From contig NZ_JAIWPJ010000001.1 of NCBI RefSeq assembly GCF_020515625.1, forward strand, positions 868,001 to 932,000: a stretch of DNA of 64,000 nucleotides. The letters are read 5' to 3'. The notes beneath the pieces were generated by a model that saw only the letters and a program-made list of their open reading frames with translations, was not told where the DNA came from and searched no databases. Shown here in pieces: positions 1-64,000 of the stretch. Each line of letters opens with the position of its first letter. The stretch's first letter is position 1. Made by a program: the position numbers and the translations under genes. The DNA comes from Natrinema amylolyticum (GTDB lineage: Archaea; Halobacteriota; Halobacteria; Halobacteriales; Natrialbaceae).

Positions 1-188
1 TCGAGTCCGAGACCGACGATCTCACCGATCTCCGGGGCGTCGGTCAGGCGTACGCCGAAGATCTCACTGCGGCCGGTATCGAGACCTTCGACCAGCTCGC
101 CGCAGTCGACGTCGCCGAACTCGCCACCGAGACCGGCATCTCGCCGAGCCGACTCGAGGACTGGATCGAACAGGCCCAGGAGCGGTAG
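1..188 (+). CDS. 3' end of a helix-hairpin-helix protein (partial)
   Basis: The frame starting at base 3 is open to a TAG at 186-188 and encodes about 61 residues; the 5' part lies outside the window. The visible protein reads as a helix-hairpin-helix (HhH) module: the hairpin LRGVGQAYAEDLTAAGI is followed by a second helix pair with FDQLAAVDVAELA. Such modules give non-specific DNA contacts or sit at the C-terminus of ribosomal, helicase or primase-associated proteins, and in haloarchaea they often end otherwise unannotated proteins. The parent protein cannot be named from this fragment. Confidence 0.7.
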   Translation, partial: ESETDDLTDLRGVGQAYAEDLTAAGIETFDQLAAVDVAELATETGISPSRLEDWIEQAQER

Positions 189-319
189 GCCGGTTCACTC
201 TCGGTCCAGTCAACGGTCTCGACGGGACGGAACCGCGATCGCTTCCGATTGATATCGACGATCGAATTCGATCGGCGGTGACTGAGGCCGAGGGATCTCG
301 ACCGTCGAGCCGAACTGGG

Positions 320-1117
320 TCACCGTTGCGCTTCGAACGCCTCGAGCCCGCGCCGGAACGCCTCGGTGTGGACGCCGTATTCCGAGCGCCGGTCCTCGAG
401 AACGGTAGCGTACCGCTCGACGTCCTCGTCCGGGAGATCAGCGGCGAGTACGCACTCGACGTAGCCGTCGAGGGCCGTTCGGAGGGTCGTCGCGTAGTGA
501 TCGTACGCGGCGTCGATGCGCTCCGCGTTGTCGTCGACGGCCTCGAACAGCGCGCGGTAGACGGTCGCGGCGGCGAGATACCGCTCTCGAGTGCGATACC
601 GTTGGGCGAGGTCGAAGAAGTGCGAGAAGTCGATGGCGCTCGTAACGAGGGAATCGTCTCGAGCGTGTCGGTCGAACAGCGTCTCGACTGCCGTACGGTA
701 CTCGTCGATCGATCGATGCTCTTCCCCGAACCGTGCGAGGAACTGCTCGCGGAGAGTCGGGTTCTCGGCGAGCGCGTCTCGGACGAACGCCCGCAGGTCG
801 TCGGGCGGGACTGCACCGAGTACCGCGTCGACGCGCTCGCTCTCGACCTCTGGCGGATCGCAAACGACGTCTAGGAGTACCGCGACGATGTGCTTGCACT
901 CACCTGGGCCCGTATACGGACACGAACACCGCGCATCGATATCGTCTCCGTCAAACTCGACGACGACGTCGTACACGTCGGAGCCGCGGACCACGGCCGT
1001 GACGAGATCGTCGAACCGGTCGAGTCGCCGGAGTCGACCGTCGTCGTAATAGCTCTGTCCGCGTTCGAACACAGGGTCGGTACAGCGCTCTCGAACGGAC
1101 GCTTCGTCGAGATTCAT
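320..1117 (-). CDS. SWIM zinc finger protein
   Basis: A 265-residue acidic protein. Residues 61-76 carry a textbook SWIM motif, C64-x-C66-x7-C74-x-H76 (CSCPYTGPGECKH), which binds one zinc and mediates DNA or protein contacts. The rest is helical with no catalytic motif that I recognise; the C-terminal 150 residues (YRTRERYLAAATVYRALFEA) look like TPR-like helices. The family occurs beside SWI/SNF helicases and as stand-alone haloarchaeal proteins. No operon partner is visible: the flanking genes are about 290 bp away or on the other strand. The biological role is unknown. Confidence 0.85.
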   Translation of the reverse strand: MNLDEASVRERCTDPVFERGQSYYDDGRLRRLDRFDDLVTAVVRGSDVYDVVVEFDGDDIDARCSCPYTGPGECKHIVAVLLDVVCDPPEVESERVDAVLGAVPPDDLRAFVRDALAENPTLREQFLARFGEEHRSIDEYRTAVETLFDRHARDDSLVTSAIDFSHFFDLAQRYRTRERYLAAATVYRALFEAVDDNAERIDAAYDHYATTLRTALDGYVECVLAADLPDEDVERYATVLEDRRSEYGVHTEAFRRGLEAFEAQR

Positions 1118-1407
1118 GATCGTTATCGGTCGGGTTCTAGCGCTACCGATGTCCTCGTCCGGTACTCGAGAGCTTCAACGCCAAACGTTCGTCGGAGAGA
1201 CACCACCGAATCGATATCCGACAACCGGTTTTCGCGTGGTCGGTAGCCGTGGGTCTCCCCCTCGAGCAGTTTTCGGCGGTCTCCAATCGAGACGGCCTCG
1301 CGGCGACGTTCGAAGACGACACCCGTTCACGGATGGACTCGAGCAGCGTATTACTACCGGCACCAGCCCCGAATTCGTCGCCGTACCGAACGAGTTACAC
1401 CACGGAC

Positions 1408-1833
1408 TCACAGGACGACGGTTTCGAGTCCCTCGAGGGCCTCGAACCCCTCGAAGTCCGGGTCCCCGGAGTAGAGCGTGTGACAGTCGTCGTGGATCGC
1501 TGCGGTCGCGAGGTGGATCGCATCGGCGTAGGAGAGTTCCCGTTCACCGGGCTCGTAGTACTCGAATCGGAGTTCGGCCGCGTACTCTCCGATGTCGTCG
1601 ATCAGCGGGATACTCTCAATGTGTTCGTAGTCGCGGATCGCTCGAATCGCTTCGTCCGCCGTCGCCTCGTCTTCGACGCTCCGAATTCGATACGAGACCT
1701 CCGCGAGAACGGTCGGAGCGATGAGCCCGCCTTCGTCGGCCGAGTTGGCTCGTTCGATGGTTGCCTCCGCGGTGGCCGCGTCCTCGCCGTCGAAAACGAA
1801 CTCCAGCCACACCCACGAGTCGAGGAAGATCAC
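1408..1833 (-). CDS. vapC: PIN-domain ribonuclease toxin (VapC-like)
   Basis: A PIN-domain protein of 141 residues when started at the GTG at 1833. That start is preferred because GTGA overlaps the vapB stop by 4 nt; the upstream ATG at 1866 would add 11 residues unlike the family. The acidic metal-binding residues are placed as expected: D5 (IFLDSWVW), E45 (VLAEVSY), D104 (SYADAIHLA) and D124/D126 (SGDPDF). VapC toxins cleave tRNA or rRNA and are held inactive by the cognate VapB. The partner directly upstream and the translational coupling support a working toxin-antitoxin pair. Confidence 0.85.
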   Translation of the reverse strand: MIFLDSWVWLEFVFDGEDAATAEATIERANSADEGGLIAPTVLAEVSYRIRSVEDEATADEAIRAIRDYEHIESIPLIDDIGEYAAELRFEYYEPGERELSYADAIHLATAAIHDDCHTLYSGDPDFEGFEALEGLETVVL

Positions 1834-2102
1834 GACTGTTCCTCGCGACGATCGTGCGAACTCCACGTGGCCTTCGATTCCCGACGCATCTTCTCGAGGT
1901 CGACATCGTGTCTTGAGAGCGTCTTCTGGACATCGCGAAGCCGTTCCATCGCCGGCCTTTTCGGTCGGATTTCGAGTCCACCATCGTCGCCGAGCACGAA
2001 CTCGACCTCTGTCCCTTCCTCGAGCTCGAGTCTGTCGCGGATCCGCTTCGGAATGGTGACCTGCCCTTTGCTCGTGATCGTCGCGTCTTCGGTAACAGGC
2101 AT
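1830..2102 (-). CDS. vapB: AbrB/SpoVT-type antitoxin (VapB-like)
   Basis: A 90-residue protein. Residues about 6-48 form a swapped-hairpin AbrB/MazE domain (ATITSKGQVTIPKRIRDRL, then EGTEVEFVL and GLEIRP). The charged C-terminal half (MERLRDVQKTLSRHDVDLEKM) is a good candidate for the toxin-binding tail. It lies immediately upstream of the PIN toxin, with its stop inside the toxin start. Antitoxins of this type usually repress their own promoter, and a perfect dyad sits 19 bp upstream of the start. Confidence 0.85.
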   Translation of the reverse strand: MPVTEDATITSKGQVTIPKRIRDRLELEEGTEVEFVLGDDGGLEIRPKRPAMERLRDVQKTLSRHDVDLEKMRRESKATWSSHDRREEQS

Positions 2103-2120
2103 GTCCTTACTACATCTGCG

Positions 2121-2133
2121 TAGGTCTTACCTA
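2121..2133. promoter_or_regulatory. Dyad upstream of vapB, candidate autoregulatory operator
   Basis: TAGGT-CTT-ACCTA is a perfect 5-bp inverted repeat. It is flanked by TACA and TGTA, which extend the symmetry imperfectly. It lies 19 bp upstream of the vapB start, in the core promoter zone, which is where AbrB-type antitoxins usually bind. Function is inferred from position and symmetry only. Confidence 0.45.
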
Positions 2134-2364
2134 TGTACTTTCTCCTTACACCGGGATGGCGGCGGTGACGAGTGAGTGTTCCCGTCGAGCGTACCGACGA
2201 ACGTCGAACCTCTACGGGAGCGTAGGTTCCTCCCAACCGTTCATAGCGAGATCCGAGACTCGAGCGAAGCGACGTGGAACTCGGTATCAGGCGATCCGCG
2301 ATCGAGAACGGGATGGAATATCCCGCCAAGAATTTTCATTCCGTCAGGGGCCGATGAGGTAGTC

Positions 2365-2937
2365 ATGAAAGAACCGCGCCCGGAACTGACGGCGAACGAC
2401 GAACGCGCGGACGCCCCGGACTTCGATGGGCTAGTGACTCCCGCGGAGGTCGTTCGCAGTGGTCGAACGCGCAATGACTTCTTCGACGCGGTTCTCGGAC
2501 TGGACGGACCGGCGACGGCGAGTGACGTCGTCGACCGCGCCGGTCACGGGGTGGACGCAGCGAGGGAGTACCTGGAGTGGTTCGAGCGAATGGGAATCGT
2601 CACGCGAGTCACCGAGTCACCGGCGACGTACGAACGGAACCAAGAGTATCTGAACTGGCGTCGCGTCCAGCGGCTGCAGGAGCGGTACGCCACCGACGAA
2701 TTCCTTGACTACCTGCAGACGGAGACGGATCGCGACAAAGACTACGCTGAGATGTTCGGCGTCGAATCCCCGAACGCGGTTTCGATCGCGGCGCACGCGT
2801 CGACGACCGATCGCTCGGTGGAAGCGGTCTGGGAAGACGTTTCCGCGTGGAAGACGACCCGTCGCCGAATCGCCCTCATCGAACCGGCACTGACGTCCGG
2901 ATCCGGTGACTCTGCCGAAGAACGGACCGCTGTATGA
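2365..2937 (+). CDS. Winged-helix HTH protein, haloarchaeal DUF7342-like
   Basis: A 190-residue protein from the ATG at 2365; the frame stays open further upstream, but that part reads as non-protein sequence. A winged-helix module spans about residues 35-85: FFDAVLGLDGPATASDVVDRAG (quoted in part: TASDVVDRAGHGVDAAREYL) looks like helix-turn-helix and MGIVTRVTESPATYE like the wing. The C-terminal half is helical. It resembles haloarchaeal proteins I know as DUF7342, which occur as two-gene cassettes. The next gene overlaps its stop by 4 nt (ATGA), so the two are coupled. Confidence 0.7.
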   Translation: MKEPRPELTANDERADAPDFDGLVTPAEVVRSGRTRNDFFDAVLGLDGPATASDVVDRAGHGVDAAREYLEWFERMGIVTRVTESPATYERNQEYLNWRRVQRLQERYATDEFLDYLQTETDRDKDYAEMFGVESPNAVSIAAHASTTDRSVEAVWEDVSAWKTTRRRIALIEPALTSGSGDSAEERTAV

Positions 2938-3284
2938 CCGATCGGAGCGGCAGGACGGGGGTTCCCGACGACGGTAGCGGTGCGCCGGTCGATTTCGATC
3001 GACTCGACGGTGTTGTTGACCGGCTGGCTACTGACGAGCGCTTCGATCGAATCGAGGACCAACCCCCGTTCACACCGGATCGATTGGTGTGCGTCTACGA
3101 TTCGGGCTTCTACCCGAGTAGCATTCGGACGGCCCATCTGGAAATCGTCTGGTTCGAGAATGACGATTTCTCGCTCCATTACCCTCAGGGTCAAGCTCCA
3201 AGGCGCTCGCCCTGTTCGACCTGTAGATCGATTCACTCTCGGTTAGTCAGCGGTCTCAATGTCTGCTCGAGGTTCATGTTTTGA
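2934..3284 (+). pseudogene. C-terminally truncated partner of the DUF7342-like gene
   Basis: Starts in the ATGA overlap with the HTH gene. The first 82 or so residues are protein-like and match a pattern common in haloarchaea (FDRLDGVVDRLATDERFD, then HLEIVWFENDDFSLHY). In relatives known to me the domain continues past that point with conserved His-rich sequence. Here, from about base 3183, the reading changes to low-complexity Arg/Ser/Cys-rich sequence (APRRSPCSTCRSIHSR) until a stop at 3284, which suggests a truncation or junction. It may still be made as a short protein. Confidence 0.5.
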
Positions 3285-3431
3285 TCTGTTTTCCTCCCGT
3301 TGCTCGTCGCTACTCGAGTCAGTGAACGGAAATCGTCGGTATATTTGATCCGTAACCGGTTTTCTCGTCTCTAGTCGATCGCCATCCGTCGGGTTATTAT
3401 CGCTGCAACAATACTGATAACTAACAGGTCG

Positions 3432-3438
3432 TTATTTA
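3432..3438 (+). promoter_or_regulatory. TATA box for the FabG-type reductase
   Basis: TTATTTA lies 26-32 bp upstream of the ATG at 3464, the spacing expected for an archaeal promoter whose transcript starts at or next to the start codon. No ribosome-binding site precedes the ATG, which fits a leaderless mRNA. Confidence 0.5.
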
Positions 3439-3463
3439 CCATCGGACGTTGAATGTGTGACTC

Positions 3464-4207
3464 ATGTCCATGGATGGTCGCACCTGCGTTATCACGGGCT
3501 CGGCGAAGGGGATCGGTCGCGGTATTGCCGAGTACCTCGGTGAAGAGGGGGCGAACGTCGTTATCAACTACCGGACCTCTGAGGGCGAGGCCTACGAGGC
3601 CGTCGACGCTATCGAGTCAACCGGCGGTTCGGCCGTCGCGGCACAGGCCGATATCTCCGACCGCGCGGACGTCGAAAACCTGGTCGAAGTCTGCCACGAA
3701 GCCTTCGGCCCCGCCGACGTTCTGGTGAACAACGCCGGCATCACGGCCGACAAGCAGTTCACCGAGATGTCCCGGGAGGAGTGGGACCGCGTGATGGACG
3801 TCAACCTCGGCGGCATGTTCAACTGCACCCAGCTGTTCTACGACGACATCTGGAACGCCGATGAAGGTCGACTGATCAATATCTCGAGCGTCGTCGGCAA
3901 ACAGGGCAACTACGGCCAGGCCAACTACGCCGCCGCGAAAAGCGGGATGTTCGGCTTTACGCGAACCATCGCCCTCGAACTCGCCAAGGGCGGCTCGACG
4001 GCCAACTGCGTCGCCCCCGGCTTCACCGCCACCGACATGGTCAAGAGCGTCCCCGACGAGGTCCTCGACCGGATTATCGCGGGGATCCCGCTCGAGCGAC
4101 TGGCCGAAGTCGAGGACATCGCTGCAGTAGTCCGATTCCTCGCGAGCGAGGACTCGTCGTACGTGACCGGTGAAGTGATCGACGTCAACGGCGGGATGGA
4201 CCTCTAA
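3464..4207 (+). CDS. fabG: SDR-family 3-oxoacyl-ACP / acetoacetyl-CoA reductase
   Basis: A 247-residue classical short-chain dehydrogenase of normal length. The cofactor loop is TGSAKGIG (residues 11-18), NNAG is at 89-92, and the catalytic set is N114, S142, Y155 and K159 (S-x12-Y-x3-K). N35-Y36-R37 after the second strand favours NADPH. Closest in pattern are FabG and PhaB enzymes, which reduce 3-oxoacyl thioesters. Haloarchaea lack a standard fatty acid synthase, and many use such enzymes in polyhydroxyalkanoate synthesis, so acetoacetyl-CoA reductase is a real alternative. No phaEC genes are adjacent. A TATA box at -30 supports this start. Confidence 0.85.
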   Translation: MSMDGRTCVITGSAKGIGRGIAEYLGEEGANVVINYRTSEGEAYEAVDAIESTGGSAVAAQADISDRADVENLVEVCHEAFGPADVLVNNAGITADKQFTEMSREEWDRVMDVNLGGMFNCTQLFYDDIWNADEGRLINISSVVGKQGNYGQANYAAAKSGMFGFTRTIALELAKGGSTANCVAPGFTATDMVKSVPDEVLDRIIAGIPLERLAEVEDIAAVVRFLASEDSSYVTGEVIDVNGGMDL

Positions 4208-4291
4208 GTCTGACTCGAGCGTCGATCTTTCTGGAAAAGTAGTATCTCTATGACGTGAGCTAGCTAATAGCGAGCAGTGTGTGAACGCGAG

Positions 4292-5056
4292 TTATCGCTG
4301 TTCGTCGCCCAGTCTGCTGCTCTCCTCTTCGGTTCGTGTTTTACTCGGCGGCGGCTCCGGTGGTTCGAACGTTGCGATGAGAAGCTTGACTGCTCGCATC
4401 TCGAGAAGGTCCTCGAGACTCCGCCGCGAACGAAGTCCGAGAGTCGCCAAGACGGCGGCAGTGAGATGAACTCCGAACAGCGGGAGATTGAGCGAGCCGC
4501 TGAGTCCCAGCATGATGAGCGAGATCGCGACGGTGGGGAGTATGAAAACGCTCACTGCTGCGAGCGGTCGGTCACGAACGGCGTTCCCGACTCGAGTCGC
4601 GACCTCGGTGATGGAAGACGTCGGCATCGCGCCCGTTGCGCCATCCAGTACGCGATCGAGGATATTGATGAACGGACCGATCGCTTTGGTCTCACGGAGA
4701 TCGATGACGATAACGTCCGGCTCTGGCTCCGTCGTCAGCCATCGATAGCCAAAGGACGACGTCGCGTACCGGTAGAGCGTCTCCCCCAGGGCTGTGATTT
4801 GCGCGTTCGAGGCGACTGCTTGTACTCGCGTACTCGTGGCCGTTATCGTGGATCGAAGCGCCGATCCGTTCGCGATCGTCTCGAGTACTGACGGCGATGG
4901 CGTAGCGGTCGTCTCTTCAGGTTCGGAGCCGTGAGAGTCGCTTTGCCAGCGAGAGAGTGAGCCCAGCCGCGAGCGGTCGAGAGCCGTCCGCATTCGCTCG
5001 GCTGCCTTCCGTCCGGCCCGGACGACCACCGATCCATTGCGTGCGTTGGTGCTCAT
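4292..5056 (-). CDS. Haloarchaeal membrane protein of unknown function
   Basis: A 254-residue protein from the ATG at 5056; upstream in-frame sequence overlaps the neighbouring gene and is Arg/Ser-rich shadow. Two hydrophobic segments lie close together at about residues 165-205 (AAVSVFILPTVAISLIMLGL and LFGVHLTAAVLATLGL). The N-terminal half is soluble with a conserved-looking strand (PDVIVIDLRETKAIGPFI). Its start is 10 nt after the stop of the DUF4330 gene, so the two are almost surely cotranscribed. I do not recognise a family with a known activity. Confidence 0.65.
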   Translation of the reverse strand: MSTNARNGSVVVRAGRKAAERMRTALDRSRLGSLSRWQSDSHGSEPEETTATPSPSVLETIANGSALRSTITATSTRVQAVASNAQITALGETLYRYATSSFGYRWLTTEPEPDVIVIDLRETKAIGPFINILDRVLDGATGAMPTSSITEVATRVGNAVRDRPLAAVSVFILPTVAISLIMLGLSGSLNLPLFGVHLTAAVLATLGLRSRRSLEDLLEMRAVKLLIATFEPPEPPPSKTRTEEESSRLGDEQR

Positions 5057-5066
5057 GTGATCGCTG

Positions 5067-6188
5067 TTACTCCATCTGTGTGACCGTTCCGCTGACGGTC
5101 GTCGTCCCGAAGTCGAGGACCACGCTATCACCGGTCCGGAGTGAGTCACCGTGGAAGCGCACACCGGTGTCAGTCTGTCGTGTTTGCAACTCGACGGAAA
5201 GCGTGACATCCTCGTTCTTCGGATGCTCGCGGAGGAAGATCTCCCCGCTTTCGCTTTCAAGGACGGTATCTGCCGCCTCAGTGTCGACTGACTGGACCGT
5301 CACCAACGTCTCACCACGGACGGTCTCGGTCATGCCCGCGCTGAACTCGTCCGCGACCTCGGGGCGGATATTCTCGACTTTGACCTCGGCGTTGACCGTC
5401 GTCGAATTGCCGATTTCTTGATCGGACCCTCGTCGGACGACTTCGCCGTTGAGATCGTAGCCGTCAGGGCTCAAGCTGATCTGGCTCCCGACGGTGACTG
5501 TCTGGCCACCGTAGGTCGGCATCGATCCTTGCTGGTGAGTGTTGAGTTCGGTCCCGACGAGCGCCCGATACTGATCGCCACCGATCGGGTACAACTGGAC
5601 GTTCGTTATCGTCGCCGTGGTATACGGGCCGAGCGTGACGGTATCGTTTTCGCTGATTTCGTCCGCCGTCCGCTCCGAGATCGTCGACTCGATCAAGACC
5701 GGCGTCTCGTCGACCGCGAGGGACGATCCGTCGGGCTCAAGGCTAGTCAGACGACCGGTTGCGGTGTAGTCGTCGGTCTCGATCGCGAGTTCCGTCCCGA
5801 GGCGAAGACGTTCGCCAGCGTATTCGAAGACCGGTTCGTCTCTATCTTCAATCTCGACGGTCTGGCCGTTTATTTCCGCACGGACCGTCACCTGTGATTG
5901 GTTTCCGCCTCCGCCGTCCATTGCGGGTGTGACATAGACGTCGGTCACCGTGAGATTGTGCGAAGAGCCGTCGACCCTGACGGTATCGCCTTCGCTGACG
6001 CGATCGGCGACGTAGTCGGGCTGCCCGCCGAGGTCGACAGTGGCGTATCTGGTTTCGGGTTCGCCGTTGCCAAGCACCCCGACGAACGCGATCCCTGCGA
6101 CGAGGACGGCAAGCAGGAGGACAACTGCGAGAGCGTCGATGACGTTGACGACGCCGAAGAGATTGCCCTCGTCGTCGATCAGCGGCAT
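5067..6188 (-). CDS. DUF4330 family membrane-anchored protein
   Basis: A 373-residue protein. One N-terminal transmembrane helix (VVNVIDALAVVLLLAVLVAG, about residues 13-33) follows the short cytoplasmic sequence MPLIDDEGNLFG, the usual opening of DUF4330 proteins. The remaining 330 residues are beta-rich and probably outside the membrane. They contain three repeated units of the type 'EGDTVRV...TVTDVYV', 'ENDTVTLGPYTTATITNVQL' and 'TGDSVVLDFGTTTVSGTV'. No catalytic residues are apparent. It is the first gene of a two-gene unit with the membrane protein at 4292-5056. Confidence 0.8.
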   Translation of the reverse strand: MPLIDDEGNLFGVVNVIDALAVVLLLAVLVAGIAFVGVLGNGEPETRYATVDLGGQPDYVADRVSEGDTVRVDGSSHNLTVTDVYVTPAMDGGGGNQSQVTVRAEINGQTVEIEDRDEPVFEYAGERLRLGTELAIETDDYTATGRLTSLEPDGSSLAVDETPVLIESTISERTADEISENDTVTLGPYTTATITNVQLYPIGGDQYRALVGTELNTHQQGSMPTYGGQTVTVGSQISLSPDGYDLNGEVVRRGSDQEIGNSTTVNAEVKVENIRPEVADEFSAGMTETVRGETLVTVQSVDTEAADTVLESESGEIFLREHPKNEDVTLSVELQTRQTDTGVRFHGDSLRTGDSVVLDFGTTTVSGTVTQME

Positions 6189-6317
6189 AACTCACTCCGG
6201 AAGTTCATAAACCAGAGAGTCGGGGCCGGGACTATAGTTATTGTTATGTTCCTGCTCTCGTCACTTCCGGAGACGGTGCTCGGGATTGGCTACTGAGAGA
6301 ATTCCTTGAGGCAGCGG

Positions 6318-6842
6318 CTACGATTCTTCTTTCGGCCGAGCGTCACTCCCGTGCTCGCCGGATCGTATCACGTACCGATCGATGCCAGCGACGATTCCTG
6401 CAATGAGTCCGACAGAGATGAGAACGACGGGATCCGACGAGACGTACAGACTCGGCGTCGGATGACGCGCCCACGTAACTGGGTAGAGCCACATACCGGC
6501 GTCACCGTCGGCGTAAGCTTTGACTCCATCAATGAGGAGATGTGAGAGCGTGCCTGCAAACAAGGCAGCGAACACCTGCTGATTTCGATCGGCAACGACC
6601 ATCGCGCCGACCCCGGAAAGGACGATCGCGCCGCCGAGCGTCGATATCGCATCGAACTCGAGCGAAACGCCGACGATCGCCTCGAGTGCTCCTTCGGACA
6701 CGATGAGTGTTACACGGTTGAGATCCGGGAGAATCGACCCGATTATCATTACAGCCGTCCAGTGACTCGGTATCGGTCGGTACCATCCCGCAACCGTACA
6801 GGCGACGTATGCGAGCAGGACGTGTGTGAGGAGATCAGCCAC
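6318..6842 (-). CDS. YdjM-type membrane-bound metal-dependent hydrolase
   Basis: A 174-residue protein from the GTG at 6842, chosen because it overlaps the upstream gene by 8 nt and the protein then begins MADLLTHVLLAY, typical of the family. The longer frame from 6977 adds a Ser/Arg-rich tail overlapping the neighbour. Conserved features are H7, LPD (D40) after the second helix, HLLIDG near residue 115 and LYP further on. Four to five membrane helices are visible. The family is related to phospholipase-C-like membrane hydrolases; the substrate is unknown. Confidence 0.8.
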   Translation of the reverse strand: MADLLTHVLLAYVACTVAGWYRPIPSHWTAVMIIGSILPDLNRVTLIVSEGALEAIVGVSLEFDAISTLGGAIVLSGVGAMVVADRNQQVFAALFAGTLSHLLIDGVKAYADGDAGMWLYPVTWARHPTPSLYVSSDPVVLISVGLIAGIVAGIDRYVIRSGEHGSDARPKEES

Positions 6843-7368
6843 GATCGCTCCCCTCGATTTGAGTTTCGGGTTCGGCGTTCTCGACGGCTCTCGGCTCGAA
6901 GGCAAACTCGCGGAGGTTGACCCGCCACTGTCGGAGGAAGTATCCGATCGCGAGGAGGAGACCGACGACCGACGCACCGAGTTTGTACGCGGTCGCGTCT
7001 GGACCCCGATTCACGACTACTGTTCGGTCCGCCCGTAGTACTGTTTCGGACTCGAGGGTACCGTATACCTGCATAACACCCCCCGGTTTCACATCACTAT
7101 CGACGCCACGGACCTCGAGTTCGGCCGCAACCTCATCGCTGTCATCCATCACATGAATGGTGGCCGTCTTCGCATCGCTATCAACGGTTCGAACCTCACC
7201 GAACAGGAGCAGGCGGTCGCCAACGAACGGCTCGAGTCCCTGTTCCTGAATCTGATCGCCAGTCGGATGTGGCCAGTTCTCATCGTAGGCCGCATCGTAG
7301 TGGACACAGAGCCCGCCGAGAACGACGAGCAACGCGGCAACGATGATGAGCCTGCTACCGGGACGCAT
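6835..7368 (-). CDS. Membrane-anchored OB-fold-like protein
   Basis: A 177-residue protein with hydrophobic helices at both ends (RLIIVAALLVVLGGL at 5-19 and ASVVGLLLAIGYFL at about 130-145). Between them is a beta-rich domain (RLLLFGEVRTVD, ATIHVMDDS, VMQVYGTL) that reads like an OB-fold. It overlaps the YdjM-type hydrolase by 8 nt, so the two are probably translated as a unit. No known activity is suggested by the sequence. Confidence 0.6.
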   Translation of the reverse strand: MRPGSRLIIVAALLVVLGGLCVHYDAAYDENWPHPTGDQIQEQGLEPFVGDRLLLFGEVRTVDSDAKTATIHVMDDSDEVAAELEVRGVDSDVKPGGVMQVYGTLESETVLRADRTVVVNRGPDATAYKLGASVVGLLLAIGYFLRQWRVNLREFAFEPRAVENAEPETQIEGSDRG

Positions 7369-7445
7369 TCAGGCTCTCCTCACACGGCGGCTTTTTGATC
7401 GTATCGGTCCCCTAGCGAGACTCGGTTCCTAGTCTGTGTTGGAGA

Positions 7446-7904
7446 TCAGAACTCGTCACTCGAGGAAGCGGGGAGGGAGCTGGACTGACGTCGGAAACCG
7501 GACAGTGCGAGTGCGACGCCGGCTCCGACAGCGTTGCTCGCAGCGTCGGCCAACGTGGCGATGCGGTCGGGACGGAACACTTGATCGATCTCCATCACTG
7601 CTCCGTAGCCGACTGTGATGCAGAATACCAACAGGGCCGTTTGGACGATAGCCATCTCATGGTCTCTGAGAGCATACTTGAGACTAAGAGCAAGTCCCCC
7701 GTAAGCGATTCCGTGACGAATGTCGAGCCAGGCGAACCCGGGGTCGCTTATGACTGCTGCTCGTATGACTCCGGCTTCGGTTACCATCGCCTCGAGCGGC
7801 AGTGCGATCGATGGTGGCGTCGCGACGATCGACCAGTAGCAGATGAGGCCAGCGACGACAGCGGCCGGAGTCCATCGGAGAGGCGACCGGAAACGTAGTA
7901 ACAC
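7446..7904 (-). CDS. VanZ-like membrane protein
   Basis: A 152-residue protein with four hydrophobic helices. The VanZ/YlzJ-like signature is the arrangement DIRHGIAYGGLALSLKYAL, then VGYGAVMEIDQVF, then DAASNAVGAGVALAL, where the ID-Q-F and D--SN positions are characteristic. Haloarchaea commonly carry such a protein beside glycan loci. The role here is unknown; it is the last gene before the surface-polysaccharide region. Confidence 0.75.
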   Translation of the reverse strand: MLLRFRSPLRWTPAAVVAGLICYWSIVATPPSIALPLEAMVTEAGVIRAAVISDPGFAWLDIRHGIAYGGLALSLKYALRDHEMAIVQTALLVFCITVGYGAVMEIDQVFRPDRIATLADAASNAVGAGVALALSGFRRQSSSLPASSSDEF

Positions 7905-8022
7905 CGGCAGTGCGTTGGCTGTCGTTCAGGATAGTATGGCAGTCGCTGGTATCCAGACAGGTATCGGTTACTCAAGGAACTGTGAGTAGTTCTCGACCGC
8001 TCCCGATTTCACTCCGCCGCGA

Positions 8023-9011
8023 TCAGGACGAACGGACGAGCGGATCGTACCACTTCTGATTATCGCGGTACCAATCGATGAACTTCGAAACCCCTTGTCG
8101 AATGTCGACAGTGGATTCGTAGCCGATGATCTCGTTTGCCTTCGAGATGTCGGCGTGAGTGTGTTCGGCGTCGCCCTCGCGGGCCTCGTCGAACTCAATT
8201 TCGAGGGTCGGATTGATTTCATCGCGGACAACTTCTGCGAGCGTGAGAATATCGATGTTGTCCGTCGACCCGACGTTACAGATCTCACCGTCGGCGCTGT
8301 CGTCCTCGAGAAGTTGTTCGTTGACTCGAACGAGATCACCGATATAGGTGAAATCGCGTGTCTGCGTTCCGTCGCCATAGATCACGGGCGGTTCGCCGTG
8401 GAGACACCGCGAGACGAAGTTGGTCATCGCCATGTTCGGGCGCATCCGCGGACCGTAGACGGTGAAGTAGCGCAATGCGACAGTCGGAAGGCCGTAGATT
8501 TCGTTGTAAACGCGCGCGCGTACTGCTCGCTCGCGAGTTTCGACACGCCGTAGGGTGAGACAGGATTCGTCGGATGTGCCTCGTCGTAGGGCAGATACTC
8601 CGGCTTACCGTACACGGACGAGGACGAGGCGAGGACGAACCGCTCGAGCTCGGTTGCTCGTGCGGCCTCAAGGAGATTCATCGTTCCGTCGACGTTGTAC
8701 TCGTTGACTTTTTACGGCTGTTCGACGCTCGTTCGAATCCCCCGCCTGAGCTGCCTGATGATAGACGATATCGGTGTCCGCAACGAGGTCGGTAACTAAT
8801 TCGGCGTCAGTAATTGATCCCTCGACGAGTTTGTAGGTTGCACCGGATTCCGCTGCCGCTGTTCGGCCGGCGTCGACGTTTCGGTCTTTGATTCCGAGAT
8901 CATAATACGGCTCGAAGTTATCGAGTACCGTAACGTCGTGTCCGCGTCGTGCAACAGCCTCCGCGATGTGGCCGCGATAAAACCGCCACTGCCGGTGACG
9001 AGAACCTTCAT
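8023..9011 (-). pseudogene. NAD-dependent sugar-nucleotide epimerase/dehydratase, frameshifted
   Basis: Three minus-strand frames join into one extended-SDR epimerase of about 325 residues: MKVLVTGSGGFI at the start, then SSSSVYGKPEYLPYDEAHPT, SPYGVSKLASEQYAR, LRYFTVYGPRMRPNMAM and GDGTQTRDFTYIGDLV. Four lesions break it. A G is missing near 8975 after GGFI; an extra base sits in the C-run 8739-8743; a stop codon is at 8712-8714; and two extra bases lie in the CG repeat 8511-8520, just after the YxxxK motif. The reading is otherwise well preserved, so inactivation looks recent; sequencing error is possible but would need several events. Confidence 0.85.
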
Positions 9012-9186
9012 TGGCTACTCGAAATCAGGGTCACTACAAAAGCGATGCGCATCTTCAGTAAAATACCTGTTTTCGACTTTATTTACACGTTCAGGATCCC
9101 TTTTGAATTGGAGGTAGAGTCTAACCGAGACAGCTCGGCCATAAGCGGTATATGATAGTATATCAGCACACTAGTTGTTTCAAAGC

Positions 9187-9192
9187 ATATAT
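9187..9192 (+). promoter_or_regulatory. TATA box for the sugar transferase gene
   Basis: ATATAT (within GCATATATGG) lies 28-33 bp upstream of the ATG at 9220. This spacing supports that ATG as the start of a leaderless transcript and argues against the in-frame ATG at 9175, which lies upstream of the box. Confidence 0.5.
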
Positions 9193-9219
9193 GGGAGTGT
9201 AGTTCCCTCCCCTTATTCG

Positions 9220-10713
9220 ATGCTAACTGGGTGGCGGTATCGAGTTGCGAGCGCGACGGGGACGGCCTGTCTCATCGTCACCGCTGTACTCGCTGCCAAT
9301 CACTCGTTTTCTCAGTCTACGTTCACGACGGCTGTTCCCGTGTTTAATCGGTTGAATCCGACCGTCCTCAGCGGATCGTCGCTCCGGTGGGCGCTGGTGC
9401 TGAGCGTCCTCATGATCGCGGGTTCGAGTTGGCCGCTATACAAGCCTCGGCCCCGACGCATTCTCGATACAGTCTTCCTCGTCCAGAAGCGCGTTCTCGT
9501 CGGCGGACTCGCGCTGGCGACGCTCGGCTACTTTCAGTGGTCACATCGCCTGCCGCGAGCAACCCTCGTGATGATCGTCGGATTCCTTGCAATCACCCTT
9601 CCCAGCTGGTTCCTCCTGATTCGAGGCCGACCTACCGACACTGACGGGCGTACGCTAGTCGTCGGAGACGATCCGAACCAGATCGAGCGTGTTATCCCAG
9701 CTATCGATGCCCCCATGATCGGCTACCTCTGTCCGACGATCACCGACGTTCGAAATGAATTGCGGAGCATATCGGATACAGACGACGAAGCGATCGCCGA
9801 CGGCGGTGTCGAACTCCAACATGATGGAATCGCCGAACTTGAGGATGGGACAAATCCATCTGACTCTCTCACTGCATTATCTCGCCTCGGCGGTCTCTCA
9901 CGACTCGAGGACGTTCTCGTCGAGTACGACATCGACACCGTCGTTCTAGCGTTTCAACAGGCCGATCGCGCAGAGTTCTTTGGAGCGCTGGACGCCTGTC
10001 ACGAACACGGCGTGAACGCGAAGGTCCACCGGGAGTACGCTGACAGTGTGCTGGTCTCCGAGGGCGACATCGGGAAGCTCGTGGACGTGGACCTTGAGCC
10101 CTGGGATCCGCTGGATCACCTGTTCAAGCGGGTCTTCGACATCGTGTTTGCGGTGGCTGCGCTCATGGTACTCGCACCTGTTATCGCCGCGGTTTCAGTA
10201 GCAATCAAACTCGAGGACGGGGGCTCTATCTTATACCAGCAGGACCGGACTGCGGTCTTCGGCGAATCGTTCCCTGTGTATAAGTTCCGGAGCATGATCG
10301 AGAACGCGGAGTCCGAGACGGGTGCCAAGATCAGCGAGGAAGACGCGGGGGATGTAGACCCCCGTGTGACACGTGTCGGTCGCGTCCTGCGGAAGACGCA
10401 TCTGGACGAAATCCCCCAACTCTGGTCAATCCTCAACGGCGATATGAGCGTCGTCGGTCCGCGACCCGAGCGACCGGAACTTGATACCGAGATTCAGAAC
10501 GATGGCATCGACTGGAGCAAACGCTGGTTCATCAAACCGGGGCTGACGGGACTTGCTCAGATCAACGACGTTACCGGACATGAATCCGCGAAGAAGCTCC
10601 GGTATGATCTCGAGTACGTCCGCAGTCAGTCGTTCTGGTTCGACGTCACGATCGTGATCCGACAGATCTGGAAAGTGTTATCCGATGTTAGGGACTTCGC
10701 TTCGGACGAATGA
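9220..10713 (+). CDS. Polyprenyl-phosphate sugar transferase (WbaP/exopolysaccharide type)
   Basis: A 497-residue protein. Four N-terminal membrane helices (for example TACLIVTAVLAANHSF and TLVMIVGFLAITLPSWFLL) precede a Rossmann-like middle domain. The C-terminal bacterial sugar transferase domain (about 300-490) has LFKRVFDIVF and a membrane helix, then YKFRSM, ATHLDEIPQLW-like KTHLDEIPQLWSILNGDMS, VGPRPERPEL and KPGLTGLAQI. These enzymes move a sugar-1-phosphate from a nucleotide sugar to a lipid phosphate, the first step of glycan assembly. The stop overlaps the next gene's ATG. A badly eroded second copy lies at 11.8-12.4 kb. Confidence 0.9.
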   Translation: MLTGWRYRVASATGTACLIVTAVLAANHSFSQSTFTTAVPVFNRLNPTVLSGSSLRWALVLSVLMIAGSSWPLYKPRPRRILDTVFLVQKRVLVGGLALATLGYFQWSHRLPRATLVMIVGFLAITLPSWFLLIRGRPTDTDGRTLVVGDDPNQIERVIPAIDAPMIGYLCPTITDVRNELRSISDTDDEAIADGGVELQHDGIAELEDGTNPSDSLTALSRLGGLSRLEDVLVEYDIDTVVLAFQQADRAEFFGALDACHEHGVNAKVHREYADSVLVSEGDIGKLVDVDLEPWDPLDHLFKRVFDIVFAVAALMVLAPVIAAVSVAIKLEDGGSILYQQDRTAVFGESFPVYKFRSMIENAESETGAKISEEDAGDVDPRVTRVGRVLRKTHLDEIPQLWSILNGDMSVVGPRPERPELDTEIQNDGIDWSKRWFIKPGLTGLAQINDVTGHESAKKLRYDLEYVRSQSFWFDVTIVIRQIWKVLSDVRDFASDE

Positions 10714-11642
10714 GTTCTACTGACGATCCCCCATCGATTTCCGGGAAACGGATTCTCGTGACTGGTGGGGCTGGATTTATCGGGAGCAATATCGCTGACA
10801 CGCTTATTTCCGATAACGACGTTCGAATCCTCGATAACCTCTCGAGCGGCTCTCGATCGAACGTCCCTGAGGGAGCCACGTTGATCGAGGGCGATATCAG
10901 GAACGATGACGATCTCGAGCGGGCGACTGAGAGCGTCGACATCATTTTTCATCAGGCGGCGTTAGTCAGCGTCGAAGAGTCAGTAGAGTATCCTGAGTTA
11001 ACCCACGATATCAACGTCACTGCAACGGTGAAGGTACTCGAACACGCGCGGCGGGAATCGGCGCGTATAGTGTTCGCCTCGAGTGCTGCTGTATACGGGC
11101 AGCCGGAATCGATGCCGATCTCCGAGGACCATCCGACGAATCCCACGTCACCATATGGCCTCTCGAAGCTCGCTGCCGAGCAGTATATTCAACTGTATAT
11201 GGATCTGTACAACCTTGAGGCCATCGTGCTTCGGTACTTTAACGTCTATGGTCCAGGGCAGATGAGCAGCGATTACAGCGCCGTTATCAGTGCTTTTGTC
11301 AAGCAAGCGGCAAATGGGAACCCTATCACAGTCGAAGGTGACGGATCACAGACCCGAGATTTCGTTCACATTCGTGATGTCGTACAGGCAAACCTGCTGG
11401 CTGCAAAGTCTGAAGCCTCTGGAGTGTTCAACGTCGGAACTGGTGAAAGTGTATCGATTCTTAAACTAGCGGAAACCATTCATACAGTCGCTGATTCAGA
11501 CTCGGAAATCGTCCATGTGGATGCTCGTTCAGAAGATATCGGCCGTAGTCGAGCCAATATCACACAGATTAAATTGACGCTTGATTTTCAACCATCTGTT
11601 TCGCTCTATGAGGGCTTAGATGACGTCATAGTAGAGAACTAA
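10710..11642 (+). CDS. NAD-dependent epimerase/dehydratase (UDP-sugar epimerase type)
   Basis: A 310-residue extended SDR. The nucleotide loop VTGGAGFIG is at 17-25, and the catalytic residues are S125 (FASSAAVYG), Y149 and K153 (SPYGLSKLAAEQ). LRYFNVYGPGQ and GDGSQTRDFVHIRDV are the usual substrate-domain motifs. The pattern is closest to UDP-glucose/UDP-N-acetylglucosamine 4-epimerases, but the substrate cannot be fixed. It is coupled by a 4-nt overlap to the sugar transferase, suggesting it supplies that enzyme's donor sugar. It is related to the broken epimerase at 8.0-9.0 kb and may have made that copy dispensable. Confidence 0.85.
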   Translation: MSSTDDPPSISGKRILVTGGAGFIGSNIADTLISDNDVRILDNLSSGSRSNVPEGATLIEGDIRNDDDLERATESVDIIFHQAALVSVEESVEYPELTHDINVTATVKVLEHARRESARIVFASSAAVYGQPESMPISEDHPTNPTSPYGLSKLAAEQYIQLYMDLYNLEAIVLRYFNVYGPGQMSSDYSAVISAFVKQAANGNPITVEGDGSQTRDFVHIRDVVQANLLAAKSEASGVFNVGTGESVSILKLAETIHTVADSDSEIVHVDARSEDIGRSRANITQIKLTLDFQPSVSLYEGLDDVIVEN

Positions 11643-11769
11643 TATTCCATAGGGATCTTATATTTGTGGTTTCTTACACACAATAATATAATTAATAATA
11701 AGAAAATTGATATCATATTGCTCGTGTCGTAAAATGCCGATTACAGAGTTTTTCAAAATGCTGAGCACG

Positions 11770-12415
11770 GATTACAAGCACACCGTGAACGCGATAGGTT
11801 TATTGGAAGTAGGCCGACGTGTGCTGGTAGCTGATGTACTGTTGGGAATTTGCGAATGAACCGCGAGCCCTAAGAGTCGCTAGATTATCTGTTTAAGCGA
11901 TTTTTCGATGTCGTATTCACGACTAGCGTTCACACCGCTGATACTAGTAATTGTCATTGTGATCAAATTGGACAATTTGGAGCCGATATTCTACAGTCAA
12001 GTTCGAACGGTTGGCTTCGGAAAACATTTTCGTTTATAATTTTTGTGCTAATAGACTATGAAGGCGAGTCAGTGATGTCGATTGAATACAAAGAGAACGA
12101 TTGGCTTACGCGGGTTGTTGCTGTAGAAGACGACTCTGAACGAAATGCTGTAGGAGCGATTGATCTTCGTAGGCGATATAAGCATTGTCTGCCTTTGTGC
12201 TCTTTGGACAGTGAAGGAGATGCTACCCAAGCAAAATATGCCGGCGTGGGCAAGTGATATTCCGTAAAAACTGGATTAACAGAGACAGGGCTGTCCAGAT
12301 TAACAATCCGAAGAGTGCTGATTCGAACGCGAAGTTGCGCCACAACTTGAGTACATCCGCCGGCAATCCTTCTAGGTTGACATGATGATCGTAATCCGAC
12401 AAGTGTGGGAAGACC
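11770..12415 (+). pseudogene. Strongly decayed copy of the sugar transferase gene
   Basis: No long reading frame survives, but the DNA can be laid along bases about 10,000-10,675 of the intact sugar transferase. Anchors are GTGAACGCG (11790 region), CTGTTTAAGCGATTTTTCGA at 11899 reading LFKRFFD (intact LFKRVFD), GTGATCAAATTGGACAAT reading VIKLDN (intact AIKLED), the GAAGACGACTCTGAACGAAA stretch matching the KTHLDE codons, GGCGATATAAGC matching GDMS, and GACAAGTGTGGGAAG matching the final RQIWK. It carries many indels and stops and is far more AT-rich than the intact gene. It covers the C-terminal half only. Confidence 0.75.
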
Positions 12416-12597
12416 CATATAATACCCAAAAGTAAACCTAAATATTGATAAAAATAAATTTTAAATTTAATATATAGTATTAATTATTATTTGTGTATAT
12501 TAGAGTGATGATAATATAGTTGATAAATAATAGACTTTGAGAGGAGCCTACAGAAAGCGATTGAGTGATATGGCAAGCAGCGAAATGGGATAAATCA

Positions 12598-13344
12598 ATG
12601 AGAATAAGCATTATCACTCCAGTATATAACGAACCCAGGATCAGGGATACACTAGAGTCAATTCGATCCCAAAACAGTGTTTCGAATCTCGAAACTATCG
12701 TAGTTGACGGTAACTCAACTGACGAGACGACCGCTATTTTGCAGGAAAACAGCGATTGGATTGATATCCTTATCAGTGAACCAGATGAAGGCATCTATGA
12801 TGCGATGAATAAGGGGATCAATCACGCTACTGGCGATGTAATCGGAATTCTGAATGCTGATGATCGATACAATGGACCAAATGTTTTGCATAGCGTACTG
12901 GAAACATTCCAGAGTAGCGAGGTCGAACTCTGTTATGGTGATTTAGTGTACGTTGATGACGATGATACAGTCGTTAGATACTGGGAGAGTGGGGAATACC
13001 ATCCGAGACGCTTTCATTTTGGCTGGATGCCTCCTCATCCGACTGTTTTTGTACGCCGAGACGTATACGAACAATACGGGACATTTGATTGTGACTTTGG
13101 AATCGCTGCCGACTACGAGTTCCTTTTACGTATTTTATTGAAAGAAGGTGTTTCAGCAGTGTATCTTGATGATACCTTAGTCAGGATGGCAACTGGCGGA
13201 GTAAGCAATACATCGGCTAATAATATCTTTCAAGCAAATTCAGAAGTCTATAAAGCCTGGAAGAAACACGGCCTCCGTGGTGGTCTACATGTTCCAATAG
13301 TGAAACCACTACGGAAGATTTTCCAGTACGGTCTTCTGGCATAG
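12598..13344 (+). CDS. Glycosyltransferase family 2
   Basis: A 248-residue GT-A enzyme. The start at 12598 gives MRISIITPVYNEP, the usual opening; the frame reads on upstream but without family similarity. Nucleotide-sugar contacts are D37 in IVVDGNSTDET and the metal motif N86-A-D88-D89. PHPTVFVRRDVYEQYGTFD and ADYEFLLRILL are typical of WcaA-like GT2 enzymes. It would add one sugar to a lipid-linked or protein-linked glycan at the cytoplasmic face. It stands alone between the eroded sugar transferase and a convergent sulfatase-like gene. Confidence 0.88.
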   Translation: MRISIITPVYNEPRIRDTLESIRSQNSVSNLETIVVDGNSTDETTAILQENSDWIDILISEPDEGIYDAMNKGINHATGDVIGILNADDRYNGPNVLHSVLETFQSSEVELCYGDLVYVDDDDTVVRYWESGEYHPRRFHFGWMPPHPTVFVRRDVYEQYGTFDCDFGIAADYEFLLRILLKEGVSAVYLDDTLVRMATGGVSNTSANNIFQANSEVYKAWKKHGLRGGLHVPIVKPLRKIFQYGLLA

Positions 13345-13534
13345 ATCATCTCTATCATCATGTTTAACGCAGAAGTACAGGAAAGGATACACTCAAATAT
13401 GAGTAATATAGCGTGCACCTATGTGTGTTTTCCAGATTGTGTCATGAAAACACCACAGTACCAGCAGTAAGCATCTATCTCAACTCTAGATCGTTTTGCG
13501 ACATGGCCAAAATTTGAACCGTCGAAAGGGGTGT

Positions 13535-14911
13535 TTAGCCGAGATAGCCTAGATCCTCCAGTCGGTCCTGTACCTCTCCGTCCTCGATATCCCTTCGAGT
13601 CACATCCCGGTCGGGACCGACCGACCGGCCCTCCGCGTCGGTGTGAGCCGTTAGCCGGTCACGGAGACAGTCAACAACCGCCGGATGGTCACTAAGAACA
13701 TCCCGCTGTTCGTCAGAATTTCTCTCATGGTCAAACAGTAGTTCCTCGTCGGTAGTCTCATTTCGGATATACCGCCACCGGTTGGTACGAACGCTCCCGT
13801 TGTACGCGGGGGTGAGGTCAGCCTCGCTGAACGCAGCCGGTTCCGACCGGAACTCGGGCAAAGTTTCGTCATCCGTCGGCGTCGGCATATCAGTCTTATT
13901 TGCCGCGTAAGATGTATCCGCGAACAGCGACCGCCCAGAGAACGACGCCGGAACATCACCTCCTGCATGCTCAACGAGAGTAGGTGCCACGTCTACGAGT
14001 TCTGTCACCCTGTCACAAGGAGTGCTTCTGCGACCCGGATCACGGAGGATAAGGGGAACGTGAGTCAGTTCGTCGTAGAGTTGGTGAGGGTGGGAGTAGC
14101 GACCGTGCTCGTAGAACTGCTCGCCGTGGTCGGCTGTCACGACGGTTAGGGTTTCCTCAAAGAGGCTCCGTGCGCGGAGCGCATTGAAGAGGTCGCCGAG
14201 ACACTGGTCAGTGTACTCTACTTCAATACGGTACAGTTTTTTGAGTTGCTCATGCTCAGACTCGGTCACTTCGTCAGGGCGCTTCAGAGCTTTGCGCCAG
14301 AGGTGTTCCCCCTGGTACTTATTCAGATAGGCATTCCCAGACTTAGCTTGATATGGCCCGTGAACGTCCATATAGTGTAACCAGAGGAAGAATGGTCGGT
14401 CATCGTCACGACCATCAAGCCACTCGACCGCGCGCTGGTTGAGTTTCTCTGCCGGGAGATAGGCATGTTTTCGGAACACTCGGAGTAGTTTGTCTGTGAG
14501 TATCTTGGCTCGACCCGAGAAGCGGTCGAGCCCCGAGAGCGGAAGCCGGGCATCAAACTCGTCGAAGCCCTTATCGAAACCGAATAAGTTTGAGAGCAGC
14601 GGGTTAGAATGGAACCCTGCCGTCTGGTAACCCTGCTTGCGGAGGACTTCTGGAATCGTTGGTTCGTCGTTAATGTAGACGCCGACCGTCTTATCAGAGA
14701 ATTCAACATACTGGAGGCCGCTCGGATATTTAGACGTGAATAGTGAGGGCATTGAGAACGTCGTGAAGGGCCCCTGTGAGAAGGCGCGCTCGTAAACGGT
14801 TCCACTCTCAGCAAGAGTATTGTACGTGGGTGTGTCGTAGTCGGACTCGTAGATGGCGTCGGCTCGAAGGGAGTCTATCGTTACGAGTAGTATATTATTT
14901 CCTTTTGCCAT
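13535..14911 (-). CDS. Sulfatase-like alkaline phosphatase superfamily enzyme
   Basis: A 458-residue protein with no signal peptide. D13 in LLVTIDSLRAD and the pair in TVVTADHGEQFYEHG are metal ligands of the alkaline phosphatase superfamily. At the nucleophile position the sequence is TTFSMPSLFTSKYPSG, with Ser53 and without the C/S-x-P-x-R motif that formylglycine sulfatases need. A phosphodiesterase or phospho-/sulfo-group transferase acting on glycans is therefore as likely as a sulfatase. The last residues are RLEDLGYLG, an ending shared by the other four family members here. It is transcribed convergently with the GT2 gene. Confidence 0.8.
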   Translation of the reverse strand: MAKGNNILLVTIDSLRADAIYESDYDTPTYNTLAESGTVYERAFSQGPFTTFSMPSLFTSKYPSGLQYVEFSDKTVGVYINDEPTIPEVLRKQGYQTAGFHSNPLLSNLFGFDKGFDEFDARLPLSGLDRFSGRAKILTDKLLRVFRKHAYLPAEKLNQRAVEWLDGRDDDRPFFLWLHYMDVHGPYQAKSGNAYLNKYQGEHLWRKALKRPDEVTESEHEQLKKLYRIEVEYTDQCLGDLFNALRARSLFEETLTVVTADHGEQFYEHGRYSHPHQLYDELTHVPLILRDPGRRSTPCDRVTELVDVAPTLVEHAGGDVPASFSGRSLFADTSYAANKTDMPTPTDDETLPEFRSEPAAFSEADLTPAYNGSVRTNRWRYIRNETTDEELLFDHERNSDEQRDVLSDHPAVVDCLRDRLTAHTDAEGRSVGPDRDVTRRDIEDGEVQDRLEDLGYLG

Positions 14912-14983
14912 TTTTGATCCGTGATCTCTATAGTAATATGATTGTGAGAGTAGGAAAGAGAAGCTTATGATTTGCTGGTCAGA

Positions 14984-16129
14984 CTATACTATGGCTCGAT
15001 CGTAGGTTGATGTGATTTCTTTTAAGTGGGTTTCAACTGGAAACTCAGAGAACGCCCGTTGAGCCGCTTGTTCGCCCATTTGTCGACGTCGCTCCTCATC
15101 TTCGACCAGTGTGTGGAGTCGGTTAGTAATAGTATCTGCACTGCCAGTCTTTGGGATGAGATAGCCAGTTTCTCCATCAACAATCTGTTCTGGAATTCCG
15201 CCGCTTCTGGAACCTACGATTGGTTTCCCAGCAACCATTCCTTCTAAGACGACGCCTGGGAAGGGGTCGTCGTGGCGAGGTATGTGGACGAGGACGTCAG
15301 CGGCAGTGATAGCAGAAACTATGTCAGGATAGAAGCCGGTCATATGGACATTTGAATGTTTTTCAGTCCGCTTTCGAAGCTCCTTTTCGTAGTCTTCGTA
15401 GCCTTCCACGCTTCCGCCGACAATTGCGATCTCCATATCGACATCATCACTCATGATATCAGCTACATCTAGCATCCGGTCCTGTCCCTTGTTTCGAGTC
15501 AGTTTCGAGACCTGCAACGCTAGGAACGACGAGTTGTTTATTCCAATATCCTTCCGAAATGTAGTTCCATCAGTTCGGCCGTCAAACCTCTCCGGCGACG
15601 GAAGGCCATCGTAAACGACATTGACTTTCTCGCTTTCGATACCGACTTCCTTGAACATCACTTCTCGAGTCCGTTCAGAGACACAAACGATTTCATCGGC
15701 GAACAGCACGACGAACCAAGAGAGGAGCACTCGGACTACTTTTGATTGTAGGCAGGCCCGGACATGACAAACTGTATCCGCACCTCCGAGTTTACCCGCG
15801 AGGAGACCGAACGGGTAACGAATTTCGTTGACGTGGATAATATCTACGTTCTCACGTCGAAGGAGAAGCGTGAGTGAAACTACCGACAAAAGGGTAGACC
15901 AAATGTACAAGAGATGTCCGGCAAAAGACCGCTGAGCGCGGAGTGGTTCGGTCCGATGGAATCGAAGGTCTATTTCTGCGTCTTGGTACCATGACGCGAT
16001 TCCATCGTTGTTGGGAAGGACTGCGATAGACTCCCAACCTCGGTCACGAACTCTGTCAGCTAGCCTATACATCCATTGGGATGCACCACTATGTATTTGG
16101 GTAGTAGAACCGTAATAAAGAACCTTCAT
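14984..16129 (-). CDS. Glycosyltransferase family 4 (GT-B)
   Basis: A 381-residue two-domain glycosyltransferase. The N-terminal domain opens MKVLYYGSTTQIHSGASQWM (glycine-rich acceptor loop). The C-terminal domain has LQVSKLTRNKGQDRML, GSVEGYEDYEKEL and the GT4 donor-site stretch PFPGVVLEGMVAGKPIVGSR with its E-x7-E-like acidic pair, followed by GGIPEQIVDGETGYL. Such retaining enzymes use GDP- or UDP-sugars. The gene reads toward the sulfatase-like gene with a 72-bp gap, so they could share a transcript. Confidence 0.88.
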   Translation of the reverse strand: MKVLYYGSTTQIHSGASQWMYRLADRVRDRGWESIAVLPNNDGIASWYQDAEIDLRFHRTEPLRAQRSFAGHLLYIWSTLLSVVSLTLLLRRENVDIIHVNEIRYPFGLLAGKLGGADTVCHVRACLQSKVVRVLLSWFVVLFADEIVCVSERTREVMFKEVGIESEKVNVVYDGLPSPERFDGRTDGTTFRKDIGINNSSFLALQVSKLTRNKGQDRMLDVADIMSDDVDMEIAIVGGSVEGYEDYEKELRKRTEKHSNVHMTGFYPDIVSAITAADVLVHIPRHDDPFPGVVLEGMVAGKPIVGSRSGGIPEQIVDGETGYLIPKTGSADTITNRLHTLVEDEERRRQMGEQAAQRAFSEFPVETHLKEITSTYDRAIV

Positions 16130-16253
16130 CTATCAGTAGATGCTTCTGAAGCATACTATATGATTCCTTCGGCATAGGAGGATAGGAAACTCAATGGGGT
16201 GGGACCAAAGGCGAGATAGATAATGTAAAGTTCGGACGTTATAATCTCAGGGC

Positions 16254-17453
16254 ATGATCGATAGCCTATGCGACGAATTACAATCTCTTGATATCAAAAA
16301 TGTATTTATATACGTTGGAGATGCTGTTCGATGGGACTATCTCCCAGACGAAGTCGCGTCGGCAGGAACTGTCGTAAAGACAGTCGCGTCCTCTATTCAT
16401 AGCCCACCCTCGTTCGCCTCACTAGCGACTGGGCGCTATCCGCCGAACCACGGGGTGTTCTCGTTCTCGAATCAGGTAAATCCCGACGTGCCAACTATAT
16501 TCGATTTGAAGGACTACGAGACACGGTTCCTGAACTCCGTTCGTGAACAATCTCATGACGTCGATCCAATTCATTCAGTGCTTCGAGAACAACCGCCTGA
16601 CGTAACTACCCCGTTCGAAAACATCTCGTCGCCGTTCGTAGTGATGGAACGCGGCCCAGGCGGTCATGCTCCGTATGGAGACTTTGATGGTACTGCCTGG
16701 GAGTATTTCCGCGCCCGAGGCGGAGCACCAATAGAGTGTATCCGTTCGGAGTACAGACAGGCAGTTGAAGCAGACGCTACTGCCTTCCAGCAGAGACTAG
16801 ATGACCTTGCAGATGCAGGACTAACTGAAGATACGTTGGTAATCTATACATCCGACCATGGCGAACTACTGGGAGAGGATGGTGGGTTAGGTCACAACGC
16901 ACCGATGCGGCCTGAACTGGTCTCTGTCCCAACTGTATTCGTTCACCCCGATATCGGAATCGGAAAGGTGGCTGACCAACACTTCCGACATGTAGACTTA
17001 CTGCCAACCATCATGTCAGTACTATCAACTTCACTCAATAGTGAACTGGATGGACAGGCCGTAACTGACGGCCTATCTGATGATCCAGGACTAACTTTCT
17101 ACGAGAGTTCATTTCTTCCAGATAACATTCCATTCTTCGATGGGAATCTCCACTATGAGGGCGCGTGGGATGCCAGCGGAGGATACACATTTGCCAAGGG
17201 CGGACGGAGCAATAGGCTCGCTATTCTCTTTGGTAAGACTGTGAAAAGTTCGAAACGTTCCTACCTCCATCGGAATATCAACCGGGCCACCAAGTCATAC
17301 TGGGCAGATGAGATGTGCTTTGGGCAGCCCGGCTTTGAACGTGATCAAGCGCTGGATCACCTTCGAAAAGTTAAGGAGCGGAAAGTGGCTTCGACTTCAG
17401 TTGACCTGACTGGAGATGCTGAAGACCATCTACGTGATTTGGGATATCTCTAA
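16254..17453 (+). CDS. Sulfatase-like alkaline phosphatase superfamily enzyme
   Basis: A 399-residue family member, shorter than usual. Metal ligands are D23 in YVGDAVRWDYL and the DH pair in YTSDHGELLGEDGG. The nucleophile region reads SSIHSPPSFASLATGRYPP with Ser50 and no C-x-P-x-R sulfatase signature. Between them GPGGHAPYGDFDGTAWEYF is an expected substrate-side loop. The C-terminus is HLRDLGYL. It is divergent from the GT4 gene, separated by 124 bp of AT-rich promoter-like DNA. The substrate is unknown; a glycan phosphate or sulfate is plausible given the neighbours. Confidence 0.75.
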   Translation: MIDSLCDELQSLDIKNVFIYVGDAVRWDYLPDEVASAGTVVKTVASSIHSPPSFASLATGRYPPNHGVFSFSNQVNPDVPTIFDLKDYETRFLNSVREQSHDVDPIHSVLREQPPDVTTPFENISSPFVVMERGPGGHAPYGDFDGTAWEYFRARGGAPIECIRSEYRQAVEADATAFQQRLDDLADAGLTEDTLVIYTSDHGELLGEDGGLGHNAPMRPELVSVPTVFVHPDIGIGKVADQHFRHVDLLPTIMSVLSTSLNSELDGQAVTDGLSDDPGLTFYESSFLPDNIPFFDGNLHYEGAWDASGGYTFAKGGRSNRLAILFGKTVKSSKRSYLHRNINRATKSYWADEMCFGQPGFERDQALDHLRKVKERKVASTSVDLTGDAEDHLRDLGYL

Positions 17454-17699
17454 GCCAAATACGATGGTGAATTTGGGGCTGGGAGAATCAATGTTGAAAT
17501 CTTTCTGGAGGTCTTCGTAGATCTCGAGCGTCTTGCGATCATATTGCCGCACATGAAGTGAGCAGCCAGCTCCGCTTTTGAGAATATTGATGGTAGAAAG
17601 ATATCCTATGGTTTGTCATATGACGTATCATAGATGTCCAGTTCAGAATGGTGTAAAAAGACTATAAGAAACATTCTCGGCTAAAGTCCTGTTATTGGT
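17454..17699. other. Gene-free stretch left of the IS110 remnant
   Basis: No intact gene. The minus strand reads open for about 45 codons around 17466-17600 (LHVRQYDRKTLEIYEDLQ is protein-like), perhaps a fragment of another lost gene. I could not identify it. Confidence 0.3.
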
Positions 17700-18090
17700 C
17701 TACGCCACAAGAGCACTGAACAAACCACACCGTTTGGCTCCGACCATGCGCAAGCGCGGCCCCTCTTCCGGTTGGACATAGCTCTCTGACACTTCGTCCA
17801 ACCGAAGGTACCGCAGAGATTGTTAGCATCCTTGCAGTCCTTCTTCCGTTTCTGATCTTTGAGCTAATCCACTTGTGCAGATAGCGAGAGCCCCATTCAA
17901 CACTTTGTGAAGTCTATCGTAGATCGTAAAGTAGTCGCTTCCCACTTCCAATACAGTTCTACTGCCAGCGTACTATGAGGGCATCAAGGCCCACGTCGGC
18001 ACCGCGGACTTCTTCGGTGACTTTGCCTTACTCGTCAAGGACAGTGGCCTATTCTTTGCGCTTGTAAACATTAATGCCGGACAATGATCG
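17700..18090 (-). pseudogene. IS110-family transposase remnant (N-terminal part)
   Basis: Reading the minus strand from about 18078 with frame changes gives fragments in the order seen at the N-terminus of haloarchaeal IS110 transposases: GINVYKRKE and ATVLDE, GKVTEEVRGADVGLDAL, then VLEVGSDYFTIYDRLHKVL, then LRLDEVSESYVQPEE and RLRMVGAKR. Stops and frameshifts break it throughout, and the C-terminal catalytic region is not found. IS110 elements encode a RuvC-like DEDD transposase. The remnant shows that the glycan locus was once invaded. Terminal repeats were not recognisable. Bases 18091-18397 hold no gene that I can support. Confidence 0.7.
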
Positions 18091-18397
18091 TCATAGTACC
18101 CTCTGTGGTCCTAAATGTCGGAAGCGGAACGACATCTCTCTGGGCTTGCAGCCGCGGTCGATCCCGGTTAGTCGGGCTGTGCTTCCAATTCCTCCGTACC
18201 TTCCCGTCGAAGATCCGTGAGTCTTTCACACTTGGATATACATATGTATCGATGTTAAGAGCATTATAACGTACTTGACGCTTGGGGGTTCAGAAGAAAT
18301 CCTCACAAAATTACTTTCGTTATAATCCCGAGTCACAAATGTAACCAATCGCGCCAAAGGATAACGTTCTTACCCCGACAGTGAATGCTAATGGACG

Positions 18398-19843
18398 ATG
18401 CCATCAGAACGTCCTAATATTCTTTTCGTCGTTCTAGACACCGTGAGGGCACGAAGCCTCTCCCTCTACGGTGCGTCACATAATCCCGATGTGACTCTTT
18501 CTCGTCTGGCCGCCGACGGTGACCTATACACGACAGCTATCGCTCCGTCAGCATGGACGCTTCCCTCTCATGTCTCGATGTTCACAGGGGAGTTACCGTC
18601 GGAACACGGAGCGACTGGTCCCGCTGCCTCGCTAGATCCCGGCGGCTCGCTCCCTCAACGGTTGGCTGCGGCGGGCTATCAGACGTTCGGCGCGAGCGCG
18701 AATCCATTCATCGGTTCGAAGAACAGTTTTGCAGATGCCTTCGATGAATTCTGCCACCTAATCCCGACGCCGACGACCCGTCTATTCGAACGTGGTAACG
18801 ACGCGCTCGATTTGGCTCGAAATATCGACGCCACCGGATTAGGGAAACTTCCCGTAGCCGGGCGTCGTATCGCTGCCACCGACGCCCCGATCCGCACCGC
18901 GACTAATCTACTGTGGTACCAGCTAAGCCGTCGTCAGTCTAGCCGCGAACGGAGGAATCGGGCCCTTTCGGGGGGCACAGAGATCACCCGTGAGCTAACG
19001 CAGTTCTTCCACAGAACAGACGGGCCGTTCTTCGCATTTGCGAACTATATGGAGGCACACAGGCCCTACTGTGCTCCCAAATCGTACATCGAACAGTATT
19101 ATCCTGACGACATTGATATTGACCCAGATGATGTCGACTTAGACCCCTGGGCGCATATCCTCGGGGTAGACGAGCACACGGCCGCGGAGATTCGGGCTGC
19201 AAAGGCGCTCTATACCGCGGCGATTGCCTATTTGGATGACCAGATTGAGCTGTTACTGGACGAGATGGACAACGCTGGCATTCGAGAGAACACTATTGTC
19301 GTCGTGACGAGCGACCACGGCGAAGCCTTCGGTGAACGTGGCCGACTTGATCACAATTGCCTGTATCAACCTGTCACTCACGTCCCTCTGATCATCGACC
19401 ATCCCGGCCGCGGGCACTCAGAGACAACTCGGCCTGTGAGCCTTCGGTCACTGTACCCGACGTTGTTGCATGCAGCTGGTATTGACGATGCCGATGGGTC
19501 ATCGCTGTTTGCTCATGAGGCTACTAAGGAACCAGTTGTCAGTCAGTACCTGGACCTACATGTAAAATATCTTGATAGACGGTTCGAAACCGAGAGAGTT
19601 GATCCATATCGGGAACGCCTCCAGTCGTCATTCTCCTCAACGCATCAACTTCTGGTCGGCGAGAGAGGTACAGAGGAACTCTTGTCCATGAATGGACGGG
19701 CCAAACCGATTAAGGGCAAGGAGCAGATTCGAGAACAGCTCCGTATGGGAATACCGTCGTTCAAGGACACCACTCTGTCGCAAGCGGATTCCAACAGCGG
19801 TCCAGATAAGGAGATGCTGCGGTCGCTCGGCTACCTCGAATGA
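18398..19843 (+). CDS. Sulfatase-like alkaline phosphatase superfamily enzyme
   Basis: A 481-residue protein. NILFVVLDTVRARSLSLYG (metal D14) and VVTSDHGEAFGERGRLDHN are the conserved metal sites. The nucleophile segment is APSAWTLPSHVSMFTGELPS, placing Thr54 where sulfatases have the formylglycine cysteine; R of the C-x-P-x-R motif is absent. Thr nucleophiles are known in phosphoethanolamine and phosphoglycerol transferases of the same superfamily. FANYMEAHRPYCAP and the C-terminus LRSLGYLE match the family members at 13.5 and 26.3 kb. Its stop overlaps the flippase start by 4 nt, so it belongs to the flippase's operon. Confidence 0.82.
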   Translation: MPSERPNILFVVLDTVRARSLSLYGASHNPDVTLSRLAADGDLYTTAIAPSAWTLPSHVSMFTGELPSEHGATGPAASLDPGGSLPQRLAAAGYQTFGASANPFIGSKNSFADAFDEFCHLIPTPTTRLFERGNDALDLARNIDATGLGKLPVAGRRIAATDAPIRTATNLLWYQLSRRQSSRERRNRALSGGTEITRELTQFFHRTDGPFFAFANYMEAHRPYCAPKSYIEQYYPDDIDIDPDDVDLDPWAHILGVDEHTAAEIRAAKALYTAAIAYLDDQIELLLDEMDNAGIRENTIVVVTSDHGEAFGERGRLDHNCLYQPVTHVPLIIDHPGRGHSETTRPVSLRSLYPTLLHAAGIDDADGSSLFAHEATKEPVVSQYLDLHVKYLDRRFETERVDPYRERLQSSFSSTHQLLVGERGTEELLSMNGRAKPIKGKEQIREQLRMGIPSFKDTTLSQADSNSGPDKEMLRSLGYLE

Positions 19844-21387
19844 GCGGTGAGGACCTCGGCGACGCGCTGAAAGGCGTGCTAGAAGGAGCCATCATTGTTC
19901 TCTTTGGGACCATTGTCGGTCGGGGTGCAGGGTTGTTGACTGAGGTGTGGGTCGTCCGACTCTTCTCACAGTCAGAGTATGGCCTATTCCGTCTCAGCAT
20001 CCTCGTTACAACGCTCATAGCGTCGATCGCGACGCTGGGGTTCGTTACTGCCATCCCCAGACAACTTGGTGTTGAGCGAGGGGAAGGGACCACCAACCAA
20101 GTAAGACAGACTATTGGGGCCGCATTCATCGTCAGTAGTACTGCCTCGCTCTTTCTCGCCGTCCTGCTCTACCGATTTGCCTCGCAGGTTGCCGTGATGT
20201 TCGACACGCCGGCGCTGGCGGGGCTCTTACGGACGCTCGCCGTCGCGCTCCCAGTCGTCGTGTTGCTTGACCTTATCGTGGCCGTTTCCCGTGGGCTGGG
20301 GAACTCGAGACCGAAGCTCTACTTCCGGACATTGGTCCCGAAGTTCGGATTTCTCGCCGGGGTCGCAGTGGTCAACGTACTAGAGTATCCGTTTGAGACC
20401 ATCGTCATCGCGTGGGTCGGCAGTCATGTCCTTGCAGTGGCCGCCTCGGTGGTGTATGCTCGTACCACGTTTGAACACCAGCCCTCGTGGCCCTCGGTCA
20501 CCATCAGTCGCGATCTCGTTCGGTTCTCGTTCCCCCTCCTTGCTGTCTACATCATCAACTCCATTGGGTCCTGGATAGACACCTTTGTCGTAGGGTACCA
20601 TGGGTCTGCCACTGTTGTCGGACTCTACAGCGCGACTGTCCTTCTTACACGGTTGATACCGATGGTTCTCGGGTCAGTCAGTTTTATGTACGTTCCCATA
20701 GCCTCAAAATTTCATGGGCGGAATGATCAGGAGACCGTTAGTATGATTTACACGACAATGACAAAGTGGATTACCGGATTAACCCTCCCAATCTTCCTGA
20801 CATTCATCCTGTTCCCTGGCGACATACTCTCGGCCGTGTTCGGCCCAGAGTTCCGAAACGGTGCCACCGTTATGCAGTTGCTGGCAATCGGATTTATGAC
20901 CCATACCTTACTTGGGACGAATGGTCAGTCATTGATTATGCTCGGACGACGGCGCTTTCTCGCACTGTCTCAAAGTGCTTCCGTTAGTATGAATCTTGCT
21001 TTGAGTTTTGCGCTTGTCCCGCTTATCGGTATCGAAGGCGCAGCTATAGGGTCAGCCGTTGCCTACACAATTACGAATGTAATCACTTCAATGTATTTGT
21101 ACCACGTCGCTGGTTTACACCCCTTCTCATGGAACTACGTGATACCAGTCGGCATTACGATAGCTATCTTTAGTGGAATTGGTGTGCTTGTTTCTCCAAC
21201 CACGCCACTCTCACTGGGTACGTTATTTTTGTTTGCAATGGCTATCGGCCTTGCACATGCAAGCGTATATATTGTCACTCGGAGCGTCAATGAGGGCGAG
21301 CTAGAGATGGTCCGTGCAGTCTCTAGTAGTCTTGGACTTCCAGTCGGGCCTGTAGTACGGATACTCAAGTGGGCCTCTAAACCATAA
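19840..21387 (+). CDS. Oligosaccharide flippase (Wzx/MATE-like, MOP superfamily)
   Basis: A 515-residue membrane protein with about 14 hydrophobic helices. The N-terminus GAIIVLFGTIVGRGAGLLTE and following VVRLFSQSEYGLFRLSILVT are characteristic of Wzx/RfbX proteins. These move lipid-linked oligosaccharides across the membrane. The start is the ATG inside the ATGA overlap with the sulfatase-like gene. The location inside a glycan cluster fits an AglR-like role in N-glycosylation or an exopolysaccharide exporter; the sequence alone does not decide between them. Confidence 0.88.
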   Translation: MSGEDLGDALKGVLEGAIIVLFGTIVGRGAGLLTEVWVVRLFSQSEYGLFRLSILVTTLIASIATLGFVTAIPRQLGVERGEGTTNQVRQTIGAAFIVSSTASLFLAVLLYRFASQVAVMFDTPALAGLLRTLAVALPVVVLLDLIVAVSRGLGNSRPKLYFRTLVPKFGFLAGVAVVNVLEYPFETIVIAWVGSHVLAVAASVVYARTTFEHQPSWPSVTISRDLVRFSFPLLAVYIINSIGSWIDTFVVGYHGSATVVGLYSATVLLTRLIPMVLGSVSFMYVPIASKFHGRNDQETVSMIYTTMTKWITGLTLPIFLTFILFPGDILSAVFGPEFRNGATVMQLLAIGFMTHTLLGTNGQSLIMLGRRRFLALSQSASVSMNLALSFALVPLIGIEGAAIGSAVAYTITNVITSMYLYHVAGLHPFSWNYVIPVGITIAIFSGIGVLVSPTTPLSLGTLFLFAMAIGLAHASVYIVTRSVNEGELEMVRAVSSSLGLPVGPVVRILKWASKP

Positions 21388-21961
21388 TCCCGCCTTCTGT
21401 GTTCCTTATCATCTACAACTACAAACCAACTTATATAGTTAAAATGTGAAATCTTGCGTACTCGTGAAAGGCCGTTCATGATCTGGTTCACGAGAATGAT
21501 ATACAACCGAAGAGAGACGAAATCCCCGGTTACAGAGCTATAGACTGAGTTAGGATTCAAATCACCTATTAGAAATAACTACTGTACCTCGCTAATGAGA
21601 TAAAAACGGCATATTTTATTCCATACTATGAAAATATGTTAAACCATATATTTATTTTACTAAAATAACATAAATGCCTTTCACTTCTCGTCGGACATAC
21701 AATATTTCACCGGCCAAAGCAAGGCTCTAATTCCAGACTATATCGAATGGAAATCGGAACACCATAGAACGTATTTTCGGTAACTTAATCAGTAAACCCC
21801 TTATTCCTCTACTATATTATCCGCGCTAAACCTTAAACCGACGAAAAGAGCTCGAACAATATGCTACTTGGTTCACTACGCCAAACTAAACACTACTGTA
21901 CTCCTTATGCGAATCTCTTAATACCGGACACTGACAATAGAACTCTAACGAACGTCAAATC
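21388..21961. other. AT-rich intergenic region
   Basis: About 570 bp without a supportable gene. It is clearly richer in A/T than the surrounding coding DNA (runs such as ATATTTATTTTACTAAAAT). It holds the promoter region of the next gene (CTTAATACC about 35 bp before 21962). No repeat or transposase fragment was recognised. Confidence 0.5.
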
Positions 21962-22861
21962 ATGTATTCTATTGAACAGGTGTTGCGGGGGATACGTAAA
22001 CCACGTCGCGTTGCTGTTGAGCTAAACCGGATTTATAATGAATATCTCCTAAATGTCGATCGAATTTCGGTTATGGAACAGGATTGGGACAACCTGATTA
22101 TTTTGGATGCCTGTCGATTCGATCTATTTGAAGAAGTGTCAAAATTCGATGGAGATCTTAATTCAGTAATTTCTCAAGGTTCATCAACTGCGGAGTTCCT
22201 CCGCGGTAATTTCGCTGATAACAGCTACTACGATACGGTCTATGTTTCGGCGAACCCACAACTGGAGCGCCACGATATGGTAGAGAATTTTTACGCTTGT
22301 AAGCGACTCTGGGAAAATCACTGGGACCCTGATCTTCATACTGTGATGCCGTCAGACGTAACTGACAGTGCTATTGAAACAATCGAAAAACATCCGAATA
22401 AACGGCTTATCATTCACTACGTCCAGCCCCACTTCCCGTTTATCGGCGAACTTGGCCGTGAGATAACCCATTCCGGATTTGCTGAGACACCAGGTGAGTT
22501 GGACGAAACAGACGCTCCGACAGTGTGGGAGCAACTGGAGAGTGGGAATCTCTCAGGGTCCCTCGTCTGGAATGCGTACCGGGAAAATCTTGAATGTACA
22601 CTTCCGGAGGTACAACGCCTGCTCAATTCTATCGATGGGAAATCAATCGTGACCGCTGACCACGGAAATGCATTCGGCGAAATGGGTGTGTACGGACATC
22701 CAGGGAATCACTATATTGATGCACTGGTCCGCGTTCCGTGGCAGATTGTCAGTGGCAAAGAACGAAGGTCAATAACTAGTGCTAGTGAAAAACTAGATAA
22801 TTACCGAAAAGAGGATTCTACAGTTCAAGATCGCCTTGCAGATTTAGGATATAAGTCCTGA
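21962..22861 (+). CDS. Short alkaline phosphatase superfamily protein
   Basis: A 299-residue protein. The opening metal site is WDNLIILDACRFDLFEE (D49, with C51-R52 beside it) and the second is KSIVTADHGNAFGEMGVYGH. Between them VQPHFPFIG takes the place of the usual 'HxPY' loop. The nucleophile region, SQGSSTAEFL at 71-80, has Ser/Thr and differs from the other four members, so this is a separate subfamily. The end is RLADLGYKS, again an LGY terminus. It is about 150 residues shorter than classical sulfatases. The reaction is unknown; action on the lipid-linked or exported glycan is inferred from context. Confidence 0.75.
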   Translation: MYSIEQVLRGIRKPRRVAVELNRIYNEYLLNVDRISVMEQDWDNLIILDACRFDLFEEVSKFDGDLNSVISQGSSTAEFLRGNFADNSYYDTVYVSANPQLERHDMVENFYACKRLWENHWDPDLHTVMPSDVTDSAIETIEKHPNKRLIIHYVQPHFPFIGELGREITHSGFAETPGELDETDAPTVWEQLESGNLSGSLVWNAYRENLECTLPEVQRLLNSIDGKSIVTADHGNAFGEMGVYGHPGNHYIDALVRVPWQIVSGKERRSITSASEKLDNYRKEDSTVQDRLADLGYKS

Positions 22862-22882
22862 AGGTCAGATTTCCAGTCCGCT

Positions 22883-23647
22883 CTATTTGATGATGTTCTC
22901 AATATCCTCTGCTTGGTTTAGGTCCGTGTGGAAAAAGTCTTCATTTCTGGAGATCTTCTCTTCAGACCAGTCCCACCATGATATATTATTTATCTTTTCT
23001 CTCGTGGGTTGTTCAAAACGATATTTTCTGTGACTTGCTGGAACGCCGGCGACAAGTGAGTAAGGTTCCACATCATCCACTACGATTGCTCCTGCAGCGA
23101 CTATTGCTCCATCACCAATGGTTACTCCAGGTAAGATGATTGCTTTTGTTCCTATCCAGACATCATTTCCGATGCATATAGGTTCACATTCTGTTGGAAG
23201 TGGCGTTCCAATTTTGTCTTTATAGAAACTAAGCTGCATACTGGGCCAGTCTGTTTTATGGTTTCGACTTTGAAATGTTGAGTTTCTAGCAATTGCACAA
23301 TATTTCCCGATCGTTATTTCTCCCCCCATCATTTCAACAGAATCATTCAGAACTGTTCCTCGTTTAATCGTTATATCGCCCCGTATCCTTGACCCCGACC
23401 TTACTGTACACCCCTCATCTATTTTCACATTCCCCCGTATCTGACTACCTGACTGAATTACGGTGTTTTCACCTAGATCAATTTTTCCGGCCAATTTTAC
23501 CCCACGCTCTATTTTTGACGATTTACTTGCACATATATTATCTATTATAGGGGACTTATTTATAAGAAATCTGATTGGAAATGGATACCCAGTACCAGTT
23601 GCGATTTTCCCACCTATCGAACGGACTACTGAAGGTACAGCCATCAT
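22883..23647 (-). CDS. Hexapeptide-repeat (left-handed beta-helix) acyltransferase
   Basis: A 254-residue protein. Isoleucine/valine-rich hexapeptide turns run from about residue 48 to 205 (IDLGENTVIQSGSQIRGNVK, GCTVRSGSRIRGDI, and near the end ICIGNDVWIGTKAIILPGVT and GDGAIVAAGAIVVDDV). The C-terminal VEPYSLVAGVPASHRKYRF ending is typical of WbbJ/maltose O-acetyltransferase-like enzymes. They add acetyl or other acyl groups to sugars from acyl-CoA. The first 45 residues include a hydrophobic stretch. It is divergent from the GT4 gene at 23740 and convergent with the short AP-superfamily gene. Confidence 0.85.
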   Translation of the reverse strand: MMAVPSVVRSIGGKIATGTGYPFPIRFLINKSPIIDNICASKSSKIERGVKLAGKIDLGENTVIQSGSQIRGNVKIDEGCTVRSGSRIRGDITIKRGTVLNDSVEMMGGEITIGKYCAIARNSTFQSRNHKTDWPSMQLSFYKDKIGTPLPTECEPICIGNDVWIGTKAIILPGVTIGDGAIVAAGAIVVDDVEPYSLVAGVPASHRKYRFEQPTREKINNISWWDWSEEKISRNEDFFHTDLNQAEDIENIIK

Positions 23648-23739
23648 TATGATAGATATCCTCTTTCGCTGGCTTATAGGACTTGGCCATCCGTCAGCCC
23701 TTTTAACTCATCCACCGAATGGTGTTTATGAGTACAAGT

Positions 23740-24843
23740 ATGAAGGTCGGAATTGGTGTTGAGAGGTTGTTTGGGCCACAAAATGGTCCGAGAACATACC
23801 GACGTAGACTCTGTCCTGCTCTTCTTGAACTAGACGCCGATCTCGAGCTATTTTGTTTTCACTTTACTAAACAGACCCATGAATTGTTTGACCACCCTCG
23901 GGTACAATCAGTTCTTTTACCATCAAGTCCGTTGCTTGCGGAAAGACGATTAAACCGCCTTAATCTTGATGTGATTCACCTAGAAGCAGCCCTTCACCGC
24001 TTTCCATTTATTAGTTTCTTTAATACACCGACTGTTTCAACAATTCATGGTATCGAACCAATAACGCTAGATAGTATGGAATCATCTCTGAAGGTAGATG
24101 TTGAGAAAAAGTATATCTGGCCACAATTAGCTCGGACTCTTGACCAAATCATAGCGGTCTCAGGTGTTGCAAAGAGACAGCTACTTGACAACTATCCACT
24201 CAAGCCAGACCAGGTAACTGCCGTCTACAACGGCATCAATCATGAGCAGTTTAGTCCACTCGCCGAAACGGCTGTCGACGAGGTGTTCACGAACCTTGGT
24301 GTTGAACGTCCATACTACGTCTCTGTGAACAGTTATACCGAGCGGAAAAACCCCGAGACTCTCATCCAAGCGTTCGACGCAGTTGCTGATACACTTCCAG
24401 AGTACTCCTTCTTGATCGCCGGACCGGGCTGGGAGAAACCAAAGGTGAATCGACTTCTCCGCGAATCCGACAACGACGACCGCATCCATCGCCTCGGAAC
24501 AGTGCCATACGAGGCACTGCCTGCGCTGTACACCGGTGCTACGGCTATTGTTTCCCCCACTTATCAGGAAAATTTTGGCCTTACACTTGCAGAGTCAATG
24601 GCATGTGGCACGCCGGTCATCGCGTCCAACGTCTTCGCGGTTCCTGAGACAGTCGGTAATGGGGGTATTCTTATTGATGACCCCGAGGATACAGCCGGTT
24701 TCGCAGCAGCGATGGAGCGCCTCGCAACTCACGACGAACTCCGTGCTGAATACGAACAGTCCGCCCAAGAGCAGGCTAGTCGGTATACTTGGGAGCGGTG
24801 TGCAAGTGATGTCTTGGATGTCTACGAATCTATGGTTGACTAG
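23740..24843 (+). CDS. Glycosyltransferase family 4 (GT-B)
   Basis: A 367-residue protein started at the ATG at 23740 (MKVGIGVERLFGPQNGPRTY); ATGs at 23719 and 23728 are possible but add a short unrelated lead. The donor domain shows YVSVNSYTERKNPETLIQAF, FLIAGPGWEKPK and the GT4 signature PTYQENFGLTLAESMACGTP with E-x7-E. VIHLEAALHRFPF is in the acceptor domain. Likely a mannosyl-, glucosyl- or related transferase. Its stop overlaps the stop of the convergent polymerase-like gene by 4 nt, leaving no space for a terminator between them. Confidence 0.9.
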   Translation: MKVGIGVERLFGPQNGPRTYRRRLCPALLELDADLELFCFHFTKQTHELFDHPRVQSVLLPSSPLLAERRLNRLNLDVIHLEAALHRFPFISFFNTPTVSTIHGIEPITLDSMESSLKVDVEKKYIWPQLARTLDQIIAVSGVAKRQLLDNYPLKPDQVTAVYNGINHEQFSPLAETAVDEVFTNLGVERPYYVSVNSYTERKNPETLIQAFDAVADTLPEYSFLIAGPGWEKPKVNRLLRESDNDDRIHRLGTVPYEALPALYTGATAIVSPTYQENFGLTLAESMACGTPVIASNVFAVPETVGNGGILIDDPEDTAGFAAAMERLATHDELRAEYEQSAQEQASRYTWERCASDVLDVYESMVD

Positions 24844-26294
24844 TCAGACTTATCAGTAGAGCTAATTACGTAGTTACTATTGACTCTGCCGATCTGTATT
24901 CCACCGGCAGCGAAAATCACTGCGGGTACCATAACGACCACCCACTTCAGAGTGTTGACCATCGTTGGTGAGAAGTCGCCACGCATTGTCCCAACGACGA
25001 ACTGTGTGGCGAAGATCGAGTAGAAAATCACCAGTCCGGGATTTGTTGCGGACGACGGTCGGAGGTAGCCCATGACTTTCCCAACGATGACTCCGAGGAC
25101 GAGTCCACCTACTAGGACACCGACTATCCCGAAATTCAGATATAACTCACCAGCGATGAACGGCGGTGTACCGGAGCCGACGATGCCCTCACCTCTTGCA
25201 TAGATGAGAACGCCGAGTTGCTGGCCAAGGTTGATTGGCTTCGATGGCCACACTGCTCGTGGAACTGGAAACACAGCCCACGTGAACAGTGTGCTCCCAA
25301 AGCGGTAACCGGACTCTTCGGGTACCATGTGGAGGATATGTGCGTGAGCAACAACATTACCCCTGTTAGCCTCAAAAAATCCAATCAGGCTCTCCGGACG
25401 GAGAAGGTTCCCTACCTCAAGAGCCGAAGCCCCTTGCCACGACGCTTTCCGGAACTGTAGCATTGCGTTCGACAAGAAAATGCCGGTGGGGACAACAGAT
25501 ACAAGTTTGGCACCTGTCACCTGTTCATCTAAATAATATGCAATAACGAGTAGCGCGATGAGAAAGAGCAGGAGCGTCGACCGTTGGCTTGTGTAGAAGG
25601 GGAGGAATGTAGCGGGGAGAAAGCTCAGTCCAAACAGTATACCAGAAGTCCACCGCTGAGACAAACTGGACGTGAGATAGTTGGCAAACAAGATGATCGA
25701 TCCATACTGGAGAAACTGCGCCGTCCACCGGATATACTCGTTCGGTGGCCGCCGTTTTGTAGAGAGATCACTGAGTGAGGTCGGTATCCCCCCAGTTGTC
25801 AGCAACAGCGCCAAGAATCCTACTGTGCCGATAGAAACAAATACGAGTCCTATGCAACGCGCGCGCTCGTGGTTCCAGCGCCCCATCGTGACGGGCGGTC
25901 GTCTCTCGCGCCCAGACCAAAGTGCCACCCCAGTCATGAGCGCGGCCACGTAAACGACGATCAGTAGCATTGGAAGGACGAGGTACTCAGGATCGTTTCC
26001 AAGCAACAGTCGGCGGTCATCGGGACCAAACGCGGCAATATCAAGTACTGGGCCGAAGACTGAGATGAGGTAACCGAGGCCAAGAAACGCCGTTGGAGCG
26101 AAAAAGTCGCCACCTGACACATACTTCACCGCGATTGGTGCCCCACCACAGATGGCCAATACCACGAGAGTACCGTTCGCCGAAACCGGCGCGATAGCTA
26201 CGACTACTGATAGCGGCAGGGCGAATATGAGTGTAACTATCGTGGTGAGGTCTGACTTATCAAGTTGGTAAGTGAAAAAATTGTTATTATTCAT
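24840..26294 (-). CDS. Polysaccharide/oligosaccharide polymerase-like membrane protein
   Basis: A 484-residue protein from the ATG at 26294, which lies in an ATGA overlap with the upstream sulfatase-like gene; a longer frame upstream has Arg/Cys-rich shadow sequence. About twelve membrane helices are visible, with a large hydrophilic loop around residues 300-370 (FEANRGNVVAHAHILHMVP, WPSKPINLGQQLG). This matches the O-antigen polymerase (Wzy)/WzyE-like layout, including ELYLNFGIVGVLVGGLVLGV near the end. Such enzymes join repeat units on the outer face of the membrane. Specificity cannot be read from sequence. Confidence 0.75.
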   Translation of the reverse strand: MNNNNFFTYQLDKSDLTTIVTLIFALPLSVVVAIAPVSANGTLVVLAICGGAPIAVKYVSGGDFFAPTAFLGLGYLISVFGPVLDIAAFGPDDRRLLLGNDPEYLVLPMLLIVVYVAALMTGVALWSGRERRPPVTMGRWNHERARCIGLVFVSIGTVGFLALLLTTGGIPTSLSDLSTKRRPPNEYIRWTAQFLQYGSIILFANYLTSSLSQRWTSGILFGLSFLPATFLPFYTSQRSTLLLFLIALLVIAYYLDEQVTGAKLVSVVPTGIFLSNAMLQFRKASWQGASALEVGNLLRPESLIGFFEANRGNVVAHAHILHMVPEESGYRFGSTLFTWAVFPVPRAVWPSKPINLGQQLGVLIYARGEGIVGSGTPPFIAGELYLNFGIVGVLVGGLVLGVIVGKVMGYLRPSSATNPGLVIFYSIFATQFVVGTMRGDFSPTMVNTLKWVVVMVPAVIFAAGGIQIGRVNSNYVISSTDKSD

Positions 26295-27679
26295 CGATAC
26301 CCGAGACTTTCCAAATGGTGCTTTACATCGTCGCTGAGCCCCTCGGTGCCTGCTTGCCCTGCACCTGCTCTCGGGGTCGGGCAATACTTCGAAAGGTCTC
26401 GCTCAATTGCCTCGTCGTCGACTGTCGCGCCGTCTAGTTCGAAGTCCCGACCGCCCCGGACATACAGTTTGGTGTTCCCCCGGTCATCTCGGACTAGTTT
26501 GTGCGTCTTGCTAATGACTGTCGCATACCGTCTGTCGAAGTGTGCCCCCTTGAACCCATCTGTAGCCGCTTCCGGGGTGTACTTGGGATTGACGTACTCC
26601 GCGACGGCCGGTTCGTCGTTCCGTTGTATATTAACCGTTTCTCCGCTCACACGGAGGATCTCCTGAAAGACGTAGCGGAGGTCAACCGGGCTCGACGGGT
26701 CAGCGGTAGGGCTCTCCCCGTTAGGGTATCTGATGACCAGCGGCACCTGCAACACCGTATCATGAACCGAGAACCGATGGGCCATGAGCCCATGGTCCCC
26801 GATGTTCTCGCCGTGATCGCCGACGACGATCACCATCGTGTCATTCGAGTGGTCCGCCTCGTCCAGCGTCTGAAACAACTGACTGAGTTGATCATCCAGA
26901 TACCTCAACTCCCCATCGTAGAGCCGGCGCAATTGTTCGAACTCGGTGTTACTGATATCAATATTGCCAAGATGATATTCTTCGCTCTGCCCGCTCAGTT
27001 CGGTCAGGTCCTCCGTTTCGTCGGCGTCAAGGAAGGAGACAGAGTCCTCGTGATGCTGGTAGGGCGCGTGACCCTCCATGTAGTTCAGGAAGAGAAAGAG
27101 TGGTTCCTCAGAACTGTCAAGCAGATCAATCGCGTCCGCCGTCGTCCTCGCGCCGCCAAAGTCGGCTCGTCGGTAGAGCCACTTCCCGTAAAGCCCGTTC
27201 ACAAGGTTCTTCAGTGGGTTCCCGGAGGTAAGCGTTTTCGCCAACTCCTGTACGCTCGGGTTCGTCTTTAGCACATGACCGATATCACGCGTCTCACGGA
27301 ACAACTGCCACTGCTTATAGAGCGACTCAAATCCCCGGTTGAACCCGAAGTGGTCGCTTATCCAGATATTATTGCTGATACCGGTCGTGGCGTACCCCCG
27401 GTTGCGTAACCGCTCGGCAAGCGTCGGACAATCGGGGTTGAAGTAGAGCGAGCCGCCGTGACAGCCGTGTTCAGATGGGAGCTGTCCTGTGAACAGCGAT
27501 GCATGAGCTGGCAGCGTCCATGGTGCATTCGTGTACGCCCGCTTGAACACGGTGGCATCCTCGCCGAACTGTCGGAGGTTCGGCATGGTTTCTCGATCGT
27601 GACCGTAGAGATCTAAGCTACGTGCTCTGACGGTATCCAGCACGACGAGAACAATGTTCGGACGCTCGAAAGACTCCAT
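26291..27679 (-). CDS. Sulfatase-like alkaline phosphatase superfamily enzyme
   Basis: A 462-residue protein closely patterned like the one at 18398. Metal sites are D15 in IVLVVLDTVRARSLDLYG and the pair in VVGDHGENIGDHG. The nucleophile segment NAPWTLPAHASLFTGQLPS has Thr55 and no C-x-P-x-R. FLNYMEGHAPYQ is the substrate loop, and the C-terminus is HLESLGYR. It is translationally coupled to the polymerase-like gene, which ties it to glycan assembly or decoration. Sulfatase activity is possible, but the absent cysteine makes a formylglycine mechanism unlikely. Confidence 0.82.
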   Translation of the reverse strand: MESFERPNIVLVVLDTVRARSLDLYGHDRETMPNLRQFGEDATVFKRAYTNAPWTLPAHASLFTGQLPSEHGCHGGSLYFNPDCPTLAERLRNRGYATTGISNNIWISDHFGFNRGFESLYKQWQLFRETRDIGHVLKTNPSVQELAKTLTSGNPLKNLVNGLYGKWLYRRADFGGARTTADAIDLLDSSEEPLFLFLNYMEGHAPYQHHEDSVSFLDADETEDLTELSGQSEEYHLGNIDISNTEFEQLRRLYDGELRYLDDQLSQLFQTLDEADHSNDTMVIVVGDHGENIGDHGLMAHRFSVHDTVLQVPLVIRYPNGESPTADPSSPVDLRYVFQEILRVSGETVNIQRNDEPAVAEYVNPKYTPEAATDGFKGAHFDRRYATVISKTHKLVRDDRGNTKLYVRGGRDFELDGATVDDEAIERDLSKYCPTPRAGAGQAGTEGLSDDVKHHLESLGYR

Positions 27680-28307
27680 TTAGCCGTGATTTCTCAGGTG
27701 GTGTATAAAGTGTTCCGACCTTATCGAACAGTCTGCCGTCTGTTGGTAAGTCTGATTATTATAACTGCTATTGACTGAATCAAATTCTCAACAAACAGAC
27801 GCCAGTTGGGAAAGTATAGAAGTGGACAATATCGTTTCGGTGTCACTGCTCAAAAGCGACTCATAACGCCAACGCTAACAAGCCCGGTGATACATTAAGC
27901 GAGAGCACACCCCCTCTTTACGTTCGAGAGTGTGATATCATGAGCACCTCAGGCGGGGCTCAAACCGCGAGAGACATGAAGCGTCACGTCGTCCGTGCTT
28001 ACTGCGTGATGCACCGTATTCCCACGAGCGCGAACTCAAAGCATTGGGCAGCGTAGCGAGATCGCGGCAACAACCTATACCAAATGCCACCCTTTCAAGC
28101 AATATCACGATTCGTGATATCGCATTCCGCTTTGCTTTGATGACAGACAATCTTGAGACAGAAATTGTGACGCCGACTATGAGAAAGCCGTAGGCATATA
28201 TCGTTATCGAAGCGTCGTCAGGCATCCGTGGTTTTCCGAGCGTGACTGAAGATCATATCATTCCCCGACCGAGTGTGCAGGGACGATTTGTTCTTTCCTC
28301 CGAAAAT
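27680..28307. other. Gene-poor region with no recognisable gene
   Basis: About 630 bp. A 38-codon frame from an ATG at 27940 (MSTSGGAQTARDMKRHVVRA at its start) is open but unlike anything I know. The minus strand has a longer frame with a hydrophobic stretch, also unrecognised. Base composition varies across the region, which suggests remnants of lost genes. Confidence 0.35.
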
Positions 28308-29273
28308 CTATTCGGAAAATTCTGAATCGATATCATACCATTGGATAGTCTCTCGTAAACCGTCGCGGAACGGTGTTGATGCCTCCCAGTCGAATTTAGT
28401 TTTTGCCCGGGTTATATCCAACTTGCGACGGGGCTGGCCATCAGGCTTCGAAGTATCCCATTCAATCGCACCGTTAAAGCCCGTCTCCTCAGCGATCAGT
28501 TCAACCAGTTCGCGGATCGAGATCTCTTCCCCACTGCCGAGGTTGACTGGTTCCGAGGCGTTGTATTTCTCAGTTGCATTAAGGATTCCTTCGGCTGCAT
28601 CCTTGACATACAGGAACTCGCGAGTTGGCTTACCAGTCCCCCACGCCGTAATCGACTTATCGCCGCGATCACGCGCCTCAATACATTTGCGGATGATCGC
28701 CGGGATTACATGGGACGTTTTGAGATTGAAGTCGTCGCGGGGGCCGTAGAGATTCACAGGGAGGAGATAGATACTATTGAATCCCCACTGCTTGCGATAG
28801 GCCTTCGATTGGGTCAAGAGCGCTTTCTTGGCAATGCCATATGGCGCGTTAGTCTCTTCCGGATACCCGTCCCAGAGGTTTTCCTCCTGAAACGGAACGG
28901 GCGTATGCTTTGGGTACGCACAGATAGTCCCAAGAATGGTGAACTTCTCGACCCCGAACTGCCGTGCCTGTTCGAGGAGTTCGATCCCCATGATAGCATT
29001 ATCATAGAAGTACCGCCCGGGATTTTCGCGATTTGCACCAATCCCGCCGACGGACGCTGCCAGGTGGATCACGATATCTGCCTCCGACTCTTCGAAGGCG
29101 CGTTGGATGTCTGCCTTCTCTCGGAGATCGTACTCCTCACTTCGGGGCACGAAAATCTCGACAGAACTCGAGCGAGACTCGAGGTCCTCTATTAGGTGGC
29201 TTCCGAGAAAGCCCGATCCGCCGGTCACCATCACCGTCTTGTCGTCCCAGTAGGCGTAGTTTGTCCCGGTCAT
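28308..29273 (-). CDS. fcl: GDP-L-fucose synthase-type epimerase/reductase
   Basis: A 321-residue extended SDR from the ATG at 29273, which overlaps the upstream dehydratase stop by 4 nt. The NADP loop is VTGGSGFLG (residues 16-24). The GDP-fucose synthase signature is present: [30 protein letters not shown] with the conserved Cys118, and Y145/K149 in [29 protein letters not shown] also matches. The enzyme epimerises and reduces GDP-4-keto-6-deoxymannose to GDP-L-fucose; related enzymes make GDP-colitose or other sugars. With the adjacent dehydratase it forms a complete two-step route. Confidence 0.85.
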
Positions 29274-30331
29274 CGCCAATCGACCCGCCCGTACCAAGCA
29301 TCACGGTTATGAGCGTACCAATCGATCGTGCGCCGGATCCCCTCACGCCAGGAGACGTTTGGCTCCCAGCCAGTTTCCTCATGGAGTTTCTCATAGCCGA
29401 CGAGCAGTTCCTCTACGTCACTGTCACCGGGACGGAACCGTTCGTCGTCTTGGACGATCTCCGGGAGGTCCCAGTAGCCATGCTCGGAGCCGACCTCAAG
29501 GATCGTATCGGCCCACTCCTGCATCGAGATGTTTTTACCGTATCCATAGACGTACTGCTCGCCGGGCGATCCCTCCAGTGCGACATGGAGGTGGCCCCGA
29601 ACGCCATCAGAAACATAACACATGTCCCGCTTTGGGGTCAGGTTTCCGAGTTCGACAATCTCACGCTCAAGCGCCTGCGTAATGATCGTGCCCGTGATAT
29701 ACCTCGGGTTCTGGCGGGGGCCATAGTTATTGAACATCCGTGTCGTCACGGTCGGCAGCCCGTATGCGTCGTGGTAGTTCATGGTGAGGAAGTCAGCGGC
29801 CAACTTTGACGTGGCGTAGACGCTCGTTGGATTGACTGGCGACCGCTCGCTGAGCAACACCCGATCGTTCTCGTCGAACTCATGTTTCTCCGCCATCTCC
29901 TCTTTCACATTGCCGTACTCCTCGCTTGTCCCAGCGGTGTCAAATTTTTCGATATCGAGATTGAGGTCAATAATCGACTGCAGGAGATTCAGTGTACCTT
30001 TCACGTTCGTATCGACCGTTTCGTAGGGTCGATCCCACGACTCGCCTACGTGAGCTTGAGCCCCGAGGTGGAAGATCAGCGTCTCGCTGTGTCCCTTGAG
30101 TGATTGAAGTGCCTGATCGACAGAATGTTTGTCGCGGAGATCGCCCCGGTGAACTGTAATATCCTCGCTATGCTGGCGGATGTTGTTCAGTTCCCCACTG
30201 GAGGTCGCACGAACGAATGCATGTACATCCGCGTTAAACTCAACCAACTGGTCTACGAGATGTGATCCAACAAAGCCATCCGCCCCGGTCACGAATACAG
30301 GGCGACCCTCAAGTTTTGACCGAATATCCAT
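29270..30331 (-). CDS. gmd: GDP-mannose 4,6-dehydratase family enzyme
   Basis: A 353-residue extended SDR. The nucleotide loop is [11 protein letters not shown] at 14-24, the catalytic segment is [14 protein letters not shown] with Thr followed by two Glu, and [11 protein letters not shown] provides Tyr/Lys. [20 protein letters not shown] is a dehydratase hallmark. The enzyme would make a GDP-4-keto-6-deoxyhexose for the next gene. Some sequence features ([16 protein letters not shown]) are shared with dTDP-glucose dehydratases, so donor identity rests mainly on the coupled fucose-synthase-type neighbour. The 313-bp space upstream (30332-30644) has no gene that I can see. Confidence 0.75.
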
Positions 30332-30644
30332 TAGTAAAATCTGATTACCACTAATCTCGTATGAGTCTTTGGCTTTTCATCGCCCTTTCATTTGTATGTC
30401 TGTGCTATCTCCCACTATCTGTCATCAGTAGATGATTGAAATGAACTAACAACTCTGGAGAACCAGGACCACTACTGGCAGCAAGCCTGCAGACCAAGTC
30501 TACACAGGATGTTTGGTGTATAGGCCGCTATCTGTATCTTTAGGAAGTGTACCAAAGGTTCTGGATACAATCATCTTTGAACTAGCTGTGACTCTCATCA
30601 TCTTATCAAACGACACTTCTACCCGCGATACATAGACGGATCTA

Positions 30645-31098
30645 ATGCCTACCCACGTTCCGGACGAGATCTGGGAGGATATCGTTGAACACTCGCCACT
30701 CGTCTCCGTTGACCTATCGTGGAACAGAATGACGGAGTCGTACTAGGCCACCGTGAGAACCGCCCCGCGAAAGGCGAATGGTTTGTCCCTGGTGGTGTCG
30801 TCTCCAAAGGCGAATCACTGGACGCGGCAGTCCACCGTATCAGCATAGGGGAACTCGGTAGTCCGGTGACCATCCAAACTCAACTTGGCGTATACGAACA
30901 CCAGTATACGACCTCGGAGTTTGAGGGGTTGAGCAAACACTATATTCCGATTGCCTACGTCGTTGACCTCGAGAGCAATGAACTTGTCATAGATAATCAA
31001 CATTCATCTGTCCGAGTCTTCAGACCTCCGTTCTCCGGTTCCACGAAAACGTTCAACAGTACTTAGATGATTCTATAGCGTGGAAAGAAGATGAGTGA
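30645..31098 (+). pseudogene. NUDIX (GDP-mannose mannosyl hydrolase type) gene, frameshifted
   Basis: The reading starts MPTHVPDEIWEDIVEHSPLV, then loses one base near 30715 and continues in another frame as VEQNDGVVLGHRENRPAKGE and FVPGGVVSKGESLDAAVHRI, a NUDIX box with GDP-mannose hydrolase flavour. It goes on through KHYIPIAYVV and shifts again near 31030 to FHENVQQYLDDSIAWKEDE. The joined protein is about 150 residues, the normal length. The NUDIX box itself is weakened (ISIGELGSP where REx2EEx is expected). It probably served the GDP-mannose-derived sugar pathway next door and is now inactive. Confidence 0.75.
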
Positions 31099-31168
31099 GG
31101 AGGGAAACATCATCTGAGAAAGGGAGATACAATTCACTAACTAATTACCTTCCCAAAGAGGACCCGGT

Positions 31169-31348
31169 ATGAGCAATAGTCCGAACTCCAGCAGCGTTGG
31201 AGAAGCAGTCACCGCTCTCCGAGAGGAGTTTGCACAGTCGCATTTCGAACTCGCCTACTCTGAGTACAACGGCGATACGTATATCACCGTACATTGTCGG
31301 ACACCACCGGCGGTCGCAAGGAAAGTCCTGTCGACAGATATCGGCTAA
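31169..31348 (+). CDS. Small hypothetical protein (59 aa)
   Basis: ATG at 31169, stop at 31346-31348, 59 residues. The sequence has a compositional profile like a real haloarchaeal protein: acidic, with HFELAYSEYNGDTYITVHCR in the middle forming plausible strands. No motif is recognised. It follows the broken NUDIX gene by 70 bp. It could be a fragment of a larger lost gene. Confidence 0.4.
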   Translation: MSNSPNSSSVGEAVTALREEFAQSHFELAYSEYNGDTYITVHCRTPPAVARKVLSTDIG

Positions 31349-31468
31349 CATCGGTCGATGTCAGCGGAACCATGGTGTGGTCTCTCGAGCCCGTCGAAGC
31401 GACTTAATAGGGTTTGATACTTCGCCAGATTCCTCCTCCCCGAACACAATTACCGCCTTCGCTACTTT

Positions 31469-31654
31469 CTATATGCAAGCAACGCCGGGTCCTTTCCAGA
31501 CCTGTGCTGTAGGCGTCTCGCAGTCGTCACAGACCACTGCTGCATTACCCTTATAGCATGCTCGCGTAAGTCGCCCGTCTGCACAGAACTGACAAGGTGT
31601 TCCTTCGAGCACTGCTAGGACAGGATGGCCGACCGCGTCATCTGTCAGTTGCAT
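31469..31654 (-). CDS. Small zinc-ribbon protein, HVO_A0556-like (copy 1)
   Basis: A 61-residue protein. Two CxxC knuckles (PCQFC at about 20-24 and VCDDC at about 41-45) form a zinc ribbon. It opens MQLTDDAVGHPVLAVLEG and contains CYKGNAAVVCDDCETP and AQVW. Relatives usually stop right after AQVW; here seven extra residues (KGPGVACI) follow, so the ancestral stop has probably been lost. A clear paralog lies at 35006-35170 on the other side of the oligosaccharyltransferase gene. The function of these small haloarchaeal zinc proteins is mostly unknown. Confidence 0.7.
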   Translation of the reverse strand: MQLTDDAVGHPVLAVLEGTPCQFCADGRLTRACYKGNAAVVCDDCETPTAQVWKGPGVACI

Positions 31655-32484
31655 CCTACCGGTGCTCAGTCAGGATGATATAGTCTTTACGGCAAGAAGA
31701 AACATGAGTCGGACTATTCGCTGCACTGGTCCGACCGTCGTCGCATCGGGCCACCCGAGGTAGGCAGGCGTCCACCGCGAGCGGTCGTCGAGACGAGCGC
31801 GGCGGCCGTGATTGTCCACCGCCTCGATCGCGGTCTGGGCACCGATGCCGCTTGCACTCTATCGTCGACGGCGCCCGCGCGCAATCTAGGGCCCACTCTG
31901 TATGGTCGCGCTCCAAGTGTTCGCCATAGCTGAGCACCACCCTGCTTTGACCGACTGGCCGCCGTGCTGTCTCCCGACCGTAACACCTTTTCTGTTTCTG
32001 TAGCGCACCCATCTTTTACTCAGGTTATCCTTATTGGATCGAGGTCCTGACCGATCGACGACAAACACGGAGCAGCCACACGGACAGTCCTCAAGCGTCG
32101 AGCGTGACCGACGGCCAACACCGTTGATCTCTTCCCCATGTCCTGCTCGACGATGAAAATGCCACGACCAGCTTGCCGAGCGAATCGATGCGGCGTTCTT
32201 TGATTGTGACGAGTACAAGCTACTCGCACTTATCCGGGCAGTACTATTTAGTGCACGATGACGCCACGTCTGTTGCAGGCGGTCATCGTCCACGGCGAAC
32301 GTCGAATTCGGATGTGAAGCTCCTGTTGGACGGAATCACGCAGTGTCGATGCCAGGACGGAAACGCATATCTCTAACAGATCTTCGAATGACGCCCCTGT
32401 CGGTGGCGTACGAGGACTGCTCAAGCCTCGGTGCACTGATGGCTGCCGAACGCAACGGCCGTCCGCCCATACTGACCGGAACGC
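31655..32484. other. 830-bp region without an intact recognised gene
   Basis: Several open frames exist on both strands, but none has a convincing start and family. A plus-strand fragment near 32165-32265 reads KCHDQLAERIDAAFFDCDEY and LLALIRAVLFSAR before a stop and looks protein-like. Another GC-rich stretch at 31710-31990 is Arg-rich in every frame. I interpret the region as gene debris. Confidence 0.35.
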
Positions 32485-34938
32485 TCACTCCTTGAGCGTG
32501 ACCGTTGTCCTGTTGAGCACCTCATCCGCCGAAACCTGCATTGTCTGATTCCCGACGCTGTACTCGCCGGCATACGGGACCGTCACCGTGGCCCGGCCAT
32601 CGTCGCTGACAGTCGCCGTCTGCTCGTAGGTGATCGATTTACCCGAGATAGACTCCTCCGTACTCACGGTTACATTCGCTCCTGGCTCCCCGGGAACTTT
32701 GAGCGTTGCCCCAGGCACCACTACGAACACCGCTACGTCCTTATCGATGAATAGCGCTTGGTAGTGTGCGAGCCCGTCGGTACTATAACCGCCTGCACCA
32801 TACTGCTTGAACAACTGTGCCTGCGTACTCTCGGCTGGTACATCGCTGTCGGTCTCAGTCATGACAACATAGCCGACCCGGCCCTCGAACTGGCCGTACT
32901 GGCCGTCAGGATCGGTATCAGAGACGAACGTCTCATAATTATTCCGAGCGTATCCGTATCTTCGTGACTCACCGTTGACGAAGTGGTTGTACATCCGGTT
33001 GTCGCCCCACTCGCTCAGCACGAAGTTTGCAGGATAAGTTCGGTTCGCTGCCTCTGCGTGTTCATCGATCGCGTCGACCGCGTCAACCTGCCCCTCGCTG
33101 TAGGTCGCGTTCGCCGTCAGACTTGGGACGTAGATGAGGCTCAATCCAAACACGAGCAGGCCGATACCGAGCAGGTAGGCGATCCGTTGTCCCTCTGGTA
33201 TCGCGATTGAGGGATCAAGCCCGCCGTCGGCGGCCACTGCCCTTTCATCTCGAGAGTTGTCTGGGTGAATAGAATCCGCATCACGAAACGGAACAGGCGG
33301 CCGCGCCAGTTCGACGGCCGAGAGCAGTCGGACGGTCCCCAGTCCAGTGAGAATTGCCAGTGGAATCGCAAGTTGACCAGCAAATCTCACTTGAATTCCT
33401 GCGAGTACGAGAAGGTAGCCCGCGTAGGTACCGACGAGCAACCAGCCGGGTTCGTATCGACGAGCGACAAGCCAGACGATCCAGCCGAGTACCGCCAGCG
33501 CGATATAAAATCCCATCCCGAGCTGGTAAAGCGGGCCGAAGATGACGAAGTACTCCGTCGAAAACAGCGAGGCCGTCTCGGTCGCACCCTCGCGGAAGAA
33601 CATATCATTGACGCGGACGATTGCTTCCGCCCACTCCTCGGGTTGTAGTCGTCGGAATGCGAACAGACCTCCCGTAGCGACGAGTCCCTCGAGAGCGAGC
33701 AACCCGCCGAGGTGAACATCTATCTGCTGCCACAGTTCGCCGATCGCGGCGACGGCGATCGAGCCGCCGAGTACCAGTGCGGGCGTTGTCGCGACGAACT
33801 CCGTGTGCCAGCCCCAGCGGTGGTGCAGGGTGAGCGAGAATGCACTCCCGACGGCCAGCCCGACGAGCAATGGCAGATTCGCTCGCATTGGTGAGATATC
33901 GGCTCGAGCGTCCATCGCGACCCGAAACGCGACGTAGCCTGCAAGCGGAACCAACAGGAGGGGCGAACCTCCCCAAGAATGAATCCCGGCTGCGATCGAG
34001 ATCCCGAAGGTGACGACGATGAGCCACGTCACGTGCTCCCTGAGATGGTCCCGAACGGCCACCTGTCCATCAATACCGCTCTCGAGTCGTCGCTGGAGAT
34101 CGACCGCGAGCCATGTCAGCGTCAGAAGTGTGATCCCGAGCCAAAAGTACTGATGGAGCTGGTGGTCGATGAAACCGAGCCCCGTGTAGACCGCATTGAT
34201 CGGCGTGACAGCGAAGACGAGGACGGACGCGACCCCAACCCGGACGTCTCGAGTCAGCAAGACGGTGCACTTGTAGATCGCGAGCCCGAGTGCAACTGAC
34301 GCGACGACGGGGAGCCACGCTGCAACCGTGTCAGCCGTTCCCTGTCCACCGCCGAGCAACTCGGCGACGAACCAGTTCGTCGCGTGTGCGAGCGGTCGCG
34401 TCCCGAAGACACCTGCCGGTGAGTCCGTGAGAATACCGTAATCTGTTGGTCCCGATGATTCCGCAATCAGCTCCTCCATCCAATAGCGGAAGTAATAGGG
34501 ATCGTTCGCGGGCGAGACGACTCGGCCGTTCCGAAAGACCGACCGAAACGCCGTCATTCTAGCACCGGCAACGGCGACTAGCGCCCCGACCAATGCGACC
34601 ATCGCCCGAGGATCGATGGCCGTCCAGAACCGTTCAAGATCGAAACCGCGGTCATCAGCTGCTGAATCCAACTCCTCTTCGAACTCCTCACCTGCCATCA
34701 CTGCTTCAACGACCTCGGGGTCGGCAACTTGATATGCGCTATCGACCTTCTCGACGATTCCGCTCGAAACGAGTTCCCCGAACGTTCCCGAATCCAGATC
34801 GATATCGTCGAACGTCCAGGTGTCGTGTTCGGCGTCGGCCGCGAGGACGGTCTCGAGCACGTGGTCGCCGTCGTCGCGGTCCTCGAGAAACAACGCCGTG
34901 GCGTCCGAAAGGGTGTCCGGATCGCCGTCAGTAGACAT
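32485..34938 (-). CDS. aglB: STT3/AglB-type oligosaccharyltransferase, divergent
   Basis: An 817-residue membrane protein. Residues 115-600 hold about 13 membrane helices. The first luminal-loop acidic motif appears as ANDPYYFRYWMEEL (D146). The C-terminal soluble domain (600-817) carries LSEWGDNRMYNHFVNG at 641-656, where classical AglB/STT3 proteins have WWDYG. The family transfers a lipid-linked oligosaccharide to Asn-x-Ser/Thr on the outer face. The first 110 residues are a cytoplasmic extension that looks like a winged-helix domain (WTFDDIDLDSGTFGELVSSG). The gene ends the glycan locus, as aglB often does. The altered motif means activity is inferred. Confidence 0.8.
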   Translation of the reverse strand: MSTDGDPDTLSDATALFLEDRDDGDHVLETVLAADAEHDTWTFDDIDLDSGTFGELVSSGIVEKVDSAYQVADPEVVEAVMAGEEFEEELDSAADDRGFDLERFWTAIDPRAMVALVGALVAVAGARMTAFRSVFRNGRVVSPANDPYYFRYWMEELIAESSGPTDYGILTDSPAGVFGTRPLAHATNWFVAELLGGGQGTADTVAAWLPVVASVALGLAIYKCTVLLTRDVRVGVASVLVFAVTPINAVYTGLGFIDHQLHQYFWLGITLLTLTWLAVDLQRRLESGIDGQVAVRDHLREHVTWLIVVTFGISIAAGIHSWGGSPLLLVPLAGYVAFRVAMDARADISPMRANLPLLVGLAVGSAFSLTLHHRWGWHTEFVATTPALVLGGSIAVAAIGELWQQIDVHLGGLLALEGLVATGGLFAFRRLQPEEWAEAIVRVNDMFFREGATETASLFSTEYFVIFGPLYQLGMGFYIALAVLGWIVWLVARRYEPGWLLVGTYAGYLLVLAGIQVRFAGQLAIPLAILTGLGTVRLLSAVELARPPVPFRDADSIHPDNSRDERAVAADGGLDPSIAIPEGQRIAYLLGIGLLVFGLSLIYVPSLTANATYSEGQVDAVDAIDEHAEAANRTYPANFVLSEWGDNRMYNHFVNGESRRYGYARNNYETFVSDTDPDGQYGQFEGRVGYVVMTETDSDVPAESTQAQLFKQYGAGGYSTDGLAHYQALFIDKDVAVFVVVPGATLKVPGEPGANVTVSTEESISGKSITYEQTATVSDDGRATVTVPYAGEYSVGNQTMQVSADEVLNRTTVTLKE

Positions 34939-35005
34939 TGTCTGTCTGGTGAGTGTACGACAGTATCATATTTTCGTTCGGAGAAGGTACTGACCGGATC
35001 GCACG

Positions 35006-35170
35006 TTACCACACTTGTGCGCCCGGTGTTCCACAGGCGTCACAGATCACCGCATCGTTTCCCTTGAAACTGCCCTGCAGAAGTTCACCCTCCTCACAAA
35101 ACGTACAGGTTCTTCCCTCGAGGGCTGCGAGAACAGGATGGCTGACTACAGAGTCGTCCGTTAATTGCAT
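35006..35170 (-). CDS. Small zinc-ribbon protein, HVO_A0556-like (copy 2)
   Basis: A 54-residue protein from the ATG at 35170: MQLTDDSVVSHPVLAALEGR at the start, then CTFCEEGELLQGSFKGN and ICDACGTPGAQVW. Two CxxC knuckles bind zinc. It is clearly paralogous to the protein at 31469-31654, and the DNA just upstream of both starts is also similar, so the two arose by a segmental duplication around or near aglB. This copy has the usual C-terminus. Too short for most gene finders. Confidence 0.7.
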   Translation of the reverse strand: MQLTDDSVVSHPVLAALEGRTCTFCEEGELLQGSFKGNDAVICDACGTPGAQVW

Positions 35171-35361
35171 CTCATTGGCGTCAAGTCAAGATTATGCTAT
35201 AATCTTTTTGCTATAACTGAATACAGGTCTTGTACTGTTTCTCGACAATAATCACCGTCGCTTCAAGCTGATCCGCATAAGCAAGGCTGGTACATTTGCA
35301 GTGTCAGATATAGTTACTAGTGGACATAGTAGATAAAATCATTGATCTTCATTAGTGTATA

Positions 35362-35622
35362 TTAATTACTATTTTTTCGAGGATCATCAACTAGCTCGAA
35401 TAGCCGAGTACCCTCATGGACACATTTGACATAGCCAGCGGCTTCAAGGACTTCAAGACGATTGTAGACGGTATTTCTCGAGTAGCCAGTCCAGTCCACT
35501 AAGGCACCTTTTGTTACTCGACCGCCTTCTAATTCGTCGAGGATTGCCTCATCAGCTGGCCTAAGATCGTCAGGATCCATCGATTTGTTCTCTTGTGCAG
35601 CCGCCATGTGCATATATTCCAC
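35362..35622 (-). CDS. Winged-helix transcription regulator
   Basis: An 86-residue protein; in-frame ATGs at 35613 and 35607 are alternative starts and give the same domain. LRPADEAILDELEGGRVTKG, then LVDWTGYSRNTVYNRLEVLE and AAGYVKCVHEGTRLFEL form a winged helix of the type common in haloarchaeal mobile elements. It is divergent from the element's rightward genes, and a perfect palindrome lies 43-57 bp upstream of its start. It probably controls the element's genes and itself. Confidence 0.75.
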   Translation of the reverse strand: MEYMHMAAAQENKSMDPDDLRPADEAILDELEGGRVTKGALVDWTGYSRNTVYNRLEVLEAAGYVKCVHEGTRLFELVDDPRKNSN

Positions 35623-35664
35623 TAGTACGCATTTAGAACTGTTGCTAAGAACACCACATATGCA

Positions 35665-35679
35665 TGTGCAAATTGCACA
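35665..35679. promoter_or_regulatory. Palindromic operator candidate between divergent genes
   Basis: TGTGCAA-A-TTGCACA is a perfect 7-bp inverted repeat around one central base. A second, imperfect dyad (CACATATGCATGTG) abuts it on the left. It sits between the winged-helix regulator and the rightward genes that begin at 35782. Binding by that regulator is an inference. Confidence 0.5.
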
Positions 35680-35722
35680 AGAATTAAGATGGGGACAGTC
35701 CTATTAGATAGCAAGTACGGAT

Positions 35723-35759
35723 GCCTCAGTAGAATCTGAGGCCGGTGTTTCAGGCACCG
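35723..35759. other. Two adjacent perfect hairpins upstream of 35782
   Basis: GCCTCA (35723-35728) pairs with TGAGGC (35737-35742) around an 8-nt loop. CGGTG (35743-35747) directly follows and pairs with CACCG (35755-35759) around a 7-nt loop. The stems touch with no spacer and end 22 bp before the ATG at 35782. They could fold in an mRNA leader, or act in DNA form as a replication or transfer origin. Confidence 0.5.
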
Positions 35760-35781
35760 ACCCGTGCTGGAGCAACCAGCA

Positions 35782-36156
35782 ATGTCAATTACGACTACTG
35801 CACACGAAACAATTTCGGATGGGCAGCAGCACGACATCGTCCTCGAGCAATCAGGGAGCTACTACGGTTACCTTGGAAAGGACGGTGAGGGATTCCATCA
35901 CCACATCGATGAAGCCACGAATACCGTCTACGTGACGTTAGGCCGCGCTGAGCGGTTCCTCCCAGCTAACGCAGGAGTGTACTGGTTTCGCGTCCGTGGT
36001 GAACCAAATCATAGAGAAGAACTCGAGCGAGACGAAGACCGTGACAGGTGGGTTGCGTATGTCGACTCGGTCAGAGGCTGGATAGATCGTCCGGTCCCCA
36101 TCGACGTCAATGGATTCTTCGCTGAGATGCACACTGCAAAGGGTGATCGGCGATGA
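35782..36156 (+). CDS. Hypothetical accessory-element protein
   Basis: A 124-residue protein from the ATG at 35782 (ATG at 35764 would add six residues). It is beta-rich: QHDIVLEQSGSYYGYLGKDG, NTVYVTLGRAERFLP, GVYWFRVRGEPNHREEL, then WIDRPVPIDVNGFFAEM. No family with known function is recognised. Its stop overlaps the next start by 4 nt; four coupled genes follow in the order 124, 37, 79 and 303 residues. Confidence 0.6.
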   Translation: MSITTTAHETISDGQQHDIVLEQSGSYYGYLGKDGEGFHHHIDEATNTVYVTLGRAERFLPANAGVYWFRVRGEPNHREELERDEDRDRWVAYVDSVRGWIDRPVPIDVNGFFAEMHTAKGDRR

Positions 36157-36266
36157 CCGACGAGAATCGAGTCACCATCACACTCGAACTCGAGCACCCA
36201 ATCACCCCAGGAGATCTCGAACGGGCCTATTGCGAGATTCTCGAGCAGGCTAAGGAGGGTCGATAA
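36153..36266 (+). CDS. Very small hypothetical protein (37 aa)
   Basis: ATG at 36153 in an ATGA overlap with the previous gene, stop TAA at 36264-36266 in a TAATG overlap with the next. The sequence MTDENRVTITLELEHPITPG begins with a clear beta strand and continues with an amphipathic helix (DLERAYCEILEQAKEG). The tight overlaps on both sides argue that it is translated. Confidence 0.5.
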   Translation: MTDENRVTITLELEHPITPGDLERAYCEILEQAKEGR

Positions 36267-36505
36267 TGGACGAACTTGCCCTACAGTGGACGCCCGTCCA
36301 TGGCCCAATGCGAAAGCTCGTCTTCGAGCCACAACCCGAAGGTGAGTACGCGTGGATTCGCACCGAGTTCGAACTCTGTGAATCCCAGTGGCGAGAGGTC
36401 GGTATCGAGTATCTCGAAGAGGTTTCGTTCGTCAGTGGCGACGAAGAGGAAACGACCTTACGCCACGCACAAGCCCATCTCGAGAGCGGTGATGCTGATG
36501 AGTAG
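36266..36505 (+). CDS. Hypothetical accessory-element protein (79 aa)
   Basis: A 79-residue acidic protein (MDELALQWTPVHGPMRKLVF, then YAWIRTEFELCESQWREVGI). It starts in a TAATG overlap with the 37-residue gene, and its stop overlaps the start of the next gene. No motif is recognised; a small alpha/beta fold is likely. Its role is unknown. Confidence 0.55.
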   Translation: MDELALQWTPVHGPMRKLVFEPQPEGEYAWIRTEFELCESQWREVGIEYLEEVSFVSGDEEETTLRHAQAHLESGDADE

Positions 36506-37409
36506 TCCTGAACTCGGTGAGGTCGACATCAACACGCTCACAGAAGCGGTTAATCACCTCTATGAACAGAATAGACAGCTTATCGAGCGCGTCGATGGTC
36601 TCAAGTGCAACCTCGAACAGGCCAACGCCAAACTCGAGAGACTCGAAACTGAGAAAGCGGACCTCCAAGAGACGAACGAACGACTTCACGACCGGCTCGA
36701 TGACTGTGAGCAAACGACTACTCGGCTTGACGCGCTCACGGAGGCTACGTGCAAGCGAGCAGGTGCGAACAAACAGCGTATCGAAGAACTCCAGGCGCGC
36801 GAACTCGAGAAAGGTGCTCACCTCCTCACTGAGACCGTAGATAATCACGAGATCGATGTCGACGGAGGTCGCCTCGAACGGATCTCCAAAGACGACAGTC
36901 AAACCTACTATCGACTACCACAATCCGAAGATCCACTCGAACGCGGCAGCGTCACACTCGCTCACGGTGATTTACTTCCGGTCCAACAACTCGCCCGAAT
37001 GGACGAAGAAATGCTTCGCTCGACGGCTAACTCCCTTCCGACACGGCTCGCCGCAAAACTCTGGAGAGCGAGAATGGACCCGAGCGCTGGCGACAACCCG
37101 TGGGAACCGGGCTGTAAGACCATCGCCGAGTATGTCAAAGCAAGTGACTTGAAACACTGGATCCGCAGGCAAGAGCCTGGGACGAGCGAGACGTATGCGA
37201 AGAAACTCGTCTCTCGGGTGATCGACGCTGTGCTCGATCTCTCGAAGCATCGCGTTGCGGTTCGCAAACGAACCGAGCGAAAGAACGGTCTCGAGTACAC
37301 CGAACGGCGGCTCGTACTTCCCACCAATGCGGAGATCCCCGGTGAGTCGCCGAAGCGGAACAAGACGGAACAGGACCCGGGGACAGCTGGCGTCCACGGC
37401 TCCCCGTAG
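36498..37409 (+). CDS. Coiled-coil protein of the accessory element
   Basis: A 303-residue protein from the ATG at 36498 (ATG at 36492 also possible); the in-frame sequence upstream is a shadow of the preceding gene. Residues 8-95 form a long coiled coil with heptads (LYEQNRQLIERVDGLKCNLE, LETEKADLQETNERLHDRLD). The C-terminal 180 residues are basic and include LARMDEEMLRSTANSLPTRL and KTIAEYVKASDLKHWIRRQE, perhaps a nucleic-acid-binding part. Haloarchaeal plasmids and proviruses carry proteins of this type; function unknown to me. Confidence 0.65.
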   Translation: MSSPELGEVDINTLTEAVNHLYEQNRQLIERVDGLKCNLEQANAKLERLETEKADLQETNERLHDRLDDCEQTTTRLDALTEATCKRAGANKQRIEELQARELEKGAHLLTETVDNHEIDVDGGRLERISKDDSQTYYRLPQSEDPLERGSVTLAHGDLLPVQQLARMDEEMLRSTANSLPTRLAAKLWRARMDPSAGDNPWEPGCKTIAEYVKASDLKHWIRRQEPGTSETYAKKLVSRVIDAVLDLSKHRVAVRKRTERKNGLEYTERRLVLPTNAEIPGESPKRNKTEQDPGTAGVHGSP

Positions 37410-37601
37410 ATAGCAGGAAGGATCCACCCTCGAGAGAGCCAGACACCTCTCTCCGACATACCAAAGATAACGCTAGCGGTTGCCTATCCGGCTCGGTAGC
37501 TGTGGCTGTCCCTGCTCGAGCAGTCTCGCAGTCGAACAGTAGCGACGGCCTCGAGTCAGTGTCTGGAGACGACAGCTGTCCATGGACGGTGACTGATTCG
37601 C

Positions 37602-38014
37602 CTAGAGCGTGTCAAACGAGTTGATCACGTCACTCGTCGAGTACGTAACGACCAGGTCCTGTTTGTCGAAGTCAGAATCGTCACTCCAGATGACAGCATC
37701 GCTGGCGATCGCACACGCGAGGTACAGCACATCGTTAGGATCGGTGTCTCCGATTGCTGCTTCCGCTGTCTCGATAACCAGATGGAAGTCGCTAGCAGGA
37801 ACGATCTCAATGTACTGAAACAGGAGGTCGATGAACTGTGCTACTCGGTCCGGTTCCATTCCGGATTTCTCCACGATCAGGTCTTCGTAGTTCTCGACTT
37901 CGTGGACAAACGCGGGCGTCAAAAGATCTGGTTCGAGTGTCACGATGAGTTCCCGCGTCTTTGAATCCGCAATAAGTGCTGAGATGACGACGTTGGCGTC
38001 AATGACAGCTTCAT
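37602..38014 (-). pseudogene. PIN-domain toxin with disrupted 5' end
   Basis: The body of the gene reads as a PIN domain: EAVIDANVVISALIADSKTR, LTPAFVHEVENYED, then DTDPNDVLYLACAIASDAVI and WSDDSDF, giving the usual acidic set. The frame of VIDANVV has no ATG, GTG or TTG at its beginning. The only ATG, at 38012-38014, is one base out of frame, so a single-base loss just after the start is likely. An internal ATG at 37943 would lack the first catalytic Asp. It follows an antitoxin gene by 9 bp. Confidence 0.6.
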
Positions 38015-38023
38015 TCGTCGAGT

Positions 38024-38254
38024 CTACTCCGATCCTTCTTCGACGCGCTTGCGTCCACGTTCGTTGATTCTATCAGCGATTTCCTGCACGTCGCGCTCGG
38101 TGAGTTCGCTTTCGCTGGTGAGTTCGTCCATCATTTCGAGCGCCTCAATCTTCTCTTGGATGGCCTGTCGCGTGACCTCGCTCCAGTTGATCTCCGGGTG
38201 CTTTTCCATTCGCTCTTTGAGCTCGTCGTCCACGTTGACCGTGATACTAGGCAT
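38024..38254 (-). CDS. Antitoxin-like protein (ribbon-helix-helix type)
   Basis: A 76-residue protein. MPSITVNVDDELKERMEKHP opens with a short beta strand and helix, and EINWSEVTRQAIQEKIEALE completes an RHH-like DNA-binding pattern. The acidic tail (SELTERDVQEIADRINERGR) would hold the toxin. It precedes the damaged PIN gene. If the toxin is dead, this is an orphan antitoxin, which can protect against related toxins of other elements. Confidence 0.7.
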   Translation of the reverse strand: MPSITVNVDDELKERMEKHPEINWSEVTRQAIQEKIEALEMMDELTSESELTERDVQEIADRINERGRKRVEEGSE

Positions 38255-38585
38255 ACAGGAATCTATGCAGGCACAGAATACTGTGTCTTTCGATGCACCT
38301 CATATTGAACGACATCGGGTTCATCAAACTAGATGGGACAATGCCAAATTCGGCACTGTCTATAGTACTCTCCAGAAGCGTCTACTCTCACTTCTCATCA
38401 GATCTTCGAGAGACAAGGAGACACGCTAATCTTCAGGGGGTGCCACTACGAAGACTTCCAGATTCTACTATAGGCCATATTATAGTATGAGTGAAAACTG
38501 CCAGAGACTTCATGGGTCGGCGGCCGCCGTGTCGCCAGCCTCTGGATCGAACAGAAGGTTGATCACGAGTTCGTCGAACCAGGAC
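38255..38585. other. Intergenic region with one small fragment
   Basis: Mostly without a gene. On the minus strand, downstream of and overlapping the primase-like gene's 3' end, a frame reads FVVCFLENVESWFDELVINL, LFDPEAGDTAAADP and stops near 38510. It looks protein-like but lacks an ATG; a GTG start would give about 32 residues. Otherwise I see nothing. Confidence 0.35.
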
Positions 38586-39761
38586 TCAACGTTCTCTAGG
38601 AAACACACAACGAATGATTCTCCAGAGGCGACCCCAAATCGATCGTGACTGAGTCACTTTCACGGGGTCAGACGGCGTCTCTCGGGTCGCAGTTCTTCCC
38701 TCATATGTCTCGAGCCGCCGCTCCAACTGTTCGATACGTGCTGTCTTCTCTGCCAGTTGCGTCTCGAGAGTCGAGGTCTGCTTTCGAAGGAGGGAAAGCT
38801 TCTCTGTGAGGTAGGCGTGTTCACGATCCGTCGGCGACTCGACCTCTTGCGTCTGTGTTGTACTCGACCTCGTCCCAGACGGCTCGTAGAACTCAGAGGT
38901 GTGCTCGATCGCGCGAGTAATGGTTTTCTCACCATACGTGGAGCCGTCTGCATAGTGGACGTGATACCACTTCGGGCGGTCTAGTTTGGATCGTCGAAAC
39001 AATCGGTCCATCTGGACGGCATGACCACCGGTCCAGAACGCGAGGAGACAACAGAGGGCCATATCTGCCTCCGACTGACTCGCGTATCCGGTGGTCGTTC
39101 CGTTCCAGAGACGTTCGAATTTGTCTCCATTCGATGCGTTTCGCGCCTTTTCGAGTAGTTCTTCGTCCGAGAGGGAAGGATTCGGATTCGATTCTAGTGG
39201 AGGCGTCTCGTGACGGTTGTCATCGGTCTCGCGAACGTATGTCTCGTGGACTTCCATAAGTCCGGTTTGTCGTGATTCGACTCGTGTCGGCGTTCCCGAA
39301 ACGTGATCGCCGGTGACCGTGAAGTATCGGGCGTGGTCGTACATCTCGACGTGACCGCATCGATTGCGGCCGTCGGGCAGTTCGCCAGTAACCAGAATGT
39401 GATAGCCAGTTCCTGAGGGTGAACTCTCCGTATACGAGTCTACTCGATTGATGATGCGCTTTGCTCGCTCGGTTGGTCGGCCAGTTTCCGGGTCGCGACA
39501 GTCATCAAGATCAATGCCGACGACCGGATCGTCGCTCGTGAACACGAATCCGAGACCATCGACTGCCGTCGAATTCGAATCCAAGTACTCGAGAGCGGTC
39601 TCGAGAGTACACCAGGTGTGGTCATTCGTCGTCGATGCGAAGTTCCCTGTCTGCGGGTCAATCGGGATCTTCGTTGGCTCTCCGTTCCGTTCGGCTTCCT
39701 CCCAGCAGATCCACTGGTCTCGAGCGCACAGCGTTTCCGGAATTGCGTTTTCGTCAATCAT
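38586..39761 (-). CDS. Primase-polymerase-like replication protein
   Basis: A 391-residue protein. Residues 1-160 resemble the phage NrS-1 / plasmid primase-polymerase fold: ARDQWICWEEAERNGEPTKI, GLGFVFTSDDPVVGIDLDDC with D84/D86 as likely metal ligands, and SYTESSPSGTGYHILV. Residues 190-290 (SQSEADMALCCLLAFWTGGH, RPKWYHVHYADGSTYGEKTI) match the C-terminal region of such proteins that precedes or replaces a helicase. The last 100 residues include a coiled coil (LRKQTSTLETQLAEKTARIE) and a basic hydrophobic tail. No helicase domain follows. It ends the leftward operon of the element. Confidence 0.75.
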   Translation of the reverse strand: MIDENAIPETLCARDQWICWEEAERNGEPTKIPIDPQTGNFASTTNDHTWCTLETALEYLDSNSTAVDGLGFVFTSDDPVVGIDLDDCRDPETGRPTERAKRIINRVDSYTESSPSGTGYHILVTGELPDGRNRCGHVEMYDHARYFTVTGDHVSGTPTRVESRQTGLMEVHETYVRETDDNRHETPPLESNPNPSLSDEELLEKARNASNGDKFERLWNGTTTGYASQSEADMALCCLLAFWTGGHAVQMDRLFRRSKLDRPKWYHVHYADGSTYGEKTITRAIEHTSEFYEPSGTRSSTTQTQEVESPTDREHAYLTEKLSLLRKQTSTLETQLAEKTARIEQLERRLETYEGRTATRETPSDPVKVTQSRSIWGRLWRIIRCVFPRER

Positions 39762-39766
39762 ATCTT

Positions 39767-41887
39767 TCAGTCAGAGTATCCTCGAGGACTCTGACCGCTA
39801 CCCTTGGTGCGGTCAGAAACATCGTCGGCGGTATCGCTAGAGTGGCCTGGCAACTGGGACTGAGACTGTGATTTCGGATCGAAGTCGATGACTTCTTTTT
39901 CGTTATCCAGCGCCCGAACTTCGATACCGCGCCACTCGCCGTCGACGCCGACGAGGGCCTCTGAGTAGCCCGCCAGATCGTTTCCGGGGACGGCGTCCTG
40001 GATGAACCGCATCTGTGCGGAATTGAGGCCAAATTCGTCGGCCCACTCGCGGTCCATTCCGTCGAGGTGGTGGAACTGCTTGATTGCACACTGGTCGATG
40101 ATCGCCTCTGACTCGGGATGCTGAAAGAACTCGTCGACGGTCTGGGTGACGAGACGGATCGAGAGATCGTGATGACGGTGATGCCGAAAGACGATCTCGA
40201 GATACTCGAGACTCGCTGCGTCTTGCATGATGTAGCGGGCTTCGTCAATAACGAAGACGACCTCCTTGTCCGTCTCTTTCGCTCGCTCGTAGACCGCCGA
40301 GATCAGCAGTTGCATGATGAGACTCGTACTGCCGCCGAGACTCCCCTCTTGTTGGGCGAGATCGAGATAGATCACCTTCTCGTCACGGATATCGAACTCC
40401 GTTTCCCGTCCGAGATTCTCATACCGGCCGCCCTCGTCAAAGGAACGTAACTGGTCGATGAGCCACGTCGCGTCCTCACGGATCTTGGTCGCCTCCTCGT
40501 GAGTGCGGACGACGTGTTCGTCAGGGTCGTCGACCATCCCCTCGAGAATATCGAGAGCGTCACGCATCGTCGGACTCTCGTTGTGGTGCGTCGCGATATC
40601 GTCGGTGATTCCCTTGTGGTCGTAGGCGCTCTCGATCGCCGTCTCGAGCGTCGTTCGCCGATCGCCGAGTCGAATCCCGCGGAGTGCGAAGTAGTTCGAG
40701 AGGAAACTCATCACGCTATCGAGCTTTTCTCGGTAGGGGCTGGCGTCTTCCCCCATCGCTCGCTGTACTCGTTCGGGTGTCGGCTTGATTTCGAGTGGGT
40801 TCAGACCCATGTTCCCACCGATCGTAATGCGCTCACCGCCGAGGGCTTCGGCGACGCCTGCCCAGTTGTTCAGCGGCTCTAGGATGATCCCGATGCAATC
40901 CTCGCTGTGTTCGATCGAGCGGATGAAGTTCTGCTTCGCGCCGAACGATTTACCCGAACCGGGATCACCGATCGTGAACATCGCATACCCGTTTTCTCGA
41001 GCGAACGGGTCGATCACGACGGGGCTCTGATTCCGCCAGTGATCGCCGAATTCGACGCCACCGTCCTCGAGGATCGTCGCATTGTGTGGTGACGCTAACA
41101 GCGCACCGACGGCCCCGCCGAGTGCAGTCGCCTCCCGGCCGAGGGGATTGGGACCGATCGGTGCCGTCGCCTGAATCGCGAGATCTTGCTTGCAGATGGC
41201 CGTCTTAGGTGAGAGCCCTGCCGGTTCCTCGCGGAGGCGACTCTTGACGGTGCGGACGGCATCCCGAAGCTGGTCACGAGTCGCCGCACGGACCGTGATG
41301 AACGTTCCCTGGTCGAACACGCGACTGCCGTTCTCGACGCTCTTGTAGGTCGAGACCGCCTCGACTGCTCGCTCCTGAAGGTACGCACCGCGTACGCTCT
41401 GCTCGAGGTCTGCATCGGCTCGGAGATCGTCTGCGACCCGCTGGAGTTCGTCACGCGCCTGTTGCTGATCCTTCGGCGTGATGTGAACCGTCAGGTCGAA
41501 CTCGACGTCGGTGAGCTCGAACAGTTCGTTGAAGTACCCGTCTTTCGGGTAATCGGGATAGTCGGCGATATACAGCGTGGACGTCCATTGGTTGCCGACA
41601 CGCGCGGTACGGGTATCCCACTCGATCGCTGCCGGTGCAATCGCGTGCCTGTGCTGTTCTGCAACGTCATCGAGAAGGGCACCTTCGTCGAGCCCATTTT
41701 CGAGACGCTCTTCATTGAGCAGTTCACCGAGTTCGATCTCTTCGACCTCCGCTGCATGCCAGCGATCCCATGCGATCTTCGCAAGGAGCGTGAGCGCAGC
41801 GGTGATGCCCAGATAGAGAGCGAGACCGCTCTGCGTTCCGGGATCGGGGACCATGACTGCGTTCACGATCGAGAGATGGCCGGTCAT
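39767..41887 (-). CDS. virB4: VirB4/TraC-like conjugation ATPase
   Basis: A 706-residue protein. One N-terminal membrane helix (GLALYLGITAALTLLAKI) precedes a VirB4-like N domain and then a RecA-like ATPase core. Walker A is GDPGSGKS at 307-314, Walker B is EVVFVIDEARYI, and the sensor region is LSIRLVTQTVDEFFQHPE. The C-terminal tail is polar. VirB4 energises assembly of type IV secretion pili and DNA transfer. The four genes behind it in transcription order upstream encode membrane and secreted proteins, all with overlapping ends, so this is the motor of a type IV secretion-like system. Confidence 0.88.
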   Translation of the reverse strand: MTGHLSIVNAVMVPDPGTQSGLALYLGITAALTLLAKIAWDRWHAAEVEEIELGELLNEERLENGLDEGALLDDVAEQHRHAIAPAAIEWDTRTARVGNQWTSTLYIADYPDYPKDGYFNELFELTDVEFDLTVHITPKDQQQARDELQRVADDLRADADLEQSVRGAYLQERAVEAVSTYKSVENGSRVFDQGTFITVRAATRDQLRDAVRTVKSRLREEPAGLSPKTAICKQDLAIQATAPIGPNPLGREATALGGAVGALLASPHNATILEDGGVEFGDHWRNQSPVVIDPFARENGYAMFTIGDPGSGKSFGAKQNFIRSIEHSEDCIGIILEPLNNWAGVAEALGGERITIGGNMGLNPLEIKPTPERVQRAMGEDASPYREKLDSVMSFLSNYFALRGIRLGDRRTTLETAIESAYDHKGITDDIATHHNESPTMRDALDILEGMVDDPDEHVVRTHEEATKIREDATWLIDQLRSFDEGGRYENLGRETEFDIRDEKVIYLDLAQQEGSLGGSTSLIMQLLISAVYERAKETDKEVVFVIDEARYIMQDAASLEYLEIVFRHHRHHDLSIRLVTQTVDEFFQHPESEAIIDQCAIKQFHHLDGMDREWADEFGLNSAQMRFIQDAVPGNDLAGYSEALVGVDGEWRGIEVRALDNEKEVIDFDPKSQSQSQLPGHSSDTADDVSDRTKGSGQSPRGYSD

Positions 41888-42978
41888 CAGTCGTCCCTCC
41901 GTTCGTGATCGATAACGGGTTGCTCGCGGATCGCGGCGTCGCCGTCGGTGTGTTCCTCACCGTTCCAGAAGTCCATCGAGAGGACGAACAGTTCGACCGT
42001 CGTCAGTCGACGGGCGGACCACCCCGGCGTCTTCTGGACGAACTCCGTTTGGATGGCCCGGCAGCGATCGTCCAGTTTATCGAACATCGCCGCCCTGATC
42101 TCGGCGTCGGCCATACTCTTTCGCCGGGTCACGAACGGATTGAACAGGAACCCGATTCCTGGAAACGTGGTGAGCTTCTCGGCTGGCGAGCGCTCGTCCT
42201 GATAGCGGTTGTAGACCTCGAGTGGGGCGACCGAAACGCCGAGGAAGTACCGAAGCTGTTGAGTCGCCTCGAGCTCGGTCGGGCGTCGCTCGCGATACTC
42301 CTCGAGGAGTTCCCGGAAGATCGGATTTCGCTTGACGTCCTCATCGGTAAGCCGGTCGTCGATCCGGTCGACCAATCGCTCGACCGGGAAGGAACGCGTC
42401 GTCGCGTGGAACGTGAGTTCGAAGTCGAGTTCGCGGTTCGCGAACTCCTCACCGAGGCGCTGTATCTGTGCCCAGTCACCGGACATCGCGAAATCCATGT
42501 TCCCGGGATCGATCTCGAGGAGCGCTTCCATCGCGCCATCGGTTCGTTCGATGGAACCGGCACCCGGCCACGCCCGGCAGACGTTAGTGAGATCCTGTGT
42601 CCGTTCGTCAGGCTGGAACGGCGTGTAACTCACGAGACCGCCGTCCGTACTCGCTTCGTCGGAATCCGAACTCGATCCGGTACTGTAGGTGAATCTGGGT
42701 CGTTTGCAGTAGTATCGATAGAGATCGCCTAGCCACGTCGATGCCGGAAGATGGCTCGGTGACGAATAGACGACCGCACCGCCTGCGATGACTCCCAAGA
42801 GGACGAACGGAAAGATCGCACCCTCGAGTCCGATGAGGCCACCGACGAGGAGGCCACCGATCGGAAACCCGAGTAAGATGTAGACGTCACCTTCTTCGAT
42901 ATTGAGGAGTGGAATTCGATTCGCTTCGCCCAGTTCATCCATGATTCGACGGCCGGCCGCGTCTCGTTCTTGCGTCAT
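41887..42978 (-). CDS. Membrane-associated T4SS-like component
   Basis: A 363-residue protein. Two adjacent membrane helices near the start (DVYILLGFPIGGLLVGGLIG and FPFVLLGVIAGGAVVY, about 30-75) match a VirB3/PrgI-like layout. A soluble region of about 270 residues follows (LEIDPGNMDFAMSGDWAQIQ, RELDFELTFHATTRSFPVER) that resembles the N-terminal VirB4 domain. In several Gram-positive and archaeal systems a PrgI-like gene precedes virB4, as here; its stop overlaps the virB4 start. The assignment is by layout, not by strong sequence identity. Confidence 0.65.
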   Translation of the reverse strand: MTQERDAAGRRIMDELGEANRIPLLNIEEGDVYILLGFPIGGLLVGGLIGLEGAIFPFVLLGVIAGGAVVYSSPSHLPASTWLGDLYRYYCKRPRFTYSTGSSSDSDEASTDGGLVSYTPFQPDERTQDLTNVCRAWPGAGSIERTDGAMEALLEIDPGNMDFAMSGDWAQIQRLGEEFANRELDFELTFHATTRSFPVERLVDRIDDRLTDEDVKRNPIFRELLEEYRERRPTELEATQQLRYFLGVSVAPLEVYNRYQDERSPAEKLTTFPGIGFLFNPFVTRRKSMADAEIRAAMFDKLDDRCRAIQTEFVQKTPGWSARRLTTVELFVLSMDFWNGEEHTDGDAAIREQPVIDHERRDD

Positions 42979-44111
42979 CAGTAGTATCCCGGGTCGTTCT
43001 CAGTTCGACGGTACGCCGGGACACCGTCCTGGCCGTACGCGTCTGTCGCAACGTTGTCGTGGTCGGTTCGTCCGTCGGTACTGCCGCTCGCTTGGGATGG
43101 GGAACCCTGTTGGCGCATCTTCGAGACGGCGGAATAGCCGACGGCCGCTTTCGGTCCCCATGTCGCTGTCGTCGCTGCGGCAGCAGGGCCGGCAACGACA
43201 CCAGCGCTAATCGCTGCACCTGCAGTTACGCCTACCTTCGTCGTCGTGCCGATGATCTGCGCCGTCATCGGGCTGGCGTACGCGAACAGTTTCCAGACGA
43301 TGACGATCGAGAGGAGCGGGAGCGTGACTGCGATGAGGGTGCTCAAGAATGAGCTGTTCGGAATAAGGACAGAGTCCGCCCCCTCGCGGAAGAGAAGTTC
43401 GTAGCCTTTGAACAACAGCGCCACTGGAATCGGCATGATCGCAAGCGGCACGAACTTCATACAGACCGTTTTCGAGATATGCGAAACGACGGGAAGATTG
43501 CCGTATGCCAAAGCGATCCCGATCGGCATCGCATAAATCAAGATGTACAACATGATCTCGCGGAGGAAGAATAGGGCTTGAAGGATCCACATCGCTGTGG
43601 CACCGACTCCCGTCAGAAAGAGAGCGAGAATCGGGTTCGAAATGCTCGTCAGGAGTAACCCAGTCATCGCATCGATAACGGTTGCAATGTCTGGGAGGAG
43701 TGCAATCGTGAAACCGTCGACGAGATAGAGGACCAAGACGGCGAGCCAGTACCAGGTTACGATCAAAAAGGCACCCGTCCACGCGCTTCGTTTCGCCTTT
43801 CGAGTCTCATACGTACTGCCGATATTGAAGATTCGAATCGTGTGTCGGCCTTGGACACACGCTACGAGTAGTAACAAGGCGACGAGCATGATATCGCCGG
43901 CGACGAGGCTGCTATGGATTTCGACCCAGGGCACGTTCGTTGGCTGTCCGAATACGAACGCACCATCTGTTTCCGGGGTTGGCGTCCCGAAAATCTGGGC
44001 CGTGATCACGTTGTAGCCGTCCGTTAGTCCCTCTTGGAACCAGTCTATGATCTTGTCAACTGCATCTTCGAACCATTTGATCCCGATATCCGAAAGCGAC
44101 CACGGCGACAT
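42978..44111 (-). CDS. VirB6/TrbL-like polytopic membrane protein
   Basis: A 377-residue protein. About seven hydrophobic helices span residues 65-300 (DIMLVALLLLVACVQG, WYWLAVLVLYLVDGFTIALL, ILYAMPIGIALAY-like IYAMPIGIALAYGNL). An amphipathic N-terminus (WFEDAVDKIIDWFQEGL) precedes them and a Gly/Ala-rich, Ser-rich tail follows. The layout matches VirB6/TrbL proteins, which form the inner-membrane channel of type IV secretion systems. It overlaps its downstream neighbour (virB3-like) by one base and directly abuts the 79-residue gene upstream. Confidence 0.65.
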   Translation of the reverse strand: MSPWSLSDIGIKWFEDAVDKIIDWFQEGLTDGYNVITAQIFGTPTPETDGAFVFGQPTNVPWVEIHSSLVAGDIMLVALLLLVACVQGRHTIRIFNIGSTYETRKAKRSAWTGAFLIVTWYWLAVLVLYLVDGFTIALLPDIATVIDAMTGLLLTSISNPILALFLTGVGATAMWILQALFFLREIMLYILIYAMPIGIALAYGNLPVVSHISKTVCMKFVPLAIMPIPVALLFKGYELLFREGADSVLIPNSSFLSTLIAVTLPLLSIVIVWKLFAYASPMTAQIIGTTTKVGVTAGAAISAGVVAGPAAAATTATWGPKAAVGYSAVSKMRQQGSPSQASGSTDGRTDHDNVATDAYGQDGVPAYRRTENDPGYY

Positions 44112-44350
44112 TATGCTGCCTCCTCGGTTTCGATATTACACGCTTCGGCGTCTCTCTCGAGGTACGGAATCATGCGATCGGGATAGTCAATTGCCGGAGC
44201 GAGTTTGGCGACTGCACTGCTCTGGATGGCATCACCTCTCGAGCCGCCAGAATCACTCGAGGGAGTGTACCCGGAGAGAGCGGCGCTGCTTCCAGCGAGG
44301 ACGCTCTCGAGGGCGATGTGTCTGTGTAGGGTGTACTGCTCGTGTGTCAT
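44111..44350 (-). CDS. Small hypothetical protein in the T4SS-like operon
   Basis: A 79-residue protein from the ATG at 44350, which sits in an ATGA overlap with the gene upstream; the frame is open further but that part is antisense-like. The sequence has a helical start (MTHEQYTLHRHIALESVLAG) and a Ser/Gly-rich middle, and ends RMIPYLERDAEACNIETEEA. No family recognised. The strict overlaps on both sides imply that it is expressed with the system. Confidence 0.55.
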   Translation of the reverse strand: MTHEQYTLHRHIALESVLAGSSAALSGYTPSSDSGGSRGDAIQSSAVAKLAPAIDYPDRMIPYLERDAEACNIETEEAA

Positions 44351-46038
44351 AGGGTATCTCTGCTGTTCAGGAAGAGTCCGATTCGCTTCGCAGCGTACAG
44401 CGCGACTGCAAAGGGGATGGCATATCGAACGAAGTCGACCAGGAGTACGAACCAGCCCGTCAGTGTCGCGAGCGGGTGCCACGTTTCGGTCGCCGTATCA
44501 CCGATGTATGCGGGACTGTGTGATCGCCACGAGCCCGGATGGTACTCCGCCGTGTAGATCCCCGGCTGGGTGATCACCACCTCCGCAACGCCCGCTGCGT
44601 TCGTCCGGATCTGTTGATCGCCGATCGAGATGGTGCCCTCGCGCGAATCGTGACCGATCAGTGAGAATCGAGGATCAGCGACCGAACGCTCGAGTGCGAT
44701 CGGGGATCCCGTCTCTGCATCGCGAAGTTCGATCCGCAACGTTATGGCAGTCGCGTTCGAGTCGACGATTTCGACGGAGAGATCGCTCTCGCGAATCTCT
44801 CGCTCCGAGCCGCCCTCGGGTTCGACGATGTCTGCGGAGACACCGCGAACGATCCCGTCGACGGTGATGGCATCCGAATCGATGCCATCGTGACGGAGCG
44901 CGAGTCCGTACGATCGCGTGTACGTCTCGGAGACCACGTCGATATCGACGTTCTCGTGGATCGACAGCTCCGGCGAGGAACTCTCAGTTCCCCAGACCTC
45001 GAGGATTTCGGGGCCGTCGCGGACCGGTTCTGTCCGCGGACCTAATTCGGAGGGATAGGCGTGAACGTACACCGGGAGTGCGTCGGATTGGATCGTCTCC
45101 CGGGTCGCTCGAGTCGCCTTCGTGAGTTCGTCCCAGTTCGTATCGCGAGCGGTGTAATATCGCCACACGCCACGGACCTTCGCTTCGCCGTCGTCCGAAA
45201 GCGTATATCCGTGCCACGGTTGTGCGTGATAGATCGCGACGCCGCTATCGCCGTTGGGATACGATGCGTGATAGATCGATGCGCGGAGGTCGTAGATCTC
45301 GACAGCGAGATCCTGAGAGACGGTCACGTTGTCAGTGATCACCACCGTCTCGTTCTCTCCCTCCTGCTCGACTCGAGCGCTGATATCCGCCTCGAGCGTC
45401 AGCGTCGCTTCTCCGCCCTGGTCGAACCCGTACTCGAAGATCGGTGTCTGTGTCCCGCCGATGGTATCGACGAGCTCGTCATCGCGTAGTAGCCGGACTT
45501 CCTCGATCCCGTGAGTCTGGATCGACGAGTTGTTCGCGAGACGGACGCGGTAATCAACGAGTCCACGGAGCTCGCCTCTCGGTGCGATGTAGTGAACCGT
45601 CTCATTCGCGTCCAAATGCGTTCTCGTCGACGGATGGATCGCAAACGCCGTTACGTGGGCGTCGGCGACGAGCGCAGAGTCCGTGAGCGCCGCGTGCGTG
45701 GGATAAATCGAGGTTTCCGTATCGCCTCCCTCGAGTGATTCGTAGTCAGAGGCGGTCCAGCGCTCGGCCGTGTCGGGCGGCGTTTTGAACGTGATATCCG
45801 TACAGTTGCCGAGTTCCTGCATCACGGTCCGCGCTTCGCCGTATCTCTCTTCGTACTCAGCGTTGCTTATGCACGCGTTCGGCGCTTTCGACCACAGGGT
45901 TGCCGTCTCGTTCTCGTCCAATCCGTGATCGCCGGTATTCGTCTGGAACGAAGCGTCGGCGCTGACGATATCGGTCCCACTGAACGCGATAGCGATTCCG
46001 ACGGCTGCGATGAGGAATGGCCGTCCCTCGAATCGCAT
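44347..46038 (-). CDS. Large secreted, membrane-anchored protein of the T4SS-like operon
   Basis: A 563-residue protein. A signal peptide (MRFEGRPFLIAAVGIAIAFS, with cleavage likely after DIVSADA) is followed by about 500 residues of beta-rich extracellular sequence (GLVDYRVRLANNSSIQTHGI, GDQQIRTNAAGVAEVVITQP as an Ig-like ending). A C-terminal helix (GWFVLLVDFVRYAIPFAVAL) anchors it. Potential N-glycosylation sequons (NETA, NNSS, NVTV) are frequent. It probably stands on the cell surface as an adhesin or pilus-base protein of the transfer apparatus; no named family recognised. Confidence 0.65.
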   Translation of the reverse strand: MRFEGRPFLIAAVGIAIAFSGTDIVSADASFQTNTGDHGLDENETATLWSKAPNACISNAEYEERYGEARTVMQELGNCTDITFKTPPDTAERWTASDYESLEGGDTETSIYPTHAALTDSALVADAHVTAFAIHPSTRTHLDANETVHYIAPRGELRGLVDYRVRLANNSSIQTHGIEEVRLLRDDELVDTIGGTQTPIFEYGFDQGGEATLTLEADISARVEQEGENETVVITDNVTVSQDLAVEIYDLRASIYHASYPNGDSGVAIYHAQPWHGYTLSDDGEAKVRGVWRYYTARDTNWDELTKATRATRETIQSDALPVYVHAYPSELGPRTEPVRDGPEILEVWGTESSSPELSIHENVDIDVVSETYTRSYGLALRHDGIDSDAITVDGIVRGVSADIVEPEGGSEREIRESDLSVEIVDSNATAITLRIELRDAETGSPIALERSVADPRFSLIGHDSREGTISIGDQQIRTNAAGVAEVVITQPGIYTAEYHPGSWRSHSPAYIGDTATETWHPLATLTGWFVLLVDFVRYAIPFAVALYAAKRIGLFLNSRDTL

Positions 46039-46078
46039 CAGGGCCTCCGACTCGAGTCGAACTGCTCACTGGTCAACA

Positions 46079-46498
46079 TTACCACGGGACGAGATTAACG
46101 CACTCGGCTAACGGAAGCCCCATCGTCGAGCCAGCGACCGTATACAGCGGCCCGAGGATCATCAGAACAACCGCGGATTTCAGCGCCGTTCGCTTGTGCA
46201 TCTTCAGGTTCTTCTTCTGTTCGAGGTTCATCGTGAACATCTCAACGAGCGAGTCGACTTGCCAGACGACCACTAAGCCCATGAGACCGAGTGCGGTCGT
46301 GATCTGGAAGAACCCGGATATCATTCCGGGCAACCCTTCAGCGTCGCAAACGATGTTATCCTGTGCGAGGACCGGATCCACGGCGATAACCAGTAACAGC
46401 GCAAGCGTTCCGAGACCGGAGCGTACGACTTGAGGAGACACGTTCGACGGTTCGTCTGTCTCTCCGGATTGGACCAAAAACGGGATTTTGGGATGCAT
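46079..46498 (-). CDS. VirB2-like pilin candidate
   Basis: A 139-residue protein from the ATG at 46498. A cleavable-type hydrophobic segment (LGTLALLLVIAVDPVLAQ) is followed by a short loop with Cys, then two membrane helices (ISGFFQITTALGLMGLVVVW and ALKSAVVLMILGPLYTVAGS) separated by a basic cytoplasmic loop (NLEQKKNLKMHKRT). That is the layout of VirB2/TrbC-type conjugative pilins, though the basic loop is long. It is the first gene of the leftward operon, the usual place for a pilin. Bases 46499-46699 are AT-rich promoter DNA. Confidence 0.55.
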   Translation of the reverse strand: MHPKIPFLVQSGETDEPSNVSPQVVRSGLGTLALLLVIAVDPVLAQDNIVCDAEGLPGMISGFFQITTALGLMGLVVVWQVDSLVEMFTMNLEQKKNLKMHKRTALKSAVVLMILGPLYTVAGSTMGLPLAECVNLVPW

Positions 46499-46699
46499 TG
46501 GTAGGTACTTCGATCCAGTGAAGTCTCTCAAAGAACCCAGCGTAGAGATTCACGCGAGTACTTCTCGGATCGTCACACTCTCTCAGCCGTTGCTGATAAT
46601 ATAGTTTACGTATATATTAGACTAGTAATTACCTATAGATGGCGAAAAACCATATCTAGACTATATCTGGTACCAGCATCAGAATGGCAAGTGAAATAA

Positions 46700-46849
46700 T
46701 CAACCAATATCCAGGATGACTACATCGTTGATCCGACAATATGGGCAACGATCTCGGTCAGTTTCGAGCGTCGTTCCGCAGTTCCGGCACTCGACGATCG
46801 TTGTCGGAGTTCGTTTGGAGCGGCCCTGAAGCCATTCGAAAATGCTCAT
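46700..46849 (-). CDS. Small zinc-ribbon protein (49 aa)
   Basis: From the ATG at 46849, in an ATGA overlap with the SWIM gene. MSIFEWLQGRSKRTPTTIVE leads into two CxxC knuckles, ECRNCGTTLETDRDRCPYC, typical of a rubredoxin-like zinc ribbon. Too short for a catalytic role; it probably works with the coupled SWIM protein. The longer frame upstream is antisense-like. Confidence 0.65.
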   Translation of the reverse strand: MSIFEWLQGRSKRTPTTIVECRNCGTTLETDRDRCPYCRINDVVILDIG

Positions 46850-47301
46850 CTGCATTCCTCGAGCGTTCGGCGACCAGTGCGGACACAGTTCCAGCAGGGA
46901 AACGGCTCTCCGGTCTCGGGACAGTCGCACTCTTCTTTCGCCGCCACGTTTTCGGCGTTCGCTTGCAGGTCGGAGTGAGCAGTTCTCTCGTGGGATTCGA
47001 TCGGCCTTCCACCGTCGGTGGTGAGTTGCTGCTGAGTAACTGCCTCAAGAATTGGCCTGCAGATCGCGACCGCTACTCGGTGTTTGCATGCCCCCTCGTA
47101 ATGGTCATCTGCGGGGCACTCACAGGCGATCGGGAGTCCGTTCGTGACAGTAACAACGTACTCGTGTTCTTTTGGCTTTGCGTGACTGCCGTTTCTGACG
47201 CGAACGCCCGTCGGTGTGAGCGTGTATTCGAACGCTTCGTACTGGGCTCGTTTCGCCGTCCGTCGCGTAAACTCGAGTTTGGAGAGTGGATTCGTCGACA
47301 T
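46846..47301 (-). CDS. SWIM zinc finger protein with second Cys cluster
   Basis: A 151-residue protein from the ATG at 47301 (MSTNPLSKLEFTRRTAKRAQ); an upstream ATG at 47340 is less likely. The SWIM motif is C60-x-C62-x9-C72-x-H74 (ACECPADDHYEGACKH). The C-terminal 30 residues have a further cluster, ECDCPETGEPFPCWNCVRTG, which could bind a second zinc. Haloarchaeal mobile elements often carry SWIM proteins of this size. It is translationally coupled to the zinc-ribbon gene at 46700. Confidence 0.75.
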   Translation of the reverse strand: MSTNPLSKLEFTRRTAKRAQYEAFEYTLTPTGVRVRNGSHAKPKEHEYVVTVTNGLPIACECPADDHYEGACKHRVAVAICRPILEAVTQQQLTTDGGRPIESHERTAHSDLQANAENVAAKEECDCPETGEPFPCWNCVRTGRRTLEECR

Positions 47302-47829
47302 TCGATTTTTCACGCGAGGCCTCATTGAGCTGCCCCGCACCCTGAAGGGGCACAGAAAAATTGGCGCTCGCTAGAGAACGGAGATTGACCGTAAAGCTGT
47401 TCTACGAGGAATTTAGCTCCTCGACAGTCAGAACCTCACTTCGGAACCGCAGATCACCTCTCAGAGACGATTTCGGTGGGGTTGTTAGAATCGTAAACTA
47501 TTGATGATTTTCAGCGCTCATAGTAAATACAGAGTGTGAATGTGGCAGTTGAGTCTGGTTGGGTGGGTAAAAAGAAGCATTTTACTACCGTTGCAACAGG
47601 GAATTGCCACGCCCTCCCCCAACCGATTCGCTCGCACGGCTTCGAGCTGCGGTTCGTCACTGACTCACCGCAACACAGCGCGCGCCACCGCAGACGATTA
47701 GCCAGTTCAGCGTGATACGTCCCATACCTGTACTTACCACCGAGCAACTATTTATACAATTTCAGGAACGTTGATGAGAGGTAGACGATACGCAGTACCT
47801 GGTATTCGTCTTACTCGAGCGCGATGTTG
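47302..47829. repeat. Gene-free region with a recurrent haloarchaeal sequence
   Basis: No gene is supported. Around 47570-47745 the plus strand reads PSPNRFARTASSCGSSLTHR, a translation I remember from many unrelated haloarchaeal hypothetical proteins, so the DNA (CCACGCCCTCCCCCAACCGA) is probably a dispersed non-coding repeat rather than a gene. It lies at the right border of the accessory element. I have no alignment to prove the repeat. Confidence 0.3.
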
Positions 47830-48225
47830 TTACTCCTCGACCCATTCACTCCGGAGTTCGTAATGAGTCACATCGTCGACATCGACCGCCAGCGTGAACT
47901 CCAACGTAATCGTTTCTTCGACGCCGATGAACTCCTTCAGCTTGAGCCCCGATTGGTGAAGTGTTTCGCCGCCGTTGTCTAAGAACGTGCAGACGACTTG
48001 TGGGACCGGAACCTCCGGCGTGATTGGCTCGACCCCCTCGTTTTCGGCTGTCACGTCGACGACGACCTGGGTGCCAGAGTACGTCGCCTGCGTCGAGTAC
48101 TCGTGGGAGAAGACAAGCGACGTTTCGTTTGAGACGACTACCCCGTTGACTCTCGACTCGGAACAGCCTGCAAACAGTGTCCCGCAACCCGCGGCAAGCG
48201 TCCCGAGAACGGCTCGTCGGTGCAT
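47830..48225 (-). CDS. Haloarchaeal lipoprotein of unknown function
   Basis: A 131-residue protein. MHRRAVLGTLAAGCGTLFAGC combines a twin-arginine start with a lipobox ending at Cys21, so it is probably exported by Tat and lipid-anchored. The mature part is one beta-sandwich-like domain (GTQVVVDVTAENEGVEPITP, VEETITLEFTLAVDVDDVTH) of the FxLYD/DUF3426-like type. It stands between the accessory element and the phn operon with no clear link to either. The name of the lipobox fits; function unknown. (Motif quoted over 20 residues only by its key positions RR at 3-4 and C21.). Confidence 0.65.
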   Translation of the reverse strand: MHRRAVLGTLAAGCGTLFAGCSESRVNGVVVSNETSLVFSHEYSTQATYSGTQVVVDVTAENEGVEPITPEVPVPQVVCTFLDNGGETLHQSGLKLKEFIGVEETITLEFTLAVDVDDVTHYELRSEWVEE

Positions 48226-48319
48226 ACTCTAACCCCGAACAGTCTCACTGTGAACCTATCGTCCGTAGAGTCCGTACTTCGATGTTTTCCGGAGCCGAGA
48301 AGGAAAGTAACGGTCGCTG

Positions 48320-48991
48320 TCAGCGCTGTTCGGTCAGTGCTTCGACTAGCGTCTGGAGGTCTGGCACCTCAGCGGTTGGTTCGACTGAGAGGACCACGTC
48401 CGCGACGTGGTCCCGGCGGAGAAAGACCGAGTCGATACCGGCGCGCCGGGCCGCGACGATGTCCTTCTCGGAGTCACCGACGTACAGCGCCTCGTTCGCA
48501 TCCAGGTCCGCCAGCGCCCGCTCGAGATAGTCCGACTCGGGCTTGCGTCGGGCCGCATCTGCGAGCGTCGGCTGTCGACCGTAGGCCGTCCTGAACCCGT
48601 CCAGATCGTAGTGTGCGAGCAGGAACTCGACCGTTGCGTGCTGGTTGTTGCTCACTATCCCGAGGGGTAGGTCTAGCTGTCCGAGCGCCGCGACATCGTC
48701 GTAGACTTGCTTGCCGCCATCCCGGACGTGGGTCTGCTGGGCGAGGCTGGCGGTCAACTCGCGGTGATGCCAGAACGCTTCCGGATCGAGTCCGTGTTCG
48801 CGGGCTGCCTCGATCGGAACGGTATCCTCGGCGACCGTCCGTCGTGCGAACGCACGGTCGATTTCGACGCCGAAGGCTCGAAACGAATCCATGACGGCAT
48901 CGACAAGTACCTCGCGCTCAGTTGGCGCGACCAGCACGCCGTCGTTGTCGAAGACGACGGCATCATAGTCGCCCGCCCATCGATCACTCAT
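48320..48991 (-). CDS. HAD-superfamily phosphatase linked to the phn operon
   Basis: A 223-residue HAD hydrolase with C1 cap. The nucleophile motif is AVVFDNDGVLV, motif II is LGIVSNNQHATVEFL with Ser/Asn, motif III Lys is in RRKPESDYLERAL, and motif IV is ALYVGDSEKDIVAARRAG. The closest pattern is phosphoglycolate phosphatase-like or beta-phosphoglucomutase-like. Its start overlaps the TIM-barrel gene by 8 nt, making it the last gene of the phn operon. A role in processing ribose phosphates made by C-P lyase is likely but not shown. Confidence 0.8.
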   Translation of the reverse strand: MSDRWAGDYDAVVFDNDGVLVAPTEREVLVDAVMDSFRAFGVEIDRAFARRTVAEDTVPIEAAREHGLDPEAFWHHRELTASLAQQTHVRDGGKQVYDDVAALGQLDLPLGIVSNNQHATVEFLLAHYDLDGFRTAYGRQPTLADAARRKPESDYLERALADLDANEALYVGDSEKDIVAARRAGIDSVFLRRDHVADVVLSVEPTAEVPDLQTLVEALTEQR

Positions 48992-49790
48992 GGGCTGTCA
49001 GCTCCGTTTCGGGGGGCGTTTTGTCGGTGCCGACGCTTGTCGCCAGATCGTCGACGGACTTCATCTCGAAAACGAAGTAGTCTGCCGGAATCGCCTCGAC
49101 AACCGACTCGTAGTCGGGTAACGGCTCGTGCTGGTCGGTAGTGCCGTCGTTGTCGTGGAGGTGACAGACCCGGATCCGGTGGCCAAACTCCTCCACGAAC
49201 GCGCGCCAGTCGTAGCCGTTGACCTTCGCGTGTCCCACGTCGAGCGTGACGCCGAGATACTGGGGTGGCACGTCGACGGTATTCCGCATCGACGCGAGAT
49301 CCGCCGGCGTCGTAGTGTAGCGCCGCTTCTGCTCATTGATCGGCTGGTTTTCGAGACACAGCGGCACACCGACCAGTTGAGCGTACTCGGCACACTCCGC
49401 AAGCGAGCGTAGCGCGTTCTGTTTCGCGCGGTCGCGGACCCACTCGGGGTAGCGCTTCGGGACCGACCCACCGTGGACGACGACGGCCCCGGCCCCGGCC
49501 TCGGCAGCGTCATCGAGCGTCCGCTTGACCCGCTTGACGGAGTCCTGCCGGACCACTTCATTATAACTGCCGACGTTCCAGTCTCGGAAGGGCGCGTGGT
49601 AAGTGACACTGACGCCGTAACGGTTGGACAGTTCCCGAATCCGCTCGGGACCGGGCGTCTCCGGATGGCCCGCGAGGTACTCACGTTTGAACTCCACGTG
49701 GTCTAGTCCGAGGTCGGTAACGTAGCGCATGAACTCTTCGACGGTCTCTCCGAAGCGGATGTCCATCGCTGCGCCGACGCTCGGAGTCAT
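48984..49790 (-). CDS. Sugar phosphate isomerase/epimerase-type TIM barrel, phn operon
   Basis: A 268-residue protein of the AP endonuclease 2 / xylose isomerase-like TIM barrel family. Metal-ligand positions are visible: VVVHGGSVPKRYPEW (His), LCLENQPINEQKRRY (Glu), GVTLDVGHAKVNG (Asp, His), VCHLHDNDGTTDQHEPLPD (His, Asp) and a final YFVFEMKS (Glu). It overlaps phnM by 4 nt and the HAD gene by 8 nt. Members act on sugars, sugar phosphates or nucleic acids; here handling of the C-P lyase's phosphoribosyl product is the natural guess. Confidence 0.8.
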   Translation of the reverse strand: MTPSVGAAMDIRFGETVEEFMRYVTDLGLDHVEFKREYLAGHPETPGPERIRELSNRYGVSVTYHAPFRDWNVGSYNEVVRQDSVKRVKRTLDDAAEAGAGAVVVHGGSVPKRYPEWVRDRAKQNALRSLAECAEYAQLVGVPLCLENQPINEQKRRYTTTPADLASMRNTVDVPPQYLGVTLDVGHAKVNGYDWRAFVEEFGHRIRVCHLHDNDGTTDQHEPLPDYESVVEAIPADYFVFEMKSVDDLATSVGTDKTPPETELTAHE

Positions 49791-50950
49791 CGCACCCCCC
49801 GATCGGCGCGGTACACCGGCTGGCCTGCGACGAGAGCGCTGGCGACCGTCGGTGTGGGATCACGGTCAACGAGTAGCAAGTCGGCTCGCGCCTCGACTTC
49901 GATCCGACCGCGGTCGTCGAAACCGACCGCGTCGGCGGGATTGGCGCTGACGCGGTTGACCCGCTCGGGCAGGGGTTCACCGGTGTCGACGAACGCGGCC
50001 GCGAGCAGCGACGGCGGGTGGTAGTCGGCCACGAGGGTGTCGACGACGCCGGCGTCGATGGCGTCGGCCGTCGAGAGGTTGCCCCACTGGCTCTCCCCGC
50101 GGACGAGATTGGGCGCACCCATCGCCGTGGTCATGCCGACTTCGGCGGCGCGCTCGGCCGTCTCCAGCGTGATGGGATACTCCGTGATATCTACCTCCGA
50201 GTCAGCCAGCCGCTCGACCTCCGTCGGGTCCTCATCGTCGTGGGAGGCCGTCACTGCACCGGCGTCGTGAGCGGCCCCGACGACCCGGTCGATGCGCTCG
50301 CGCAGCGTCGCCATCGAGATGTCGCTGCGTTCCTCGATCATCTCTTCCGCCTCCTCGGCCGAGCGGTCGCTGGCGTTCTCGTAGTACCGTTTGAACGCTT
50401 TGATGTCCCGGAACTGGCCCTTGCCTGGGATGTGGCTCATCACCGAGACGAGGTCGGCGTGACCGTCCTCGACGACTTCCAGCACCGCGTCGACGCATTG
50501 CTTCTGGGTGACTTCACAGCGGGCGTGCAGGCGGTGGTCCGCAAGCAGATCGTCGTCGTTGGCGATGGCCGCCGTCAACGTCGCTGCGAGTTCGGGCGAG
50601 CGGTCCTCCGCCTCGTCGCGCTCGAAGGAAATGGCGTGGAACTTCGTCGTGATACCCGCCGAGATGTTTGCACGATCGGCCGAGGCAAGCGCCATCGGTA
50701 GCGCCATTCGAGCGCCCGAACGCGGGTGGAGGTGCCTCTCGATGTCGTCGCCGTGGAGGTCGACCAGGCCGGGCATAATAAGGCGGCCGTCGGCTTCGAT
50801 TACAGTATCGGCGTCGTCGTCGACGACCCCGACTTCGACGATGCGGTCGCCCTCGGTACGAACGCCGCCCTTGAGCACGGCCTCGGGCGTAACGACGCGT
50901 CCGCCAACGACGGCGACACTTTCATCGGTGGTTTGGGCGGTTGAACTCAT
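49787..50950 (-). CDS. phnM: Ribose 1-methylphosphonate 5-triphosphate diphosphatase
   Basis: A 387-residue amidohydrolase-fold protein from the ATG at 50950, in an ATGA overlap with phnL. IMPGLVDLHGDDIERHLHPR carries the metal-binding His/Asp of PhnM, FHAISFERDEAEDRSPE and CEVTQKQCVDAVLEVVEDGH are next, HIPGKGQFRDIKAFKRYYEN is a PhnM hallmark, and TASHDDEDPTEV provides further ligands. The enzyme removes diphosphate from the 5-triphosphate of ribose 1-alkylphosphonate, giving the substrate of PhnJ. Length and order in the operon are normal. Confidence 0.92.
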   Translation of the reverse strand: MSSTAQTTDESVAVVGGRVVTPEAVLKGGVRTEGDRIVEVGVVDDDADTVIEADGRLIMPGLVDLHGDDIERHLHPRSGARMALPMALASADRANISAGITTKFHAISFERDEAEDRSPELAATLTAAIANDDDLLADHRLHARCEVTQKQCVDAVLEVVEDGHADLVSVMSHIPGKGQFRDIKAFKRYYENASDRSAEEAEEMIEERSDISMATLRERIDRVVGAAHDAGAVTASHDDEDPTEVERLADSEVDITEYPITLETAERAAEVGMTTAMGAPNLVRGESQWGNLSTADAIDAGVVDTLVADYHPPSLLAAAFVDTGEPLPERVNRVSANPADAVGFDDRGRIEVEARADLLLVDRDPTPTVASALVAGQPVYRADRGVR

Positions 50951-51684
50951 CCGATCACCACCTCCTCGTCGTACGCCTCGGTGGGGACGACGCGCTGGAG
51001 GCGACCGTCGTCCAAGACGACCACTCGATCCGCGACGGCATCGACCACGTCCGTGTTGTGGAAGACGCCGATGACCGTCGTCTCCGAACCGAGATACGTC
51101 GAAAGGAGGTCGATCGCGGCCTGGCGGGTGTCGGGGTCGAGCGCGCTGGTCGGTTCGTCCAGCAAGAGTAGATCCGGTTTCGGCGCGAGCGCCTGTGCGA
51201 GGTTCACTCGCTGGCGCTCGCCGCCGGAGAAGGTCGCCGGGTATGCCTGCCACAACTCCTCGGGCACCGACAGCGCCGACAGCAGGTCACGAGCAGTCGA
51301 CCGTGCGTCCTCGGGGTCGACCCCCTGTTCGACCAGCGGCCGAGCGACCACGTCGACCGCGGGGACCCGGGGAATCTCGTCGAGGAACTGCGAGGTGTAG
51401 CCGATGCTGTCCCCCCGGAGGTCGATGACCGTCCGGTCAGGACACGAGGCCAGATCGATGTCGCCGTCGGGACCGTGGTAGACGACCTCGCCCGAACTGG
51501 GATCGTAGGTGCGGTACAGACACTTCAACAGCGAGGACTTGCCGCTGCCGGACTCTCCGACGACAGCGAGGAACTCGCTCTCGCGGACGTCGAACGAAAC
51601 ATCGTCGAGGCCGACGACTTGGGTGTCGCCGAGCACGTGCATGTCGAAGGTTTTGGAGAGACCATCGACTGACAGGACTGTCAT
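50947..51684 (-). CDS. phnL: PhnL, ABC-type protein of the C-P lyase complex
   Basis: A 245-residue ABC ATPase. Walker A is GESGSGKSS (about residues 38-46), the signature is FSGGERQRVNLAQAL, and Walker B is PDLLLLDEPTSALD. SIGYTSQFLDEIPRVPAVDV is characteristic of PhnL. With PhnGHI it helps form the ribose 1-phosphonate from ATP and phosphonate. It overlaps phnK and phnM by 4 nt each. Confidence 0.92.
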   Translation of the reverse strand: MTVLSVDGLSKTFDMHVLGDTQVVGLDDVSFDVRESEFLAVVGESGSGKSSLLKCLYRTYDPSSGEVVYHGPDGDIDLASCPDRTVIDLRGDSIGYTSQFLDEIPRVPAVDVVARPLVEQGVDPEDARSTARDLLSALSVPEELWQAYPATFSGGERQRVNLAQALAPKPDLLLLDEPTSALDPDTRQAAIDLLSTYLGSETTVIGVFHNTDVVDAVADRVVVLDDGRLQRVVPTEAYDEEVVIG

Positions 51685-52511
51685 ATGACTGAATTGATGA
51701 GGGTCTGGGTGTACTCGTGGTGCGGGTCTTCCATGATGCGATCGGTGAGACCGGACTCGACGATGCGGCCGTGGCGCATTACGAGCGTCCGATCGGCGAG
51801 TAGGCGGACGACGCTCAGGTCGTGTGAGACCACGATGGCGGCGACGCCTTCTTCCCGCTGGACGCGTCGGAACATGTCCAGTACGCGGGCCTGGACGCTC
51901 ACGTCGAGCCCCGTGGTCGGTTCGTCCAGCACGACCAGGGCTGGGTCGGTCGCCAGCGCGCGGGCGATCTGGACGCGCCGCTGCATCCCCCCGGAGTAGG
52001 TGCTTGTGGGGTCGTCCATCCGAGCGGCCGGGACCTCCGTCTCATCGAAGAGATCCCGAATGCGCGCGCGGACATCCTCGTAGGAGCGCTGGCCGGCCGA
52101 GAGCAGTTTCTCCGCGACGTTGCCGCCGCCGGTAAACTCGAGGTTCAGGCCGTCGCGGATGTGCTGGTGGACGAGCGCGATCTCGCCCGTGCGGAGGTCA
52201 TGGCGCGTTTCGTAGTCCACCTCCAGCAGATTGCCGTCGTGGCCCGCGTAGTTGACCTCGCCGGCAGTTGTAGCGTCGTCATCGCGCTCAAGCGCGAGCA
52301 GTTCTGCGAGGCTGGACTTGCCAGATCCGGACTCGCCGACGATGCCCAACACCTCCCCGGCCTCGACGCTGAGGTCGGCTTCGGCACAGGCGACAACACT
52401 TCCGCAGTGGGGACACTGATTCGTACCCGCGCGGTCACCGGTCGACTCGACACAGCGAGGACAGCCGGGTCCGTAACGCTTCTGCAAGTCGTAAGCTTCC
52501 AGCAGCGTCAT
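51681..52511 (-). CDS. phnK: PhnK, ABC-type protein with an inserted zinc ribbon
   Basis: A 276-residue ABC ATPase from the ATG at 52511, overlapping phnJ by 4 nt. Walker A is GESGSGKS at 59-66; LVHQHIRDGLNLEFTGGGNV, YSGGMQRRVQIARAL and LVVLDEPTTGLDVSVQARVL match PhnK, as does the ending DPHHEYTQTLINSV. Unlike E. coli PhnK, as I recall it, residues 17-36 contain C17-P-R-C20 and C33-P-H-C36, a zinc-ribbon insertion before the first ABC strand pair closes. PhnK docks on the PhnJ part of the core complex. Confidence 0.9.
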   Translation of the reverse strand: MTLLEAYDLQKRYGPGCPRCVESTGDRAGTNQCPHCGSVVACAEADLSVEAGEVLGIVGESGSGKSSLAELLALERDDDATTAGEVNYAGHDGNLLEVDYETRHDLRTGEIALVHQHIRDGLNLEFTGGGNVAEKLLSAGQRSYEDVRARIRDLFDETEVPAARMDDPTSTYSGGMQRRVQIARALATDPALVVLDEPTTGLDVSVQARVLDMFRRVQREEGVAAIVVSHDLSVVRLLADRTLVMRHGRIVESGLTDRIMEDPHHEYTQTLINSVI

Positions 52512-53572
52512 TCTCTGGCACCTCCCTGTTCGGTCGCAGTTCCGGCGCCATCCGCAGCCGTGTCGGGCGTCCCCGGTCCCCAATCGACCTCCTCCTCGAG
52601 GTGATGGTCCTTCGGGAGATCGGGGTTCTTGCGGCGTTTCTCACAGAAACTCGAGTCGTTGCAGGCGTAGCGGGTCTCGAAGGCGTTGTCTCCGTCCTCG
52701 GTGGTCTCCTCTGAGACCTCGACGAGGTAGGTGTCGGTCGACCCGCAGGTGTGACAGGCCTGCTCGGGGAAGCGCTCGACGGTGAACTGCCGGTCGTCGA
52801 AGGCCAGTGGTTCGACCTCAGTGTGCGGCGGGACGGCGTAGATACGCGCCTCCCGGCCCGCAGCCAGTATCGTGAGATGGTCCGCGTGATCGAGTTTCGG
52901 CACGTCCCATCGCGGGATCGGCGAGGGGTCCATCAGATAGCGCCCGGCGACCATCGTCGGATACCGAGAGGAGATCTTAATCTCGCCGTACTCGACGATA
53001 TTTTCGTAAAGGTGGACCCACATTTTCCCATAGTTCTTGTGAGCGTGTCGCCGACGGTTAGCCGCGTCCGAGGGATCGACCTTCCGCAGCGCGTCGGTGA
53101 TCGGAACCTGCAACACCAGGCGCTGTTCATCGGTGAGCACCTCTTCGGGGATGCGGTGGCGACTCTGGATCAGGTCCGCCTCAGTGGTGTCAGTCGTCGT
53201 CGCTACGTCGGCGGTGTTCTCCGCCAGCCGCCGGATGTTGGCGGCGTTGACGCTCTCGTCCGCGCCCTGGTCAATCACTTTGAAGGTGTCCTCGGGACCG
53301 AGGATCGACAGTGAGGTCTGAATACCGCCGGTGCCCCACCCACGGGCCAGCGGCATTGGCCGGGAGGCATAGGGCACCTGATGGCCAGGGATGGCGACGG
53401 CTTTCAGTATCGAGCGTCGGACTTCGCGTTTGGTATGCTCGTCGAGGTACGCGTAATTGTATCCCTCCAGGCCGTCACTGTCTAGGGACTCGAGAGCGGC
53501 GTCGACGGAGTCGGTCGCGACGGGCGTGCCCCCGCCAGGCGATACGTCGTTGGTGGTGGTATGTTCAGTCAT
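52508..53572 (-). CDS. phnJ: C-P lyase, radical SAM enzyme PhnJ
   Basis: A 354-residue protein from the ATG at 53572, overlapping the phnI stop by 8 nt. YNYAYLDEHTKREVRRSILK and AIPGHQVPYASRPMPLARGW are PhnJ hallmarks. The cluster cysteines are C273-x2-C276 and C304, with C310 five residues on (ACNDSSFCEKRR) in the place of the thiyl-radical Cys of E. coli PhnJ. The spacing between C276 and C304 is 27 residues, longer than in E. coli. The enzyme cleaves the carbon-phosphorus bond, releasing an alkane and a ribose cyclic phosphate. Cysteines intact, so likely active. Confidence 0.93.
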   Translation of the reverse strand: MTEHTTTNDVSPGGGTPVATDSVDAALESLDSDGLEGYNYAYLDEHTKREVRRSILKAVAIPGHQVPYASRPMPLARGWGTGGIQTSLSILGPEDTFKVIDQGADESVNAANIRRLAENTADVATTTDTTEADLIQSRHRIPEEVLTDEQRLVLQVPITDALRKVDPSDAANRRRHAHKNYGKMWVHLYENIVEYGEIKISSRYPTMVAGRYLMDPSPIPRWDVPKLDHADHLTILAAGREARIYAVPPHTEVEPLAFDDRQFTVERFPEQACHTCGSTDTYLVEVSEETTEDGDNAFETRYACNDSSFCEKRRKNPDLPKDHHLEEEVDWGPGTPDTAADGAGTATEQGGARE

Positions 53573-54698
53573 CGTCACTCGTTCCCGCGACTGCTGGGTC
53601 CGCAGGTTGTTCGTCGGTTTCGACGCGGCCGCCCTCACTCAACCCCTTGCGCTCTCGGATGGAGCGGATGCGGTCCAAGATCGACTGGAACGTGACGTAG
53701 TGGGGTAGTTTGAGGTGTTCGATGAAGCCGAAGGAGTCCATCCCGTCGACCGTGTCGAGGACGAACTCGGCGTTCTCGGCGGGTTCGTCGTCGCTATCGA
53801 GCTGGATTGAGGCGTCCAGGATGGTCATCCCGATGGCCTTGCGTTCGTTGCGGCCAAAGGTCAGGCCGTACCCGAACGCGAACTGTGGGTCTTCGCGCTT
53901 CTCGTAGACGGGGACGACCGCCTCGGACTCGGTGACCTCGGTGTAGGTGACGGTCACCTCCTCACCGGTGTACGGGTGTTCGATCTGGACGGGCAGGCGT
54001 CCGACCCGGACCTCCGCCAGCGTCGGGTGGACCTGGCCGTACCCCCGCAGTGCGGAGTAGCCCAGAGCGGTCACCGCGCCGGTCTCGCCACGGGCTAGTT
54101 CTTGGAGGACCTCGTCGCGCTCGGGCGGGTGTGTGACCGACTCCCGGGTCGTGTCATTGGGTTCGTCGACCTCCGGTTCGTCGGGTTCGTGCAACAGCCC
54201 TTCTTCCCGGAGCAGTTCCGTGACGTTGGTCAGCCGTTCGGGATCGCCCTCGTCGTCGAGATCCCACTCGGTGGTGGGGTCCTCGGAGTCACCGGCGGCG
54301 AGGTCGAAATCCAGCAGTCGCTGGGTGTAGTCCTTGGTCGCGCCGAGGATCTGGCCACCTGGGACATCCTTGAACGCCGGTGAAACTCGCCTACTGGCGA
54401 TCATCTCGCCCGGATCGACTGTGGCCGTCTCGTCGAACCGTTCCAGCGTCGAGCGGTACGCCCGCAGCAGGAACGCGGACTCGACAGTGTCTCCCTGGGC
54501 CTGCTTGACCGCCAGCGCGGCCAGTCGTGGAGCGTAGAGGCCGCCCTCACTCATTGCCTGTGCAGTGAGGCGACCGAGTTGCCCCTCGATCTGATCGACG
54601 CCGATATCGTCGGAATCGTCGTCGATGCGCTGTTTCTCGAACAACTTCTCGGCGCGCTCGATGAGTTCCTCCCCGGCAGTAACCGCGACGTACCCCAT
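53565..54698 (-). CDS. phnI: PhnI, core subunit of C-P lyase complex
   Basis: A 377-residue protein. MGYVAVTAGEELIERAEKLF is the standard PhnI opening, and the central motifs ALGYSALRGYGQVHPTLAEV, VGRLPVQIEHPYTGEEVTV and YGLTFGRNERKAIGMTILD identify it. PhnI alone has nucleosidase activity, and in the complex it transfers phosphonate to the ribose of ATP. A charged insertion (DEPEVDEPNDTTRESVTHPP) near residue 185 is a haloarchaeal feature. phnH ends right next to its start. Confidence 0.93.
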   Translation of the reverse strand: MGYVAVTAGEELIERAEKLFEKQRIDDDSDDIGVDQIEGQLGRLTAQAMSEGGLYAPRLAALAVKQAQGDTVESAFLLRAYRSTLERFDETATVDPGEMIASRRVSPAFKDVPGGQILGATKDYTQRLLDFDLAAGDSEDPTTEWDLDDEGDPERLTNVTELLREEGLLHEPDEPEVDEPNDTTRESVTHPPERDEVLQELARGETGAVTALGYSALRGYGQVHPTLAEVRVGRLPVQIEHPYTGEEVTVTYTEVTESEAVVPVYEKREDPQFAFGYGLTFGRNERKAIGMTILDASIQLDSDDEPAENAEFVLDTVDGMDSFGFIEHLKLPHYVTFQSILDRIRSIRERKGLSEGGRVETDEQPADPAVAGTSDDD

Positions 54699-55244
54699 TC
54701 AGACCACCTCCGTCGTTACCGACCGCGGGAGTGCGGCCACGCGATCCTCGGTGGCAAAGATGGCGTCGACGCCGCGCGGGTAGTCGGACTGGACCGCCAC
54801 GAGCGCGGACAGTTCCGCCTCGGGCAGGGCCACCGACAGTGTTGCCGTCCCGTCGACACCGGGGCCCGAAAGGCTCAGCGTGGTTCCGTCGCCCGCGTCG
54901 TCGTCGAGGGTTTCGACGCGGTAGACGACGGTCGCCCCGTCGCTGGGCTCGGTCAGCGAGCCGCGCTTGCAGTCCCGCACCTCCCAATCGATGTGTTCGC
55001 GGGCGTGGACGATATCCGCCTTCCCGCACGGAGCGCGTTTGAGCCGGCCCTGATCGGTCAGGGCGGCCCGCACGGTCTCGTCGTCGGTCGCCAGCGTCAC
55101 CTCGTGGTCGACGAGGGTCGCCACGACGGCGTGGTCCGCGGGCGCCGGGACGGCGTGGACGGTTCCGGGCCGACTCATCGCCTCCAGTAGCCCGTCGAAC
55201 GTCTGGCGGGTGTCGTGAACGGGATCGATGCCGAGGGCCCTCAC
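54699..55244 (-). CDS. phnH: PhnH, core subunit of C-P lyase complex
   Basis: A 181-residue protein. DPVHDTRQTFDGLLEAMSRP and GTVHAVPAP match the PhnH N-terminus, and SLTEPSDGATVVYRVETL, LSLSGPGVDGTATLSVA and YPRGVDAIFATEDRVAALPR the rest. It dimerises with PhnG/PhnI in the core. It overlaps phnG by 4 nt and abuts phnI. No active-site residues are known for PhnH, so function follows from family and context. Confidence 0.9.
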   Translation of the reverse strand: MRALGIDPVHDTRQTFDGLLEAMSRPGTVHAVPAPADHAVVATLVDHEVTLATDDETVRAALTDQGRLKRAPCGKADIVHAREHIDWEVRDCKRGSLTEPSDGATVVYRVETLDDDAGDGTTLSLSGPGVDGTATLSVALPEAELSALVAVQSDYPRGVDAIFATEDRVAALPRSVTTEVV

Positions 55245-55684
55245 TCTTGGCCCTCCATCGTCTCGAATTCGACGGCTGTGTGTTTGCTTTGGGCCCAGTC
55301 CTGACGTCGCTGTTCGCGCTGACGGGCGGCCACGTCTTCTAGGGTGGCGACGATCGCAGGTGTCTCCTCGTGGCCCGCGGCGACAGCAGCGTCGACGATT
55401 GCGCCCGAGAGCGCGGCCCGTTCGCCCTTGCCCGGCACCATGGCAAAGCCGCGTGTCCCCTCGAGTTCGACCTCCGCGGGTGTCACCAGAACTTCGCCGA
55501 GGTTGAACGGACGACGTTCGACTGGGTCACACACCTGTTGCATCAGTAACTGTGGCCGCGGTTCTTGACGGACCGACAGCGGCGGGTCATCTTCGAGCAC
55601 GTCGTTGGCGAACTGAGCGAGTGTCGCCCCCTCGCAGGAGGCGATCAGCTCGAACCGATCAGATCTATCGTGTGGATCAACCAT
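55241..55684 (-). CDS. phnG: PhnG, core subunit of C-P lyase complex
   Basis: A 147-residue protein from the ATG at 55684; ATGs at 55717 and 55765 are in frame but would make it longer than usual. LMQQVCDPVERRPFNLGEVL and VTPAEVELEGTRGFAMVPGK are PhnG hallmarks, followed by EKGERAAL-like GERAALSGAIVDAAVA. It opens the leftward phn operon phnGHIJKLM plus the TIM-barrel and HAD genes, all with overlapping or touching ends. Confidence 0.9.
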   Translation of the reverse strand: MVDPHDRSDRFELIASCEGATLAQFANDVLEDDPPLSVRQEPRPQLLMQQVCDPVERRPFNLGEVLVTPAEVELEGTRGFAMVPGKGERAALSGAIVDAAVAAGHEETPAIVATLEDVAARQREQRRQDWAQSKHTAVEFETMEGQE

Positions 55685-55754
55685 ACACTCGGTCGAAACA
55701 CGTCCAAACGACTGCATAAGAATTCTCTCGGTACTCTCTATGGCTCGCTCGCCT

Positions 55755-55777
55755 TCGGGGTTCATTCCTTACCCCGA
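55755..55777. promoter_or_regulatory. Dyad in the divergent phn promoter region
   Basis: TCGGGG (55755-55760) and CCCCGA (55772-55777) form a perfect 6-bp inverted repeat with an 11-bp spacer. It lies midway between the phnG and phnD starts (226 bp apart), a good place for one regulator to control both operons. No phnF-type regulator gene is present; control by phosphate status is possible. Confidence 0.4.
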
Positions 55778-55909
55778 GATACAAAGTACAGACGAGTACG
55801 GACTATCGACTTCAGTATCGTATCGAACCGGGAAGATCGGCGCCCACTACGGACGATTCGGACTCTATACAGCCAATCGTTATTCGACCCATCTTCCAGA
55901 AATGAGTTG

Positions 55910-56938
55910 ATGTCCGAGGAGCCGACCGACGACGGTTCAGGGGTATCGACACCGAACAACAGTCCCGATTCGGGATTGACTGGGCGACGAAAGTTCATCG
56001 CCGGCAGCGCTACGCTTGCTGCCACCGCAGGACTTTCGGGATGTTTGGGTCTCAGCAGCGGTAGTAACTCTGGTGCCGAGACCATCACGATGCTACTGAC
56101 ACCGGGCACGCCGGCCGACGCCCGGCGGCGGTACAAGCCGGTCCAAAACCTCCTCAACGGCGAGGTCGACGGCGTCGACATCGAGATGCAGGTCCCGACA
56201 GACTACTCGGCGATCCGACCCGCCCTCGAAAGCGAGCAGGCCGAGATCGGGATGGACGACATCACGCTCCTCTCAAAGCCCGATATCATGGACGTTTACG
56301 GGACGACTGTGACGGGCGGTTCGGCGTTCTACTTCTCGCTAATGCTGGTCCAGCCGGGATCGGATATCCAGGAACGCACTGACATCGAAGGCAAGGAGTG
56401 GGCCTTCGCCGATCGGCTCTCGACCAGCGGATCCATCTTCGCGCTGTACACGCTCCAAGAAGCGGGACTCGACATTGGCGACGCGCCGAAGGAAGACCCC
56501 GTCGACTTCGACGCGACGTTCACCGACCACGATCAGGCGCTTCAGCGTCTCGCCAACGGCGAAGCCGTCGGCGCGACCACCTGGGGCGGCAACGGTATCC
56601 CGCACCTGCCCGAGGGAACCGAGGTTCCCGACCGCGTCGACGAAAAGAGCTCCTTCCTCGACACGATGGGCACCGAGACGCCCCAGTTCGAGCCGATCTG
56701 GTGGTCGTTCCCGATTCCGAAACAGCCGATGTATGCACGCAGTAGCTGGGAGTCCGATAAGAAAGAGGAGATCGGCGAGGTGCTGCGCAACTCCGATCAG
56801 GACCTGATCGAGCAATACTACCCCGAGGACTACGACGACGAGGAACTGCCGTTTACCACGCTGAGAGACACCTCGATCGAGGACTACAAGCCGGTCATCG
56901 AGCGTATGAACACCGTTGGTATCGATCCGGCGGCCTGA
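55910..56938 (+). CDS. phnD: Phosphonate-binding lipoprotein of ABC transporter
   Basis: A 342-residue protein from the ATG at 55910. A Tat-type start with GRRKFIAGSATLAATAGLSG followed by Cys43 gives a lipobox anchor, normal for haloarchaeal binding proteins. The mature part is a PhnD/phosphonate-binding domain: LLTPGTPADARRRYKPVQNL, MQVPTDYSAIRPALESEQAE, WAFADRLSTSGSIFALYTLQ and AVGATTWGGNGIPHLPEG. It captures phosphonate or phosphite outside the cell and passes it to PhnE. It is transcribed divergently from phnG. Confidence 0.92.
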   Translation: MSEEPTDDGSGVSTPNNSPDSGLTGRRKFIAGSATLAATAGLSGCLGLSSGSNSGAETITMLLTPGTPADARRRYKPVQNLLNGEVDGVDIEMQVPTDYSAIRPALESEQAEIGMDDITLLSKPDIMDVYGTTVTGGSAFYFSLMLVQPGSDIQERTDIEGKEWAFADRLSTSGSIFALYTLQEAGLDIGDAPKEDPVDFDATFTDHDQALQRLANGEAVGATTWGGNGIPHLPEGTEVPDRVDEKSSFLDTMGTETPQFEPIWWSFPIPKQPMYARSSWESDKKEEIGEVLRNSDQDLIEQYYPEDYDDEELPFTTLRDTSIEDYKPVIERMNTVGIDPAA

Positions 56939-56964
56939 CCGCCCGACACCCAGTTTTCAACACA

Positions 56965-57798
56965 ATGAGCACACTCAAAGTCGAGAACCTGTCGAAACAG
57001 TACGGGGACGTGACGGCTCTGGAAGACGTGTCCTTCGAGATAGAAGACGAGTTCGCCGTCCTGCTGGGCGAGTCCGGGGCTGGCAAGTCAACGCTACTGC
57101 GGTGTATCAATGGGCTGACCGAGCCGACCGAGGGGAGCATCTACCTTGACGACGAGGTGATCTCGAGATCGCAGACCGACATTGGTATGATCTTCCAGCA
57201 GCACAACCTCGTCGACGGTGTCTCGGCGTACCTCAACGCACTTACGGGCTCTCTCAACCGCGTCTCGATGCTCAAGAGTATGCTCCAGTGGCAGTCCCGC
57301 GAGGACAAACTCCGCGCGCTGGAGGCGCTCGAAACCGTCGGCCTCCTGGACGAGAGCCATCAACGGGTCTCCCAGATGTCTGGCGGCCAGCAGCAACGCG
57401 TCGGCATTGCCCGTGCGCTCGTTCAGGACCCGCGGTTGCTGCTGGCGGACGAGCCGGTTGCGAGCCTCGATCCCTCCAGCGCCGAGACGGTGATGGGGTA
57501 TCTCCGGAAGGCTGCCAAGCAACACGACGTGACCGCGCTGGTGAGCCTCCACCAAGTCAACATCGCCGCTCACTTCGGCGACCGGTTCATCGGCCTTCGC
57601 GACGGCCAGAAACTGTTCGATGTCCGACGTGATGAACTCACGCCTGAACTGATCGACGAATTGTACGGGAGCGTCGAGACCGTCGGCTTAGCCGAGCAGG
57701 AGGATACTGTCGAGGACGCTCTCGATGCCATCGACGACGACTCCGACGACCCTGACGAGGGCGCGGTCGAAGGCGTCCAGCGAGGGATCGAAGCATGA
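56965..57798 (+). CDS. phnC: Phosphonate ABC transporter ATPase
   Basis: A 277-residue ATPase. Walker A is GESGAGKSTLLRCINGLTEP, the Q-loop follows GMIFQQHNLVDGVSAYLNAL, the signature is MSGGQQQRVGIARAL, Walker B is LLLADEPVASLDP, and VSLHQVNIAAHFGDRFIGLR has the switch His. These match PhnC closely. The C-terminal 45 residues are very acidic (DDDSDDPDEGAVEGVQRG), an adaptation to high salt. It overlaps phnE by 4 nt. Confidence 0.93.
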   Translation: MSTLKVENLSKQYGDVTALEDVSFEIEDEFAVLLGESGAGKSTLLRCINGLTEPTEGSIYLDDEVISRSQTDIGMIFQQHNLVDGVSAYLNALTGSLNRVSMLKSMLQWQSREDKLRALEALETVGLLDESHQRVSQMSGGQQQRVGIARALVQDPRLLLADEPVASLDPSSAETVMGYLRKAAKQHDVTALVSLHQVNIAAHFGDRFIGLRDGQKLFDVRRDELTPELIDELYGSVETVGLAEQEDTVEDALDAIDDDSDDPDEGAVEGVQRGIEA

Positions 57799-58826
57799 GT
57801 ACGCCGCCGTCCGAAGGAGAGTCTCTCGCGGCCTACTTTGGGTACGAGGAGACCGGCGACTCGCCGGCCGAACAGAAACTTCAGGATATGAAGCGCCGCA
57901 AGACTCGGCGGCGGCTCTGGACGCTAGCCGGGCTGATCGCTACTGGTCTGCTGTTCTACGCTAGCCTCCGCGTCATCGAGTTCAATCTCGCGGAACTGGT
58001 CGGCCAGCTCGGCCAGTTCTACGAGGCGCTGCTGGAGTACTTTCCGCCAACGACGTACTTCGGCATCCCATTTGTCGATCTGGGCGCCTACGTGAGCTTC
58101 ATAATCGAAGAGAACCTGATCCTCACGGTCGAGGGAGGCCAGATCGTCTGGGGCGCGATGTTCGTCACGATGGCTGTGGCGTTCGCCGGGACAGTGCTAG
58201 GCCTGCCACTGGCGCTGTTTTTCGGCATTATGTCCAGCGAGCGGGTCATCCCATACCCGTTCAACTTCGTCTTCCGCGGGACGATGAGCCTCATCCGTGC
58301 CATCCCCGGGCTAGTGTGGTTTTTGATCCTGATTCCGCTCGCGGGCGTCACCCCCTTTACCGGCGCGCTGGCGATCATGGTCGACACCACGGGCTACTTG
58401 GGGCGGCTGTTCACCGACGAGCTCGAGGAGATCGAGGATGGCCCTATCGAGGGGATTCGCTCGACCGGGGCGAACCGATCACAGATCGTTTCCTTCGGCA
58501 TGCTGAGCCAAGTGTTCCGGCAGTTCATCGCTTGGATCGCTTTCGACCTCGAACACAACGTTCGGGCCGCCATCGGCCTGGGGATCATCGGTGCCGGCGG
58601 CCTGGGGCTGGAGCTGTACATCCAGCGTCAGACGTTCAACTACACGGAGATGATGGCCTGTATCATCCTCATCTTCCTGCTGGCCGGCTCAGTCGAATTG
58701 GTCAGCCAGCGCGTCCGCTCAACCCTCCGCGATGACGACGATGTCGAGAAGTCGGGCATCATCGAGGCATTCGCCAACGCGCCGAAGAATATCCTCGCCT
58801 CGACGATGGGGCGACGCGGACAATGA
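57795..58826 (+). CDS. phnE: Phosphonate ABC transporter permease
   Basis: A 343-residue permease with six or seven membrane helices. The coupling-helix motif is [20 protein letters not shown], typical of PhnE, with [20 protein letters not shown] next to it. A basic N-terminus ([13 protein letters not shown]) leads to the first helix. It is a single permease gene, so the transporter is likely a homodimer. It overlaps the acetyltransferase gene by 4 nt. Confidence 0.92.
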
Positions 58827-59488
58827 CCTACTACGAGGAGTACGGGCCGGACCGGACGCGCACGCTCGGGCCGGAACCGACGCTGCACGACCCCGTCTCG
58901 ATCACCGAGAGCGAACTCGGTGCGTGGACCGAAGTCCGGCGGCACGTGCGACTCAACGAGTCGGTGATCGGTGACTACACCTATCTCATGGAGCGTGTCC
59001 AACTCGATTACGCCACCGTCGGGAAGTTCGGCAACGTCGCGGCCGACGCTAGGCTCGGCCCGACGAACCATCCGATCGACCGCCCGACGGCCCACCACTT
59101 CACCTACCGGGCGGCGATGTACGACCTCGGCAGCGACGACGAGTCTATCTTCGAGTGGCGGGCCGATCAGCCGGTTGAGGTCGGTCACGACGCCTGGATC
59201 GGGCACGGCGCGGTCGTCCTACCCGGGGTCACTATCGGTAACGGTGCGGTCGTTGGTGCTGGTGCCGTTGTCGCCAGGGACGTCCCCGCATATACTATCG
59301 TCGCTGGGGTCCCTGCCGAACCGATCCGCCGGCGGTTCCCCGAGGACGTGGCCGCTCGCATCGAGGCGACCGAGTGGTGGCACTGGGACCACACGACGCT
59401 GACTGAGCGACTCGACGCGTTCCGTGATCTGGAGACCTTTCTCTCGAGATACGCGCCTGCAGAGACCGATCGGGCAACCCCGGATTGA
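58823..59488 (+). CDS. Phosphonate-operon hexapeptide acetyltransferase
   Basis: A 221-residue left-handed beta-helix acetyltransferase. [20 protein letters not shown], then [39 protein letters not shown] and [20 protein letters not shown] carry the hexapeptide repeat and active-site His-Asp. [20 protein letters not shown] is typical of the phosphonate-associated subfamily. Such proteins often end phn operons; by analogy with PhnO they may acetylate aminoalkylphosphonates or detoxify intermediates, but they are structurally unrelated to PhnO. Coupled to phnE. Confidence 0.85.
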
Positions 59489-60204
59489 CATCTCTGGACC
59501 CGTATGGAATAATCATAACAACTGGTTTTCCACCCTCGCAGTCGACCACTCGTATGAGTAGTGCTCTTCCCCCTGAGGAATAGGTAGTCCACCTCCTCGG
59601 GCACTGATCGTCGTTCCCGGCGTCGCGCTACTGGCCATCGTCGCCTTGGCGTCGTCAACTTGGTACCGACACGTATCGCCACTCGGCGACCCCAATCACG
59701 CCGAGAGACGGTGCGCTCTTTCCCGAGTGGACGCCCGACTGGGTCGCCGGTATCGACCTATGAGCACACTGAGGCTGGCTCTGTGTCATCTAGCGCTCGC
59801 TGCTCGCGAACCACAGCGGCCAGGGCCACTTACTCCGCCCGTCGATCATCCCGTCCGCGGACAGTTGGCCCGGTTCGTGTACCACGACGGAGAATTCTAC
59901 CACTGTCACGAACGGCGTGGCACGCTCATGCTCGACCCGGGTGACGAGCGGACGGTCTTCGCCGACCTCGCGGTCGAACCCGAATCGCTACTGAAGCAGG
60001 AACGGCGTGCGCTCGACGTGCCGCGACGGGCGAACGCCCCCTCTCGGGAGCCGGAACGGTCGTTGCCGTTGACGAGGGTGACGGCGTCCTTACGAGTAAT
60101 CGCGTCGACACGGGATCTCCGCTCGTCACGGCCGTAAGCGTGCTCGGTCCGTTCCTAACAGAGCTCGTGCTGGTCGTTCGTGGCTGGGGGTCGGTCCGCG
60201 CACC
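59489..60204. other. Region with one doubtful frame after the phn transporter genes
   Basis: No gene is recognised. A frame from an ATG at 59760 to 60137 encodes 125 residues starting MSTLRLALCHLALAAREPQR; it contains FVYHDGEFYHCHERRGTLML, which looks like real protein, and then turns Arg/Ser-rich. It may be a fused remnant of a decayed gene. Downstream of it nothing is visible. Confidence 0.35.
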
Positions 60205-61110
60205 TCAAATCTCGACGTGATCCGGCTGGAGGCCGGAGTGGATTTGCACCGCCAGCTCCGCAGCGTCGACCCAGTAGTAGATCGCTCGCTCGAGCGCCCG
60301 TGTAACCGTCACCAGATGGCCGTACATGTCCGGATCGTACGCCGTCACGAGCTCGAACAGTTCGTCTAAGTCTCGGTGGACGGTCTCCTCCTCATCGCGG
60401 AGCTGTCGGTGGACCGCGAGGTCACAGTCGAACAGGATCCGCGAGAAGTACTCGTTGATCCGCGCACCTGAGGCGAAGATGTCAGCCATGCGCTCGCCAA
60501 CGGTCCCGTTCGCGTCGGTGCCCTCGCGGTCGGCGACATCGGCGATGAAGCAGGCCCGATCCCCGACGATCTCGAGGTTCGTCGCGATGGTCGACAGGTC
60601 CGCTGCGACGCGGTTGCCCGGCCAGTCGGTCGTCAACGTGTACGACTTCAATTCCGCGAGGACCGCCGAGTAGCGCTCATTGGTGAGCGACTCCAGGGTC
60701 TTTGCCGAGTGCTCAACGCTCTCGCCGAGAAACGCCGCGCGGGCGGCATCGTACTGGCGCGTGGTCACTGACTCTAGGCGGTCAAGCAGTTCCAGTACCT
60801 CCGTTCCATGATCATCGATCTCCTCGTTCGAGACGATCTCCGCGACGCTGGTATTAGAGCCATATAGCTTCGAGATATGTCTCGAATTGTCGTACAGGGC
60901 CGAATCGTCGACGACGTAGCCTTTGCGTACTACGTCCGCGGCCTTGAGCTCCTGCAGCAGCTCCGAGAGGTACTGTTCGGAGATGCCGACCGTGCATGCC
61001 AGTTCCTCTTTGGTCTCGGGTGCGGTCCTGTCGATCGCTTCGACGACCTGGGCACGCGTCGCGTCACGGCCGCCCGCTCCGAGCGGGCGTTGCCATGTTC
61101 GACGGGACAT
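60205..61110 (-). CDS. HTH-PhoU phosphate regulator
   Basis: A 301-residue protein. An N-terminal winged-helix (TRAQVVEAIDRTAPETKEEL, VGISEQYLSELLQELKAADV) precedes PhoU-like helical bundles from about residue 85. PhoU repeats show as EVLELLDRLESVTTRQYDAA, LSTIATNLEIVGDRACFIAD and the second as HRDLDELFELVTAYDP. In haloarchaea this fusion is a candidate direct regulator that senses the phosphate-transport state. It is divergent from a second PhoU protein, and both lie next to the phn genes, which suggests control of phosphonate use. Confidence 0.8.
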   Translation of the reverse strand: MSRRTWQRPLGAGGRDATRAQVVEAIDRTAPETKEELACTVGISEQYLSELLQELKAADVVRKGYVVDDSALYDNSRHISKLYGSNTSVAEIVSNEEIDDHGTEVLELLDRLESVTTRQYDAARAAFLGESVEHSAKTLESLTNERYSAVLAELKSYTLTTDWPGNRVAADLSTIATNLEIVGDRACFIADVADREGTDANGTVGERMADIFASGARINEYFSRILFDCDLAVHRQLRDEEETVHRDLDELFELVTAYDPDMYGHLVTVTRALERAIYYWVDAAELAVQIHSGLQPDHVEI

Positions 61111-61269
61111 ACCCGCTGGTCTCGGCTCCCGATATTAGAGTTGGCCCACAGACTGTCCGGACGGCTATATATCCCCGTGACCCGATCGGACCGAATCCGC
61201 CTCAAACCATGTGTCCACCGATGGTGTTGTACTGATATATGCGTCTCACTACCAGCACGGACCAGTCAT

Positions 61270-61292
61270 ACCAAAGTTAAGGTTTTCTTGGT
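61270..61292. promoter_or_regulatory. Dyad in the promoter of the AbrB-PhoU gene
   Basis: ACCAA (61270-61274) and TTGGT (61288-61292) form a perfect inverted repeat with a 13-bp spacer that contains AAGTTAAGG, a possible TATA element about 30 bp before the ATG at 61309. A repressor bound here would block the promoter. Evidence is positional only. Confidence 0.35.
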
Positions 61293-61308
61293 CAATGGCG
61301 GTCCGTGT

Positions 61309-62325
61309 ATGGAGACACGGAAAGTCCAGCTCTCTGGGGGAACGACGTACACGATCTCGCTTCCGAAGTCATGGGCACAGGAACACGGTATCGACGCCGG
61401 GTCGGCGCTCTCGCTGTATCCCAACGGCGACGGTTCGCTATTGGTCGAGGCGGAGTCCGACCGGACGACAGAGACGCGGTCGACGATCGTGGACGTCTCG
61501 ACCGACTCGGACAGCGCCATCAGACAGTGGATTCACGCGCTTCACGCCGTCGGCTTCGATACGGTGACGCTGGTCGACAGGACGGGCCACTCTACTGAGC
61601 GCCGTGAGATCGTTGAGGACACAGTCGCGAACCTCTCCGGATTCGAGTTGTTAGAGGCCGGCGACACAAAGATCCGGCTGACGAATCTCATCGACGCCGA
61701 GAACGTCGACATACGCAAGTCGACGTTGCGCCTCCGACTCGTGATGCTCGGAATGCACCGTGACGCGGTGAGTGCCGTCCTGACCGACGACGAGACGCTG
61801 GCGCAGCGCGTCATCGACCGCGACAACGAGGCCGACAAGTTGTTCGCGATGGTGACCCGCCACTTCCGGCGGGCGCTGACGAACCTCCATGAGGTCGAGA
61901 AACTCGAGTACACCCGGGACGAACTGTTCGAATACTACTACGTCAGTCGGCAGTTCGAGCGTATCGCCGATCACGCCGAGAAGATCGCTCGCTTCACCTT
62001 TGACCCCGAGGTCACGATACCGGCGAATTTCGAGGATCGGATCGATTCGCTGGCCTCGAGTTCCAGACAGATCATCAACACCGCTGCGGACGTGATTCTC
62101 GCCGACGCCGGAGTCAAGGGAGCGCAAACGGCGCTCACCGAACGGGACGAACTGACGGCAGACCTCAGTGCGCTCGATCGGGATCTCTACGCCCATGACG
62201 ATCCCGCCGAGGCCTACGTAGTCGGTCTGCTGCTCAACAGTATCCGCCGAACGGGCGAGTACGGCGCGAACATCGCTGGCATTGCTATCCAGCAATGCGC
62301 CCGTGAGTGTGAGTGTCTCGATTGA
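61309..62325 (+). CDS. AbrB-PhoU phosphate uptake regulator
   Basis: A 338-residue protein from the ATG at 61309; the open frame upstream to 60877 is antisense to the other PhoU gene. Residues 1-48 are an AbrB/SpoVT DNA-binding domain (METRKVQLSGGTTYTISLPK, AQEHGIDAGSALSLYPNGDG). PhoU helical bundles follow (DRDNEADKLFAMVTRHFRRA, VSRQFERIADHAEKIARFTF, LLLNSIRRTGEYGANIAGIA). This is the standard archaeal PhoU-like regulator. The R-x-x-D and E/D-rich helix faces that bind metals in PhoU are present. It likely links phosphate status to transcription. Confidence 0.85.
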   Translation: METRKVQLSGGTTYTISLPKSWAQEHGIDAGSALSLYPNGDGSLLVEAESDRTTETRSTIVDVSTDSDSAIRQWIHALHAVGFDTVTLVDRTGHSTERREIVEDTVANLSGFELLEAGDTKIRLTNLIDAENVDIRKSTLRLRLVMLGMHRDAVSAVLTDDETLAQRVIDRDNEADKLFAMVTRHFRRALTNLHEVEKLEYTRDELFEYYYVSRQFERIADHAEKIARFTFDPEVTIPANFEDRIDSLASSSRQIINTAADVILADAGVKGAQTALTERDELTADLSALDRDLYAHDDPAEAYVVGLLLNSIRRTGEYGANIAGIAIQQCARECECLD

Positions 62326-62558
62326 GTGATCAGTTCGCGACCGTGTCCCGTCTGGAAGCCGCCGGCGCGCCGATTGGAACCACTCACAGGGATCAGCCCG
62401 GACACTTCCGCCCAAAGCGAGCTAGCGATTCCCCCACAGGCGAATGTTCTGTACTATCTATGTAGCATATGGGAATACTCATAGCAGCCGTTTTCTGTGT
62501 AATATGCTCCCTTCCAATCAGAGTCGTCCAACTCCCGGAAGCGTCAGAAGACACCACT

Positions 62559-63368
62559 ATGTCCCAACAGAATGGAATCCCTCAAGAGAAGAACAGAGAG
62601 ACCGTTGGTCACAGGCGACGAGAGGTGCTTGCGACATTCGTAACCGGAATGGGTGTGTTAGCAGGCTGTGTTTCTAGAGCACAAGAGCAAGGCCAAGAGA
62701 ATATCGTCCGCCACTATTCTATCCATACACATCATATGAGAGAAGATATCCGCATACCCATTCCCAGGTCTGTCTACCAGGCGGCTCGCGAGGAAAAAGC
62801 CGCAATCCCAAACGCTGTTACCGCTGCTCAGAATAATGAATTTCTTGACGGTATTGTCCGCCGTATCATAGACTCTTCTTCCTCCCTTCCTGAGGCACTT
62901 CATGCCGTCCAATCCTTCGTTGATACTATCGACTACGCCACAGATATAGAGTCGACAGAGACTATCGAATACGTTCGCCATCCATCTGAGACGCTTGTGG
63001 ACGGTGAAGGTGACTGTGAGGACAAAGCCGTTCTCCTCGCTGGACTCCTTTCTTGTCCACCTTTTAATTACAAAACAGGGCTTGTCTTCCCACCAAAACA
63101 TTGTGCAACACTTGCGCCTTGGAAGCACCTCCCCACTCAATCATTTTCAGCAGACCCGCTGATTGTGACAGTGAATGGGACAGAGTTTGTATATGTTGAG
63201 TCGGTCGCGGCGGTTCCCTTAGGAAACTGGGCAGAAGACTATGGTCAGGGTCCTATTCTTGCCTCATATGTGGATTTTTGGGAAATACATGATATGAATT
63301 CGCTGATAGCATCGGCTGAGCATGCACTAGGTGATGGTTTGTTCCCGACACTTCGTGCATATACTTAG
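62559..63368 (+). CDS. Tat-exported lipoprotein with transglutaminase-like fold
   Basis: A 269-residue protein from the ATG at 62559; an ATG at 62469 is in frame but would bury the signal. GHRRREVLATFVTGMGVLAG followed by Cys is a Tat lipobox signal. The mature domain is transglutaminase-like: EALHAVQSFVDTIDYATDIE, HPSETLVDGEGDCEDKAVLL with the catalytic Cys after EGD, LPPKHCATLAPW-like FPPKHCATLAPW with the His, and the final Asp-containing VESVAAVPLGNW. Such proteins act as cysteine peptidases or cross-linking-like enzymes on the cell surface. Codon use is more AT-rich than in the phn genes. Confidence 0.75.
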   Translation: MSQQNGIPQEKNRETVGHRRREVLATFVTGMGVLAGCVSRAQEQGQENIVRHYSIHTHHMREDIRIPIPRSVYQAAREEKAAIPNAVTAAQNNEFLDGIVRRIIDSSSSLPEALHAVQSFVDTIDYATDIESTETIEYVRHPSETLVDGEGDCEDKAVLLAGLLSCPPFNYKTGLVFPPKHCATLAPWKHLPTQSFSADPLIVTVNGTEFVYVESVAAVPLGNWAEDYGQGPILASYVDFWEIHDMNSLIASAEHALGDGLFPTLRAYT

Positions 63369-63832
63369 AATCTAAGTACACTATAAGAAGGTTGCTTTAT
63401 GCGTAAACCCGAATCTGATCAATACAGGTGAGTTATCAGTTGCTCTCCTTCTAACCCAAAACCATGCCGATCTATACTAATTATATATATTAAACTCTTT
63501 GATATTAAAAGAATCATAGCATAGTGTCTAATTCTACAACGCGGACATTCAAGAGATATAGATTACTCAGATTGGCAGTGATGATGGCTGTCAGACTGTA
63601 TCAGTTTGTAATCCTATCAGGCGGAGACACTGTCCCAGAATGGACTGTCGGCGGTCACGCCCATCTCGGTGTCCCTCAATCTTTGCGATTGTGATGGGAT
63701 TCACCGTCCCTACACTGGTCCTGAATAACGAGTCGAAAATCCACCAATAGCACGGCGAGCCAGCACCAGAGCACATTCAACGGACCGGAGGAGTCGTGAC
63801 TTTGAGAGGGCATCCATCTTGCCTCGCGCTAC
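63369..63832. other. Intergenic region
   Basis: About 460 bp, AT-rich on the left (AATTATATATATTAAACTC) and GC-richer on the right. I see no gene, RNA or repeat that I can support. The right part is downstream of the TFB fragment and may hold its 3' untranslated region. Confidence 0.4.
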
Positions 63833-64000
63833 TCAATCGTCATGTTTCTCAGCAAAGGTTTCAACAAAGCCGTTTCGATGACTTCGAAGCGTTGTCGTGG
63901 ACGTCCCCGCTACATCAGCGATTGCTTGCTGAGTGAGCCGATAGCCGGTTTCTTGCGTCGCGCTATAGAGACACGCTGCGGCGAATCCATGCGGATGTCT
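63833..64000 (-). CDS. tfb: 3' end of a transcription initiation factor B gene (partial)
   Basis: The last 55 codons of a minus-strand gene whose 5' part lies beyond the window. RHPHGFAAACLYSATQETGY, LTQQAIADVAGTSTTTLRSH and NGFVETFAEKH match the end of the second cyclin fold of archaeal TFB: a helix with AAxCLYxAxQ, then the helix-turn-helix that touches the BRE element. Haloarchaea carry several TFB paralogs for different gene sets; which one this is cannot be said. Confidence 0.75.
   Translation of the reverse strand, partial: RHPHGFAAACLYSATQETGYRLTQQAIADVAGTSTTTLRSHRNGFVETFAEKHDD

What the first reader, a model, noticed from the sequence alone, without database searches (positions are those of the whole stretch)
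48320..49790. TIM-barrel and HAD enzymes wired into the C-P lyase operon, with PhnN and PhnP absent
In bacteria the cyclic ribose phosphate made by PhnJ is opened by PhnP and recycled with PhnN. Neither gene is in this window, nor is phnF. Instead a metal-site TIM barrel and a HAD phosphatase are joined to phnM by 4- and 8-nt overlaps. I infer that they open and dephosphorylate the phosphoribosyl product by a different route, which would be a new branch of phosphonate use.
Basis: partly seen in the sequence, partly recalled or inferred. Interest (0 to 1): 0.65.

Follow-up and report, generated by a model that had tools for sequence, protein, structure and literature searches.

The report
Archaeal C-P lyase TIM-barrel diesterase candidate
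Salt-loving archaea that break down phosphonates lack the usual enzyme (PhnP) that opens the cyclic sugar-phosphate left by C-P lyase; in its place every operon found carries a gene for a metal-dependent TIM barrel with the metal site of the DNA-repair phosphodiesterase endonuclease IV, a strong but untested candidate for the missing ring-opening enzyme.

Summary
In this Natrinema-like haloarchaeal genome a TIM barrel (48984-49790, -) and a HAD phosphatase (48320-48991, -) follow phnM with 4- and 8-nt overlaps, and PhnP and PhnN are absent genome-wide as family members. The two genes are not equal partners. The TIM gene follows phnM in all 50 resolvable haloarchaeal loci (exact 4-nt overlap in 45), all 38 PhnJ-positive genomes of 391 searched carry it, and its sequence co-diverges with the core phn genes. 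The HAD gene is present in only about half. The TIM barrel is annotated 'sugar phosphate isomerase/epimerase', but all nine zinc ligands of endonuclease IV are invariant in it (35/35), and E. coli isomerases of the same fold lack several of them. A second archaeal lineage has an only 23%-identical TIM barrel with the same nine ligands, also right after phnM. Best reading: the TIM barrel opens 5-phosphoribosyl 1,2-cyclic phosphate in place of PhnP; the HAD, R15P isomerase or other phosphatases then handle the monoester. The absence of phnNOP in haloarchaea was published; I found no paper naming the replacement. No enzyme activity has been shown.

The parts
48984..49790 (-). AP_endonuc_2 (xylose isomerase-like) TIM barrel, 268 aa; proposed 5-phosphoribosyl 1,2-cyclic phosphate diesterase. 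Nine endonuclease IV-type zinc ligands: H65, H106, E147, D184, H187, H210, D219, H221, E242
   Evidence: PF01261 115 bits; ligands invariant in 35/35 phn-linked relatives and matched to E. coli Nfo; AF2 model pLDDT 91.9; directly after phnM in 50/50 loci
48320..48991 (-). HAD-superfamily (subfamily I) phosphatase, 223 aa; proposed sugar-phosphate monoesterase, optional component
   Evidence: PF13419; catalytic D15, D17, S114, K150, D173, D177 conserved; AF2 pLDDT 91.6; present after TIM in about half of the operons
49787..50950 (-). phnM, triphosphate diphosphohydrolase; upstream translational-coupling partner of TIM (start by 4-nt overlap with phnL, approximate)
   Evidence: NF011990 435.6 bits
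50947..51684 (-). phnL
   Evidence: TIGR02324 235 bits, just below its cut-off 256
51681..52511 (-). phnK (start approximate)
   Evidence: TIGR02323 212 bits, below cut-off 303; syntenic in all loci
52508..53566 (-). phnJ, radical SAM C-P lyase (start approximate)
   Evidence: PF06007 434.6 bits
53565..54698 (-). phnI
   Evidence: PF05861 452 bits
54699..55244 (-). phnH
   Evidence: TIGR03292 150 bits, over cut-off
55241..55765 (-). phnG
   Evidence: TIGR03293 110 bits, over cut-off
55865..58826 (+). divergent phnD-phnC-phnE-like transporter genes, conserved opposite phnG in most loci
   Evidence: tblastn synteny

Best explanation
The TIM barrel is a tri-metal phosphodiesterase that replaces PhnP. 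It hydrolyses the 1,2-cyclic phosphate of 5-phospho-alpha-D-ribosyl 1,2-cyclic phosphate, the PhnJ product, giving a ribose bisphosphate (probably ribose 1,5-bisphosphate, R15P). Because PhnN is absent, R15P is not made into PRPP by PhnN. It is instead dephosphorylated by the operon HAD where present (releasing the phosphonate-derived phosphate directly), or isomerised by R15P isomerase and fed into the haloarchaeal pentose bisphosphate pathway where that exists, or handled by another phosphatase. Endonuclease IV has both diesterase and 3'-phosphatase activity (general knowledge), so the TIM barrel might take both steps in species with neither partner. Shown: presence, universality, translational coupling, co-divergence, conserved metal ligands, absence of PhnP/PhnN family members. 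Inferred: substrate, reaction, product fate and the role of the HAD.
For: TIM relative in 38/38 PhnJ-positive of 391 Halobacteria genomes, and after phnM in 50/50 loci with a 4-nt overlap in 45; all 32 named GTDB loci agree. Co-divergence with phnL r=0.85, phnI 0.83, phnM 0.82, against 0.41 for the transporter phnC. All nine Nfo zinc ligands conserved 35/35; E. coli UlaE, YcjR and Hyi lack the H106, D219 and H221 equivalents. Closest curated family is the phosphodiesterase CbiR. A 23%-identical TIM barrel with the same ligands follows phnM in an archaeon outside Halobacteria, in a genome with no credible PhnP. No PhnP or PhnN family member in the phnJ+ genomes. R15P isomerase in the window's genome, 450 bits, over cut-off. 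Haloarchaeal R15P pathway: PMC9700705.
Against: No activity data. Fold comparison alone ranks sugar epimerases as high as endonuclease IV, and profile-profile match to Nfo is weak, so function rests on ligands and context. R15P isomerase is present in only 19/38 phnJ+ genomes and is no commoner there than in phnJ- ones (26/40); seven phnJ+ genomes have neither it nor the operon HAD, so the fate of the product is unclear. A universal remote PhnP homolog exists in the genome. Related TIM barrels with the same ligands exist in genomes without phn, so the ligand set does not fix the substrate.
Confidence: 0.66

Rival explanations
1. The TIM barrel is a sugar-phosphate isomerase or epimerase, as annotated, acting on the ribose moiety after some other enzyme opens the ring; for example it converts ribose bisphosphate or ribose 5-phosphate to another pentose phosphate.
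For: RefSeq annotation 'sugar phosphate isomerase/epimerase'; best Foldseek and VIA matches include many epimerases; half of phnJ+ genomes lack R15P isomerase.
Against: The full tri-zinc ligand set, including H106, D219 and H221 that the three E. coli isomerases tested do not have, is invariant in 35/35. Best curated family is the phosphodiesterase CbiR. It would leave the ring-opening step without a gene in the operon.
Confidence: 0.14
2. Ring opening is done by the universal COG1235-like metallo-beta-lactamase encoded elsewhere (L001 protein, 276 aa), a remote PhnP homolog, and the TIM barrel does something else in the pathway.
For: Same superfamily as PhnP, 51.5 bits, in all 78 genomes.
Against: Present equally in 40 genomes without PhnJ and in Haloferax volcanii and Methanocaldococcus controls; far under the PhnP cut-off and closer to other MBL families; never near phn genes in the loci examined.
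Confidence: 0.1
3. The TIM barrel processes a side group or a different phosphonate-derived diester (substrate tailoring) rather than the PhnJ product, like CbiR cutting the cobamide nucleotide loop.
For: Relatives with the same ligands occur without phn beside a ComB-like gene and an ECF-type transporter, and CbiR is the nearest characterised family.
Against: Strict universality and coupling to phnM across all haloarchaeal C-P lyase loci, and the lack of any PhnP, fit a core step better than an accessory one.
Confidence: 0.1

Closest known systems
PhnP (metallo-beta-lactamase fold, TIGR03307), E. coli phnN-phnP route
   Same: Proposed reaction: opening of 5-phosphoribosyl 1,2-cyclic phosphate; gene in the C-P lyase operon after phnM.
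   Different: Unrelated fold and sequence; no PhnN partner.
RcsF, 2H phosphoesterase in bacterial phn clusters lacking phnP (PMC3840354, PMC10574752)
   Same: A non-homologous candidate replacement for PhnP, inferred mainly from gene context.
   Different: 2H fold versus metal-dependent TIM barrel; bacterial versus archaeal.
Elen0235, PHP-family cyclic phosphodiesterase of Eggerthella lenta (from general knowledge, not tested here)
   Same: Metal-dependent hydrolase reported to act on cyclic phosphates and to break both ester bonds; a model for a one-enzyme route to ribose 5-phosphate plus phosphate.
   Different: PHP superfamily, not AP_endonuc_2.
Endonuclease IV (Nfo)
   Same: TIM barrel with the same nine zinc ligands.
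   Different: TIM scores 44.8 bits against the 244-bit cut-off of the nearest deoxyribonuclease IV model; phn operon context.
CbiR, cobamide-remodelling phosphodiesterase (PMC7733943)
   Same: AP_endonuc_2 superfamily metal-dependent phosphodiesterase, a precedent for small-molecule diesters.
   Different: 66.2 bits against a cut-off of 105; no cobamide genes in the operon.
MJ1311 of Methanocaldococcus (PDB 3wqo, 'D-tagatose 3-epimerase-like', uncharacterised)
   Same: Closest solved structure: Z 28.2, rmsd 2.7 over 246 residues, 28% identity; aligned metal residues shared.
   Different: Its organism gave no PhnJ match in the control search; function unknown.

Membership tests
AP_endonuc_2 / xylose isomerase-like TIM barrel superfamily (PF01261) | Pfam gathering score and TIM-barrel fold | tested here: met
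   115.1 bits against 31.1; AF2 model pLDDT 91.9 matches superfamily structures
Tri-zinc phosphodiesterase site as in endonuclease IV | Nine ligands H69 H109 E145 D179 H182 H216 D229 H231 E261 (Nfo numbering) | tested here: met
   H65 H106 E147 D184 H187 H210 D219 H221 E242 invariant in 35/35; E. coli Nfo aligned as control. H65/H69 fall in a gapped loop, so that one match is by motif, not by column
Deoxyribonuclease IV | NCBIfam equivalog or subfamily cut-off | tested here: not met
   44.8 against 244 (NF002198) and 24.4 against 129.65 (TIGR00587)
CbiR | NF041277 cut-off | tested here: not met
   66.2 against 105 bits
PhnP | TIGR03307 cut-off, metallo-beta-lactamase fold | tested here: not met
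   TIM is another fold; best PhnP hit in the genome is 51.5 against 272.25 bits; 0/78 genomes over cut-off
PhnP functional equivalent | Hydrolysis of 5-phosphoribosyl 1,2-cyclic phosphate | not testable with these tools
   needs an enzyme assay
C-P lyase operon | phnGHIJKLM core set present and collinear | tested here: met
PhnN-type PRPP salvage of ribose 1,5-bisphosphate | PhnN family member in the genome | tested here: not met
   no match in the genome; 0/41 genomes over cut-off
Haloarchaeal non-carboxylating pentose bisphosphate pathway (PMC9700705) | R15P isomerase in the genome | tested here: met
   450.5 bits, over cut-off 314.1, in the window's genome; but only 19/38 phnJ+ genomes. The other enzymes of that pathway were not tested
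HAD subfamily I phosphatase | DxD, S/T, K and acidic motif IV | tested here: met
   D15, D17, S114, K150, D173, D177 invariant in the 10-row alignment

The most novel reading that the evidence does not exclude
Archaeal C-P lyase uses a fourth, unrelated class of 5-phosphoribosyl 1,2-cyclic phosphate diesterase, an endonuclease IV-type tri-zinc TIM barrel, recruited at least twice in Archaea (or once, deeply diverged), so that phosphonate phosphorus is released as phosphate or routed through ribose 1,5-bisphosphate without PhnN and PRPP.
Probability: 0.55. Interest if true: 0.68.

Novelty: new variant of a known kind. Interest (0 to 1): 0.58.

Why it matters
A recent review (PMC10574752) notes that archaeal C-P lyase operons lack phnNOP and that there are no published data on archaeal phosphonate consumption. 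This gives a single, testable gene for the missing step, corrects a database annotation ('sugar phosphate isomerase/epimerase') across Halobacteria, and would add another case of non-orthologous replacement at the same step of an aerobic-methane-producing pathway that operates in hypersaline waters. It also offers a marker (phnM-TIM) for complete archaeal phosphonate use.

Tried and rejected
PhnP or PhnN hidden elsewhere: none over cut-off. HAD as an essential partner: rejected, absent from about half of the loci and broken by a frameshift or stop in some. R15P isomerase as the obligatory sink: rejected, 19/38 phnJ+ against 26/40 phnJ-. HAD compensating for lack of R15P isomerase: trend only, 7/18 against 12/19, Fisher p=0.19. 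Thermus TIM link: the Thermus phn operon has neither TIM nor PhnP. Bacterial plasmids: 215 records with PhnJ, but close TIM relatives only in 11 haloarchaeal records, so the association was not seen in bacteria at that sensitivity; bacterial chromosomes could not be searched. Fold comparison did not separate diesterase from epimerase. hhalign to single Nfo or UlaE sequences was weak and uninformative. Agrobacterium TIM relatives of the L132 protein lie near glycerophosphodiester phosphodiesterase genes; suggestive, not pursued. Paper searches combining C-P lyase, phnM and TIM barrel or sugar phosphate isomerase gave nothing on this link; the library holds open-licence papers only.

Full report
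What is there. The window lies in a 4.71-Mb haloarchaeal genome (G000:C1:868001-932000); the nearest named relatives of this operon are Natrinema. On the minus strand phnG, H, I, J, K, L and M run from 55765 to about 49787, followed by the TIM-barrel gene (48984-49790) and the HAD gene (48320-48991). The 4-nt and 8-nt overlaps are exact. Family scans confirm phnG-M. A divergent phnDCE-like transporter lies on the other side, as in nearly all relatives.

Is it more than chance. PhnJ occurs in 38 of 391 Halobacteria genomes. Every one of these has a TIM relative; in three of them contig ends or rearrangement split the operon (G299, G313, G345). In 50 loci where phnM and TIM could both be read, TIM follows phnM on the same strand, with an exact 4-nt overlap in 45. 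Thirty-two independently fetched named GTDB loci, all Halobacteria, show the same order, as does a Haloferax alexandrinus plasmid. TIM distances correlate with phnL (0.85), phnI (0.83), phnM (0.82) and phnH (0.81), but only 0.41 with the transporter ATPase phnC. The HAD gene follows TIM in about half of the loci only, and is broken in some.

What the TIM barrel is. It belongs to PF01261. Its best curated relatives are the phosphodiesterase CbiR and deoxyribonuclease IV, both well below cut-off. The AlphaFold model is confident (pLDDT 91.9) and closest to MJ1311 (PDB 3wqo; Z 28.2, rmsd 2.7 over 246 residues). Fold alone does not tell a diesterase from an epimerase, since both rank highly. The metal site does. 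All nine endonuclease IV zinc ligands are present and invariant in 35 of 35 phn-linked relatives (H65, H106, E147, D184, H187, H210, D219, H221, E242). E. coli Nfo was aligned as a positive control and E. coli UlaE, YcjR and Hyi as negative controls; these three lack the H106, D219 and H221 equivalents. H65 pairs with Nfo H69 by motif in a gapped loop rather than by column.

Missing genes. No genome of 78 has a PhnP over the family cut-off. The roughly 50-bit metallo-beta-lactamase in the window's genome has counterparts in all 78, including 40 without PhnJ, and it is closer to other MBL families than to PhnP. PhnN is absent from the window's genome, and no member is over cut-off in 41 phnJ+ genomes. 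R15P isomerase is in the window's genome, but in only 19 of 38 phnJ+ genomes; seven have neither it nor the operon HAD.

A second case. In an archaeon of the same phylum but outside Halobacteria (G397, L132), the gene right after phnM is another PF01261-type protein, 23% identical over 188 residues to the window's, with the same nine ligands. That genome has no credible PhnP (26.9 bits). This is either an independent recruitment or an old, deeply diverged association; the tree places that protein on a very long branch, so I cannot say which. It rests on one draft genome.

The family outside phn. A sister clade (20 of 20 with all nine ligands; one branch with support 99/84) lives in genomes mostly without phn. 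In most loci read it lies beside a ComB-like (2-phosphosulfolactate phosphatase family) gene, an ECF-type transporter, or both. Its substrate is unknown. It again pairs a presumed diesterase with a presumed phosphatase, as TIM and HAD do.

How it most likely works. PhnJ releases 5-phosphoribosyl 1,2-cyclic phosphate (established for E. coli; PMC3840354, PMC10574752). I propose that the TIM barrel hydrolyses one P-O bond at a tri-metal centre, giving a ribose bisphosphate. The HAD, where present, removes a phosphate; where R15P isomerase is present the bisphosphate can enter the haloarchaeal pentose bisphosphate pathway (PMC9700705). In species with neither, the TIM barrel itself or another phosphatase must act. 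The ring-opening role is inferred from ligands, universality and the gap it fills; the rest is weaker.

What was known. The review PMC10574752 states that Haloquadratum walsbyi and Natronomonas moolapensis lack phnNOP and phnF, that PhnP is replaced by rcsF in some bacteria, and that there are no published data on archaeal phosphonate consumption. I found no paper linking a TIM barrel to archaeal C-P lyase, within an open-licence library only. Public annotation calls the gene a sugar phosphate isomerase/epimerase.

Verdict. It is a new variant of a known kind.

Noticed in passing
L070-L089 (for example L127:6989-7774): A sister clade of the TIM barrel, with all nine metal ligands, sits in mostly phn-less Halobacteria, in most loci beside a ComB-like (2-phosphosulfolactate phosphatase family) gene and/or an ECF-type transporter; substrate unknown.
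   Followed up: partly
L132:428-1339: A highly diverged PF01261 TIM barrel directly after phnM in a small-genome archaeon (G397) outside Halobacteria.
   Followed up: partly
L138:11522-12322: An Arthrobacter plasmid phn operon lacks phnN and phnP but has an inositol-monophosphatase-family gene overlapping the end of phnM, perhaps another replacement.
   Followed up: no
L125:8013-13442: A Thermus thermophilus plasmid C-P lyase operon has neither phnN, phnP nor a TIM barrel.
   Followed up: no
L136:5959-6855: An Agrobacterium plasmid TIM barrel, 28% identical to the L132 protein, lies near two glycerophosphodiester phosphodiesterase-family genes and an inositol-monophosphatase-family gene.
   Followed up: no
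window 47830-48225: A small lipoprotein-like ORF (131 aa, twin-Arg-like start and C-A-G-C lipobox) after the HAD gene; similar ORFs follow HAD in several relatives (L053, L055, L058-L060, L064).
   Followed up: no
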